DNA of 64,000 nt. It comes from Cystobasidium ongulense. Taxonomy: Eukaryota > Basidiomycota > Cystobasidiomycetes > Cystobasidiales > Cystobasidiaceae. Below, one piece after another: positions 1-64,000 of this stretch. Made by a program: the position numbers and the translations under genes. Position 1 is the first letter of the stretch; each line of letters starts with the position of its first letter. The notes beneath the pieces are model-generated. The model saw only the letters and a program-made list of their open reading frames with translations. It had not been told where the DNA came from and did not search any database. Where the stretch lies: positions 620,001 through 684,000 of the forward strand of contig BQUP01000006.1 of assembly GCA_022835595.1 (NCBI GenBank). Direction: 5' to 3'.

Positions 1-131
1 CGCAACCAGATCTGAACTTTTGCATACATAACAGATGCCGCAGGTGGCTGGCATATGATCCTTCACTCTAAGACGTTCACAGTAGGTAAATTACAGTTGA
101 GCGAGTCCACCTGATTCGCGCAAAAGCTCTA

Positions 132-713
132 TCATATCAACTGCTTCATAGTCTGTCTATCTTCTTTGAATGATAAGAAATCGTGTGCGAGGCCGATGTC
201 AACGTATCGATAGGATTGTATCTCTTCAGGTTGTATAGTCACCAGAGCGTCAGATGGAACCAGCGCTGCCCATATTGTCACAGTCTTGCGCTTGCCAGTC
301 CTAGGATTAGTAAACGTTGACTCGAAGTAATGCTTGTATGGATCGAAACAGTAGCTTCGTGATTTCTACACCCGTTTCTTCTGAGAGCGCTCCACTAGCA
401 GCAGGCTGTAGTATTCGCAAGGTCACTGTCAAGATCACAAGAGTCCGAAGGCACCTATTGCCAATAGGAACATTGACCACTAACCAAAGGATTGGCATCA
501 TCGGGCTCGGCGTGACCTTTCGGAAACCCACACTCTGAGGTCGATAAAATGTAGTAGTAGATTCCTGTCAGTAAAGAGGCGAAAATGCTGTGCATCAATC
601 CAGCCGCACTGCTGAACGACAAGCACTTCTATGTCGTTGTTGGCGTTGACGCGCCGAGGTATGATACCATAGGACCGCCGTTCATGGTCCTCTGGCGGGA
701 AGATTTCGTACAT
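132..713 (-). CDS. Nudix hydrolase, Ap4A-hydrolase-like, reading frame doubtful
   Basis: Pieces of a diadenosine-polyphosphate-type Nudix hydrolase lie on the minus strand. The ATG at 713 opens a first strand containing IEVLVVQQ. Around 505-530 one frame reads GFPKGHAEPDD, the first half of a Nudix box. Around 370-390 SEETGVE supplies the EExG half. A tail with KTVTIWAALVP runs to the stop at 132. These enzymes cleave dinucleoside polyphosphates such as Ap4A. The box looks altered: GAL stands where REL is expected, and the pieces lie in different frames. A GT-AG intron of 37 bases would restore the frame after EETG, but I find no good donor joining exon 1 to GFPKGH. It may be a decaying copy, a gene with unusual splicing, or carry a sequence error. 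The family call is fairly safe; the gene model is not. Confidence 0.55.
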
Positions 714-1343
714 GGCACCTGATAGCACTGCGGGACAGTAACGATTGTACAGAGAGCAACCTCGGAGGCATCTGCATCATCAATGGAGACCTTCTCAGTC
801 AGCAAAGAGTATCATACAGCAGCATAACGATGATCGAGCTTCTTTCATGGCGAAACTTGCTGCTTGCGTGTGCCTGTTTCTCGAGAGGTATGGCACGAGT
901 GTGTTGAGCTGCATAATCTATCCTGTACGATGGCATACAAGCAGTCCGACTTGCGCTCCATCTGCTCCCATGGTTGTCTGCAAGCCGGTCATGCCGATTA
1001 TGTTTACGCGTGCCTCAAGGCACGTGTTCAGGACAGGACAGCGGTGACAACAAGCTTTCTGCCGCATGACCACTGCTGCTGATGGACAGCTGTTGATGGG
1101 CAGCAAGCCACGAAATAACGAGATTGGGAAGTGAAAGCAAGAGACTCTCTGCCGCTGCACTTCCGGACGACTTTACGACACACTTTGGGCGAAAGCAGGC
1201 AGGCCTGAGCTGTGCTACCGGTGAACAGCGAGCAGCAGAGCACAAGCACAAGCACAAAAGCGATACTCTCACTTGGTGGTCAACTTCTAGACCACCTATC
1301 ATGCTGTAGACGGCACTTTCATTGGATCAAACTCACAGCCGCC
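714..1343. other. Divergent intergenic region, Nudix / Msb1-like
   Basis: About 630 bases between two divergently read genes. It must hold both promoters and 5' untranslated regions. I see no further coding exon, RNA gene or repeat. Short open frames on both strands lack homology or splice support. Confidence 0.5.
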
Positions 1344-4300
1344 ATGCACATCTTCGGACGCCGTCGCAAAGAGAGCTCGCAGGCTTCAAGCACGAGTTCG
1401 CCGACAAAGACTGCGATTTCCATCCTCTCGGCTTCGCTGCCACGCTCGTACAGGCAACAGAATAGCAGCAGCAATGGCCTTTCACCCGGTCAGAAGGGCA
1501 GTGAGACAGCTCTGCCTGCGACTCCATCACCCTCAGGGTCCAAGGCAACAGAGAAAGAGAACGCTGCTCCAGCTGGGAAACCCCGTGCGCACCTTGCAAC
1601 CGCTCCTGCTTCGGGCTATGGAGCATACCGTCATGCTGAGAACCCGTACATCAACGAGCTTGGACAGATACAGCATGCTCGCCCGTCGTCAGATGCCACC
1701 CAGCCCGCCTTCATGGTCAATTCAGGTGGCGCGGGTCAGCAGCATCACCATACCGTCAATGGCACAACAAAGCAAAGCCTTCCACCCATACCCAGGGATT
1801 CCAGCAGCAAATCAGACCTTCACCTCAAAGCTCTCCCTACTCTGAAGATTGCGAATCGAAGGATGTCAACTGGCAGTATACCTTCTATCGATGCCATGAT
1901 GTCGAATAATCAAGTTGCCGATACGGCAGAGTTACAGGTGCGTCGAGTGTGCAGAGTAACTTAAGAAAACGGATAGTGCTGATGTGAACCTCCTGACTGA
2001 CTCCTCTTAGCTATGCTATGGCTACTGGCCTATCGAAACCCAACTCGAGCTGAATCTTGTACAAATAGAAGAGATTGTTCGGCTATGCGGCCAGGAAATA
2101 CGTACAAGAGGTTCGTGAACACCTACCATTTGTCGACGACTGAGTTGTATGACCTGACCTTTTCCGATGGGCGTTTGTCAAAATACAGACATCGAAGCAC
2201 CTCTCCTCTTCTCGACCCAAGCACTCGATATATCCATGGAAGGTATATGCTCTCTCATTCGCTCATACCTATCAAATCGTGGTATGTGGAGGAAAGATCT
2301 ACGTTTCGCAAAGCCACACGACATGTGCGGCATGATAAAATGGGCTCTCGGAAGATACGTCAATCCTCAAGGTGGTCGTGGGTTCCTCGCCTGGGAAACA
2401 TACGAGAGGTGGAGATTTAGCGAGAGGGAGAACGTGAGCCTTGTCGATGTGTCTGTACTGTACTGGAAGTGAACAGTGGCTTACGACATACTACCCGACT
2501 TTCCTAGGCTTTCCTTCCTCGCTGTATCACCACACATCTACTACAACAACTGCCGACGTATTCCGCTGCTCTCATCACTACCCTCTTTTCACTAATGACA
2601 AGTGCTCTAGCCTACACGTGAGTAGTTGGCGTAAACTCCTGATTTCCACTAGAACCAAACAACTTACTGTCTTCTCACACAGCACGAAGAACGGCTGCAC
2701 AGTGCGAAAGCTCGCTACCCTCTTCAGCTCGTATATTTTTGGCTTACCTGACGACGGAACTTTCGAACACACATACACCGCTTTCAACCGTTTCTCGCAC
2801 GCTACCGAACATCTACTCCTGGCGTACATACGAGATCAGATCCATCAGCATCAAGCTGGCGGCGCAATCACTGCGCTACCTGTACGATTGTGCGATCTTG
2901 TCAAGGACTATGTTCAGAATTTGCCTGCGAATCTAAACAAGCCACCTCAGAATGCAGACTTGCAAGTCGTCGTGAGAGTTAGGAGACATGTCAGATGGTA
3001 CTCGAAGAATCTCATAGCTAGCGCTGGGTGAGCATTCAACAACTTGATCTGATATGAAACTGACTGCCCGAATCGCTAGGACCTGGGAAGTACCTCGCTC
3101 AAAGGCTTGGTCGCTGGTGGCTCCTGCTCCTCAAGCCAAGCTAGACGAAGACAACCAGCCTTTCCCCTTCGCATACTCGAGCAGATACAAACATTTGCTA
3201 AACATACGTAGTATTTCTGATGAAGAAGATGAAGAAGACATGCAGAAATTCTCATCTATGGTAGAGAAGGAATGGAAGTCCTTCATGCAGTCTGGCTTTG
3301 CGCCACCAGATAATGCAAAATTACGATTCGATCTCACAGGTGAATGCGCATTCACGCCCATCTCCCTTTGCCATATCTTACGATGCATTCCATCTTGCAG
3401 AAACTGATCGTGTCAACAGACGAAAGAGACACGAGACTATCGACTGGACTACCTTTGAGAACAGCGGTTTCAAGGGTAGAGAAAGCTTTCTCGATGCCGA
3501 TCTCGATTTCAATCCTGGTGTGAACGATCCCTTCAACAAAGATGATTTGCTATCAGAAGCGCGAGCCAAACTTATGGCGGAAAGAGCGCGAGACCTTGAA
3601 AAACGTTTGCCTCCTTTTAATTACGACATAACAGCTCGAGAGGAGAGGAGCATACAGATTGATAAACAGTTCCTGGAAGTCTACAGGTAAGATCGACACG
3701 GAAGTTTATGCGTGTATGTGCTCACCGAGCTGACTCTCCTCCTTGATATCGCAGCGACATACTCTGCTCCTCTGGCTGGACGCGGGAGGAAGTGAAGGAG
3801 TCCAGCTGGGCGTTGATAAAATTCAAGACCAGACCAAGATCTCAAGAACAATCCATCTTAGCTGGCACAGATGGCCGGACCGAAGAGACGTGGTTCCTTG
3901 TTGAAGAGCTTGTCCCCAAGGCTTATCGCGAATCTTTACTCGAGCAAGCTCAAACAAAGCCAAAATCATCCAGACGTATTTCATTCCTTCGTCCCGTTCG
4001 CAAGAAGCAGTCCAAGCAATCTACACCTGCACCTGCAGTGCCTGACACATCAAAATCTCTTGGATTCTTCAATCGCTCGAGTGATACTGTGAATAGGAAC
4101 GCCAAGCCTGCTCTGGCACAATTCCGCCAATCATCATCGGTACCGCCTAGAAGGGGCAGCCCGAACTTAAAGACTCCTGACGAATCAGTCTTCGTGGGAG
4201 GACCTACAAAAGTCATAAAGGCCTCAAAACCTATTCTGTCACCTGGAATTTCGAAGATTTCGTTGATTGATGAAGACATTGTGGAGGCTCTCGATGCACC

Positions 4301-5387
4301 TCCTATTGTAGTCGAAACAAGCGAGGGTCTCCGCAGTCCGGAAGGAGCACAGAAAGGCCATGCAGGCTTAGGCTACAACAAGCCTAGTTCCGGTACCGGC
4401 TTTTTCGACATGGTTAGGAAGACAACTAGGAGAACCAACCATCGCAGCTTATCTAGTCAAGCCGAGTCCTCTTATACCGCAAAAGAATTGCGAGCGCCTG
4501 ACAGTCCAGCCTCGACCATTGTGCCAATTTCACCAGGTTTCAATTTGGCCGAGCACGGTGTGAATGGACCAGGCCGTCCGATTGACAATCCCAATGTATG
4601 TCTGCATGTATTCAATACACTGATCGAAGAAGTGTAAACTGATGGGTGCTACGATCTGCCAATCTTTAGGACTGGATGGATCGCATGGATCGCATGTCAA
4701 AAGCTCGCACGGATCAGAGTCCACAGCGATATGTACGAAGCGGCCCCTCGTTTGCCGGAACGTCACGAAGTATCGAGACTCGCGTGACTAGCGGTCACAG
4801 TGATACAAGCAGTAATAGCATTCCCTCTAAGCGGGATGATGACGTTCAGCAGCATGAGCAAGTGCCATCTGATGCAATGACCGAAGGTCGGGACAGCGCG
4901 TCCATATATGGTCGCGACCTACCGGCTCCACCTGTCATTGTCATAGAACCTCAAGAACGCCCTTTCTCCTCGGCTACTCGTGATGCCGAGGAACTAGTCG
5001 CGGCATACAGTAATCGCGACGGAGATAGCAGTATTCAGCGTGCAGGGGAAGATGCGTATGATGGCCTGGCAGATGACGAGGAGACAAGCGATGGTCATCA
5101 AGATGGAGATATGACGCGTGATTCAATATTGTCCGGTTCGCGAGACTTACCATTGCCTACACCTCCTGTCAAGGGTTTGACAGTCACGCCGCCCAAAGCA
5201 CGAGATGATGGAGATCCTACACCTGCGACCATGGTAGACCTTTGCGCAGTGTCTCGCCAGATCCGCGAGAAGAGCGACGCGTATCAAAGCCGTTACCATC
5301 ACCGTAAGTCTTCACGTCCTGCAAGTGGCGTACACAACCTATGGCTGACACTTGTACATCACAGGCATGAGGTTCAAGAGCGATTAA
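1344..5387 (+). CDS. Msb1/Mug8-domain (RhoGAP-like) morphogenesis protein
   Basis: Ten exons splice in frame into about 1,145 residues: 1344-1937, 2011-2110, 2189-2433, 2508-2617, 2683-3027, 3080-3339, 3401-3686, 3755-4595, 4670-5303 and 5365-5387. The domain core reads LLFSTQALDIS, then SLIRSYL, then FLAWETYERW, then SYIFGLPDD and FSHATEHLLLAYIRDQ, and later GWTREEVKESSWALIKF and ETWFLVEELVP. This is the order seen in fungal Msb1/Mug8 proteins, which act with Rho/Cdc42 GTPases in bud-site and tip polarity. The N-terminal 200 residues and the last 500 are Ser/Pro-rich and disordered. The tail contains a short DRMDRM duplication at 4676-4693. The protein ends seven residues after the last splice site; a frame one base away stays open to 5461, so the final exon is the least certain part. 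An Arg/Lys-rich start (FGRRRKE) follows the ATG. Confidence 0.82.
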
Positions 5388-5691
5388 AAAGCCCTATCGT
5401 TCCTGTTAATGGGACCGGCAGAGTTGGCAACCTTGCTAAACGATTCGGGACGGCAGGCTAGCCTTTCATTGGATGTAACCTTTCATCTTAACCTGCCCCT
5501 GCCCAATTATTTGCTGTATCAGGGATCCCGAATCGTATACCGCGATCGCCATAGTATGGAAGGAAGAAATGCAGTATTGCAGTCTCGCAGTTCAAGAATT
5601 ATACGTCGTTGTAACATAGACCCGTTGATTTATACCTTCTACAATCCTGAATGTATCAAATTAAGAATCTTATGCTACCTGCCTTTACTAC
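5388..5691. other. Convergent 3' intergenic region
   Basis: About 300 bases between the 3' ends of the Msb1-like gene and the second Nudix gene. It is moderately AT-rich, as expected for facing 3' untranslated regions. No other feature is visible. Confidence 0.4.
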
Positions 5692-6397
5692 CTATGCTGA
5701 CGAAGTGCGCGTCTTGATAAGCTGCTCAAGCGTCTCCATGTTCGTCGGGAGATGGACCAGCGCTTTTGCCACTTCCACCTTCCAGCTCGTCAGGTCGCTA
5801 ACCTCCGTAGCGCTGCACCATTGTCGCTCCCGCTCGTGACGCTCGGGCCAATCTTTGCTCAAACTGGTGACTAAGACCAAGAAGAAGTGGTAGACTGCGC
5901 GCGGTGTGAGGTCTGTTGCAGGCGCATGTTTTGCGGGTCGGTGATCCTCGAGAGGTGACCCGAGCGATTGCAGAGCGATTCCACGGAAGCCAGCTGCAAG
6001 CATCAGAATATTAGTAATGTTCAGGCAAATTCGTAGGCGATTTCTGTCAGCTTCTTACCCTCTTCCTGTACGCCGAGCAGTGTTGCACGCAGTATTTTTG
6101 AGAAGTCGTTACATCAGTGGCGGGTTATTGTAGGACAGCATGATCTCTACTGACCCAGCCTTCTCGCACAGCTGCGGACTCTGCATCCTCATCCTTCTCT
6201 ATGCCACCTTTCGAGAACAAGAACCTCTTCGGATGCTTCCTGCTCGTGCACAGGAGAAAGAGCGGGCTCTTTGCTTTCGGATCGCTTGCCGTCGAAGCCA
6301 GCTGTTGAGGTATGTCGAGAGCAGCCAGCTCAACCGGAGACAGCAGCCAGGGCAGTACTATCGGCACCGAGACTGCAACCTCGCGTGGCTTCTTCAT
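5692..6397 (-). CDS. Nudix hydrolase, diphosphoinositol-polyphosphate phosphohydrolase type
   Basis: Three exons, 6397-6155, 6065-6059 and 5993-5692, encode 183 residues. The Nudix box reads GGIEKDEDAES then AAVREGWEEAG, matching G-x5-E-x7-REUxEExG exactly, and the preceding FLFSKGG is the usual lead-in. The box style is that of DIPP/Aps1/Ddp1 enzymes, which remove the beta-phosphate of inositol pyrophosphates and hydrolyse Ap5A/Ap6A or polyphosphate. The middle exon is only seven bases long and codes the EE of the catalytic box, so correct splicing decides activity. The ATG at 6397 is chosen because REVAVSVPIVLP follows at once, the normal N-terminus of the fold. The C-terminal half is helical and ends KTRTSSA. 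It is read in the same direction as ARH1, 144 bases downstream of its stop. Confidence 0.85.
6059..6065 (-). other. 7-base micro-exon inside the Nudix box
   Basis: On the minus strand the bases GAAGAGG are preceded by an acceptor (GTACAG) and followed by a donor (GTAAGA). Including them turns REGW into REGWEEAG in frame with both neighbours; skipping them breaks the frame. The flanking introns are 89 bases (6066-6154) and 65 bases (5994-6058). Confidence 0.85.
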
Positions 6398-6541
6398 TGA
6401 CCTGCAGTCACAATCAGGGCGAAGAGCGAGGTGCAAAGACAACAAGCTTGGGCAACCGAAAGCCGCAGAGGCCAGAATAGAACGGTCGATCACGTGTTCA
6501 CGACATCGAGGCTAACAGGCACTGCGTAAATCTATTGAGGC

Positions 6542-8470
6542 CTATTGAGCTACATGTAGCATGTCTTCTATTCGGACAAACTTCTCCCGTTCCTTGCCTA
6601 ATAATGCTCCGCGCCGCCTTTCCTCTGCATCTATGGCCTTCCAATCGCTCCAGTTGATGATTTGCTTGTTACCGAAGCCTGCGTCTTGTAAAGATGGCAG
6701 AGGCGGCAACTCATCTTTGCCCTCTACAGAGCTAGCGTCGCTCATAATCGTCTCGGCAGCGGTGAAGGCGTCATACATCGTTGTGGCTATCACCCCGTTG
6801 GGTCCGCGGGCTAACCAGCCGGAGACGTATAGACCAGGCAGCTGCAGCATAATACTTTAGAAAAGGCGTTTCACGGGAAGGAGGCGTTTCCTTACAGGGT
6901 TATGATGCTCATCGTGAACCCGACCATCTAGGTTTCGTACGACGCCCCTGCGATTGTCGAAAGGTAGTCCTTCGATACCGCCGGAGCGATAGCCTACACT
7001 TTTGAGCAGCAGGTCCGTTGGCTGAGATACGGTCTGACCAGTTCCGCGTGCAGTGTAAGATGTTGGATCTACCATTTCGTTCGAGGGTACGACGACATTG
7101 GAAGCTGGTACCAGATCATTTTGCTCAAATGTCACAGACTTGACAGGTCCGGAGCTACCATCGCCTCTCGACCCTTCAATCGCGACAGGTGATTTGCAGA
7201 AGCTCAAGGACCACGTCTTGTTATTCGACTTCGTCATGCTGGAACTATCTTTTGCCTTCTGCATAAGTTGTAAGAGACGCTTCTTCATTCGAGCGCTTTC
7301 AGTCTTGCCGCCTTGCGAAGTGAACGTGTCCAGGGTAAGAGCAGCATCCTCGACAGCTTCGATATCGTCACTTGACATCACAAACTGGGCGTGTTTCGGA
7401 TCCAGATTCACAAGTTCGCGCAACTCCTTCGTTGTGCCGGCGAATTGTAAAGGGCCGCGCCGCCCGACTACGTCAACGTGTTGTATCGAGCTGCGCGACA
7501 AAGCTTCGAGCACGGATTCCGGTGTATCTGTCTGCTTGAGTCGGTCAATAGTAGGAGGCTCTCTGCCTGACAGCAATATACGGGCGCAGTCCAAGGCTAC
7601 ATTGCCTTGCCCGATAATGGTAGCTGCCGAAAGGGAATCGAGGCCCACTTGTTTGCCTTGCTCGTGGAATGGTGAATGTGGGTGTCCGTTGTACCAATGC
7701 ACGAATGATCTTGCTGACAGGGTGTGTAGTAAATTCGGCGCATCGTCGTTGCGAACTCCAGGACCCAACGAGCGATCGTAGGACGCGCCATAAGTGAACA
7801 GGATAGCATGATAGTAAGGTCTCAAAAAGGAGAGTGGTATCGATAGCGGATGGTCAATTGAGCCGCGTATAGCCCCAGTCGCGTATTCGTTTGATTCCAA
7901 AGGCTTTCCTATCCGCACGTTCCCAAAGTATCGGAAGCGTCTGTCTTCTGCCATTTCTTCAAATTTGTGTATACAGTTCTATGACAGGCCAGAACGGGTG
8001 CGTCAGTATGAGGTCCTTGCCTCGAGGAGCAGCTGTACTAGCAACCCTGTGGACAGCAGGACATCGGCTTCGCCACCTCCGTGACTCACCTTGACTTCAG
8101 GATGGTCTGGGGCGACACCGTACCTCACTAGACCAAAAGGCACAGGCAGCTCTTCATACATGTCTATCTGTGCATTCTCGGAGCCTTCCGAGCTAAGTAC
8201 ACGTGATGCGGCGTAGAAGCCAGCTGGCCCCGAGCCCACGACTGCCATCCGGAACTTGCGCCCATTCAGACTTGGGTTGGGAGTAGATGGCTGCGTTGTA
8301 GCTTGAGGAGGGCTGCGACTGGTGCTAGTCTGTTTGTGTGCTGCGTTGCTTGCGAAAGATGCTTCGTGCAGCGATGATCTTGTTCGCAAGCGTGAAGTCC
8401 GAGCAGTCCCACAAATACAGCGGCAACTGCACAGAAGCGACGTTGCTTGTGACTGCAGTCTGCGATTCAT
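6542..8470 (-). CDS. ARH1: NADPH:adrenodoxin (ferredoxin) oxidoreductase, mitochondrial
   Basis: Exons 8470-8090, 7978-6896 and 6841-6542 join in frame to 587 residues. The first 80 residues are rich in Arg, Ser and Gln, as in a mitochondrial presequence. Then [12 protein letters not shown] gives the FAD GxGxxG site, followed by [18 protein letters not shown], a hallmark of adrenodoxin reductases. [16 protein letters not shown] is the NADPH-binding glycine motif, and [16 protein letters not shown] near the C-terminus is the conserved FAD contact. The enzyme passes electrons from NADPH to mitochondrial ferredoxin for iron-sulfur cluster and heme A synthesis. An inserted linker near residues 340-400 is Ser/Lys-rich and makes the protein longer than the yeast enzyme. 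It shares a 282-base divergent upstream region with the PPR gene. Confidence 0.95.
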
Positions 8471-8752
8471 ACCGACTAGTTGGTCAATAGGCAGGTGCCG
8501 TGCTGCATAAACTATCTCAAGTCTTCGGCGCCTCTTCTTTGTCGTCTGCCAACCTGAAGCGCTCCATTTGGCGCTGTCTTTTTTGACTTGCAGCCAACTC
8601 GAGCAGAACTTCCATCCAAAGTGCCAGCCAGACTACTAGGCACACGCATGCTGTAAGCACCTGTCATGGATTACCTTGGAGGCCAGAGCTGACCAGAAAG
8701 CAACTTTCGGCCTTGTCAGTCCGAACCGCTGCGTCTTTCGTTCCAGTAGAGG

Positions 8753-11632
8753 ATGATCGCTTTCCAATGGCGACCACCATGGAAAGAGCTCGTAGCAGCC
8801 ACCTGCAAGCATAGCCGCTCCATCATCAAAGGCAAAGCACCCGAGAACTGCATTTGCCTGCAACTCCCTGCTCGCAGCGCGTCGAGCTGGACTCAGGTAG
8901 CTTTTGCAGCAGGTGGCGGCGCAGACGCTTCGACATCGACATCGGTAACAACTGCGCCAGACGTCGATTTTCTGTTCTTCTACCCTTCTTTCCACTTCGA
9001 CATTCCACGATCCAAGAACCGGCACCTCAAGCATGTCAGACGTGCGCTACGTACATTTGGCCTCTCGCGAAGTATGCTACCGAGCACTTCGAATTCACAT
9101 CAAAGATTTTCAGAACCGAAGCTCCCTCCCTACCGTCACGTTTCTCATAGCTCAACAGTATTATCCAGTATACCCAGTGTGGACGAGCTCGCTCGTGAGA
9201 CACCGCCTGCCCTCAATACCGTACCGTATCGCAAGAATCGCCTGCGTAAAGATGATCGAGCTGAACAGGATCCGTCAATTGACCAGCCATACTATCCGCA
9301 AAACGTGGTCCAGCCGCGTGATCCAGCACTCAACACAGACGAAGGGCCACTTTTGCCAAGCCTGGTCAATACCAGGCGCCCGAAGGACATGCCGAACAGA
9401 CCAGAGTTGACCTTTCGTCAGCTTCTCGACAGAGTCTCCCAGATAGTTTCAAGCGGCGGAGCGCTAAAACGAGTGCGTTGGCGTCTCTATGCCTTACTTC
9501 GTCTCACGGACCGCTACTTTCCATACCTGGATGTGGACGAGAAAGCCTTGCGGTTGAAAGTACTTGAAGTGTGCAGATACCATATGTCCACCAATGACAT
9601 TCCAAGCATCGAAGGGATTGTACACCGCACAGAAATACTCAAAAGAAACCATTACCAGCTCTCAACAAACTTCCAAATATACTACTCACTCCTGATAGCC
9701 TATTGCCGTGCTCTGCGCGCCAAGGATGCGCGTACATTATTAGCAAAGCTGCGTCGTTACAATATCCGGCCGGATTCGCACAGCTATCTCGCTCTGGTTA
9801 CAATGTACGCGCACCTCAAGGATCCAGAAAATGCTCAAAACATGCTCGAAGCCATGGATCGGGATAATATACCTGTTACGCAACAGGTTTATGCGAGTCT
9901 CATGAACGCCTACGTGGAAGCGGGTTTCTGGGACGATGCAATACAAGTGTTCGAATTTCTAGACTCGCATGCAGAGAATCATGCTCTCAAACCGGATACA
10001 TACACATGCACCACCCTCATGAAGTGCTATGTCTTGATGGGAGCGCCGCTAGACGAGGTCATGCATATCTTCAACCTTATGCAGAGTCGTGGCCTTGAAC
10101 CCCGCAAGAAGACGTACGCCCTCGTCCTCCATGCAGCTTGCGATGCTGGCGCTCTGGATTTCGCAGAAGAAGTTTTCGCAAGATTAGACGAAGAAGTCGG
10201 CAGAAAGAATTTGAACGTCGTCGCTTTCACAATCATGATTCGTGGCATGCTTCGTGCTGGAAAGCAGGACGTTGCCAACGAATACTATCAGGAGATGCGG
10301 CGCCGCGGCATCGAGCCTACATCGGTAACCTGGTCTGTGCTAATGCAAGCCTACGCCAACGCTGGAAAGCCAGAAGATAATGCCATGCTCGCGGATTTAT
10401 TAAATCAGTTCCTCGAGTCTCATATCGATAAACGAACTGGCCGCCTACGTCCCAGGAAATATCAGGAGGATCGGAGCGTTACCAGAGGAACTGCCTCGGA
10501 AAATGTGTATGGCCCCGTTATATCAGCTCTGGCCAAAGGCGCACATATACCCCAGGCTTCCAAACCAGGCTCAAATCTAAAGGGAGAAAACGTCAGTTCC
10601 GCACAAGCAGCTGTTGACATGTTCAGTCAGATGTTGAGTCACCCAGGAAGTAAACCCTCTCTCCATCTATATACAGCTTTGCTTGATGCCTATAGGCGGA
10701 TAGATAACGTGGAAGGAGTACGGCAATTGTGGCCGCATATTGTGGCTTATGCCCGAGAACTGGCAGAGGAGACGTCTGTCCTGTCTGAGGACGACCAAGC
10801 AATTGGAGAGGCTATCCATCCGAGCCGGCGGAACATACTCTGCCTGCCGCTCTCAATCTACATCGAATCCATGTCAAGCCAGCACCATCATGGAGAGGTT
10901 GCCGAGGCATGGCAACAACTTCAAGAGCTTGGTTTCGGTTTCGACGTTGGTAACTGGAACCACCTGGTGGCTGCGTTCATTCGAGCTGGCGAGTTGGACC
11001 GTGCTTTCTGGATCGCGGAACAGTTGCTGAAAGGTGGAGATACCCCCGAAAGCAAGACCAAGGCGGATAGTGAGAGTCAGTCTGGATCGCAAGGCAATAT
11101 ATCGACTCTCGAGCCCGGCGTACCTACCGCTAAAAGTGACATCGAGGCAGACAAAGCAGAGACACCCATGCGGCCTCCCAACAGGACTTGGCAATTCCAC
11201 CAGCATCAGAAGTTGCGGGTACACGCTCAGCAATCAAATTTGATGCTTTCTGAGCCAGTCTCTCGGCAGCAGGTGACACATACCGTATCCGACAATGCTC
11301 CACCTCAATCGGAAGTGCGGCCCTCCTTCGATACGCCTACAGCAGCCGCGGACACACTCAACGATATGACTAGATCCTTTCCCACGCTGCGCCGAGAGCA
11401 TCATGCTCAAGCCTGGACCCTCTTTGCTTCTACCTTACGCATGCTTGAGGATGCCTTGCGGCGAGAGTCGGCAGGAGGCTCTCCACAGAGAGAACACAGC
11501 CAGAAGGATGATAGTCAAGCGCTAGACGATTCGCAACCAAGTCGAGCGGAGCAATTTCCGCGTACGCTGAAGGCGATTGTGAGATATCGAGCCAAAATGC
11601 ACCTGCCAGGCGAGCGAATGCCCATACGATGA
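8753..11632 (+). CDS. Pentatricopeptide repeat (PPR) protein, probably mitochondrial
   Basis: A single exon of 959 codons starting at the ATG at 8753. Roughly residues 290-620 carry PPR motifs about 35 residues long, for example SYLALVTMYAHLKDPENAQN, VYASLMNAYVEAGFWDDAI, TYALVLHAACDAGALDFAEE and TWSVLMQAYANAGKPEDNAM. PPR proteins bind organelle RNA in a sequence-specific way and guide processing, stability or translation. The first 120 residues are Arg/Ser-rich with few acidic residues, which fits mitochondrial import. A second group of repeats, LHLYTALLDAYRR and WNHLVAAFIRAGELDRAF, lies near 640-760. The C-terminal 200 residues are disordered and Gln/Ser-rich. I cannot assign a specific yeast counterpart. 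It is the only large intronless gene in the window. Confidence 0.9.
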   Translation: MIAFQWRPPWKELVAATCKHSRSIIKGKAPENCICLQLPARSASSWTQVAFAAGGGADASTSTSVTTAPDVDFLFFYPSFHFDIPRSKNRHLKHVRRALRTFGLSRSMLPSTSNSHQRFSEPKLPPYRHVSHSSTVLSSIPSVDELARETPPALNTVPYRKNRLRKDDRAEQDPSIDQPYYPQNVVQPRDPALNTDEGPLLPSLVNTRRPKDMPNRPELTFRQLLDRVSQIVSSGGALKRVRWRLYALLRLTDRYFPYLDVDEKALRLKVLEVCRYHMSTNDIPSIEGIVHRTEILKRNHYQLSTNFQIYYSLLIAYCRALRAKDARTLLAKLRRYNIRPDSHSYLALVTMYAHLKDPENAQNMLEAMDRDNIPVTQQVYASLMNAYVEAGFWDDAIQVFEFLDSHAENHALKPDTYTCTTLMKCYVLMGAPLDEVMHIFNLMQSRGLEPRKKTYALVLHAACDAGALDFAEEVFARLDEEVGRKNLNVVAFTIMIRGMLRAGKQDVANEYYQEMRRRGIEPTSVTWSVLMQAYANAGKPEDNAMLADLLNQFLESHIDKRTGRLRPRKYQEDRSVTRGTASENVYGPVISALAKGAHIPQASKPGSNLKGENVSSAQAAVDMFSQMLSHPGSKPSLHLYTALLDAYRRIDNVEGVRQLWPHIVAYARELAEETSVLSEDDQAIGEAIHPSRRNILCLPLSIYIESMSSQHHHGEVAEAWQQLQELGFGFDVGNWNHLVAAFIRAGELDRAFWIAEQLLKGGDTPESKTKADSESQSGSQGNISTLEPGVPTAKSDIEADKAETPMRPPNRTWQFHQHQKLRVHAQQSNLMLSEPVSRQQVTHTVSDNAPPQSEVRPSFDTPTAAADTLNDMTRSFPTLRREHHAQAWTLFASTLRMLEDALRRESAGGSPQREHSQKDDSQALDDSQPSRAEQFPRTLKAIVRYRAKMHLPGERMPIR

Positions 11633-12257
11633 TCGCCCTCTACTCGATTGAGCAGCCGCACGTGCCTTCGGCACGTCCGAGAAAAGGGGCACGCTCAAAA
11701 AGCAGGGATAATGCCTATATTTTCAGTGCTCTCGCTGAGTGCCGGTATGGTATTGTCACCATCATGTACGGTACTTGTGCAAAGCTCGTACTTTGTTTCT
11801 TTTATAGATACTCTATTACTACGTCGTTCTCTTGTTGTTGTGGTAGAGTAGGTACGAAGTCATTGTCGTTGTATACCAGATCAATCTATGGAGAAGATAT
11901 AACTTCAACTGGACCGATCTCTACAGCTTGCTCGAAAGTATGCCAAAGCATTTCAAAGCAGAAAGGCGTTAGCTTCCGTGCACTGTTCGATCAACCCGAG
12001 ACCATATTGAGTATGACTGCAGATCAAATACTAATACAACACGAACCAGCTACATATGCGTACGATGGAGCACGTGGGAACATTGATAATGAGCTGCGAA
12101 CGACTAAGCCCTGCGAGCGCCAATCTGACTTCCTGTCCATGTATGTTTGGGAATTGAGCAGTGCGGACCCCTGATCGCCCGCCCGCTGGAAGCCGAGGAA
12201 TGAGTACATAGGTCCTCAAAAGTTTAAACGCCTTCAACTGCAGGGTCCCTCCTAGTC
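11633..12257. other. Convergent intergenic region with a short perfect hairpin
   Basis: About 625 bases between the PPR and velvet stop codons. Just after the PPR stop, 11660-11676 forms a 7-base-pair stem (ACGTGCC/GGCACGT) with a 3-base loop and includes a CACGTG palindrome. The longest open frame here (11629-12174) has no recognisable motif and I do not call it. Confidence 0.45.
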
Positions 12258-14008
12258 TTATGGGGTCGGACTCTCCGTCTCTTGCCCTTCTGGACCTTCC
12301 TGCCGGCGACGCTTTCTATTCGCACCCTTCCGCTACGAGACATCGACAATCAGCGCATTGATGCAATAGGCAACAGAGAGACGTGTGAAGAACTTACTGT
12401 TGGTATGCGAAGTCCTTGCTTAGCAAATGCCTGTGACATCGGGGTGGGATCGAGCATGCCGGGGAACTTCTTCGCAGACATCACCTCGAAGGGAGGCGAT
12501 AAGCACTCCGATAACACTGGCTGCGTGCCAGTGTGCATGCCCAGAGGTTGTCTGTACGGACACATCACGGTCAGAATTCTCTCCGCTTGTGTGAGTCTTG
12601 CAATGATACGCACCTGCCAATAGACACCAGCCGAAGGCGGATTCGGAAGGTGCCCTCAGTACGTACACTACATATCTTGAAAGCAATTAGCTCCTATTCT
12701 GACTATTCATACTCGTGCTAAGGTCTAGAGCAGCAGACATACCTCAGGTCGTGGAAGACGAAGAAAATCCCCAAGCCAGGTTCCCCAGGCGCCTTAAGCT
12801 TATGACCGTTCGTCGTCACTGCGCCAATAAGGTTCTTTACGCAGGCTACTTCAAGTTCATTCTTTTGTAGAGCAACTATTTCACTTGATAAGTGTGCAGC
12901 AATCGAAGTGGCTCCCGTCGATGGGCGTCTGGTGCTCATTGTAGCAAGTCGTGGACCAAAGGAGGACATCGTTGATGTCGAAGTTGACGGTTGCTCAAGG
13001 TATGACGACGTACTGGCTGAAGGAAACCTCTCCAGCTCAGCTTCGGTGGGAAGAGAATGATATTGAGAAGGTGGACTTTGTCTCGGTGCTTGAAAGGCGA
13101 ACGTGTTCACCGATGGAGAACCGAAAGATGCCTCAAATCTACCATCATGGTCACTCCTACTGCGAGGCCTATAAGGTGGGTCTGAGTATCCATGGTCACG
13201 ATAATGCCCATGTTCTGATACGGGTGGTGGAAAACGTCCAAAGCCGGCATTTTGTGCAGCTGACCCGAATGCTATCGGCTTTAGGCGCATCTGCGAATTA
13301 CACGGGATTAAAGGAATGAGCGACAGCGAATGAGTTCCAATGACAGGAGAATCGACACGTACATCTTCTGCTGGTATGCCATTTGAGCTCGGCCGTGCTT
13401 GCGAGAGTGGACCACCACCGTAAGCGAAACGATGGCGGTCTTCATAGCTTGATGTCGGTCTGTAGCCCTCATTTACCGCGGGCGATGTCGCTTTGATGTA
13501 ATGTGATGATGGATGCTGAACCAAGTTCATATCTTCTGTTCCGTCGGCTGACCACAGGTCCGCTGCCACTACCAGGAATGAGATGTCGATGTCACTACGG
13601 AAGCAAGCAAGACGGTTCAGTATACCTTCTCTTGTTACGCACACTACCAGCAGGCGTCCTCTATAGCCCAATGTAGCTCGCGCATCTCTCCAGGTGTCTG
13701 GTATTGCCATTCCGTGCCAGCCTTTCGACGAGGATCAGACTTACTCGACGGGTATTTCCTCATTGTCTCGGGCATTGAAGACCCTGAGTCTAGCTATCAG
13801 CGGAGCTGACAGCGCTCTTCTATCGGCATCTCCAAATCCGCATGTTCTACCGCGTGTTGGTGCTTGTGCAATCTCTAACTCGTGCCGTCTGCGATGAATT
13901 GGGCGACGCGAGGATACAACAAGCAGTCAGTGATCCATTCCACTCTGGAGCATGCTACAACAGCATCGAGGCCAAGCTAAACCCCAGTGGAGGTAATCTA
14001 GCCTGCAT
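12258..14008 (-). CDS. Velvet-domain regulator, VelB-like (split domain)
   Basis: Six exons splice in frame to about 442 residues: 14008-13959, 13888-13745, 13594-12743, 12667-12614, 12551-12398 and 12332-12258. The velvet domain starts HELEIAQAPTRGRTCGFGDA, continues DIDISFLVVAADLWSADG, resumes with LIGAVTTNGHKLKAPGEPG and GIFFVFHDLSVRTEGTFRI, and closes with MSAAKK-like MSAKKFPGM and AFAKQGLRIPTRK. Velvet proteins are NF-kappaB-fold DNA-binding factors that pair with one another and with VeA/LaeA to control development and secondary metabolism. A Ser/Pro-rich insertion of roughly 215 residues splits the domain, as in Aspergillus VelB. A basic ANRKRRR stretch near the end is a likely nuclear signal. 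The start is provisional: a second candidate first exon with ATG at 14262 and a GTGAGT donor at 14167 exists, but I could not join it in frame. Confidence 0.87.
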
Positions 14009-17000
14009 GCTGCCTGTCTCCTCGAGAATTTGAACGACTCCTTCGTATGCACCAAGGGTCTGCCGGCGTTACCAGCAGATCCTGCAAGTGCCCGACATGG
14101 CATGATGCTGGCCCAAGACAGCACCGATACGATGCTGACCAACTCTCCTATAGCGTAAAAGACTCACAAGTTGGCCTCTGGATCCTCTCGGGATACCGTA
14201 CCCACGCAGCCTCGACTGACAGTACTAGTCGCACTGGATGCGCGAGAGATCTCCATAGTCATGTATCTAGGACCTACGGATATGCTGATGTTTGCAATGG
14301 TGTTCTGCACAGGGAGCCTCGCACAAGGAGCTGAATATCCCTCGCCTTGCCGACGTTCGTGGCTCTAAGCTCTGAGTATTCACGCCCAATGCCACAGGAT
14401 CTTCTGCCTGTCAACTGCGCCTCTCTATGATCAATAGCCACGAGAGTGCGCTTCACTGGTTTGCGAATCTCAAACGTCGATGGCTTCGGTGAGAGGAGTA
14501 GCTCGAGCACGAGGATGGCCTACGTCTGAATGCCCGACTGAATATTGAGAGGCTCAGTTTCGTGCCCAATTGTAGATTTGGGTACCGGTTTGTTATTCGA
14601 ACAATGGGTTCCAAACTCGTCACTAGGATGGTCTGTAATTCGTGTAGTTGTCCAAACAATGACCAGCGACTCGGTGAGGGAAAGCTGATGTCGCGAGGCT
14701 GAGCTCTGAATTAGGGGTTTGTAAGCCGCTGAATAGGTTCTACGTTCCTGGGGATAGTGTCGGCAAAAGTCGATGTTGAGCAAGCCGCAACGCGTTGATT
14801 TTAATTCTCGTTGTTTGTTCCGTTGCCGCGTTTTCGGGGTTGGACAGATCCACTAACGGTTCGAGATACTTGATGCACTTTGTGAAGCACTTTTGCAGCT
14901 ACTAAAGTGTGATACTTGGCTATCTGGACAGCTCTCACTGAGGGCAAGCGGCTAGTTGCCGATGAATTGCTTTTGTTGCCTGAATAGCGGATGCTAACTC
15001 GAAACACCTTTGTTCGATACAGGCGGCTTGTTGGTATATATCAAGGAACTCTTGCACTTAACACTGCGATCGTCAGAGGGGACTACTAGTTATCGCATTC
15101 CCTTTGACATATGCAAGAGGAGTGAAGGTGCTTCGCTGATTTGTAGCTTTGCCTTGAGTGACGTCGAGTACGCGTCTAGCTGGCGTATACAAGTGGAAAG
15201 GATAAGAATGGGTAAATTGGTTGCAGTTGGCCAAGGTCGTGATGAGGAAGCGCGAAAGGATCGCCGACTGCATAATCCAAACATTCGGAAGTGTCAGGCG
15301 TTGTAGCATATTTTGGTTGAAGACATAGCTTACCTACGGGGAATGTCTGTGATTACTACCTTCTACGTCGACAAAGAAGCTGAGAAGCTAATAGTGGTAG
15401 CAATTTCTTATGAGTCGCCGCAACGTGATCAGGCTCGGTGTTCTGGGATGATTTGCGGCACCGACAATCGATGAATATTGTTGAGTGGCAGACGGGCCTC
15501 GGGAGGATTTTTGGTATGAAATGTGACAGTATGGCGAAAGGTGGATACACGATGGTAGTACGGTCGTCGGGGCGCCCTGTTTGTGTCTTCTTTGCCACTC
15601 TACGGTATGTATGCAACACTTGCTCGGTGATTAGATATAGTTTTGAGGATGGGTGGTAACGAATTATCTTGCAGCCGGAGACCTCTTGAAGGCGGCAAAT
15701 ACAGCCAAGAGATGGAAACCTGCAGATTATCCTCCTTGAATCGTCGCTTGAGCAAGACGGGCTTTGCTGCGAAGCTTAAGAAGCTCTCCTACACCGTACG
15801 GTAGTCTGGAGGCGTCTCGCGTGCTTGCCCCAGACTCTTTGATTCTGGCTGTGCGTGTGCGTCTCCAATGTCCCACAGCGTGGTAGCTCCTTTAGACAGG
15901 CATATGTTCTTGCTGTATATCTCCTGAGCTAGTGCTATGCGCGCAGGTCTGTGGTGCGTGCGTCCCGGCCTGCTATCTCCGTGATAATGCGGCTTGAAGA
16001 AAGGCTCAAATGAAGAGCTCTAGGAGTGCTTGCGCTCGAGAAGCGATGCGTTGGCCGTGTAATAAGTCTGCTCTAATTGATTCTTAATGAGTGTGGGACG
16101 ACGCGAATGAGCAGAATTGCGATGGATGGAAGAATGGAAGTTGCTCAGGCTGGCTTCCGAGGCTTGACAGCTCTGGTCTAAGAGGACGACCTGGCAGGTT
16201 GTGGGCTGAGACCGCCACCCGGGTCTGAGCTTTGAGTGACTTTCGGACTTTGAGTCTGAGATAAGAGTTGTGCTCGAACTTCCGTAGGTGCTGTTGCGGT
16301 CCTGGTGTCTTTCCTGCGACCTGCCCGAGGCAAGCAGTTGGGCGATCAAAGAAGGCGAGCCAAGCGACAGAGGCAGACGTAGAGACAAGGAGGAAGCCTC
16401 CTCTTAACGCTGCCAGCCGAACCAACGCTCTACTCGAGTTGTTGCTAGTTGACCGGTAGCAATGCTGCTCTAACAGACTGGATAGAAAGCTTCCTGGGGA
16501 GATTTGGCGCTAGTTCGATTGAATAGCGGTCTGGAGTCTGCGCAATCTTTGATGATCATCAATTTGCTAGACGTAAAATCACCGCTGATTCTGCTCACGT
16601 TAGAAATGATCTCACTCTGTCTCTCTCGCCCCTATGAGTTACTAAGATGCTCAACACTGATGTCCACTAATGCTTCAGTGCTTCCTGGCATGAGCTCCGA
16701 TCGGGAGGTTGTCCCAAACATGAGCATTTGATTATCATCCATTATGTTGGCAAAGCATTCTTTCTTCATGACATCTTTACTATTGTATCAGCGTACCCAA
16801 GACCACAAGTAATTTAATCAGAAGCATGATGGCTGGAGCTGTACCGTGTCTCATCGCACAGCCGGCGATCTTCTAGATACCTTGTCCTCTAAAAAAGCAA
16901 GTTACGAGCGCTCTTTCGGGACAATTCACAAGCGAACTACGAAGGTCGGAGTTGACACATGTCCGTTATGGGGAGCAAGAGAGTTACACCCTTCTGCCTG

Positions 17001-18546
17001 ATAGGGTCATCGGATTATTGGGGTGGTAGGCAGTGAAGCATGCGGCGCTTGGACCGTCCCGGTGCGTGTGCAGTTAGAGAGAGCCCTTTGCAACGAGGTA
17101 GACTTCTCTGCTCGTCCAGCTTGGTACCGGTCCTCTTTTCGAGCCAGCAATATTAATGTCGTCGCCCTGTCGAATTTGTGCTATTATGGCTTTAACGGCC
17201 GACAGGAGTGTCGCTACCATAAAGGGCCGCAAGGTTAAAGTGCAGCTCAGTCACCCAAACGCTAGCGCCAACCCTCTAGACATCGAGCGATCGGAGCAGT
17301 TTGATGTCTCAGAAGTGTCCATTTGACATCTGCGAAGGCAAAGAGGATCTTCGTCAATTCAGTAGTAGTAGTACTGCCGGTCTGGCTTTGCTGCCTCTTG
17401 CATCATAATCTTATCGTTCAACTGTGCGTTGCCAACAACAAGAACACCTACAAAATCTGGAGAGCATTCGTGATCCAAATCCCAAGCGATCCGCTGAGCC
17501 TCCGCAGGTGTCAGCAATAAGTGCGACGTTCATTGCTTGGGCTCCATTCAATGAGCCAGTAGATACAATTTCACAGTTCTGCTTTCATTCCTCAATTGAC
17601 CGTGCATATTCAAGATGCTTCCTGTTTGACTAGGCGGTCTGAAGATGTGATCCAGTATCGCGTGTATTTTGAGGCCCTTTCTCCAGCCCATGGTATTGCT
17701 ATGAAGGCATAGTGTACGGCTATCATTAAGATGGATGTGCAAGAGGTACTTGTAGGTGACACGCTTCGGCAGGCTGTTCGTTAGATTAGGTACGGTATGG
17801 TCAGATTCACCAAGAATCACCTTGCCTTGCATTGCTGCATCGGAACCTGTTGCAGGACGGGCCACCTCCTTTGAACATTGTGTTTCCGCTATAGATTCTT
17901 ACTTGCCTGTGAATGAGGCAGCAGATGAACTTCACTGTGTATCGCTTTACAGACCGAAGTCGTCTAGTAGAACCGGCACCTCGTAAATCTTCCTGCGGTT
18001 CCAATTCAGAAGGGGGGCTGCTCGTGGATTGCCATTCTTTCAGGAGAGTCTACCTATGATAGTGGAAGGTGTACAAGGATGTATGCCGTGTACTAATCAG
18101 ATGTTCGCGGTCCGTTCAGCACGTTGTGCAAGAGCTCTTGACAGGTGATCGAGATGGTTCCACGCGTGTTCATATACGCGCTGGTGTGCATGAAGTCACA
18201 TCGCATGCCAGCTAGGCTTTGCAAGCCGTGCGAAGAGAGTATGCTTGTCTGATTGCCCTTCAGTCTCGATACAGCGACAGCGTGTTTTTGACAATGGTGC
18301 AGTTTCGATCAAAGCAGCTGGTCGGATTGAAACCGCAAAAAGCGTGCCATAAACGCGAACGGCCTTTGACTTTCAAACGACCCAACACTGCACAGCAAGA
18401 CCTACCCACTTCAAAGCGTGCTGCAACCTCTGCCGGCAAGAGAGTAGAGATCTGCACCGGCTACGCTCTAGTTGCATCAGGTTGCCAGTGCTTCAACTCC
18501 TCAGCCTGTGGCACCTTGGCAAGCCTGACAAGCTATCACGACAGAC
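14009..18546. other. Gene-poor divergent region, about 4.5 kb
   Basis: Between the velvet start and the MEX67 start, far longer than any other gap here. Open frames are all short, on both strands, without matching splice sites or familiar motifs. I find no tRNA B-box with a pairing stem, no tandem repeats and no terminal repeats. A possible upstream velvet exon (14262-14168, minus) is the only coding hint. It may be a long regulatory region or untranslated leader for the velvet gene, contain noncoding RNA, or hold an eroded gene. Confidence 0.5.
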
Positions 18547-20959
18547 ATGGCACCAGGCGAGCGTAGAGGGCGTGGGGGCAGCAGACTAGGCCGAGAAAGT
18601 GGGAGGAGTGCTTCTGCTCCAGGGGAAGATGTGGCTATGCAGCCTGCAGGTGGTGGTGCTGGACCATCAAGGAGAACTAGAAGCAGTGCAAGCGCCTCTG
18701 GCCGAGGTGGGACAAGTAGGGTGAGTAACTGCATCAAGTCAGAGTGTCAGACGCACCTCACTAACATGCTTGGTTTTGTTGTTGTTGTCATGACTCTAGG
18801 CTAGTGGACCGTATGCAGCTGCTGCTTCTAGAAGACCAACTGGAGCGTCGCCTCTGGCCGACCGTGTACGAGGTATCAACAAGCCAGCCGTATTGAGGGA
18901 CACTGCAACCAAAGGCGCCGTCGAGGTACTCAAGCAGCTCGTGCTAGCGCGCTGGAATCCAGAAATTGGACTTCTCAATCTCGAAGTACGCTTCAGATTT
19001 CGTTACATTATCAACTTTCTTTCATTCTTACTGATATTGAACACGCATGACATAGGACATGCTGAGCGATCCCATATTCACCACGTCGAAATTGAAGCCG
19101 CCTGGACACAAGCATGCCCCAAAAAATGCAGCACCAGCACTGTGGAAGCTTGCTAGCGAGAATTGCCCAAATGTTAGTACAGACCGGATACAGGCGTAAG
19201 AGCAAGCTTACACATCACGTAACAGATTCAATCCATATCTTTAGCGAGGAATAGCCTTTCAACTTTAGTAGATCTAGCTCCGGCAGCTCTCATACGATAT
19301 CTACCTAAGATTCAGAATCTCTCGCTTGAAGGGAATGCAATCAGTCAGGTACGACTTTCCTTTTCTATCGCTTACAAGCAATCCCGCTCTTCATTCTCAT
19401 GAGGTGATCTTTTTCTACATAGTACGCCGACCTGAATCCACTTTCAACCGTGGTTGGCACGATTACCGGAAGCAAGCCTGGTTTAGGGGAGTTGAAAGAA
19501 CTCATCCTAGTAGCCAATCCGCTGCAAGTGCGAGAGAACAACAAAAGTCCTATGGATTACCAAAAGTAGGCTATATGGCAGCAAAGCTCTTGATGCAAGT
19601 AGCTGAGTAGTGTTTCCAGTGAAATCCGACGACGATTTCCATCCTTGACTATGCTGGATCAAATACCCATTGACCAATCGATACCTGTGCCCAAAGTCGA
19701 CTCTCAACCCAAGAAGACTTTCACACCCACCAAAGAAACTCTCAAGATCGTTGGTCGAGCGGAACGTAGTAACAACACCGCTAATGGCAAAAGCGGATCC
19801 AAGCCGAGTAAGGTGTCGGCACCTTTGACCATCCAACCTGCCTTCAAGGATTCCGAAGCGTCTCAGAATGCAATGAGCCAGTTCCTGGTGAAGTAAGTCT
19901 CGGTTTCCTGGCCCAGAGCGACCTACTTCCTATACTAACTGCACATATTGACTCCAGATTCTTTGGAACATTTGACTCGGACCGTGCTCAACTCCAGCTG
20001 GCGTATGTACCGAATGCAACTTTCAGCATATGCGTCAATACCGCAGTTCCAGATCGAGCACGCCGGCTGCAACACCTACCAGCGGACGCTGTGGCTAAAT
20101 TAAGAGCGTTGACCTGGGCGACATACCTCGGTGCTTCGTACGAACCTAGTAGTAAAAGTTCAAACAAGCAGGAAGAGAATTTGAGTCGCAATTTTCTGAG
20201 GATGAAAAGCACTCGTAAGCTAGTCTGCTTACATTCATCCGAATGAAACCTGACCTTACTACCATGGCTATTAAATCAGAACGAAGAGAAGAGACTTTAA
20301 AGGTCGGACCTGAAGCCATCATTCAGCTGGCTTCCAAATTACCTAAGACCTCGCACCCCTTAAATGATTCGGGCAAATTCGTAGTGGACACGTGGCAACA
20401 TCCGGGCTCAAGTGCTGAGTTTCCAGACACACTTTTCGTATCTGTACATGGGGAATATAGTGAACGTATGTGAAACTCTCTACGACAGTACTTTGCATAT
20501 TCTAACAATATCAAAAACGTAGATCCCTCTATGGCAGCTCGCTCTTTCGACCGAACCTTCGTTTTGGCACCCACTCCTGCGGGAACTCCTGCTGCAAATG
20601 CTGGATGGCCTTGCGTCATCCTCTCGGACATGATGGTTGTCCGAAACTGGACCAATCCGGAGCTCATGATGCCATGTGCAAATGCAACAGTAACCGGGAA
20701 TGGCGCACCGGATCAGCCAGTCGCACCGGCGTTGGTGAGTGATCTGAATGCTTTCCAAGGAGAGTGCCGGTGACTGATCTCTGTGGCTATATAGACGGAA
20801 GAACAACAAGCATTTATGGCACAGCTGCATCAAGCCTCCGGTCTCAACGCCCAGTACTGCTTTCAATGTCTCACCGAGACAGGCTGGGATTTACCGGCAG
20901 CCCTTCAGGCCTTTCAAGCGGCCAGAGCCAGTTTGCCGCCAGATGCCTTCGTTCAGTAG
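18547..20959 (+). CDS. MEX67: mRNA export receptor Mex67/NXF1 (TAP)
   Basis: A multi-exon gene. A Gly/Arg-rich N-terminus (RRGRGGSRLGRESGR) is followed by an RNA-binding region, then leucine-rich repeats (NSLSTLVDLAPAALIRYLPK, IQNLSLEGNAIS, LKELILVANPL) and SEIRRRFPSLTMLDQIPI, the end of the LRR block. An NTF2-like domain follows (SQFLVKFFGTFDSDRAQL to VILSDMMVVRNW), including FDRTFVLAPTPAGTPAANAG, the typical late strand. The last exon, ending at the TAG at 20957-20959, has the TAP-C/UBA-like domain: NAQYCFQCLTETGWDLPAAL. Mex67 forms a heterodimer with Mtr2 through the NTF2-like domain and carries mRNPs through the pore by FG-repeat contacts of both domains. The domain order is complete. The RRM-like part is short, as in fungi. 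Confidence 0.93.
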
Positions 20960-21283
20960 GATATACACTATCAGATGAATGCTACGCTTACTTAGAGCCT
21001 GTTGTTGTAACTCACACATGTCAAAAGAATCCTGCTATGATGTAGCCTAAATTACACTGATACAATCAATAGAAACAGAAAAGAAGTCATGATAGTCCAC
21101 CTCAAACGTCGACTACAAACATAACTTACTTCTACTGTGATAGTCTAGCAGAATCATTCCTTGCCGCTTATAGTCGTGGCGGTCATCAGCTCGATCAGGC
21201 GCGTACAGTCAAAGCACATCTCTTGCCTGTCGCCGAAAGCAACGAGGCCACTAAGACAATTCAGCCAGGATGAAGACACCGTC
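20960..21283. other. Intergenic region MEX67 / MHF1
   Basis: About 320 bases, AT-rich at its start. It ends with a five-codon upstream open frame at 21270-21287, whose TGA overlaps the proposed MHF1 ATG. Nothing else is recognisable. Confidence 0.35.
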
Positions 21284-22068
21284 ATGAAAGCGAGCACCAG
21301 CAAAGAGGCCGCCGAGGCTCCCAAAGCAGCGGATGCAGACCGCCGTAGAGTGAGAGAAGCGCGTTCTGAGTGTTTTGACTGTTCTCTGAGAGCACCCTGT
21401 GGACATAATAGGAGCTACTGGCCGCTGTGTGGTATACATGCTCTAAGATAGTTGGTACGCTTTTGATGTATCCTGCTCATCGTAACGGCATCGAGATTGA
21501 TCACCTACCATTGCTTGCAGAGGAAGAAGAAGGTATGGCAAGACTGCATGCACACGCGACGCTGCATAATGACTGTATTGACAACGTCCATGGTACCTAT
21601 GCAGTGGACCTCGGCGTTATAGCAACAGAAGCCTTCGTTGCATCCTTAGCAGAGCTGGTTCGTCACACTTGGGACTAGGTATTGGCCTGAGCAAGTTAGC
21701 TTACGATACATATGCTCTATGTCAGGTTTACGCGCAAATTGGCAAGTACACACGCGAGCAACATCGTATAAAGCTAATGCTCACGCTCTTCACCTCAAAC
21801 AGAAGCACTCGCTCAAGACCTCGAGGCCTTTTCCAAGTGAATTCAACCCGTCTTAGATTTATTACCACACTAATTTCGCCCTACTCGTGTCAGACATGCA
21901 GGCCGTAACTGTATCTCAGCGGACGATGTCTTACTAGTATGTCGCAAGCATCCAGAACTAGTGAGGATATACTGTCTCTCTGTCGTTAGGCTGCACAATA
22001 CTGACTTAAGATTACAGCGCGCGCGAATGTCAGCTCTTGCAGCAAAAATCACTGCAAAGCGAAAATGA
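21284..22068 (+). CDS. MHF1: CENP-S/MHF1 histone-fold protein
   Basis: Five small exons, 21284-21344, 21521-21661, 21803-21836, 21894-21960 and 22018-22068, join in frame to 117 residues. The histone fold reads MARLHAHATLHNDCIDNV, FVASLAELVQALAQDLEAF, SKHAGRNCISADDVLLVCRK and HPEL. This matches CENP-S: helix 1, a long helix 2 with the DLExFxKHAGR turn, and the DDVxLLxRRxP helix. CENP-S pairs with CENP-X; the tetramer works at kinetochores and as the MHF remodelling cofactor of FANCM/Mph1 in fork repair. The tail ARMSALAAKITAKRK is basic, as expected for DNA binding. The first exon is the weakest part (donor GTAGAG; an in-frame ATG at 21466 or 21535 is an alternative). The donor at 21662 (GTCACA) is also weak, but the frame supports it. 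Confidence 0.75.
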
Positions 22069-22328
22069 GAGTTCGAGTTCCGTCAATTCTGGCGTTGCTC
22101 GTATAACAAGGGTTGCAAGCAAGACTCTTGTGTATTCCCTATGCCTGTAGGCATCGTCAGAGAGGAGCATACATAGCAAGCAAGAAAGTTCGTCAAGGCA
22201 ATACGGGATGCTATTGTCACGAGGGAATGGTTCTGGGAAAGCGTTGCATTGCGGCTTCATAACGGACATTTGTTCTGTGTTATACTATACTGCATGCTTC
22301 AGGTTGGCATTTCGGCTCTAGCATACTC

Positions 22329-24103
22329 CTACTCCTCTTTAGATTTTGCAGCGATCAACTCATCTAGTCGAGTAATGCGTTCGGGCATAGTCTGTGAGGT
22401 TGTTTGTCATGTCAACGGTCGTCATCACTGCAGTATGGAGATGTAGAAGAACGCACAGGATGTGAATGGTGATAAGCACTGTAAACAGGATCCACGTCTG
22501 TTACGCTTTTATTCTCGGATCCCAATTTTGCGAGAGCAAGTTTGAGATTTTCTGCGTATGAGTTCTCCTTGTTCGACAAGTCAAGCGCAAATTTATCTGC
22601 TTGGAACTCGTTCTTGCGGGAATAAGCATTGACTAAGAAGCTTGTTAATGTCCCTAGGGGTGATAGGAGAGTTTGCGAGATGATAAGGCTGATGATTAAT
22701 GGCTGGTTGGTGAAACCGAACGAGCGGAGCTGCATATGACAAATTATTCGAAAGAAAGAGACGAACGGCTAATTAGCTCAAGATTTCTTTCGCCTATTCT
22801 GAAGCAGTAAAGCCGTCTGCTTACCAAGGCAGGATTGAAAACGCAAGTCCTAATTAAAGCGAGGTTGACGACTAGGATGACTTCACTCATAAGCATCGAG
22901 TACAACGAGTGATTGAACTTCCAGTGTCCCAGCTCGTGCGCTAAGACGGCTTCGACCTCTTCCGGAGTGCTTTGGTCGAGGAGGGTATCGTAAAGGACGA
23001 TGTGCTTGGTAAGGTACGGCAAGCCATAGAAGAAGGCGTTGCTAGAAGAGATCTTTTTCAGTTAATGACAAGACGAAATGGATTATTCAAACCGGAACTT
23101 ACGAATGGGCAGAGCGCTTTGAGCCATCCATCACCCAAAGCTACAATGTATACTCGAAATCAGCATGGGTTGCTTTTGGACCAAAATCGTGGTCAAGAAC
23201 GAAGTGAAAGATGACGTACCTTTCCGAGAGGGAAATTAAGTCTCTTTGCCAATTTCTCTGTCCTCACAGCTACTTCAGCATAATTCTCCCTATCCTTGAA
23301 ATCGTCACTCGTGAGAGGTTTGTATTTGTTGAAAATTGGCGCGAGTAGATAAGGATATGCTGGGATCATGATGAGTTGAATACCGAGGATTAAAAGCATC
23401 GTATATGTAACGAAATAGGGTCCTGCCCATTGCATTGTCTTTAAGAGCAGTGCAATTAAAGGATATCCGAGGCAGATTGTCAGGAGTTGTGATTTAATAA
23501 AGTCGGAAAACCAAGTTCCAAAGGTCATTTTGTTGAAGCCATGCTACATGGAGAGAAACGTGACGGGTCAGAAGGTGTAAATGTAGGTGTGGGGGGTACC
23601 CTGATGCCTACCTTTGCTTCGAGCACGAAGGGCTTGTACAGCGACAAAGGTACGCTTGTAATCATTGAAATCAAGCTAATCGCAGTCACAAAAGCGAGTG
23701 ACTGAACAATTTCCCCTCTTCCTTGAACGATAGCAAAAGAGGTAGAATAGTCCCATAACGCTTTCAAACCAGTGACAGGCCTTTTATGACCTAGTATAAA
23801 GCTGGCTATGAAAGGTGTGTAGAGCAAGCAATTCTCAATCAGATCCATGAATTCAACGAATTGGGATAGTTTCAATTTGTCCTTTGAGTATTCTTGTGAC
23901 TGTAGGAAGTTTGTAGTCGTCTCTTGTGTACTGCTCTTGCCGCTTAACAGCTTGAAGTAGTTTTGTAACGATACAGGCGGTGATCGATGGTGCAGCCGAC
24001 CTAATTGACGTTGGGAGATGTAGCTGTCGAATGCATGCTGCAGGAACAGTAGACCGGTTACTGCGGTTGCGTAGGTCAGCGGGATCGACCTTGCGAATGG
24101 CAT
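22329..24103 (-). CDS. STE24: CAAX prenyl protease Ste24 (M48 metalloprotease)
   Basis: Five or so exons encode a polytopic membrane protease. The N-terminal half has several hydrophobic segments (IPLTYATAVTGLLFLQHAF, LAFVTAISLISMITSVPLSL, FVTYTMLLILGIQLIMIPAY). The catalytic zinc motif HELGH sits in EAVLAHELGHWKFNH, and the third-ligand region reads SRKNEFQADKFALDL. LFPLPKLWVMDGS-type residues (WVMDGSKRSAHSNAFFYG) precede it. The last exon ends RITRLDELIAAKSKEE. Ste24 sits in the ER and inner nuclear membrane and cuts prenylated CAAX proteins such as a-factor; it also clears blocked translocons. No dilysine-type end is evident beyond KSKEE. The ATG at 24103 is the first in frame. It is divergent from the aldo-keto reductase, with only 159 bases between the two start codons. 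Confidence 0.93.
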
Positions 24104-24262
24104 CGTAGCTCTTGATGGATGGTGTTGGTGCTCGTCAGAGGCAGAGGCAGCCGACACGCTTCACGGCCAACTTCATCCACCCTTGTTCTTTGTCGCACAT
24201 CATCATTTTGAGAGGCAACAACTACGCGCAGCAGACATGCTTGAGCTGCGACAAGATACCGC

Positions 24263-25270
24263 ATGACACCGCAGATCGCGTTCGGGTGCTATCAGAGCAG
24301 AGACGCCTATACCTCCGTCAAGAATGCCATAGAAGCCGGGTATCGCATCATCGACACAGCACGAGTGTACAAGAATGAAGATGCCGTAGGGAGAGCGCTC
24401 AACGAAGCAGTGTATGCATATCTCTAACCTTCGCCTAAGCTTATTCGACTTTCACTCAGCATCATTTTAACGTTTAAATAGAGCCACTGGTGTCCCAAGA
24501 TCGTCACTTTTGATAACTTCAAAAGTGAACGCCCGCTCTCATAGCTTGAAAGAAACGCCAAAGGCAATTAGGCAATCTTTGGCTCGTTCAAGACTCGAGT
24601 ATATTGATCTCTATCTGCTGCATGATGCTATCTCAGGTAGGGAACGTAGATTACAAGCTTATAGATGCTTGCTTGAAGCAAGAGAAAGAGGTCAGATACG
24701 TCAAATTGGAGTATCGAATTGGGGTGTGCATCATTTGATAGAACTGCAAAACGAGGCACTGGAAATGCCAGCTGTTAATCAGATTGAAGTGCATCCTTGG
24801 TGCCAGCAGGTGAGAGTCGCTCTGCTTCTCGAACGGTCAAAATGGAAGAGGAGACTTATCCAGGTTAACTCTGTTCCGACCATAGCGCGATATAGTAGCG
24901 TACTGCCGCACGCAAGGCATCACCTTGCAAGCTTATAGTCCTCTTGTGAGAGGAGAGAGAATGCAAGACTCGACCCTGCAAGCTATAGCTGAAGAGGTCT
25001 GCCGCATGCCTGCTCAAGTTCTGTTGCGCTGGTCTGTCCAACATGGGTTTGTTCCCGTAGTGAAGAGTGATACACCAAGCAGAATAAGTGAGTCGTCGAC
25101 CACTTGAGGAGAGGACGCAATTTTAGGCTGACAGAAGAGGTCACTCCCTTTCAGTCGAGAACTTCCTTATCTTGGATTTTGAGCTAAGCGACGCACAAAT
25201 GGCAAAATTGGATGCGCTTGACTTGGGAAGCGAAGGTGCTTGCAGCTGGAATCCAGTAGGTTGTGCTTGA
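24263..25270 (+). CDS. Aldo-keto reductase
   Basis: Four exons. Exon 1 (ATG at 24263) reads MTPQIAFGCYQSRD then AGYRIIDTARVYKNEDAVG. The next gives LLITSKVNA and EYIDLYLLHDAISG, then IRQIGVSNWGVHHLIELQ and NQIEVHPWCQQ. Splicing to 24877 restores RDIVAYCRTQGITLQAYSPL, and the end reads ENFLILDFELSDAQMAKLDA and WNPVGCA. The catalytic tetrad is present: Asp and Tyr in IIDTARVY, Lys in ITSK and His in LLHD. These (beta/alpha)8-barrel enzymes reduce aldehydes and ketones with NADPH, in the cytosol. The substrate cannot be told from sequence. It is distinct from the second family member at 59055-60553, which carries a membrane tail. Confidence 0.92.
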
Positions 25271-25757
25271 CCAACACATGTACGCACTTGGGGACTGTCG
25301 TCCAAGTGCCTGATAATCGGGTTACATCCATCAAGGACCAAAGAGGGACTGTACGAATTTTCGAAGGGGCGATGCTCGCATACCCGGTGTAGCATTCATA
25401 TTCGACATTCTTGGTTCGCTTCCGACTTTCCATTTCTATGATAATCAAGGTATACCTGATATAGTACTGTACATAGGTTTGCCACTCAGCCATGCATTGG
25501 CGGAGGACCTTGACCCGCTGGACAGGAGGAACGGTATGGAGGGTGAGCTGGCACGCCTACAGTGAGTTGCAGATATACCAGCATGTGTGCAGTACTTCAT
25601 GCTTGCAATTCTCAAAGGTGGGATGTGGCGAGAAGAAAAGGTTGAGACTGACATGTTTCCACAAAACCTTGCTTCTTTCAATTCTCATCGACATTATCAT
25701 TGGAATGCAGGTCGCCATGCTGACCACTGCCTGAAAGCATCAACCCACCTCGTCAAG
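25271..25757. other. Intergenic region AKR / PTC7 with possible coding frame
   Basis: About 490 bases. One plus-strand frame stays open from about 25310 to 25560 and reads sensibly (VAFIFDILGSLPTF, GIPDIVLYIGLPLSHALAED). It ends beside a GTGAGT donor near 25560. A later frame (25595-25710, QYFMLAILKGGMWREEK) runs on into PTC7. No ATG or family is recognised, so this is left as an unproven exon or upstream leader. Confidence 0.3.
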
Positions 25758-27747
25758 ATGAGCAAGGCGAGCACGGCGTCGCTGCAGCATCTGCTGCGGC
25801 AGCTGTATCTTGCAAAGTCGTCCGCGTCGGCGTCGTCGTCGATAGAAGGTGCCGTGATAAGTAGCAGCCTGGTCAATGGCAGCAGGAGCAGCAGTGCAGC
25901 TGGAGGAGCCTCGTACAGCACAACTGCCCGCGCGCTGCATGCTGCACAAGATCCCACGCCGGCTGCTTCATCACCGAGTGCGGTGGCTGCATCGTCGAGC
26001 CAGGCTGGAGGTCATCATCATCACGCTCAACTGCCAGCATCAGCCTCAACGGGAGACTGGACAGCGACAACTGCTGGCTCGAGTGGCAGCGGGAACACCA
26101 GCTCAAAAGCAAGAAGCCACGCACATCACTACCACCGACACAATGCGAATCATCACCATGTCTCGTCGTCGTCGTCCAGTCTCCTCCCCCAGTTCTGGAT
26201 GCAGACGTCCCCAAGCGGAACGACATCACCTCCACTACCTCCATTCAACAGCACATCTACAACATCATCAAATGCACCTCCTCTAAATTATTCCAGCAGC
26301 TCGTCTGCTACATCTTCATCCAGCTTGACAGCAGGAGCAGCACCGTCAACCTCCCAACATTCTGATCAGCATTATACGACCCCACCAACCACATCACTAG
26401 ATCATCACCACACTCCTTCAACTATTAATGATCATTCGCATCAACAGCAAGACAATAAAGTCTCTCCGTCAGGTCTGACTTTGTTACCGGGTGCTTATGG
26501 TATTCCCAAAAGAGTATCAGCAGCACCTCCCCCAAGTAGTGCAAAGGGAAAAGGAAAAGAGTTAATGGATGATAATGAGAGTGTACAGGCTCAGATTGCT
26601 CAGATGAGGGAATCTCTACTTTCCGTTCAAGTTGGAGAGGTGAGTTTCTCTTCTAGTACGAACTCGTGCAAGACGCATTTAGCCGAGCACCCCGAGGGCG
26701 AGGGACATACGATGCCTTACGGAACAATGCTGACTCGGTCTCTTCTTCAACTCTTCTCAGGACGCATACTTCGTCAGACATGACGCATTGGGAGTCGCAG
26801 ACGGCGTCGGCGGATGGTCAGGTCGTAAAGGGGCAGATCCAGGATTATTCGCAGCCAGATTGATGCACCATTGTTCAGCTGAGTTGGAACTGGCCGAGCA
26901 AGTGGCATCGTCGAGTCAATCCAAGGAGAAGGAAGATCACTTGCCGGGAAAGAAGAAGGGTGGCTCTCATCTAGCTTTCGTGTCTTCGGCTTCGAGCACT
27001 ATCAGTACGGAAAGCACCAGCGCTGAAGAAAAGACAAAGCCGGCGAGTCAAAAGCAAGAGTTGAAGGAGCTCAATGATGGGAAGCACATCGAAGTACCAC
27101 CTGAACACTACAACGCTGCTGATACTAGCCTACCTGCTGTTGCATCTGGCGATCCGATTGAAGTCCTCCATAGAGCATGGGATTTGACATTGACGGAATT
27201 CTTCGAGTTGGAATTAATCGGTAGTTCAACTGCGCTTATCGCATTATTAAAAAACGACGAATTAAGACTTGCAAATATAGGAGATTGTTCACTAAGTATT
27301 ATTAGGGGAAATGAATACATTTTCAGATCACAAGAACAACAGCATTCTTTTAATTATCCATTTCAAATTGGTACAAACTCAAAAGATACACCTAAAAAAG
27401 ATTCACAATTCTTTAATATCAAAATTGTCAAAGATGATTTAGTTATTCTAAGTTCTGACGGATTAGTTGATAATTTATTCGATGAGGATATACTGGAGGA
27501 AGTACAACGTTATTCTACTGTTACGGACGAGAAGAATGGGAATGGAAGAATGTTACTCTCACCCGAACGACTGAGTAAAGCGTTGTGTTCAAGAGCAAAA
27601 GCTGTTTCTGAAGATCAAAGAGCTGTCACCAGTCCTTTCCAACAGAGAGCAAATGAAGAAGGAATACATTTCGTTGGAGGAAAGCATGATGATATTACTG
27701 TTCTGGTCGCTGTTATTGGAGACAAGAGTGAGAGTGGTACGGCTTGA
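25758..27747 (+). CDS. PTC7: PP2C-type protein phosphatase Ptc7, mitochondrial
   Basis: Two exons, 25758-26639 and 26761-27747, encode 622 residues. The first 290 are low-complexity, rich in Ser, His and Thr (SSSSSLLPQFW, DHHHTPSTINDHSHQQQ). The catalytic part starts exactly at the splice site: GEDAYFVRHDALGVADGVGG, giving the metal-binding DGVGGW typical of Ptc7/PPTC7. It continues DPGLFAARLMHHC, GSSTALIALL, LANIGDCSLSIIRG and VILSSDGLVDNLFDED, ending GGKHDDITVLVAVI with the last metal-binding Asp. Ptc7 acts in mitochondria and is linked to coenzyme Q synthesis and mitophagy control. An acidic/Ser insert of about 80 residues (26890-27110) sits after the first metal site. Codon use shifts sharply, GC-rich in the first exon and AT-rich near 27200-27450. 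Confidence 0.92.
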
Positions 27748-28239
27748 GAGGAATGAGGCACGTTTTTTGGAATTGGAATCGAAAGTGTCGATGTAGCTTT
27801 TTCTTCTTTAGCTTTTTCTTCTTTACTTGCATACTTTCTAGACAATGTAGTCTTAATTATACATTCTTACACATTACACCCTGCTGCATGCAACATATAG
27901 TCATTGCAGTCCATATAACCTGCTTTCCGGTTCACCATCATTGACTTGAAATGTTGCTTCCGGATAGCTTAACTGACAGAATCAATACAATCGACAAGGT
28001 CAAAGTCCGGCTCACGCTGCATCCGCAACAACCAGACGCAAAGAGTCAGGACAGTGGCTTCAGCACTCGATGAGCTCAAGCACGACGCTGCAAGACGTCC
28101 TACCGATATCATCGCGCAGTGTGCGGCTTCTTTCAGCTCTTCTCCGGTAAATAGGTGAAGCGCCGGGCAACAGCAGCAACACCGCGCAAGTGGGGGTCAT
28201 CGTGCAGTGTGCGAGGAAGCACTCGCAGTGCATGGCAAC
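27748..28239. other. Intergenic region PTC7 / ERT1
   Basis: About 490 bases. It starts with a pyrimidine-rich stretch holding an imperfect TTTCTTCTTTA repeat (27799-27830), probably in the PTC7 3' untranslated region. The rest is presumably the ERT1 promoter. No coding exon is visible. Confidence 0.4.
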
Positions 28240-31200
28240 ATGAACAGTGGTGATATGCCGACATCATCCTTGGCTGGTGATGCGCCGTCAACGTCGGCAA
28301 AGCAGCAAGCGAACGGAAAGAGCTCCAACAACAGCAATGGCAAGAGGCGCTCGAAAGCAAATACCGCTGAAGACGAGTCTGATAACCCAAAGGCAAAGCG
28401 GAAGAAGGTCTCCAAAGCGTGTATATTCTGCAAGCGGTAGGTTTCATTCGTCCTTCTTTGTTCCTTGCGGTACTGGAAGCGCTGGCCCGCCAAGCTCGCA
28501 CGGGTGGATTGACAGCTCTTCAGAAGCAACATCCAAGCTGATTATCAATCGTTCTCCCACCATCCCTTGTATACAACGAATTCTACAATTATCGCCCTCT
28601 ATGCTCATCATGGCCCCGCCTATCCGGACGACTTTCCCGCAATGAACGCTCGAATGAAACAGCTCGCATATGACTTGCACAGAGAATCGTCCATGCGAAC
28701 GGTGGTGGGTGCAACTTTCTTTGCTTTCGTGATTATACAGAAGTCTGATGTAAAAGCTGGTCGCGGTTTGCCTGTCTCAACAGCATCAAACGAGATATTG
28801 CCCATCTATGTCAAGACGGTCCTATCTCCGGTACTCCGTCAAAAGCTACAGCGCCCTCGTCTGCACCAACAGGAGTGTCAATCACACAATCTAATCCAGG
28901 ATCAGCATCAGAGGAAGCAGGCGCATCAATTGAACCGCAAGCTTCTATTGCCAGATCGAAGAAGTCGTTACAAAACAGGTCACATGCAAATGCGGATGAT
29001 ATCTCCCCACCACCACCGCGTCAGGCTGCCGGAGCTTCTTTGGAGGATTTCCCATCTGCTACATCTGCATTTGTAGCGTCTTCGTTTCAGCACCACCACA
29101 ATCGACAATCGGAGCACGGTGAAGATGCCAGAAATAGGCGAACTTCGGATGCGTCAACTACCCAGCATGGTATCAACAAAACGATGCCAACTCCTACTTC
29201 TTCGACTTCTTTGTTGTTTGGAGGGACGAATGTAATTCAAGACGTACAATCTTCCACGAATAACTCGGGTTCACAAACGCAAAGACAAGGAAGCGGAAGA
29301 TCTGCCAGTCGCACTAGTCACTCGCAATCTCCTGCGTTTGGTAACCAGCAGCAGCAAGGAGGAAACGCACTCGCCCCAGATACTGGCAACACACAGCAAC
29401 AGCGAGGTACACCTCATTCTGTGAATAATGTTCATCTACAAGCACACGACCATGACACAAAGTCACAACATCATCAAGCACAAAATATTGGAGAACAACA
29501 ACAACATCAACAACAGAGATCATGGAATCCATTCGATATTTTATCACAAGCATATGATTTTCAATATCCACCACCTTCGAATAATTCAAATAATATGAAT
29601 AATACTTTAGCTAGTCTAAGACTATTTGCAACTACTGCAGATGCCCAATTTGGTAGACCTTCGACTTCTGCTAATAATGGAAATAATAATCAGAACAATG
29701 GGTTCAATGGTCTGAATGGGACTGGCTTGTCCGGAATGAGCCTCTTAAACGGTGGAAGTGCGGGCAATTTTGGCAGTGCAGGGTCAGAGAATGGGACGAA
29801 TTCAGATATCGATGGTAATGCTCTAGAGTGAGTGCACCTATTCGACATCCGATCTACTACCCATCTTATTGGTCACGAGAAAAAAGCTGACTTATCTTGT
29901 ATACTTTCCTTTTCATCTATTATTGTATTGGCTCATCTCAGCGAATTCCTCAAATCTCTAGATGAAATGTACCTGAACCCTTCACCTGATGTGCCACAAC
30001 AAACGCCGTCTACATCTACATCAGTCTTAGCCGGGGCGGCGCCTTCCCAAACCATGCCTTCAGGCGCAGATACCGAAAAACCAACTTCACAACCGCATGC
30101 GCTTTCGAACTCTACCACAGCAGCACAGCTAGCATCAAGGCTAGAGACACATGTTACAAACTCGACGGCACCTTCCAGGTCTTTATCACCTGTATTAGGA
30201 GCAGGTCATGTAGCTCCAAGTACGAGTACGGAAAGATTCTTATTGACCGCCGCAGATCAAAAAGAAGGCACAAGAGATGAAAGATTAAACAGAGTTATTA
30301 GAGCTAAATATGATGCTGGCTTATTAAGACCTTTCAATTATATAAAAGGTTATGAAAGATTGAATACTTGGATGGAAAGAAAATGGTCCGCTTCTGGTAA
30401 ACATAGAACTTTGAGAATCATTTCAGAGTTTAGACCCCATTTTAGGGTGAGCTATCTATTCAAACGACATGCGGAGGCCTGCTTGGCTCCCAGGGGATAA
30501 AGGCTCATGTACAGTTGTTATATTTACGTAGAATATCGCTCAAAGCTTGACAGATATGGACCTCATTTTCATTGAAGAAGCATTCGAACGTCTTCTACTA
30601 GATTACGACCGAGGTAAGTCGGAGAAATTCTCATCAATTTTACTGGTTGTGCATTTAGAATGCCTACCTAACCTGAATTTGACGCCCTGGACGCTAGTTT
30701 TCTCAACCATGGGAATTCCAGCATGCCGTGAGTGGCTTGTGAGATCCTCAAGTAGCTACCTATCAACTTCACAACTAACTCAACACGTCTCCTTTCCCAA
30801 ATGACCGAATTATAGTCTGGCGACGAACAGGCGAGATCTTCAAAGGTAATCGAGAGTTCGCAGCGCTGGTCGGTATACCTTACGAACAGCTCCGAGATGG
30901 CAAATTGGCTATCTATGAGTTGATGACTGAGGATTCAGCGGTAAACTTTTGGGAGGTAGGCTACGCAGATTATATATAAACAGCCTCTCGAATTTGGTCG
31001 GCTGACAACTTTATCCTTCTTCGTACCTCAGAAATATGGTAGTATAGCTTTCGATCCAGCTCAGAAAGCAGTCTTGACATCTTGTGTGCTTGGTACGTTC
31101 AATGTCCTTCAAGCGCATGGCCATCCAGTGACGGTTTACTTACGGTGTGGTTTGATTAGTTGATCAACGCAAGCTCAAGGCACTGCAATTGAAGAACAGC

Positions 31201-31506
31201 GCTAGTTCAATACCTACCTTGAAGACCATCTCGTCATCAACTTCAAGTGTCACCTCTTCGAATCAGGACTTTGTCATACCCGCCGCTTGTTTCTCACCTA
31301 ATAATATACCAGAAGAAGCAAGACTGACTTGTACTTTTTCCTTCACTATACGGAGGGATGCATATCATAGTGAGTTCTTATGCACTGCACAACACTAATC
31401 TTGCCTTTTGAGACAGTTCAAAGACTGACGGATTGTGTTGTCTACAGTACCAAATGCTATTGTGGGCAATTTCATGCCTTACGATCCGAAGAAAGTCCGA
31501 TTGTAG
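28240..31506 (+). CDS. ERT1: Zn2Cys6 transcription factor with PAS-like domain, Ert1/AcuK family
   Basis: The zinc cluster is spread over three exons. Exon 1 (ATG at 28240, to 28436) ends KKVSKACIFCKR, a 42-base exon at 28663-28704 gives SHMTCTENRPCER, and the next from 28784 gives CIKRDIAHLCQDG. Spacing is C-x2-C-x6-C-x5-C-x2-C-x8-C. A long Gln/Asn/His-rich middle follows (QQHQQQRS, NNGNNNQNNG). The C-terminal half holds RTLRIISEFRPHFRNIAQSL, DLIFIEEAFERLLLDYDR, GIPACLWRRTGEIFKGNREF and NAIVGNFMPYDPKKVRL. This order is that of Ert1/AcuK/AcuM factors, which activate gluconeogenic genes on non-fermentable carbon and bind as AcuK-AcuM pairs. At least nine introns. Strong AT bias appears in the conserved 30250-30430 part. 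ERT1 versus the sister AcuM-type paralog cannot be settled here. Confidence 0.9.
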
Positions 31507-32079
31507 TTCAGAAGGAGATTTCGATCCCGTGGAACTTGTTTTTCAGTGAAACAGTAGTCGCGGGCGAACAGGGAGGCCGTCAATTCAGTGTTTGGTTCCG
31601 TTAAGTGGGTCTGTGTGGATTAGCGCTTTATATGTAGCTGCAAAGGAAGGGGGAAATCACCCATTAATACCAGAATCTATAATTCGCGTATGAAAAGCGT
31701 TTCTATACATAGGCTTTCTTCTTCATGAACCGCGCAAGCGAACTGATATGTCTCTAGTGGATGGTAGTAGCGCCGGATGAGGGCTAGCTAACGGCTTGGA
31801 TTAAGAATGGAAAGGTGTTATGGGCTTCCTTCCTGTTGAAAGTTCAATTGATACAGTATGCCCACAGGCGACTATTGTGAGAATTATATACTACGTAGGG
31901 TATATGTTGACCTGTTGATGTTATGAAGGCTAAATATGACGGGTATTGCATAACTTCAGACTAAAATTCACTTAATTACTTATGAGCGTTGATCGTGACG
32001 CAAATACTTCTACTACTGGCACTACCAATGATTCGCTTGAGTTCCTTGCCTTGTCTACTTCGACTCACATTTATCATTA
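31507..32079. other. Convergent intergenic region ERT1 / RIC8
   Basis: About 570 AT-leaning bases between two facing 3' ends. Presumably two 3' untranslated regions. No gene, RNA or repeat is seen. Confidence 0.4.
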
Positions 32080-34756
32080 TCATTGTCCTGGTCGAGCTTT
32101 CCGCTCTTTGTACCTCTGCATTTCCGCCAAAGCTTGTCTTTCGTCTTCATCCTCTTCTTCCTTCAATCTCTTCCTTTCCGCTTCTTCCTCTTGAGCGGTA
32201 GTTGTCAATTTACCTGAAGCTTGAGCTTCTTTGACAGGATTAACAACTGACATTGCGCCATTTCTATTCATCCTATCAAAAAGAACGAATAATTTTTCTG
32301 CTTCTCGCTCTTTCTCTTCGTCTGTCATCGGTGTTTCGATAGAATCATTAAATCGCTCGTACGCTCCTGTGATAGGGTTGATGGTTCGAGGTGAAGAAGA
32401 AGTAGTAGAATGTTCTTCAGAGTACTCGGACCTTTCAATATTGCCAGAGTCATTGGCACCCATGGCCGCTCCTGGAGGTATGAGCATATTGATAGACTGC
32501 AAGAAGCCCGAGGCATTGCCATAACCTATCGCAGCTACAAGACTGGAAGCTAAGCATACGAACGGAATTGGTCAGCCATTTGTCGATAAGAAGGCACGTA
32601 GTTGAAGAAAGAACCCTTACCATCTTGATCACAAATTGCAAAGAGGAATTTACCAGCCGCGTCGCTACTTCCAGACAGATAAGTACTGTTCATGAGACGT
32701 ATCAATCTTCCGGTGAGATCTTTCCGCTTCTCAAGCCCCACTGAGCGGTCACTGCAGGAATAGAGCGGATTGTTGAGAGATCAGCTTTGGCCCCTTTACA
32801 TGCATACAGGCCCATATTTGTGGTGATACCTACATGTCGTTCGCAAGTAAACATTGTTTGAGACCTTTTCTCACATCTCCAGTTATATCCTCCGTTGCAC
32901 ATTTCGTCAAGAGCAATATTAGAACTTGCAAAGATTCGTCTAGTATACTAGGAGCCGACAGAGCAGCTTTGCGAGCTTCTTCATCATCAGGCCCGCTTTG
33001 CCCAGGTATATAAAATGCTGCACACCCATCGAGGAGGGTAAGCAGTCTCGCTACGAGGGGAGGTAGAGACGGAGGTGCTTTGCTTGGTGACGTAGAAGGA
33101 AGGTCGGAGATTGGAGGAGCCGAAGCAGGTGCAAGAGGTGCGAAGACTGTACTTGCATAGGACGTGAGATTGTAATTGAGAAGGGCGTTGATCGTATGCT
33201 TGGATACTCCGAAAGGTCCCAAATCTGCCCCGGTACCGAATGGCAAACACAGAGCAAGCTGTGTAAGAGCGTTCACAACGCTGGAACATGATTGAAAGGG
33301 AATTTAATCAGAATTAGAATCGCCTCGTGACGGTATCCGCTCAACAAGCACTCACTTTTCGAAACCCCAAGGTCGTAACATATCAGCATCATCATGATAC
33401 ATGTTGGTAAATTTCTCCGTGTCTTTCGTTTTCCGCGAGAAATACCCTTTAATCTTCCCGGTAGCTGTCTTGGAAGAGGGTGATTTCGCTCTTTCGTTCG
33501 TTGGGGTGGTAGAGGTAGTTGTATATGCACTATTGCTGCCTTTCGGGGATGTTCGACCTCTTGTACCTTCAGCGGGACTAGATGAGCGAGATCCGGACTT
33601 TGAAGAGGAAGATGAAGATGAGGATATGCTCTTTGTCATTGATGTTGAAGTAGTAGCTTTCCCTTTACCCTGTCTAATATGTCTGCCGATGTCACCATTT
33701 GGAGGAGACAATGTATCATTTCCGTTGCTTTTCCGATCTTCGAGTGTACGGGGGTAAAAGAGTGAAACATTGAACACGACCTTTAAATGTTCTGTGAGTA
33801 TTTCATCAATCATCATCGAAGATGGCTTAGACGTAGGACAGGTAATATCTTCGAGCATAGCAAGCAAGCGTCGAGAAAGGTAGCTCGCTACCTCCAAATC
33901 TTCAACTAACGTCGCTACTGCGTTGCCCCCAGACACGGTGATGAGGAAGAGTAGGCGCGAGGACAGGAAACGTGTCATTGGATCTGTCGCTTGCTGCATA
34001 GCGTGTATGTTGGCAACAATATCACGTGACAAGTGGAGACAAGGAGCGTCAGTAAACATCGCACATATGCTACAGAACCTCAGAGAATGCAGAAATAGCC
34101 AAGTGAAACTAGTCTTACCTCTTCACTTTTGAGAAGTACCTTCGGTAATGCAGGTATCCCGGCCAAGCGTACTCTGGCTGGTTCATGCAAGAGACAGACA
34201 TTTGCTAGACATCTGATCGCCTCGCTTGAAGCTGGGGGTAATGGGTCGCGCAGGAAGGCGTCATTGGGACCTTCTGAGGAGAAATGTGCAAGTTGGAGAA
34301 GAAGGTTGATGCCCTGTTCGGATGCAATGGCCGGAAGCGGACTTTAGCGGTGTTGTCTGTAAAAATGCAAGCAAGCAAGCAAGCTAGATGTAGATGTACG
34401 TACCTCTTCTGAAGCTAGATCTTCTGTACCCTCTGGTGACCTTCCAAGTGTCTTGAGAGCGCTCACTGCTGCGGTCGCTGTTGTGATGGAACGGATGATG
34501 GAAGTGTTCAGTCCACCTAATGATGGGCCAACTATCTATTCACAGTCCCCTCAAACTCACCAAGTTCAATGTCCAGAGGAGCCGTGTTGTCAATATGAGT
34601 CTTCAAGACAGCCATGAGCCTTCGCGTCCCTTGTCGTCGCTGTTCAGCGCTGTATGCATGGCCTTGAACTAATGCGGCATTGACGAATGCGGCCAGTTCG
34701 GCGGAGTCGTTCATCTTGCTGGACGAGGTAGAGGCAGGCATGAATAGGCCCTTCAT
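32080..34756 (-). CDS. RIC8: Ric8/synembryn, G-alpha exchange factor and chaperone
   Basis: A multi-exon armadillo-type protein. From the N-terminus: AELAAFVNAALVQGHAYSAE, RSPEGTEDLASEEGINLLLQ, a long helix run near 34060 (FLSSRLLFLITVSGGNAVAT, EHLKVVFNVSLFYPR), LTQLALCLPFG, LPPLVARLLTLLDGCAAFYI, KDLTGRLIRLMNSTYLS, AAGKFLFAICDQDG and IGYGNASGFLQS. The end reads RTINPITGAYE and then an acidic/Lys-rich coil ending KARPGQ. The RLIRLM, FLF and NPITG blocks are signatures of Ric8. Ric8 binds GDP-bound or nascent G-alpha, promotes nucleotide exchange and helps fold it at the membrane. In plant-pathogenic and other fungi it acts in the cAMP pathway. The Ser-rich loop at about 33460-33700 is a lineage-specific insertion. 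One intron carries four GCAA repeats at 34367-34382. Confidence 0.88.
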
Positions 34757-35510
34757 GACGAACAGAATACAATGTACGACCTTGAGCTACTCGACTTCTC
34801 TCCAAGCTGTGAGAGATATCTTGCAGTCGGTGGTGGTGTCGTTTATGCCGAGACTTGCAGTTGCGACGTTGAAAGGACGAGACTTCTCATACCATTCCGC
34901 CAGTATGCTAGCATGCAGGGTGTTGATTATGATGAGTCTCTAGTTGGGCAGATATGGGTGCTATAGAACTTGTGCGTATTGCCGTCCGGGTTCTTGGATG
35001 GTTCGGCTTTACAGTGCGCCAAAGGCAAGATGTCAAAGCTATGCCGTTGTCGATCCTTGTTGTGCGCCTTAGAACACCAAAGCAAGAGCAGTTGGTTGGC
35101 TTGTAAGAGCTTGTCCACAAAAGCAAGAGGTCGTCTTGTAGACGTCGACTTGCTAGAGGGTTATCGTCGACATGGTAAGAACCAAAGCGAGAAGGTGTGT
35201 GCGAGAGAGCCGTGAGGCATTGCGAGGTGGTCGAGATCCTGGTGGTGAGTGGCAGTCAGGCAGGAGAATGACAGCATGCTCCAGACTTCTATGCAGCATG
35301 TACGGACACTCAGTGTCATGTATGTACCTACTTGCACCTTCTTCACACTTCTTGCAGGAAACAGCCACACCGTCTGACACGTGACTTGGAAGTGGCGAAC
35401 CCGCTCGCCTGCCAGGACAGGCTGATTACGCTGTTGCTCGACTCTGTACAACTGCAAGTAGCTCCAGCACCTCTCTCATCCATACGCTCTCGAACCGCAG
35501 CACCTACATC
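34757..35510. other. Divergent intergenic region RIC8 / small hydrophilic gene
   Basis: About 750 bases. Open frames on both strands are short and unsupported. A pyrimidine-rich patch around 35460-35510 leads into the small gene. I see no RNA gene or repeat. Confidence 0.45.
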
Positions 35511-36007
35511 ATGTCAAACACCACCCAGCCCACCACAACGACCGGCGGAGCTGCAGGCGCAACAGCTGGCGACAAAATCAAGGGGTGAGTAGATTGGAAC
35601 GCCGTTCGACATGCTTGCAGACACAAACTGACCTCAGATTCGGCGTGCCCGTCTTTAGAGTATTCGAGACTATCAATGGAAGTATGGACAAGCTACGAGG
35701 CGAGGCACTCTCTGCAGCCGACGCTGCCGGCAACCAGGTCAAAGACCACCAGACCACCAGCACCGCTACTCGAGAGACCAAGAATGTGAGTCTCGCGCTT
35801 CCTATTCGTTCTATAGCACCCTCTGCGGTCCAGGTCATCGCCTGCCATGCTGTGATGCCTGCTGCAAAAATTCGCATTCGCCTTTCGTAAACTGACCTTA
35901 CATCACTGTTACTTTACAATCTCCGTCGAACGCTTGTCAAACAGGCCGACACGGCAGCTTCAGGAGATGCTCAGCTGAACAGAGGTCTCGCAAATCTCAG
36001 CAAGTAG
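35511..36007 (+). CDS. Small hydrophilic protein, paralog A of a tandem pair
   Basis: Three exons, 35511-35584, 35638-35785 and 35945-36007, encode 94 residues. After a Thr/Ala/Gly-rich start, the core reads VFRVFETINGSMDKLRGEAL and SAADAAGNQVKDH, and the C-terminus GDAQLNRGLANLSK. No signal peptide or membrane segment. The core, aromatic-VF/L-x-G-x-M-x-x-LRG-x-D-x-AG, recurs in the next gene and in small uncharacterised fungal proteins I recall only loosely. Its charge, lack of Cys and helix-prone makeup resemble stress-induced hydrophilic proteins, but that is inference. Function unknown. Confidence 0.75.
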
Positions 36008-36338
36008 ATGCAACATCGTTTCAACCAGTCTGTGAAGTATACACGCTCGACTGCGTTCGTTAGAGTGATCGAAGAAGACAACCTAAGCTTTGCAAGCTGT
36101 AGACCACGGGTGTTCAGTCATTGTTGCAAGAGCTCTATCCTACATACATTTCCAATGCTGCTATCAAACCGGTAGAATACTGACTAGACTCACGCGCTGC
36201 TGGTTGTCCCGTTCGACGCTTTCGTCATTTCAGTCATTTCTTAGACGCACGTGAATGAAGGCAATCAATTTGATAGCTTCTCTCTCTCTCTCTTCCTTCC
36301 CAATTGGCATTCTTCGAATCGACCTGATAGAACCAGCC
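36008..36338. other. Intergenic region between tandem paralogs
   Basis: About 330 bases. A TCTCTCTCTCTC run at 36282-36296 lies just before the next start codon, probably in the leader. No gene seen. Confidence 0.4.
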
Positions 36339-37202
36339 ATGGACTATCCACAGAAACCGTCAGGCTATCCAGGCGACGCCGTACCTGCCGTTCAATATCC
36401 CGCACTAGAAGAGCAGGAACATCACCCTTCACATCATGTTCAAAGCGCCTCTGGTGGAGATGGCCACCACCATGTAGCAACATCAGCACCACCACTTCCA
36501 CCCAGGAGAAAGGGCGCAAACGAAGCTTACACTTCTGTAGATGGCGCTCCAGGCCTTACTACTGAACAAGACTCTTTGGATGGCGCTGGTGCCTCTTCCA
36601 GGCCTGCTGGTGTGGCTGACTCACATGTACACGGGCACCCCACGCACCGTGAACATCATGTCGGTCACCATTATTCCAGCTTACATGAAGTAGACCATCG
36701 CCATCATCACAACAGGCCCTCAGATACTGCTGCTGTGGGAAGTGGCTCGTCTCCTCTGTCTGGAGGTCGCAGAACGCCTCTGGCCGGGTCGGAAGTAGGT
36801 CATCAGGGTCATGATTCTGTCCGATCGTAAGTCTGGTCTTTCTCCCTGCAAAAAGGCAACGATTAGCAAGCTAACTACCTTTTTTCAATTTTGTTGTGTT
36901 GAACCCCTCGTAGAGCATACCAAGTCCTACATGGAGGAATGGAAATGCTGCGAGGTGCCTTGTTAGGACTAGGAGATACAGCGGGAGACGCTCTCGCTTC
37001 CAAGTCACCTAAATTGAACATAGTGCCTTCAGGCACTGAACATGATGTAAGTCTTGGTCGCTGTTGCCAGACACAAATACACAAAGGAAATAAACTGAAG
37101 CCTTCTACAATTATCTCAAATCGTCAGCGCGAGCTCATCGCAAAGGGGAGAGCGGAACTTGAACGAGGACTTGCGGCTTTGAAATCAGCAACGTCCTCTT
37201 AA
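36339..37202 (+). CDS. His-rich hydrophilic protein, paralog B of a tandem pair
   Basis: Three exons starting at the ATG at 36339. The first encodes about 160 residues rich in His, Pro and Gly (HVHGHPTHREHHVGHHY, DHRHHHNR). The second gives AYQVLHGGMEMLRGALLG and LGDTAGDALASK, and the third RELIAKGRAELERGLAALK. The last two parts align with paralog A: LHGGMEMLRG against INGSMDKLRG, and GRAELERGLAAL against GDAQLNRGLANL, with an intron between the two blocks in both genes. The His-rich arm is absent from paralog A; such arms often bind metals, but that is a guess. No membrane segment. Function unknown. Confidence 0.78.
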
Positions 37203-37555
37203 GGTTAAGTGTCGCTTTCTTCTCTCATTCTCGCACCTGCCTATCCTTAGCATGTAGCTTAGCCCGATGCGAGGCCCCGGAAGAGGCCTTCTTTCCACTT
37301 GTAGCAAGAAAGCACCCTGGTACACGAGGCGGGTGTGTTATGTGTATCACTATCATCATAACAATCTTAAGAGAGGCTACCACAAGCCTCTCTGTGTAGA
37401 GTATATCCTCAAATATACGCGAATTATCGCCACCACTTTCAGAATCGCGTCGTCTCGTCTGCACGTCACTTTGTTGATATTGCCATCGCGAGCAGCTCTT
37501 TCTCTTCTTATCAATAGCATCGACAAAGCTAATACACCAAGTAAAGCGCATTACA
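37203..37555. other. Intergenic region before the DUF3072-like gene
   Basis: About 350 bases. Nothing recognisable apart from presumed promoter and leader. Confidence 0.35.
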
Positions 37556-38346
37556 ATGGTGAGAGTCAACATACGACCGCATCTCTGTGTGAGCTGCTTG
37601 CTGAATTGTCGATTGTCACTTCCTGTCACTGCAGAGCGAGGTTCCAGATCCAAAGACATGGGTGAGTCTATGTATCTTCCCATTTCTACGTGTAACGGCT
37701 CTGAATGAGATTCAATAGGCTACTGGAGGTGATCCCATGACTTCAAAGCAGGAAGTGAGTTGCACATCATTCTTGCCGTTCTCTACTATATGGGCGATCA
37801 TCAAGCTGAGCATCGACGCAGGGCTTCATTCAGTCGTTGGCAAAGGATAAAGGCGTCGATGTAGACACTGCAGCGCTCGACAAGGGTAAGCTATGGGTAT
37901 TGACTCAGCTAAATTTCGCACTTTGGGCAGGCCACCGCTATTTGATATCTCTGGTGCTGATCCTCGAAACTGAAACTGATTGATGCGCTTTGAACAGGTT
38001 CAGCAAGCTCTAAAATTGAAGAACTGAAAAACGCACCCCGTCAGTCCGATACTTCAGGAAGCACTACTTCGGGTGAAGATAAACAGGGGGAAGCTATCGA
38101 CCAAGATCCTTCGACCTGGTCAACTGGTGGCGAAGCCGCCACTCAAAAACAGAAAGCTTACAGTGAGCTTCCGTTTCTTTTTCCACGGAACAGTGCGCAG
38201 TGCAACAAGAGTATGATGCTGATTTGCTGCTGGTATCAGTCGCTGCCATGGCTAAGAAGGCTGATGAGAATGTCAGTCTCGGTGGCCTTGACAAGGGAGA
38301 AGCCAGTAAGAAGATTGAGGAGTTGAAGGACGAGACTGGAATGTAG
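37556..38346 (+). CDS. Double DUF3072-like protein
   Basis: A small gene with six exons. Exon 1 is only the ATG (37556-37558), followed at once by a GTGAGA donor; exon 2 (37635-37661) gives SEVPDPKTW. Two DUF3072-like units follow. Unit 1 reads TWATGGDPMTSKQEGF, IQSLAKDKGVDVD, then LDKGSASSKIEELK. Unit 2 reads TWSTGGEAATQKQKA, IAAMAKKADENVS, then LDKGEASKKIEELKDETGM. DUF3072 is best known from short actinobacterial proteins with the same WxTGxxPMTxxQ and LxKxEASxxIxxL ends; its role is unknown. A linker rich in Asp, Gly and Gln joins the units. Hydrophilic, no targeting signal. Unit 1 keeps PMT, unit 2 has lost it, so the duplication looks old. Confidence 0.82.
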
Positions 38347-38511
38347 ACGCATCCATTAGACTAGAATCATGTAGCTACTGAGTCAGTCCAAGAAACTAGA
38401 TCATCATCATCTGCTATCCATGCACTGGAAGTGTCTTGCCCGGTCCTCACTTGCACGTGCTTTTTGAAGCGAGCCTTGCCTTTACTCCTACCGGTACAAC
38501 TTCGATCCAAC

Positions 38512-39406
38512 ATGTTTACAGGACTAATAGAGGTAGGCAGCATGCATTGCATACTCTACACATGGACCTGACTTCTCATCTTCTGGCAACAGCACGTCGG
38601 GCGGATCAACGAGATCAGTCCATCGCCAACATACACTCTGACGATCGGAGAAGCAAGCGAGATTCTGCAAGATTGCGTGATAGGCGACAGCATATGCGTG
38701 AATGGTGCCTGTTTAACAGTCACAGAGTTTGATGCGTCCAAAGGATGGTTCAGAGTGGGACTTGGTGTGTGCTGCTTTCTATCGGAATGCTTTGACTGGA
38801 AGCGCTGATCTCGGTTCCTTTCGGCCGCCAGCTCCAGAGACGCTTAACAGGACCAACTTGGGTGAGCTTACGCTGAGGCATGAATGAAATCCAAAGCAGT
38901 CAAGGACTTATATCAGCTGTATTTGTCTTTGTCGCACAGGCGAATTACAAGTAGCGTCGCAAGTGAACTTGGAAAGAGCGATGGCAACTGGTTCTCGATA
39001 CGGCGGACATTTCGTCCAAGGACACGTTGACTTTACGACTACCATCGTTTCAATCACACCCGACGGTACATCACTTCGCTACATATTCTCTGTTCCTACA
39101 GAAGCACAAGAACATATGCCTGCTTTACTACCTAAGGGATACGTAACATTAGACGGAACGTCTCTCACGTTAACAGTAGTAGACGATGCAAAATGTCAGT
39201 TCGGTATCATGCTCATTGAACATTCTCAACAGAAAGTAATCTTAACGCAAAAGAAAGTTGGCGATAAAGTTAACGTTGAGATTGATATCGTTGCAAAGGG
39301 TGTTGAGAAAGTAGTCAGTAAAATGCTGAATGGAGAAGGTGGAGCTTTGAATCATCTTGTTGAGAGAGCTGTAAATAAGGCTCTTGCCGCAAAAGGTATA
39401 CAATGA
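38512..39406 (+). CDS. RIB5: Riboflavin synthase
   Basis: Four exons, 38512-38532, 38593-38764, 38832-38861 and 38940-39406. The protein starts MFTGLIEHVGRI, the fixed N-terminus of riboflavin synthases. It continues GDSICVNGACLTVTEFDA, NRTNLGELQVASQVNLERAM, GSRYGGHFVQGHVD and LDGTSLTL. The two similar halves are the paired beta-barrel domains. The enzyme dismutates two 6,7-dimethyl-8-ribityllumazine molecules to riboflavin and an aminopyrimidine, the last step of vitamin B2 synthesis, as a cytosolic trimer. The C-terminal helix (EKVVSKMLNGEGGALNHLVE) forms the trimer contact. The last, intronless exon is clearly more AT-rich than the first three. Confidence 0.95.
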
Positions 39407-39692
39407 CACACATGCAACGCATAAGAAGGTCGCTTTCTTTCTGGAAATGATGCATGGTATATTCTATCCCTCGACAATGAATATGTCTAATGAGAGCTGA
39501 AGTCAAGACTGAAATAACCATGTAAATGCTGATGCTAACATTTTATAAAAGAGCCCAATCCGTGTATCAACCCAAATAAATAATGGAATCCTACAAAGCT
39601 CGGATGACAATAGTGCGCGACCGGCGTAATCAGGTACAGAATGGCAACGGTTCACGAGAGTCTAGGAGGACCAAATTACAGAGAAGCCTGGC

Positions 39693-42600
39693 TTATTCAA
39701 CCCCTTGACGCCAACTGGGAGTAAGATGGAGCTCGTTAGTATGCGGCCTTGCCTTGCCGGGAAAACCGGAAGAAAACATGCTTACCGGTCTACTGAATTG
39801 ACCAGCCGAGGATCCGGACCTAGGTCCGCTCCAATGTCACTCGCAGCTCCGGACAAAGCCGTGCTAGGAGGGGCGACATTCAGCTGTGAAGCGCTATACC
39901 CTTGTATGTCGGCTTGAGTGCGGGTAAATTTGACGGCCATCAGCTTGTGCTATGCACTATCATGAATCTTAGACAGGTGAAAGCTCGCTTACCTTGCTGA
40001 AAAATGGCATGTTGCATCTGTATCTGAAGAGCATATTGATATTGAAGCTGCATGTGCGATATGAGAGCTATATTTTGCTGTTGCTGTGCTTCCATCTGCT
40101 GCGTCAGTGCAGCGATGGGATGAGCTTGACCCAAGGGTTTATCATCATCCTGCTTGGCAGCAAGTGGAATATCATCCTCTTCACTATCTACTTCCTCATC
40201 GATCTCCTCTGTATCAAAAGTTCGCCCAGTTGTATCGGTTGCAAGCCTTGTATTGAGCCTTTTCAGAGCCAAAGGAGCCTCGTCACCATCTTCAGAATCG
40301 GAATCCTGTTTGGGAGCTATAGCGAAATCTAATGGTAGATCGAGACGAGGAGGTTCGACGGCTACTTTGGCTAAGTTTCCGCGGAAAGTTTGACTCTTTC
40401 TACGATTACCGATAAGAATAGTAGATAAAGGTCTTCGTTCGTCTTCTTCGCTATCCGAATTGTCTTGTTCTCCGTGTATGGACAAACGTCGATTTTTATG
40501 TGCAAATCTATCGTTTTCTTTGTCTCCCTCGTCATCATCTGAACCATTCTCGTCGTCAGATTCTCCATTTCCAAAACCTTCAAGAACGCCAGCAAAACTA
40601 GCAGCTACGCTCATCCGTTGCAATTCCGGTTTCTTGGAAGGATCATAAGTTACTTTTCTCATTTCAGTACTTTCTTTTTGATTGGTATCTTCTGCCCAAA
40701 TGGACGTCGCATCCACCCGTTCTTCATCATCTGAAGCGAAATTATCGATACCAAAAGGTGATTTACTTCGTACTCTCTCTTCTCGATCTGATCCTTCGTC
40801 ATTATCGGAATCATTATCTTTCTGATTCTCATCTGCTCCGAACCATCCTGATGTTCCTGCTTTACTTGAACATTCCCCAGGTGCTGTTTCGCCTGTTAGG
40901 AATGGAAGAGTGAGTGAGGGCGCCAAGCTTGAAGAGCGCGTATGAGCAGGACGCGGCGTGAGTGCCCCTCCTTCTGACGACTCTTCGGGAAGCAGACCTG
41001 TAAATCAAAGTACGATCAGAGAATGAACAGCTGAAAGTTTCATGCAGAAGAGGGAGCTCGACCCACTATTCGGATGATCATTTCCTCCATAGAAATCGTC
41101 CGTTTCGCGGTCTACGGGCAGCGAGTATTGGCTCTGTCGTTGATGATTATCTTGCCATACTTGCGGAGGACTTTGTAAAGGCGCATCAAGAGCAGCAGCT
41201 ATAGACGCTCTATTGTCAGTCCTCCATAGCATATTCACATCTTCCTCATCTCTAAGCATCGCTTGCTGAGGTTTAGATTTCTCTTTCCCTACAGCGGTGT
41301 TTTTAGCTTTGTCCTTTTCCTTACGTTTCTTTTCTTTCTTCTCATTTTTGGCTTTTTTCTTAGCTTCTTTAGCTTCCCTTTCGGCATTCTTGATACGCTC
41401 TCTTTCAAGTTTGATTTTACGCTCAGCTTCTTCAATTTCTAGTATTTTTTCCAATTTTGCTAATTCTTTTTGCATTACTAGGTCAACTCCGAATACAGAT
41501 TGCAACTCTTTCGTTTTTGCTTTTGAAACTCCTGGTTTATCTGCTTGTACGGGTGTTAGAAGTGAGTTCGGAGATAGAGGTTTGTGAGTCTGAGAAGCTG
41601 AAAGTTGTTCTTGTCGTGTTCCAAGTGGTATATCATCGTCTTCATCATCTTCAGATATTTGATTTTCATCTTCGTTAGCAAGTGCATCCAAGCCGAGCAT
41701 TGATTGTCTATTCTTTTTATATTCTTGCTGCAACTCGGCGGTAGATAAGGTATGACGGCGTGTATCCACGACTGGACTTGTACTCTTGTGCTTTTCAGAA
41801 GACAGGAATGCAGGAGAGGTAGGTGACCGTTTCATACTATCTGTAGCGCGCTTGTTGATTTCAATCATGGATTTACCCTTTGCTACGTTTGCCAGAGAAC
41901 GATGTGAAGTATATTTAATCCAAGGATCGTCCGCAATAGGAGCGCAGTTGTCGGGCGGAGGTCTGAGAGGTTTATCATCGTCATCGTCTTGTTGTTCATC
42001 CTCTTCTTCATGATCTATTTCGTCCCTTGATTTAACGATACTGGGTAATTGACCCTCTTCAACAGCAATAGATAGAGGTGAAGGAGATCTATTCTTGAAC
42101 TGTTTCATATCCATCATAGCTTTTCTAGAATCACCTCTGAAAGCTCTATTTCTAGATTTTTGCTTTTCTTTTCTAGCTTGTAATTCATCCATCAAACTTC
42201 TACCATATAATTTTCCTGGTTCTCTCTCTATTCTAGGTTTCTCCTTTTCACCTTCTACCAGTAATTGTTCTGCTGCTTTCTCACGTGCCTTTTCTTCTGC
42301 TTCAAGCTCACCTAATGGAGCAGGCATTACTAATATTTTAGGATGTAATGCAGAAGGAAAACGAGGTCTAGTTGATAATTCTTCTTCTCTTTGAGCAGCT
42401 ACTACTTTTGGATCGAAACGAGATACATAAACGTCGTTTGCTCCAGGAGATCGCATTGAGAGACTTGAAGGAGGTCTTGCAACTGCTTCATCCGCATAAT
42501 CAGCAATAGCACGTACTGCTGCAACCTTAGCTAATTCGGGATTTGTAAGTGCGTCATTGTTGAATGCTCCTAGTGATGAAGCACGACTTCTACCGCCTGC

Positions 42601-43560
42601 ATTTTCCGATGCTGTCTTGCCATCGACTTCTCCTGAAGTAGCACTAAATGCCATTTCCAACTCCATTTCAAGACTTTTGCGGACCGCTTTCACTTCGGAA
42701 CCTGATCTATGTCGGAGTTTACGTTTGTTCATATTGGTTGCGATAGAAGCGCCACGACTATTTATACCTAGAGTAGGGTCCAACTCTTCTTCTTCTTCTT
42801 CTTGGCCATTGTTATCGTCAAGCTTGAATCCAGTAATACTTGGTAGATTTAAGAGGATATCAGAACCACTAGTTCCACTTCTTTTTCGAGCCTTTGACTT
42901 GATCTTTGCTTTATTGTTATTACCAGAAGAAGAAGCTTCAGCAGCAGCAGCTTTCATCTTGCTGGCTTCCATTCTGAAATCATTTGAATTGAGCTTATCG
43001 AATTTGGAAACTACATTATCCAAGCCCCATTCACTTGCTAGTTCATCCTCATTCACTTCAGGGCCATCGTAGAATGCTAAGGATGCAGCAGGAGGAGAAG
43101 TAGCATTCGCGAGGTCTGGTGGAGGGACGAAGCCATGCTCTGACTGCGGTGAAAGGAAGTCGAATGATTTGCGGGGTGTATTATCATCAAGCCTCGGCGA
43201 TACAGTATTGTCGTATCTTCTTCGTATTCCATGACTGCCTGCGGCGCTATATATCACGGAATGTCGTGCAGAGGGTTCGTGTAGCGGATGATCGACCGCC
43301 GCTGCCTCGTCGTCGAGACCAGGTGAATACCGAGCAGCATCATTGCCGTGAGCATGGGTATAATCAGGCTCCTGCCTATAAGATGCGAATATAGCGCTAT
43401 GTTCAGCTAGTTTTCCGTCTTGCTCATAGTCGTATTCCAGCAGAGCGGCTGCGAGCTGCAGTCTAGCTGCGGCGTGCAACTGCTGCTGGCGTTTGCGCGG
43501 CGAGGGCGAGGACGGGGACAGCGGGCCAGGCTGTACGTCGTCGATGCGGTCAGTCTCCAT
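39693..43560 (-). CDS. Large acidic low-complexity protein with repeated D-x-P-L motifs
   Basis: Four exons; the ATG at 43560 opens METDRIDDVQPGPLSPSSPS, and after two small 3' exons the protein ends DRWRQGVE at 39693. About 1,250 residues, almost wholly disordered and highly charged. A Lys/Glu coiled coil (EIEEAERKIKLERERIKNAE and on) lies near 41290-41470. Acidic blocks repeatedly end in a D/E-rich run followed by PL: DDDIPLGTRQ, DDDDDKPLRPP, EDDIPLAAKQ, DDDKPLGQ and DEAPLALKR. Near the C-terminus a Gln/Met helix (QLQYQYALQIQMQHAIFQQ) follows. Basic patches (KAKIKSKARKR) may be nuclear signals. I do not recognise a named family. The motif repeats suggest a scaffold with several docking peptides, which is inference. 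Confidence 0.75.
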
Positions 43561-43757
43561 GGCATGCTTGCTCGCAGTGCGAAATTGCTGTCCAAGGCGT
43601 GCAAGGCAATGCTGGCTATTGTCTGTTTGTCGTCGCCACTCGGGCCTCGATTGACACCTTTGAAGGACGCGCTCAAAAAAGCTGCATACTTGCTTTCTAC
43701 GCACACATAGCAGCACGAGCTACCTATCGTGGACACACGCAGCACGCTTTCATTTGG

Positions 43758-45044
43758 ATGCATGGCCGTGTCGAAGACTGCATGGCCGCATTGAAGACTC
43801 CCTCGCGCGCACTGCGAGGTGCAAGTGCAGCAGCATCTGCGCGACTCAAGCTCTGCATAGGCGCTGGACTCTTTGCAGTGGTCCTCCTATGGCTCATCAC
43901 ACCTGCTTCAGGCAAGCTATATCGTCCAAGCGATCATGCGAACCCTATTGCACTAGAGAACCAAGATCTGGAGATCATCAATTCAATTATTATACCCTCG
44001 TATAATGAAGGTCCTAACATGGCACCTTTGTGGGCTACCTTTATAACACTTGCTGCGTTTCTAATTCGTTCATCAACTAAATGGTCCTCTTCTCGACAGA
44101 GTATCACGCATCTTCCAAGCTATCCCACCAAATCAAGTTAGACACACTGAAATACTAGTAATAGACGATAATTCTCAAGATACCACCTCGAGCGAGATTG
44201 AAATACTTCGAGAGCAAGGTTACAATGTGCATCTGCACGTAAGAAAGACAGAACGAGGTCTATCGTCTGCAGTTCTGCACGGCTTTACTCTAGCTCAAGG
44301 GAAGAAATTATTAGTAATGGATGCAGATCTACAACATCCTCCAGAGAGCGTGCTTTCTTTCTTAGAAGCTTTAGACGAGCCCTCTCTTCCTATAGATACC
44401 ATATCTAATGAAGGAACAACCAAGTCAATAGCGGAAGAGATGAAACCTAAGTTCGCACTAGGGACGAGATATGCAAAAGGGTACGAGATGGATAAAGATT
44501 GGCCTTTTTATAGAAGAGTTATTTCCTGGGGTGCTAGATTACTCTCTCGTCCTTTGACGAACGCACAAGATCCTATGGGCGGTTTCTTTGCTTTACGGAA
44601 GGATCTAGTGAGCGTTTTCCATAATATTCTGCTCTTCTTGGCATGTTGCGTGATTACTTACGTTCGGTGTGCTGTCAGTTCCTCGCATCTGAACCACTCA
44701 ATCCATCAGGCTTCAAGATTGGTCTAGAACTGCTCTTGAAGACACCACTCCTGTCAACACAACTAGTGCACGTCCCATATGGATTCGCAAAACGGCAGGT
44801 AGGATCTTCTAAATTAGGTATGAAAGTGATTATAAAGTACATAGGACAATTGCTAGCTTTATATCAGTGGAGGTTCGGTCTATTCTTCTATCTATTTGTC
44901 TTTCTATGCGTCAGTGTAGGGTTGAATTGTCTGATTTTGGGACTGGATTGGGCGGTCAAAACGCTTGGATGGGAGGAGAGTCAGCTTGGGAGGTCTGTCC
45001 TGATCAACAAGCGACAGAAGCTGAGGCACAAGAGTGATGTATGA
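43758..45044 (+). CDS. DPM1: Dolichol-phosphate mannosyltransferase
   Basis: Three exons, 43758-44029, 44100-44607 and from 44679. The GT2 fold shows IIPSYNEGPNMAPL, ILVIDDNSQDTTSSEI, GLSSAVLHGFTLAQGKKLLV, MDADLQHPPESVLSF (the DAD metal site and its QHPPE extension) and ALGTRYAKGYEMDKDWPF. QDPMGGFFALRKDL is the conserved acceptor-loop motif. The enzyme makes dolichyl-phosphate mannose from GDP-mannose at the ER for N-glycans, O-mannosylation and GPI anchors. A hydrophobic segment (FGLFFYLFVFLCVSVGLNCL) near the C-terminus is the membrane anchor. A second one near residues 35-55 (LCIGAGLFAVVLLWLITPA) is unusual for the family. It shares a 197-base upstream region with the acidic-protein gene. 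Confidence 0.92.
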
Positions 45045-45243
45045 GTAGAAATGGATGCAAAAGAGTATATTGTTGTTGTATTCATTTGAAATGGACGTGT
45101 TTGGCGTTGATCACGTCATGCTCGCGGCTATAGAACACCGCAGAACTTCGAACAAGCTACAATCTCGCACCTTGACTCTGCTTCAACCAGATTCGCACGC
45201 AACAATCTACACCTCACACTACACAAACACTACACTCATCACC

Positions 45244-45978
45244 ATGACTCACCAGATCGTCTACCAGCCAGACTCGACAAAGTAAGTCCTGCCTGCATGG
45301 CGTCCCCACTCGCTGGCTGGCTGCGAGAGAGAGCGGGCCGGACGGACCTGAAGGCCCAAAGCTGAACCTCTTCCCCAGGACCGAGACATACAGCGTCTAC
45401 ATCGATGATGCACAAGCATACCAGAAGTGGTTCGAGGGAGGTGAGTCTCTTCGTTTGCTTTTCATCCGCCTTTCATGCTTTCAAACTCGGGCTGACCTCG
45501 GACGCCTTTCATCTCGCTACAGACACGTAAGGTCGCTCCACAGTCAAGCATACACTATATAACGACTGACAATGACAACGTATACATGCTCCTTTCCACA
45601 GCTCTATCGGACTAGCCACCTTTGTCGGCAGATTCGAGGTCTTCCACTCTGTTCAAGGAGCTCAAGGACAATGGACACCAGCTAGCAAGAGCCAGCTCGC
45701 TAATGATCTAGGTAGCGAAGACAAGGACGAATGCATCAAGATCATTTTGAAGGGAGGTGGTAAACAACATGGTGATAGATTCACCAAAGGTCTAGAGAAG
45801 GGAAAGTACAACAGCACAAAGTGAGTTCAAGCATATAGCCTCTTTTACAAAGGACTTGGAACACTCGCTCACCTCTCGCCTATTTCCCCATTCTCGTACT
45901 TGCAGCGACTCTCTGGCTGGTGGAAACCAAGTGTCCCTAGGCAGCAACGCTGGTGGCAATCACTCTGGCGGTCGATAA
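45244..45978 (+). CDS. RTC3: Rtc3-like small protein with SBDS N-terminal domain
   Basis: Five exons, 45244-45281, 45379-45440, 45523-45526, 45602-45820 and 45906-45978, total 396 bases for 131 residues. The product reads IVYQPDSTKTETYSVYIDDA, WFEGDTSIGLATFVGRFEVF, GAQGQWTPASKSQLANDLG and DECIKIILKGG, ending in a Gly/Asn/Ser tail. This is the FYSH/SBDS N-terminal fold as in yeast Rtc3/Hgi1 (YHR087W), a stress-induced protein implicated in RNA metabolism, not the full ribosome-maturation factor Sdo1. Exon 3 is only four bases; without it the frame closes at once. The glycine-rich end is longer than in yeast. Confidence 0.87.
45523..45526 (+). other. 4-base micro-exon in the Rtc3-like gene
   Basis: ACAC lies between an acceptor (GCTACAG) and a donor (GTAAGG). 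It links WFEG to SIGLATF through the codons GAC ACC, matching the D-x-SI order of the family. Skipping it runs into a stop within four codons. Flanking introns are 82 bases (45441-45522) and 75 bases (45527-45601). Confidence 0.85.
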
Positions 45979-46401
45979 ACGCGTAACGTCATTGCTATGC
46001 TAAGTAGAAGTAGAGAGCACAGAGCACAACACTTTCCAAGGCCTCGAAGCCAAAAATTGAAAGAATAAACGAAAGAATCAAATGAAACGATACCCTTGTA
46101 AGGAGAGCGGCGGTTGTGGAATGATTCCAATTTGCTCGCCATCCAACCTCTTGCTTTCTTGCGCCTATCTAACGAGCCGCTTTCGAGATGCTTGGCCGCA
46201 AAGTAAAGCGATGACTTGATTTGAATTGAACTGAGATGCATCGAATATAATGCACTCAACTTGTCCCTTCACAAATCCACCTTGCTTCCGGTTATCATCC
46301 AGAATGATCGCAAAGCCATCTTGCGGACTTGATTCTCCTTCGAATTCGATGATTGCATTTTATTCCATTATCCTGCTAGTCGCCGAGTGACAAGTGGATG
46401 G
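45979..46401. other. Intergenic region Rtc3-like / cryptochrome
   Basis: About 420 bases. A GGAT triple repeat (46395-46407) overlaps the cryptochrome start. Nothing else recognised. Confidence 0.35.
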
Positions 46402-49389
46402 ATGGATGCAGACCTCTTTTCACTACTGCTCGACACTACTGCACACTCGAACGCTTCACCGCCGCGAAAGGCGGGTGTCCATCGCATGCGAGCACAGGAT
46501 TACCACGACCACGACCATCATGATCCATCCGTGGACAGCCTCGACGGCGGCAGCAGCAGCAGCAGCAGCAGCAACAGAGGCCGCGAAGATGGAGTCGCAG
46601 TGACGCGAGCGAGCAGCGGACGCCGGATAGCTATCGCGTATCTGCGGAATGACCTGCGGTAATGGCTTGACCAGCTTTCTTTCGTGCTATCCTCGCTCTG
46701 AACCATGTCCCTTCATTCTCGACATACAGTATACTCGACAACGCATCGCTCTACTTTGCACATAACAACGAGAACAATCCAACACATGTCCTGCCCCTCT
46801 ACATATACGACGAACGTCAGGTCGAATGCTCTGGTCTCCCAGGCTATAAACGTAAAGGCCCTGAAGCTCGTACCAGGCTATGTCGCTTTTGGCGCTCTGG
46901 AGTCTTCAAGACGCGTAAGTGGGCTATCCTTGTTATACTATCACACTCGGAAACTCCATAGTCTCCTACTCTCTGCTGAGATGATCTCCTTCTTTCATCG
47001 AACTCTACATCTCGCCCCATCTACCTCGATCTCGCTCATCGCCGTTTCAATTCACAAACCCATTGCCACCACTCAGGCTTCCTCACCGAGGCAGTATACG
47101 ATGTGCAACATCGACTGAGAGACCGAGGAAGTGGTATGCTCGTAAGATTTGGTCTGCCAGAGGAGATCATAGTCAACCTCGTACAAGCGTTACAAGCTCG
47201 TGGCGATGAGGTTGTCGCATTTGAGATGCAGAAAGAGGTGCGTCTTCTCAATAAACCAAACATACGATACCCCTACAAGCCTCCCAACTGACTACCCTGT
47301 GTTGCGTTTTCTTTACAGATGTGCGCCGAAGAAATAGCCGTAGAGAACAAAATCAAGAGACGGTTGAAAGACCTTGGCGTGCTCAATTATCGATGCCATT
47401 ATACAAAAGAAATGATTCACAAGGATGATCTACCTTTCCCTGTCGCCAATGTGCCTGATGTTTTTACACCTTTTCGAAAAAGGGTAGAAGCATTAGGTGA
47501 TAAAATGGTACGGAAAATGTTAGAAATGCCAGATCATTTCTTACCGTTTCCAAATGAAGAAGAAGATCCGATTAGAGATGATGATAATTATGGACATCAA
47601 ATTGAGAATTGGACTTTTGAAAAAACATTGAATTGTTTGTTCCTTCCTTTGAAAGGAAGTTATGAGTTAAAATATGCTGCTCCTGGTTCTTTAAGACATA
47701 AAGCTTCTGCTTTCCCCTGGATGGGTGGTGAGACATCTGCTTTGGATAGATTAGATTATTACTTTATAGCTGGTAGACCCCCTCCGGTTTCTAGATATAA
47801 AGAGACTAGAAATATGTTATTAGGTCATGAATATTCTACTAAAATGTCACCTTTTCTAGCTATTGGCTGCATCTCCCCAAGACAAATCATAGCTGCTGTA
47901 GATTTGCATGAGGAGAAGTATGGTTCATCACAAAATACATATTGGGTAAGATTTGAGTTACTCTGGCGGGATTATTTCCTCTACGTAGCGCAAAAATTCG
48001 GGAATTATCTTTTTAAATTGGAAGGATATGAAGGTATAACGGATCCAAAAATGGCAAATAAGAAATTGAACGAGTGGAACGATTGGAATCCTGATGATCA
48101 TTTATTAAAAGCTTGGTTGAGAGGTAGAACTGGAGTCCCGTTTATCGATGCTAATATCGTTGAACTACGGGAAACGGGTTTCATGAGTAATAGAGGTAGA
48201 CAGAACGTGGCTAGTTTCTTGACAAAGGATTTATACTTTGATTGGAGGATTGGAGCGGAATTCTTCGAGAGCCAGTAAGTGAAATTTGCCTTTTCCGCTG
48301 GAACTTGCCACCCCCGCTGGACCTTAACTAAGTATATTACCGTAACCTGCCAATAGCCTCGTCGACTATGAACCCACTGCGAACTGGGGCAATTGGCAGT
48401 ATGTAGCGGGAGTTGGCAATGATCCGCGTGCTTCCAGACAATTCAATCCTATCAAGCAAGCTAGAGACTACGATCCACATGGTGACTATGTCCGGACTTG
48501 GTTAGTCCAGCTGAGCGAGATACCCGATGCCAAGATACATACTCCTTGGTTATTGACCGATACAGAATGGAACCGATACCTCGGTAAGGGCAACACTACC
48601 CAGAAATCTAGTAGCAATAGCTCCTCCAGCATGACTTCCAGAACTCGACCATCAGTCGTCAAAGACACTTCACGCCAGGTTCTATCTACCGAAGCTGTGG
48701 GTCGACTAGGATTGGCAGATGGAAAGAGATTAAAAGGCCCAAGTCAAGATAATCGATACAGTGCTCTGACTGCACAGAGCGGTAGCGAAGGCGATAGTCC
48801 ATCATCTAGCTACTTGCGTACAAATGGCAACAGTAGAAGGAGCGTCAGTGTTAGTGACAGTGGGAATGGCTCCGGCAGTGGGACCAATAGCGACCAGTAC
48901 GGTACAGGTCGGCATGGAGGTTACGCTAGTGGATCTACTGGCCCTTCTTCTTACACGTCTTCTGAAGTAGGGGGTGGCTCAGATACCACCGATCGCAAGA
49001 GCCAGTCGAAGATTACTGCACCTTCAGCTTCTTCTGCCAATGTTCGCCCTCCTTCTAATCGGTCAAGAAGCTCGGGAACAACTGTTAGCGAAAGTGAGAC
49101 GGGAAGTACGAGCTCGAGTGTCGCCGCCCCCGCCGCCGCATCCACCGATGACGCTAAACAGTTGAATGAAAGCAAAGTCGTACATCCTTCAGCTTCTTGC
49201 CTAGGTAAAGAAATGAACGAAAAAGATGATTACTTTTCCGATACTCCATACCCTCGAACACCTTTATTCGAACAAGAAAGTTGGAAACCACACTATAATC
49301 GGAAAGATCATGGGAGAAAGCGAAATGGACCGGGTGGTGGTAATTCAAGACGGTTGATTCGGGGACCTCCTCCAATTGGCAAGAAGTAG
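46402..49389 (+). CDS. Cryptochrome-DASH (photolyase family)
   Basis: The first photolyase strand reads [20 protein letters not shown], followed by [20 protein letters not shown] and a short exon with [20 protein letters not shown], typical of the DASH group. A long exon at 47319-48275 holds [59 protein letters not shown] and [20 protein letters not shown], which form the FAD and DNA site. [15 protein letters not shown] follows after one more intron. CRY-DASH proteins repair pyrimidine dimers in single-stranded DNA or act in blue-light sensing. The N-terminal extension has a Ser tract from an AGC repeat. About 230 extra C-terminal residues are Ser/Gly-rich and end [18 protein letters not shown], an RG-type tail also common in fungal CRY-DASH. 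The ATG at 46402 is the first in frame. Confidence 0.93.
46551..46573 (+). repeat. AGC/CAG microsatellite in coding sequence
   Basis: Eight near-perfect CAG units, read as AGC codons to give a seven-serine run in the N-terminal extension of the cryptochrome. Confidence 0.9.
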
Positions 49390-49854
49390 AAGTTATTCCT
49401 CTTTGAAAGGAGTCGCACGCGGTGGCAGTGATGCATACTTTAAAAGTTATATGCCACTCGTTTGCTCGCATTGGTGAAGTCAACACGGCAGAAGGGGCTG
49501 GTGGTAGCATTTATCTCGTTTTCTCTCATTTTCGTTTCCTACCGTTACTCGGCGTATTGCAACATAGTTCTCGATGGTGTCCATGTATACCGCAAGCATA
49601 GACAAAAGATATGTTACGTTACGAGAATGCTCAATGTATACAATGCAAATAGTAGTTCGTCAATGAAACCTCACGCAGTCTATCTGCACATGCGGCTTCG
49701 GCAGGCTCCGTCTATCTATTCTCGGCAGCCAGAGCCTGATCGAAGGATATATATATTTACGAAGAAGTGAGTGATCCCAGTCGATGCGAACAGGCGGCGG
49801 GAGCAGCAGCAGCTTGGCTCTGCAGCCATCCGAGTGTGCACACGATGCCTCGAC
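49390..49854. other. Intergenic region cryptochrome / ABC transporter
   Basis: About 465 bases with a short TATATATAT run at 49748-49756. No gene seen; presumed promoter of the transporter. Confidence 0.4.
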
Positions 49855-55891
<6,037 letters not shown>

Positions 55892-56010
55892 CTGTACAAA
55901 GGATTCATGCAGTATTTGCTACAAATTTAGCCACATCTGTAGTTTATCTATGTATCATTTATAAGATCAAGCCAGGACTCGCAACGGAGCATCATCGATG
56001 CTATCGACAC

Positions 56011-58715
56011 TTAATATATTCTGACTTCTTGACGTGTGCTTCGAGCGGCTGATACATGTGCTTCGCTTCCGCTGAAGTCTCGCCAGACTAGTATTTCGTA
56101 GTCGTCTCTCACATTCACTTCTTGCCCTCCCCAGCCTATGCGTGCGCCTTGGGTGTTAGGACCCGAATAGCCGGGTATACGGAGACCTTCGTGCCAAGCG
56201 CAAGCGATATGTAGTGGGGTACGACCATCGCGCTCCAAGCCAGCAGGCACAGGTACTGCGAGATGAAAGTTAGAATGAGATGTACTTTTTGGACGTATTC
56301 AATTGTAGGGGGTCTGAACTTACTTTCACCTTGAGGAAGAACACCGTTTGTACAACGCACCCAATTATGCACTTCCTCATTTTCTAGGAATGTTTCGTAC
56401 TTGTCACTTTCCGTTAATGTATACTCTTTACCATCTAAAGCGACTCTGACTGGATTTTTCAGATTAGGACATACTTTACCAGGTATGATTGCGCTTGTAC
56501 CTGTTTGATGATACAAAGCCAGAAATACTGGATGCCCATTGAGGTCTCTGGAGGTAGCTAAATGAGGTGGGTATCGAGGCGTCTGATTTCCACGCAACAG
56601 CTGTCGGTCTGTGAAGTTTGTGACTGATGATGGCGGTAATAAGGGGCTTGGTGGTTCAGGTGGGACATAGGGCGCATCCGTTGTCATTTCCTGGAATTTA
56701 TTCTCTAGATCGTTAAATCCTTTCTTAATAGATGAAAAGAAGCCACCCGATGAAGAGGAAGATGCCTGTTTCTCTTTTTCCTTTTGCAATTGCATCTTTG
56801 CCTTTTCTTTCTCTTGCTCTATTGAAGCGCTAGGTTTTTGAGCAGGTGGAGGTGGTGGATCTCTTCTCAATTGTTCATTATACCATTCTGCTGCATATCC
56901 TTCTACTATATCCTTTGCGCAAACAATGCAAGTCCAATCATCCTTCCTGATACGATTTCGCATGTTTCTTCCAGGTACACCTTGCCATTTTGCCCTTTTC
57001 AAGCCTGGTTCATCGCCTCCTACAACTACAGCAGGAGGTGACTGGTCCACTGCATATTGTACGACAGCATGGTAGAAGTCGTTCAAGGTCATATTCTTGG
57101 AGTTCTTCAACCAATGGTCAAAGGAACGAACCCGTTCTCGATCTTCTCCAAAGAGGTGGGGAAGGAAAGAGCCAATACTGTCTGGGTCACTACCTGCTCC
57201 GAATAAGTCTTTCAATCCAAATGCACTAGCAAGCAAGCCTTGTCGGGGTGGCATTTCGTACTCGTCGAGGCGTTTGAACTCTCGCGCATGGCGTTCTGGA
57301 TGAGACAGGCGTTTTTAGAATGAGGTGCTTCGTAGGAGAGAGACAACAAGGATCCACTCACGCTTGATAGGCCCACAGTACCCAAGCACATTCTGGCAGA
57401 AGCGCTCGGAACATACGGAGCACACGTCTTGTGGGTACTGCCGTCTGTCCCGCTTGGGCATTAGGTTTGGTCTTTTACAATTGAAACACATGCAATGTGC
57501 GATTGGGAACTGTTCTTCTACTGGTATTTGCCCTCCTTCGATTGAACGACGGGGTATCGGGGTATCTCCACCAGCCGAGTGACCTGTTACTAGAATCATT
57601 CTAGGATCTGGAATGGGTGTAGTACAGCGATAGCGGAATGGATTGTTTGGTTCACAAGTTGGACATGGAAAGTAGAAGCGGAGTAAGAGGTTGAGCTCGT
57701 CGACTGGATTGATCATGACTGTTGGTCGCATAGCTATCCCAAAGGGTGTAAGAGTGGGTCGAGGAGTGAAGGGGCTAGCTGTGCCAAATGCATTGGTCAT
57801 AAGACCTTGATTCAATTGTTGTTGAGCGACTGTATTCGTCTGTCCATATCCTGGCACGTCCACTTGAGTCTGTTGCCCATTCGCTTGATTCCGAGTAGCA
57901 GCTCGCCCGGATACGAGGTCAATGGTGGATCCAGGAGTATATATGCGCCTCATTTCGGCTTTCTCTTCCTCTGACCTGTCCTGGCGTGGATCCATGCGTA
58001 TGAGGACATCGCGGAGAGAGTTATGCTGGTGCGAATCTTTGGTTGCACGTGCTGGAGAGCGGCATGTAGGACACTCTGGCTCGCCTGGGTGAGCGGCTAC
58101 CCATCTTGCAAGGCAGGATCCGCAAAAGGTGTGTAGACAATCGAGTACTTTGGAGCAAGGAAGCAAGGTGAGATCAGAAAGGCGGAGGAAGCGGCTCCTC
58201 GAAGCCGACCACGCAGCATACGGGAAAGAAAGGCTGGGCTCACTTGATACGGGCTGAAAGACTGTCTCTCGACATATTGCTGTGCGAGAAGGTGGTCAGT
58301 AAGAAGATCAGACCATGGAAAGTGCTACAAGAGACTCACAGCACTCGAGCTGCTCTGCTAGGGACCTCGCAAGATCGTCCTTGATGTCCGGGTTCGTCGA
58401 CAGAGTGGCGGCCGCCAGAGCGGCAGTAGCAGTGTCGACCTGGACGCCCGTGGAAGCCTGTATAGTCTGAGCGACAGAAGCCGTCTGCTCCTGCGATGGC
58501 TGTATTACAGGCGCAGTGGACACTCCAGGCAGCGGGTCGTTGTTATCGCCCTGCGGGCTCTGCTGCTGCTGCTGTTGCCCGCGAGCTCTTGCCTGAGCCG
58601 CTGCAGCTACCTTCTCGGCGCGCTGTCGGGGAGTCAGCTGCTGGACCAGCGAGTCGTCCTCGTCGTCTTGCTCGTCCGGCGTGCTCGGCCTAGCGGGAGT
58701 ATCGCCTGAAGACAT
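56011..58715 (-). CDS. CHFR-like RING E3 ligase with C-terminal DM9/DUF3421 domain
   Basis: Five exons; the ATG at 58715 opens MSSGDTPARPSTPDEQDD. After a disordered Gln/Ala-rich stretch, two short exons complete a C3HC4 RING: CSICRETVFQPVSILDCLHT, FCGSCLARWVA, then CPTCRSPA. A Cys-rich region follows with CPTCEPNNPFRYRC, CMCFNCKRPN, CSVCSERFC, then HWLKNSKNMTLNDFYHAVVQ and DDWTCIVCAKDIVEG, the same order as the Cys-rich half of the mitotic checkpoint ligase CHFR. No FHA domain is seen upstream. The C-terminus is a DM9/DUF3421 unit: GHPVFLALYHQTGTSAIIPG, KVCPNLKNPVRVALDGKEYT, LERDGRTPLHIACAWHEGL and YEILVW. DM9 folds bind mannose in oyster and insect proteins. A Lys/Gln coil (56760-56860) joins the parts. 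Inference: a ubiquitin ligase whose substrate choice may use a glycan-type pocket. Confidence 0.83.
58561..58577. repeat. Short CTG/CAG repeat in coding sequence
   Basis: Five to six CTG units (CAG on the coding minus strand) give a Gln run in the disordered N-terminus of the RING protein. Confidence 0.8.
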
Positions 58716-59054
58716 GTCCGTTGTCTGTGTGGTGGCATGTCAAGCTGTGTATGGTGTGTGGTTGCCGTGGATAGCTGTCTGCGTCACCTCGTGCCTTCAC
58801 GGCATGCAGGTAGGATTGCATCAATCTGCAGCTTCTACAGGCATATATGTCTACATATCAAGCTTCGACGCAACCACCACTACTACTCGCTTCACTGCTT
58901 ACCTTTTTTCCACACTTGTCCATTCACAAACCATCCACATGCTCTACGAGTGGCGACATTCGATCAATTGCTATTCTCTCTTCGGCATCAAGAGCGAGCT
59001 TCCTGTTCACCTTTCCACCACAACTGCAGACCATACTGCTATTGACATCCAAAG
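58716..59054. other. Divergent intergenic region RING ligase / AKR2
   Basis: About 340 bases with the promoters of two divergent genes. No additional gene recognised. Confidence 0.4.
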
Positions 59055-60553
59055 ATGCCCTACAAACCCATCAAGTGAGTCGACGGACATGCAAGAAGTG
59101 GAAGAGCCAACTCGCTGATCATGTGCTTTGTCCGATCCCCACTCTACGATTCGCTGCATTTACTCGTCTCGCGGTGCTCCCACCTATACTCGATTTCTCT
59201 CAATTGATGACTTTCGCTTCCTTTGTCGATTCTCTTGCTTTCCTTGCTGTATCGACCTCCTCAGACTCAATGACGGGCGAAAGGTCCCAGGGATCGGCTT
59301 CGGTACGGGAAGGGTATGCTCTGCTTTTTTCTTTCGCACTGCCTTCTGATATTGTCAAGTACGCATAAATTGATGCTTTAAAGGTACTTGGAAGATACCT
59401 CAAGATGTCTGCGTCGATAATGTAGACCTTGCTATCGAGCTTGGCTTCAACCATATCGATACTGCTCAGATTTATGGTACGGCCTTTTTATCTCAAGACG
59501 ATCCTTTAAACATATCATCAGCTCACATCAAACTTGCATCTTCTGTGTGTCCCGTCGGAAAATGGGAATGCAGGAAACGAAGAGCAAGTTGGAACAGCCC
59601 TCAAAGAGGCTGGTCTGAAGAGGGACGATATTTGGGTCACGGTAGGCTTTTCATTCCCCTATTTTGTACGTTTTGTCGAGACTAAAAGAATGTTCACTAT
59701 TTCAGACCAAGTGGTCAGGCAGACCTTGGGGAAATGGCGATTCCATCGGACCCAAGGATAGCATCGCCCAGTCTCTAAGCAAGCTCAATCTAAAGGCTGT
59801 AGATTTATATCTGGTAAGTAGCTAGGCGAGCTCACCTGACATCCAGCCGCTCATGATACCACCTACGTTAAGGTACACACTCCCCGACTCGTCACCGGTC
59901 GCATCCGCGAAGGATGGAATGAGATTATCGACCTGCATAAACAAGGATATGCCCGAAGCATTGGTGTATCCAACTATACACTCGATGATATGAAGGAACT
60001 CCTCGAAGGAGGCGAAAAAGCCCCTGCTGTACTTCCGGTGGTCAACCAGATTGAGTTGCATCCCTACGTTTGGAGGGAATACAGAGCGAACGTCGAGTAC
60101 TGCCAGTCGAAGGTAGGCTTCTGACAACGCTTCAACCATATAGTCAACAGCATACCTAAGGCTAACGCAAATGTGTGTTGCCAGGGTGTCGCAATCGAGG
60201 CTTACTCGCCTCTTAAGCCGCTTACCACCTATCCAGGCGGACCAGTTGATAAACCAGTCAATGCCATTGCCAAGCGACTTGGAGTTAAGCCAGAGCAAGT
60301 TCTCCTCGCATGGATCAAAAGTAAAGGTGCTATTATCCTTACTACATCCAGTAAAAAAGAGCGCCTACAGGCATACCTCGAAGCTGGTGATGTTGAACTT
60401 ACAGAGGATGATACTAGAGCTATTGAAAATGCTGGTTTGAAAGGGCCTCCTAGTCAAATTACTTCACCTCGTTTCTGGCTTAGAATCTTGACGGGTGTAG
60501 TTGCTCAATTGGGCGCTTATGCTATGTTGAAAATGCTCGTCGAAGGAAAGTAG
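59055..60553 (+). CDS. Aldo-keto reductase with C-terminal membrane segment
   Basis: Starts MPYKPIK (ATG 59055) and is spliced to LNDGRKVPGIGFGTG, the first barrel strand. The later exons read IELGFNHIDTAQIYGNEEQV, GLKRDDIWVTTKWSG, KAVDLYLVHTPRLVTG, ARSIGVSNYTLDDMKELLEG, NQIELHPYVWREY, GVAIEAYSPLKPLTTYPGG and AIILTTSSKKERLQAYLE. The tetrad Asp, Tyr, Lys (TTKW) and His (LVHT) is intact, so it should reduce carbonyls with NADPH. The last 30 residues (FWLRILTGVVAQLGAYAMLK) form a hydrophobic segment, rare among soluble aldo-keto reductases, suggesting a tail anchor. The first splice after GFGTG is uncertain: two acceptors near 59385 and 59395 are possible, giving either GTW or a shorter loop. 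Confidence 0.9.
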
Positions 60554-60789
60554 AGGCATTTTCATGTTCATACATTATTACGTGTTTACTATGCCTCAAT
60601 TTAATATTGTAGAGAAATCAAGCTTAGTCGTCCCATATTCGGTCTGCTCGAAGGCGCAGTGTTTGTTATAGTCTTCATTTTCCACCTTTGATGCAACGCG
60701 AACTCCGATCATCGCTCTAGTCGGACTAATTGTTCCGCAAAGAGCCTCCTCACATCTTGACTTGTAGCAAACCGCTTATTTTGCGAAAC

Positions 60790-61680
60790 ATGTCGCTCCT
60801 GTCATCAGCGCTCAAAGGCAAGGGCGTCCAGACTGCCTTCTGTTCGCTATGCTCAGTGCCCGCTGCACCTTTGCGTGCGCTCTCGAACAGCGCTCGACGA
60901 GAAATCACAGACGAAGAGTTCAATTCAAACAGAAGCAGAGGAGAAGCCAGACTGCAAGCCGATGCGTTACAAAGACGAGAAACCAGAAGAGGTAGACTGG
61001 GCGAGTTGGTCGGGGTGGTAAGAGAGGTTGCAGGTCAAGGGCCGGCGGAGGGGAGCATTATCGCCCAGATACAGGGTGAGTGAGGAAGACACAGCACACG
61101 CACACTAATATGAAAGGCTGAGCATGAGTGATGCTTCTGCAGAGAACCAGCACATTAATAGACGGCAGGACCTCCCTCCAGGCAAGGTGAGTCTGCAGTC
61201 GGAACGAACAGGCCAAAAAAGTGGACCATTTGTACTGACCAATCCCTCCATCGATGCCAGCTTCTGCACCCTGGAGACCTACGCACGGAACGCATGTGGC
61301 CTGAACCTTCAATGCGACGCTCGACTGCTCTGGATGCGACGGGTCCTAATCACAAGAAGGCTCTCCAGACCGACTACTTCTTGAACATCCCTACGGCGAA
61401 CGGCAAAGGCATCAACCCATTGAACGAGTATCTCAATCCAGCACTCTTGTCGCACTTTGTCACCAACATGGGCAAGATCATGGGACGCGCACACACTCAA
61501 CTGACATGGAAGAATCAGCGCAGGCTGGGAAAAGCTGTTCGACGTGCTCGCTCGATGGGACTTATGCCTTACTTCGGAGACTGCTCTGATCCTAAGGTGA
61601 TGGAGGCAAAGTTTAGAAAGTGGGGCATGCCGAAGACTGGAAGGACATTCGATGACCGCGTTTCATCCAGGCGCGGGTGA
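60790..61680 (+). CDS. RSM18: Mitochondrial ribosomal protein bS18m
   Basis: Three exons from the ATG at 60790. The N-terminus MSLLSSALKGKGVQTAFCSL is Ser/Lys-rich, a likely mitochondrial presequence. The conserved part is in the last exon: YFLNIPTANGKGINPLNEYL, LLSHFVTNMGKIMGRAHTQL and TWKNQRRLGKAVRRARSMGL. The NQRRLxKAxRRARxMGL segment is the RNA-binding signature of bacterial S18 and its mitochondrial form. It is a small-subunit protein lying near S6 and the mRNA exit side. The tail MPKTGRTFDDRVSSRRG is basic and longer than bacterial S18. Exon 2 codes only QENQHINRRQDLPPGK. Confidence 0.9.
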
Positions 61681-62147
61681 CTGCTCTCCCACAAAATGCT
61701 GGACTGGCGTTATATACTCTCGGGGACTATGTAGTACAATTATCTGCTGGACGTTGGATTACCTATTGGCAGAGCGTGTGGTAGTATGACAGACACCGTT
61801 GTTCCAGGACTAGCTAGAGATCTGTTTCTGGTGGTATGCCGAATGACTGTCACATGAAGTTGTAGAAACGGGGATCATAGTTGGGTGCTGATGATGCTAT
61901 GCCAGCGAAGTAGATAGAGAAGGAAGAAACGTGAAATGGAACTCGCACCTGCACCTTTGCTTCGGACGATCTCCACCACACCGCCCCGCCAGCACCGCAG
62001 ACATACAAGCGACCATCGAAGCCTTGCTGCTTCAACGTCCGCTGCTGTGCTGTGCTGTGCTGTGCTGTTTGTCTTGCAGGTCCCGCTTTGCACCACCCTG
62101 CTGCTGGACGCGTGCCACAACGACCTTCACCACCTCGAGATGTCGCA
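61681..62147. other. Intergenic region bS18m / TRP-like gene with a GCTGT repeat
   Basis: About 470 bases. A pentamer GCTGT is repeated five times at 62044-62068. A three-codon upstream frame ATG TCG CAA TGA (62140-62151) overlaps the start codon of the next gene. No other gene seen. Confidence 0.6.
62044..62068 (+). repeat. GCTGT pentamer repeat, five copies
   Basis: Five perfect tandem copies of GCTGT in the presumed leader of the TRP-like gene, about 80 bases before its start codon. Confidence 0.9.
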
Positions 62148-64000
62148 ATGAACTCGAGCAGCAGCTCGGAAGACCACCTCAAGAAAGCTCGTCTGTCTGA
62201 TGTAAAGATGGTCTCGGCACGCCTACTCTGCCTCGTGGTCACAGTTGTGATCTTCGCAGGCAGTTTAGCAGGCGTAAAGGCTCAGCTGCTATCAGCGGAC
62301 TTTACGCAGTGCTTGCAAGCGGCTGAGCAGGCTCCAGACAACCAAAAACTTGTCATCAATAACGTCTACGCTCAGCTTGACACGGGCAGAGAATCTGGAG
62401 GCAGCGAAGGTGATAATACAGGTCATCAGGCATGGCTGCGTCTTGTCGCACTCGGAGAAACTGGCAGTCAATCTGACGGTTTCAGCAATGAGACAAACTA
62501 TCTAGGTAAGTTATCTGTGCATTCTCAATCTACTTATGAGAATACTGGCTTACTATGCTCGCCCCGTTCCATCACCCGCCTCTACAGCCACACTTGTAGT
62601 GGAGACCTCGATCCTATCCTTTGTGCCGCATTCGAACCAGACTTCGCTCTGCTCAAGCATCATTACAGCTGCAGAATTAATTGACAACAATAGCAACATC
62701 ACCGCAGAGCAATATCCCGATCCCGGTGGCTGTCCATACGGGCCAGGCCAAATTCTTATCGGCTACAAGGTTCCCCTTGGCGATATTGGATTGCAAGACT
62801 ACTATCCTCTGTCTACTCTATCTACCCGCCTCAGAGTCTTGGATACCTCAGTACCGCCGCTTCAGCTTGCTTGTATCGATGTGCATACAACACCCCACTA
62901 TGCCGATTCAACAAGTGCCGTTGCACGAGACAAGAGCGTCTCGATCTATAGTGCAATACTATGGATTCCCATAGCAACTTTTATTGCCTATGTGATCGTT
63001 AATATAACCGCAAGGATCTATGCCGCCACTACACTCACTCGTGAAGAGCGCGAGGCAGCATTGGCATCCTCACTCACTGTCAAACTTAGCGATCCGACAA
63101 AGATAGAACGCCTTCGGGAGATACTACTCGAGACGGCAGTGGGCAGAAGCGTGATTCGCTCAAGAAGCTTGACTCGTTTCATCACGCCGGGCGTTGGTGA
63201 TGTCCTTGGTCTATTTCAGTGGATAGCTATGATAGGCATGTGTAGCGTTGTCTGGCAGGGCTACGCATACGCAATCTTCTCTACGCTAGCTTGGAGCATG
63301 CTAGCTTTCAGTACGTTACTTTTCTAGTCTCAATCACAGACGCCCTTCTGAACAGGCTTCAACTAATCTGGTGCCTGTTCCTATAGATACAACGCTCGTT
63401 TCGTCAGCTGCAGAACACACCGATCCAGCTTACTCACGAGCGTGGTACCCACCACCCGCGTTCCGCTATAATTCAGACAGTATCTTCGATGAGCCGAGCT
63501 CTCCTTTCTACTTTTCAGCGCAACAAAAATATAGCAACCTGCTCAACATCCCCGCTACAGGAGCATACAATACCACCAATGCGACAAGTGCGGCGATATA
63601 CCCATCGCAAGCTGAAGTACAAGGGATAGCTTCGTTCTCTGCGATAATCGGATTACGTCCACAAGACTTGTTCGCGAACTGTCTTACTTTCTTCACTATT
63701 CTACTCGGCGGCGTCTTGCTCGTCTCGTTGATACCCGCTGCGATTGCTTATGCCTTGCGACTGGCCGGCAAAGATGCTTCTGCTGGAGGCCACGCACGGA
63801 AGGGTCGAAACAGCACAATCTCACAAGATTCTGAAGTCAGTCACGAACCTCCTCAATTGTCAACCTACGAACTCTCGCGTACACGCCTGCAATCTTCAAC
63901 TGGCCGAAGCGAGATCGACAGCAATACAGGCTCATTCCCATACAACAAGGAGCAAGGATTACCGAATAGAGCAAGTAACGCAAGCGATGGTGCTGAGATG
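62148..64000 (+). CDS. TRP-like (Flc/Pkd2 family) membrane protein, 3' end beyond window
   Basis: Incomplete: the gene continues past 64000. The start MNSSSSSEDHLKKARLSDVK leads to a hydrophobic signal (LLCLVVTVVIFAGSLAGVKA). The lumenal ML-like/TRP_N domain follows: FTQCLQAAEQAPDNQKLVIN, WLRLVALGETG, ATLVVETSILSFVPHSNQTS, CPYGPGQILIGYKVPLGD and TRLRVLDTSVPPLQLACIDV. Membrane segments start with SAILWIPIATFIAYVIVNIT, then GLFQWIAMIGMCSVVWQGYA and FFTILLGGVLLVSLIPAAIA. A Ser-rich cytosolic loop lies at the window edge. The family includes the fungal Flc flavin carriers and fission-yeast Pkd2, tied to cell wall, Ca2+ and membrane trafficking. Two introns (after 62504 and 63315) join in frame. 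Confidence 0.88.

Follow-up and report, generated by a model that had tools for sequence, protein, structure and literature searches.

A predicted four-nucleotide exon in a SNOR/Rtc3-like gene of Cystobasidium ongulense

Within a 64,000-nt stretch of Cystobasidium ongulense DNA (the window), the four bases ACAC at positions 45523-45526 are very probably a real microexon, as predicted from the sequence alone. They belong to a five-exon gene on the plus strand (45244-45978) whose exons of 38, 62, 4, 219, and 73 nt add up to 396 nt and encode 131 aa. On rechecking, the gene model and all coordinates of the original prediction were confirmed, including the exon sum of 396 nt. The features of the gene, together with two rival splicing choices and the stop codon reached when the microexon is skipped, are as follows.

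Exon 1: 45244-45281, plus strand, 38 nt, from the start codon up to the donor GTAAGT
Intron 1: 45282-45378, plus strand, 97 nt, GTAAGT...CCCCAG, with CTGAA motifs 31 and 17 nt from the 3' end
Exon 2: 45379-45440, plus strand, 62 nt, the 3' end encoding W F E G plus base 1 of the Asp34 codon
Intron 2: 45441-45522, plus strand, 82 nt, GTGAGT...GCTACAG, with CTGAC 31 nt from the 3' end
Proposed 4-nt microexon ACAC: 45523-45526, plus strand, bases 2-3 of Asp34 and bases 1-2 of Thr35
Intron 3: 45527-45601, plus strand, 75 nt, GTAAGG...TTCCACAG, with CTGAC 36 nt from the 3' end
Exon 4: 45602-45820, plus strand, 219 nt, the bulk of the SBDS_N domain (SIGLATF...ASK...)
Intron 4: 45821-45905, plus strand, 85 nt, GTGAGT...CTTGCAG
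Exon 5: 45906-45978, plus strand, 73 nt, including the stop codon TAA
Rival single intron: 45445-45601, plus strand, 157 nt, weak donor GTCTCT, also giving 396 nt, with WFEGGDSIG
Rival 4-nt exon TCAA: 45544-45547, plus strand, acceptor ...CCACAG at 45543 and donor GCATAC at 45548, giving 396 nt, with WFEGVNSIG
TAG stop after skipping of the microexon: 45613-45615, plus strand, ending a 37-aa product 205 nt upstream of the end of exon 4

Exon 2 ends in GAGGGAG, its last base at 45440, and runs directly into the gtgagt of intron 2. The original prediction placed ACAC between a consensus acceptor and a consensus donor, and this was borne out, with CAG before it and GTAAGG after it: the last base of the acceptor (...ctcgctacag) is 45522 and the first of the donor (gtaagg) is 45527. 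The acceptor of intron 3 (...ctttccacag) ends at 45601, immediately before exon 4 at 45602. The microexon contains no whole codon, as its first AC finishes that of Asp34 (G-AC) and its second opens that of Thr35 (AC-C).

A single-domain SBDS_N protein related to SNOR/Rtc3

The only Pfam match of the spliced protein up to E 1 is SBDS_N (PF01172), at 51.7 bits against a cut-off of 24.6; at the same threshold, domains II and III of SBDS are absent, leaving SBDS_N alone in the 131-aa protein. In the PDB, too, only two entries match at E 1 or below: 9phc, which is S. pombe C21C3.19 (E 0.0002), and 1nyn, which is S. cerevisiae YHR087W (E 0.002). This supports the Rtc3-like identity first assigned to the gene, and the protein is probably a homologue of S. 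pombe SNOR/Rtc3. All three proteins have SBDS_N in common, while the one described here carries one extra residue before SIGL. Reading the whole genome (19.8 Mb in 19 contigs) exon by exon for SBDS_N, up to E 10, returned three matches: the SNOR homologue and two that are exons of SBDS. This search showed no second SNOR-like copy, although a finely split one could escape it.

SNOR of S. pombe (SPBC21C3.19), which received its name in 2026, is bound to ribosomes and aids the restart of translation after dormancy, and its Lys68 is the main rRNA contact (PMC13345908). This residue aligns with Lys64 of the protein studied here, and Asn73 aligns with Asn69. In S. pombe, uL16 is contacted by Glu43 and Asp46; at the aligned positions the protein studied here has Thr41 and Gly44, so that both acids are absent. 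We do not take these acids as defining, because the S. pombe double mutant lacking them bound ribosomes more strongly (PMC13345908), but their loss does lower the claim that the same ribosome contacts are made. Of the three residues that contact eIF5A in S. pombe (Gln69, Glu72, and Asn73), which correspond to Ser65, Ala68, and Asn69, one is kept. Judging from this alignment, the ribosome contacts of the SNOR homologue may differ from those in S. pombe. The tail encoded by exon 5 (45906-45978) is rich in Gly, Asn, and Ser, while the exit-tunnel tail of S. pombe SNOR is positively charged (PMC13345908).

Two further genes lie nearby in the window. Upstream, on the same strand, is a glycosyltransferase family 2 gene (44065-45044; PF00535 at 70.1 bits for 44065-44607) with a 71-nt intron placed by eye at 44608-44678, and its product resembles a dolichol-phosphate mannosyltransferase. 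Downstream, at 47292-48278, a match to PF03441 (92.3 bits) marks an exon of a gene for a DNA photolyase or cryptochrome.

Reading frame and family match at the junction

The frame between exons 2 and 4 needs a shift of one base modulo three, and the original prediction was right that something has to supply it. If the microexon is skipped, a stop follows after 37 aa. The product is 35 aa long when intron 3 is retained and, in a shifted frame, 89 aa long when intron 2 is. With the donor at 45441 kept, the sole other single acceptor that restores the frame up to 45640 is at 45615, and its use deletes SIGL and lowers the SBDS_N score to 39.4 bits.

We enumerated splice choices at this junction using GT/GC-AG sites from about 45400 to 45640, with every intron 40 nt or longer. 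The frame was kept by 23 solutions with one intron and by 140 with two, and 27 of these 140 use GT at both donors. Both KWFE and SIGLATF were retained in four of the 23 and 22 of the 140, and a coding sequence of exactly 396 nt was reached by one single-intron and five two-intron solutions, six in all. With KWFE and SIGLATF kept and two residues after the Gly, there are three distinct junctions, each of 396 nt: the ACAC exon (WFEGDTSIG), the intron from 45445 (WFEGGDSIG), and the TCAA exon (WFEGVNSIG). A variant with an exon of zero length yields the same protein as the single intron from 45445. Consequently, the original statement that only ACAC joins WFEG to DTSIGLATF is correct for the letters D-T and incorrect for the frame, which 23 plus 140 solutions keep, and the length of exactly 396 nt, accurate as it is, is not diagnostic.

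Family resemblance discriminates among these solutions only in part. The SBDS_N score is 51.7 bits with ACAC and 50.9 with the intron from 45445, and four further solutions that were scored range from 39.4 to 44.1. The family order had been said to demand these four bases, which is not supported, as a junction with a single unknown residue (X) scores higher than Asp-Thr against Pfam (53.9 vs 51.7 bits), S. pombe (26.9 vs 24.9), and yeast (24.2 vs 21.7). With none, two, or three unknown residues at the junction, the Pfam score is 49.5, 49.5, and 48.3, respectively. In the S. pombe and yeast relatives the stretch from the Trp to the Ser/Thr is one residue shorter, but the yeast relative has an extra residue nearby (SIGKL), which indicates that the length of this loop varies. 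The better score of the one-residue junction fits either a loop of variable length or a 161-nt intron combined with an assembly error, the latter being weighed below. Basidiomycete Rtc3 proteins often read W..GDTSIPL, a two-residue junction, to which we gave no weight. Two scans of viral contigs and two of genome contigs, with no fungal collection among them, confirmed no relative from another fungus that could show conservation of the junction. Thus, exact length and family match alone do not select ACAC: what homology settles is the frame, and not which four bases supply it.

Splice signals and alternative readings

Splice-site strength favours ACAC over the alternatives. The donor at 45441 pairs with the 5' end of U1 at -10.3 kcal/mol, and just 13 of 4,000 random genomic GT sites are at least as good. 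The donor at 45527 is only average (-5.1 kcal/mol; 412 of 4,000 at least as good), on par with the gene's own outer donors at 45282 (-5.1 kcal/mol) and 45821 (-5.2 kcal/mol), while the donor at 45445 reaches -2.1 kcal/mol, a value matched or exceeded by 1,379 of 4,000 sites. CTGAC occurs in both flanking introns, 31 and 36 nt from the 3' ends of the 82- and 75-nt introns. We also counted donor hexamers at frame-compatible coding junctions with a strong acceptor (n = 234) against background donors (n = 3,328). GTGAGT (13/234 vs 38/3,328) and GTAAGT (8/234 vs 18/3,328) were enriched; GTCTCT was found in 0/234 against 21/3,328, where about 1.5 would be expected, which is weak evidence by itself, and GTAAGG was also found in 0/234, against 5/3,328, so the count cannot judge either of these rare hexamers.

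As a yardstick we used six introns: the two outer ones of the SNOR homologue, the one in the neighbouring glycosyltransferase gene, and three in SBDS. Their positions are provisional, set by eye on the basis of the reading frame and of likeness to the protein families, in part to SBDS and DPM1 sequences, and only intron 1 of the SNOR homologue and intron 1 of SBDS lie within or between parts of a Pfam match. The SBDS gene is on the minus strand elsewhere in the same genome, and its three short introns (58, 68, and 60 nt), whose donors fit GTRNG and which contain CTGAY or CTAAY motifs, are usable for this purpose; retention of the third leaves the frame open. All six yardstick donors have a purine at +3 and G at +5, as do 45441 and 45527 but not 45445. 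The six introns measure 58, 60, 68, 71, 85, and 97 nt. A strict count of coding junctions, small in numbers, gave a clear excess of in-frame over out-of-frame pairs only at 60-75 nt (11 vs 3 and 2), with no such excess at 75-90 nt, the bin of both flanking introns (5 vs 5 and 5), or at 160-200 nt (3 vs 5 and 4).

To estimate how often such a microexon would arise by chance, we kept the first 6 and last 45 bases of the real 161-nt interval and looked for a frame-restoring exon of at most 15 nt with YAG, an upstream CTRAY, and a GTRAG donor. From 264 kb of genome, 40,000 segments were drawn at random, of which 964 with N were dropped. Such an exon occurred in 88 of 39,036 genomic segments and 31 of 40,000 Markov shuffles, or in 232 of 39,036 and 104 of 40,000 with the looser donor GTRNG; these rates apply to one interval, not to all the introns looked at for the original prediction. 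Under the rules of this test, the real interval contains one site only, ACAC, for sizes of 1-30 nt.

Three other approaches were set aside. A splice-site matrix built by expectation-maximisation on the 264 kb swelled from 192 to 1,096 members and lost the donor consensus, and its percentiles were left unused. Intron finding by coding potential gave 12 to 98 strict pairs, outnumbered by decoys at each setting, and was not used; the hexamer count and the six yardstick introns took the place of both. A microexon survey of the 264 kb returned one triple, out of frame, and was uninformative: the coding model assigns a negative score to the beginning of exon 4, and ACAC itself was missed for that reason.

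These signals bear directly on the other ways of reading the locus. A single 157-nt intron from 45445 to 45601, with the donor GTCTCT, would need no microexon, as the mRNA would keep GTGA after exon 2 and read WFEGGDSIGLATF. It is in frame, also gives 396 nt and 131 aa, and scores just 0.8 bits below the microexon model for SBDS_N. However, the splicing machinery would have to ignore the strong GTGAGT four bases upstream (-10.3 vs -2.1 kcal/mol), the S. pombe match would fall from 24.9 to 22.4 bits, and the internal acceptor, branch point, and donor would all be coincidental; the empty hexamer count for GTCTCT points weakly in the same direction. We therefore regard this intron as unlikely. 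The distinguishing letters in the mRNA would be GAGGGAGGTGACTC for this intron and GAGGGAGACACCTC for ACAC.

We give a similarly low probability to a single 161-nt intron (45441-45601) coupled with a one-base assembly error or a real frameshift close to the junction, in which case the true junction would have one residue between WFEG and SIGL. This would account for the best family scores, those obtained with the single X, and the gap against S. pombe would disappear. Yet it needs an error within a short stretch in addition to a chance microexon with all three signals (88/39,036), and the intron would be longer than each of the six placed by eye; moreover, the extra yeast residue close by indicates that loop length is variable.

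More improbable still is that the locus is alternatively spliced, or that the full protein is no longer made, with the microexon as a minor or accidental product. As skipping or retention of either neighbouring intron ends the frame early, weak splicing would be enough to cut output, but five exons with an open frame of 396 nt and a 51.7-bit domain argue for selection on the full product, and the exon-by-exon genome search for SBDS_N described above found no second SNOR-like copy. Splicing seldom uses GC donors, which mostly depend on a favourable context. The TCAA exon, although in frame at 396 nt with the strong donor at 45441 and giving WFEGVNSIGLATF, is hardly credible, as its donor GCATAC at 45548 lacks both purine-G at +4/+5 and G at +5 and its second intron, at 54 nt, is shorter than all six yardstick introns.

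Splicing of ACAC and its relation to known microexons

In our preferred reading, ACAC would be a 4-nt internal exon that is used constitutively, in a gene whose one domain is SBDS_N, and its inclusion would add one base modulo three and link WFEG to SIGLATF via Asp-Thr. Introns 2 and 3 would each be recognised across the intron, with donor, CTGAC branch point, and acceptor contained within 82 and 75 nt. They would presumably be removed one after the other, because two spliceosomal complexes would probably not fit together with only 4 nt between them, and either order would leave the sites of the remaining intron intact. Intron definition with stepwise removal is a reasonable interpretation for introns short enough to suit it, and Guo and Liu argued for the same mode in the 1-nt exon of APC11 (PMC4674806). 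On inspection, a stwintron, i.e., an intron within an intron, was rejected, since removal of 45441-45522 creates no donor that was split.

Exons of four bases had been placed at the physical limit for normal exon definition, but this view is not supported, as exons of a single nucleotide are documented (PMC12940212, PMC4674806). A close parallel is the 1-nt exon of CYP621A in Fusarium, which is backed by 20 orthologues, a relative that lacks introns, and 18 RNA reads (PMC12940212). As with ACAC, the gene is fungal, the neighbouring exons are out of phase, and a tiny exon flanked by AG and GT restores the frame in a conserved stretch, and both exons were found by the same reasoning; the Fusarium exon is 1 nt and has orthologue and RNA support, whereas ACAC is 4 nt and is known from genome sequence. 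The 1-nt exon of APC11 in Arabidopsis also restores the frame and is constitutive, as proposed for ACAC, but belongs to a plant and was tested with GFP constructs (PMC4674806). Exons of 1 nt are known in other plants as well. In rice, an exon of the same size as ACAC was validated by RT-PCR, and annotation lacking it truncates the protein; such small plant microexons are often missed by annotation and, in contrast to ACAC, were discovered from RNA-seq (PMC8831610).

Among other fungi, the P450 genes of the basidiomycete Phanerochaete chrysosporium have short introns and very short exons, as seen here, with a shortest exon of 6 bp in that set against 4 nt for ACAC (PMC1184071). Xlr2 of Trichoderma virens contains a microexon in a filamentous fungus, but this one toggles between long and short isoforms of differing function, whereas skipping of ACAC truncates the protein early (PMC11121469). 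In the available portions of two Cryptococcus papers, microexons are named solely as a mapping option (PMC3990503, PMC8022950). The open-licence literature that we searched named no 4-nt exon in an Rtc3/SNOR gene. Given the 1-nt exons of Fusarium and Arabidopsis and the 4-nt one of rice, ACAC is probably a further case of a known kind of exon rather than one at the physical limit.

It is conceivable, if improbable, that the efficiency of ACAC inclusion acts as a splicing gate that sets the amount of the SNOR homologue, for example on a change in glucose, because the protein stops at 35-89 aa when the microexon is skipped or one of the two introns beside it is retained. If true, the supply of a ribosome-dormancy factor would depend on how well the splicing machinery is working. 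If ACAC itself is real, the few fungal exons below 6 nt found in the literature searched gain a further member of 4 nt, in a gene whose S. pombe relative had no assigned function, in ribosome dormancy and restart, before 2026 (PMC13345908). SNOR was found in 87% of 2,248 fungi (PMC13345908), in a survey that used annotated proteins according to a preprint (PMC13041879). The usual gene finders are expected to truncate or mis-join a gene of this kind, and SNOR surveys based on annotated proteins could miss such cases.
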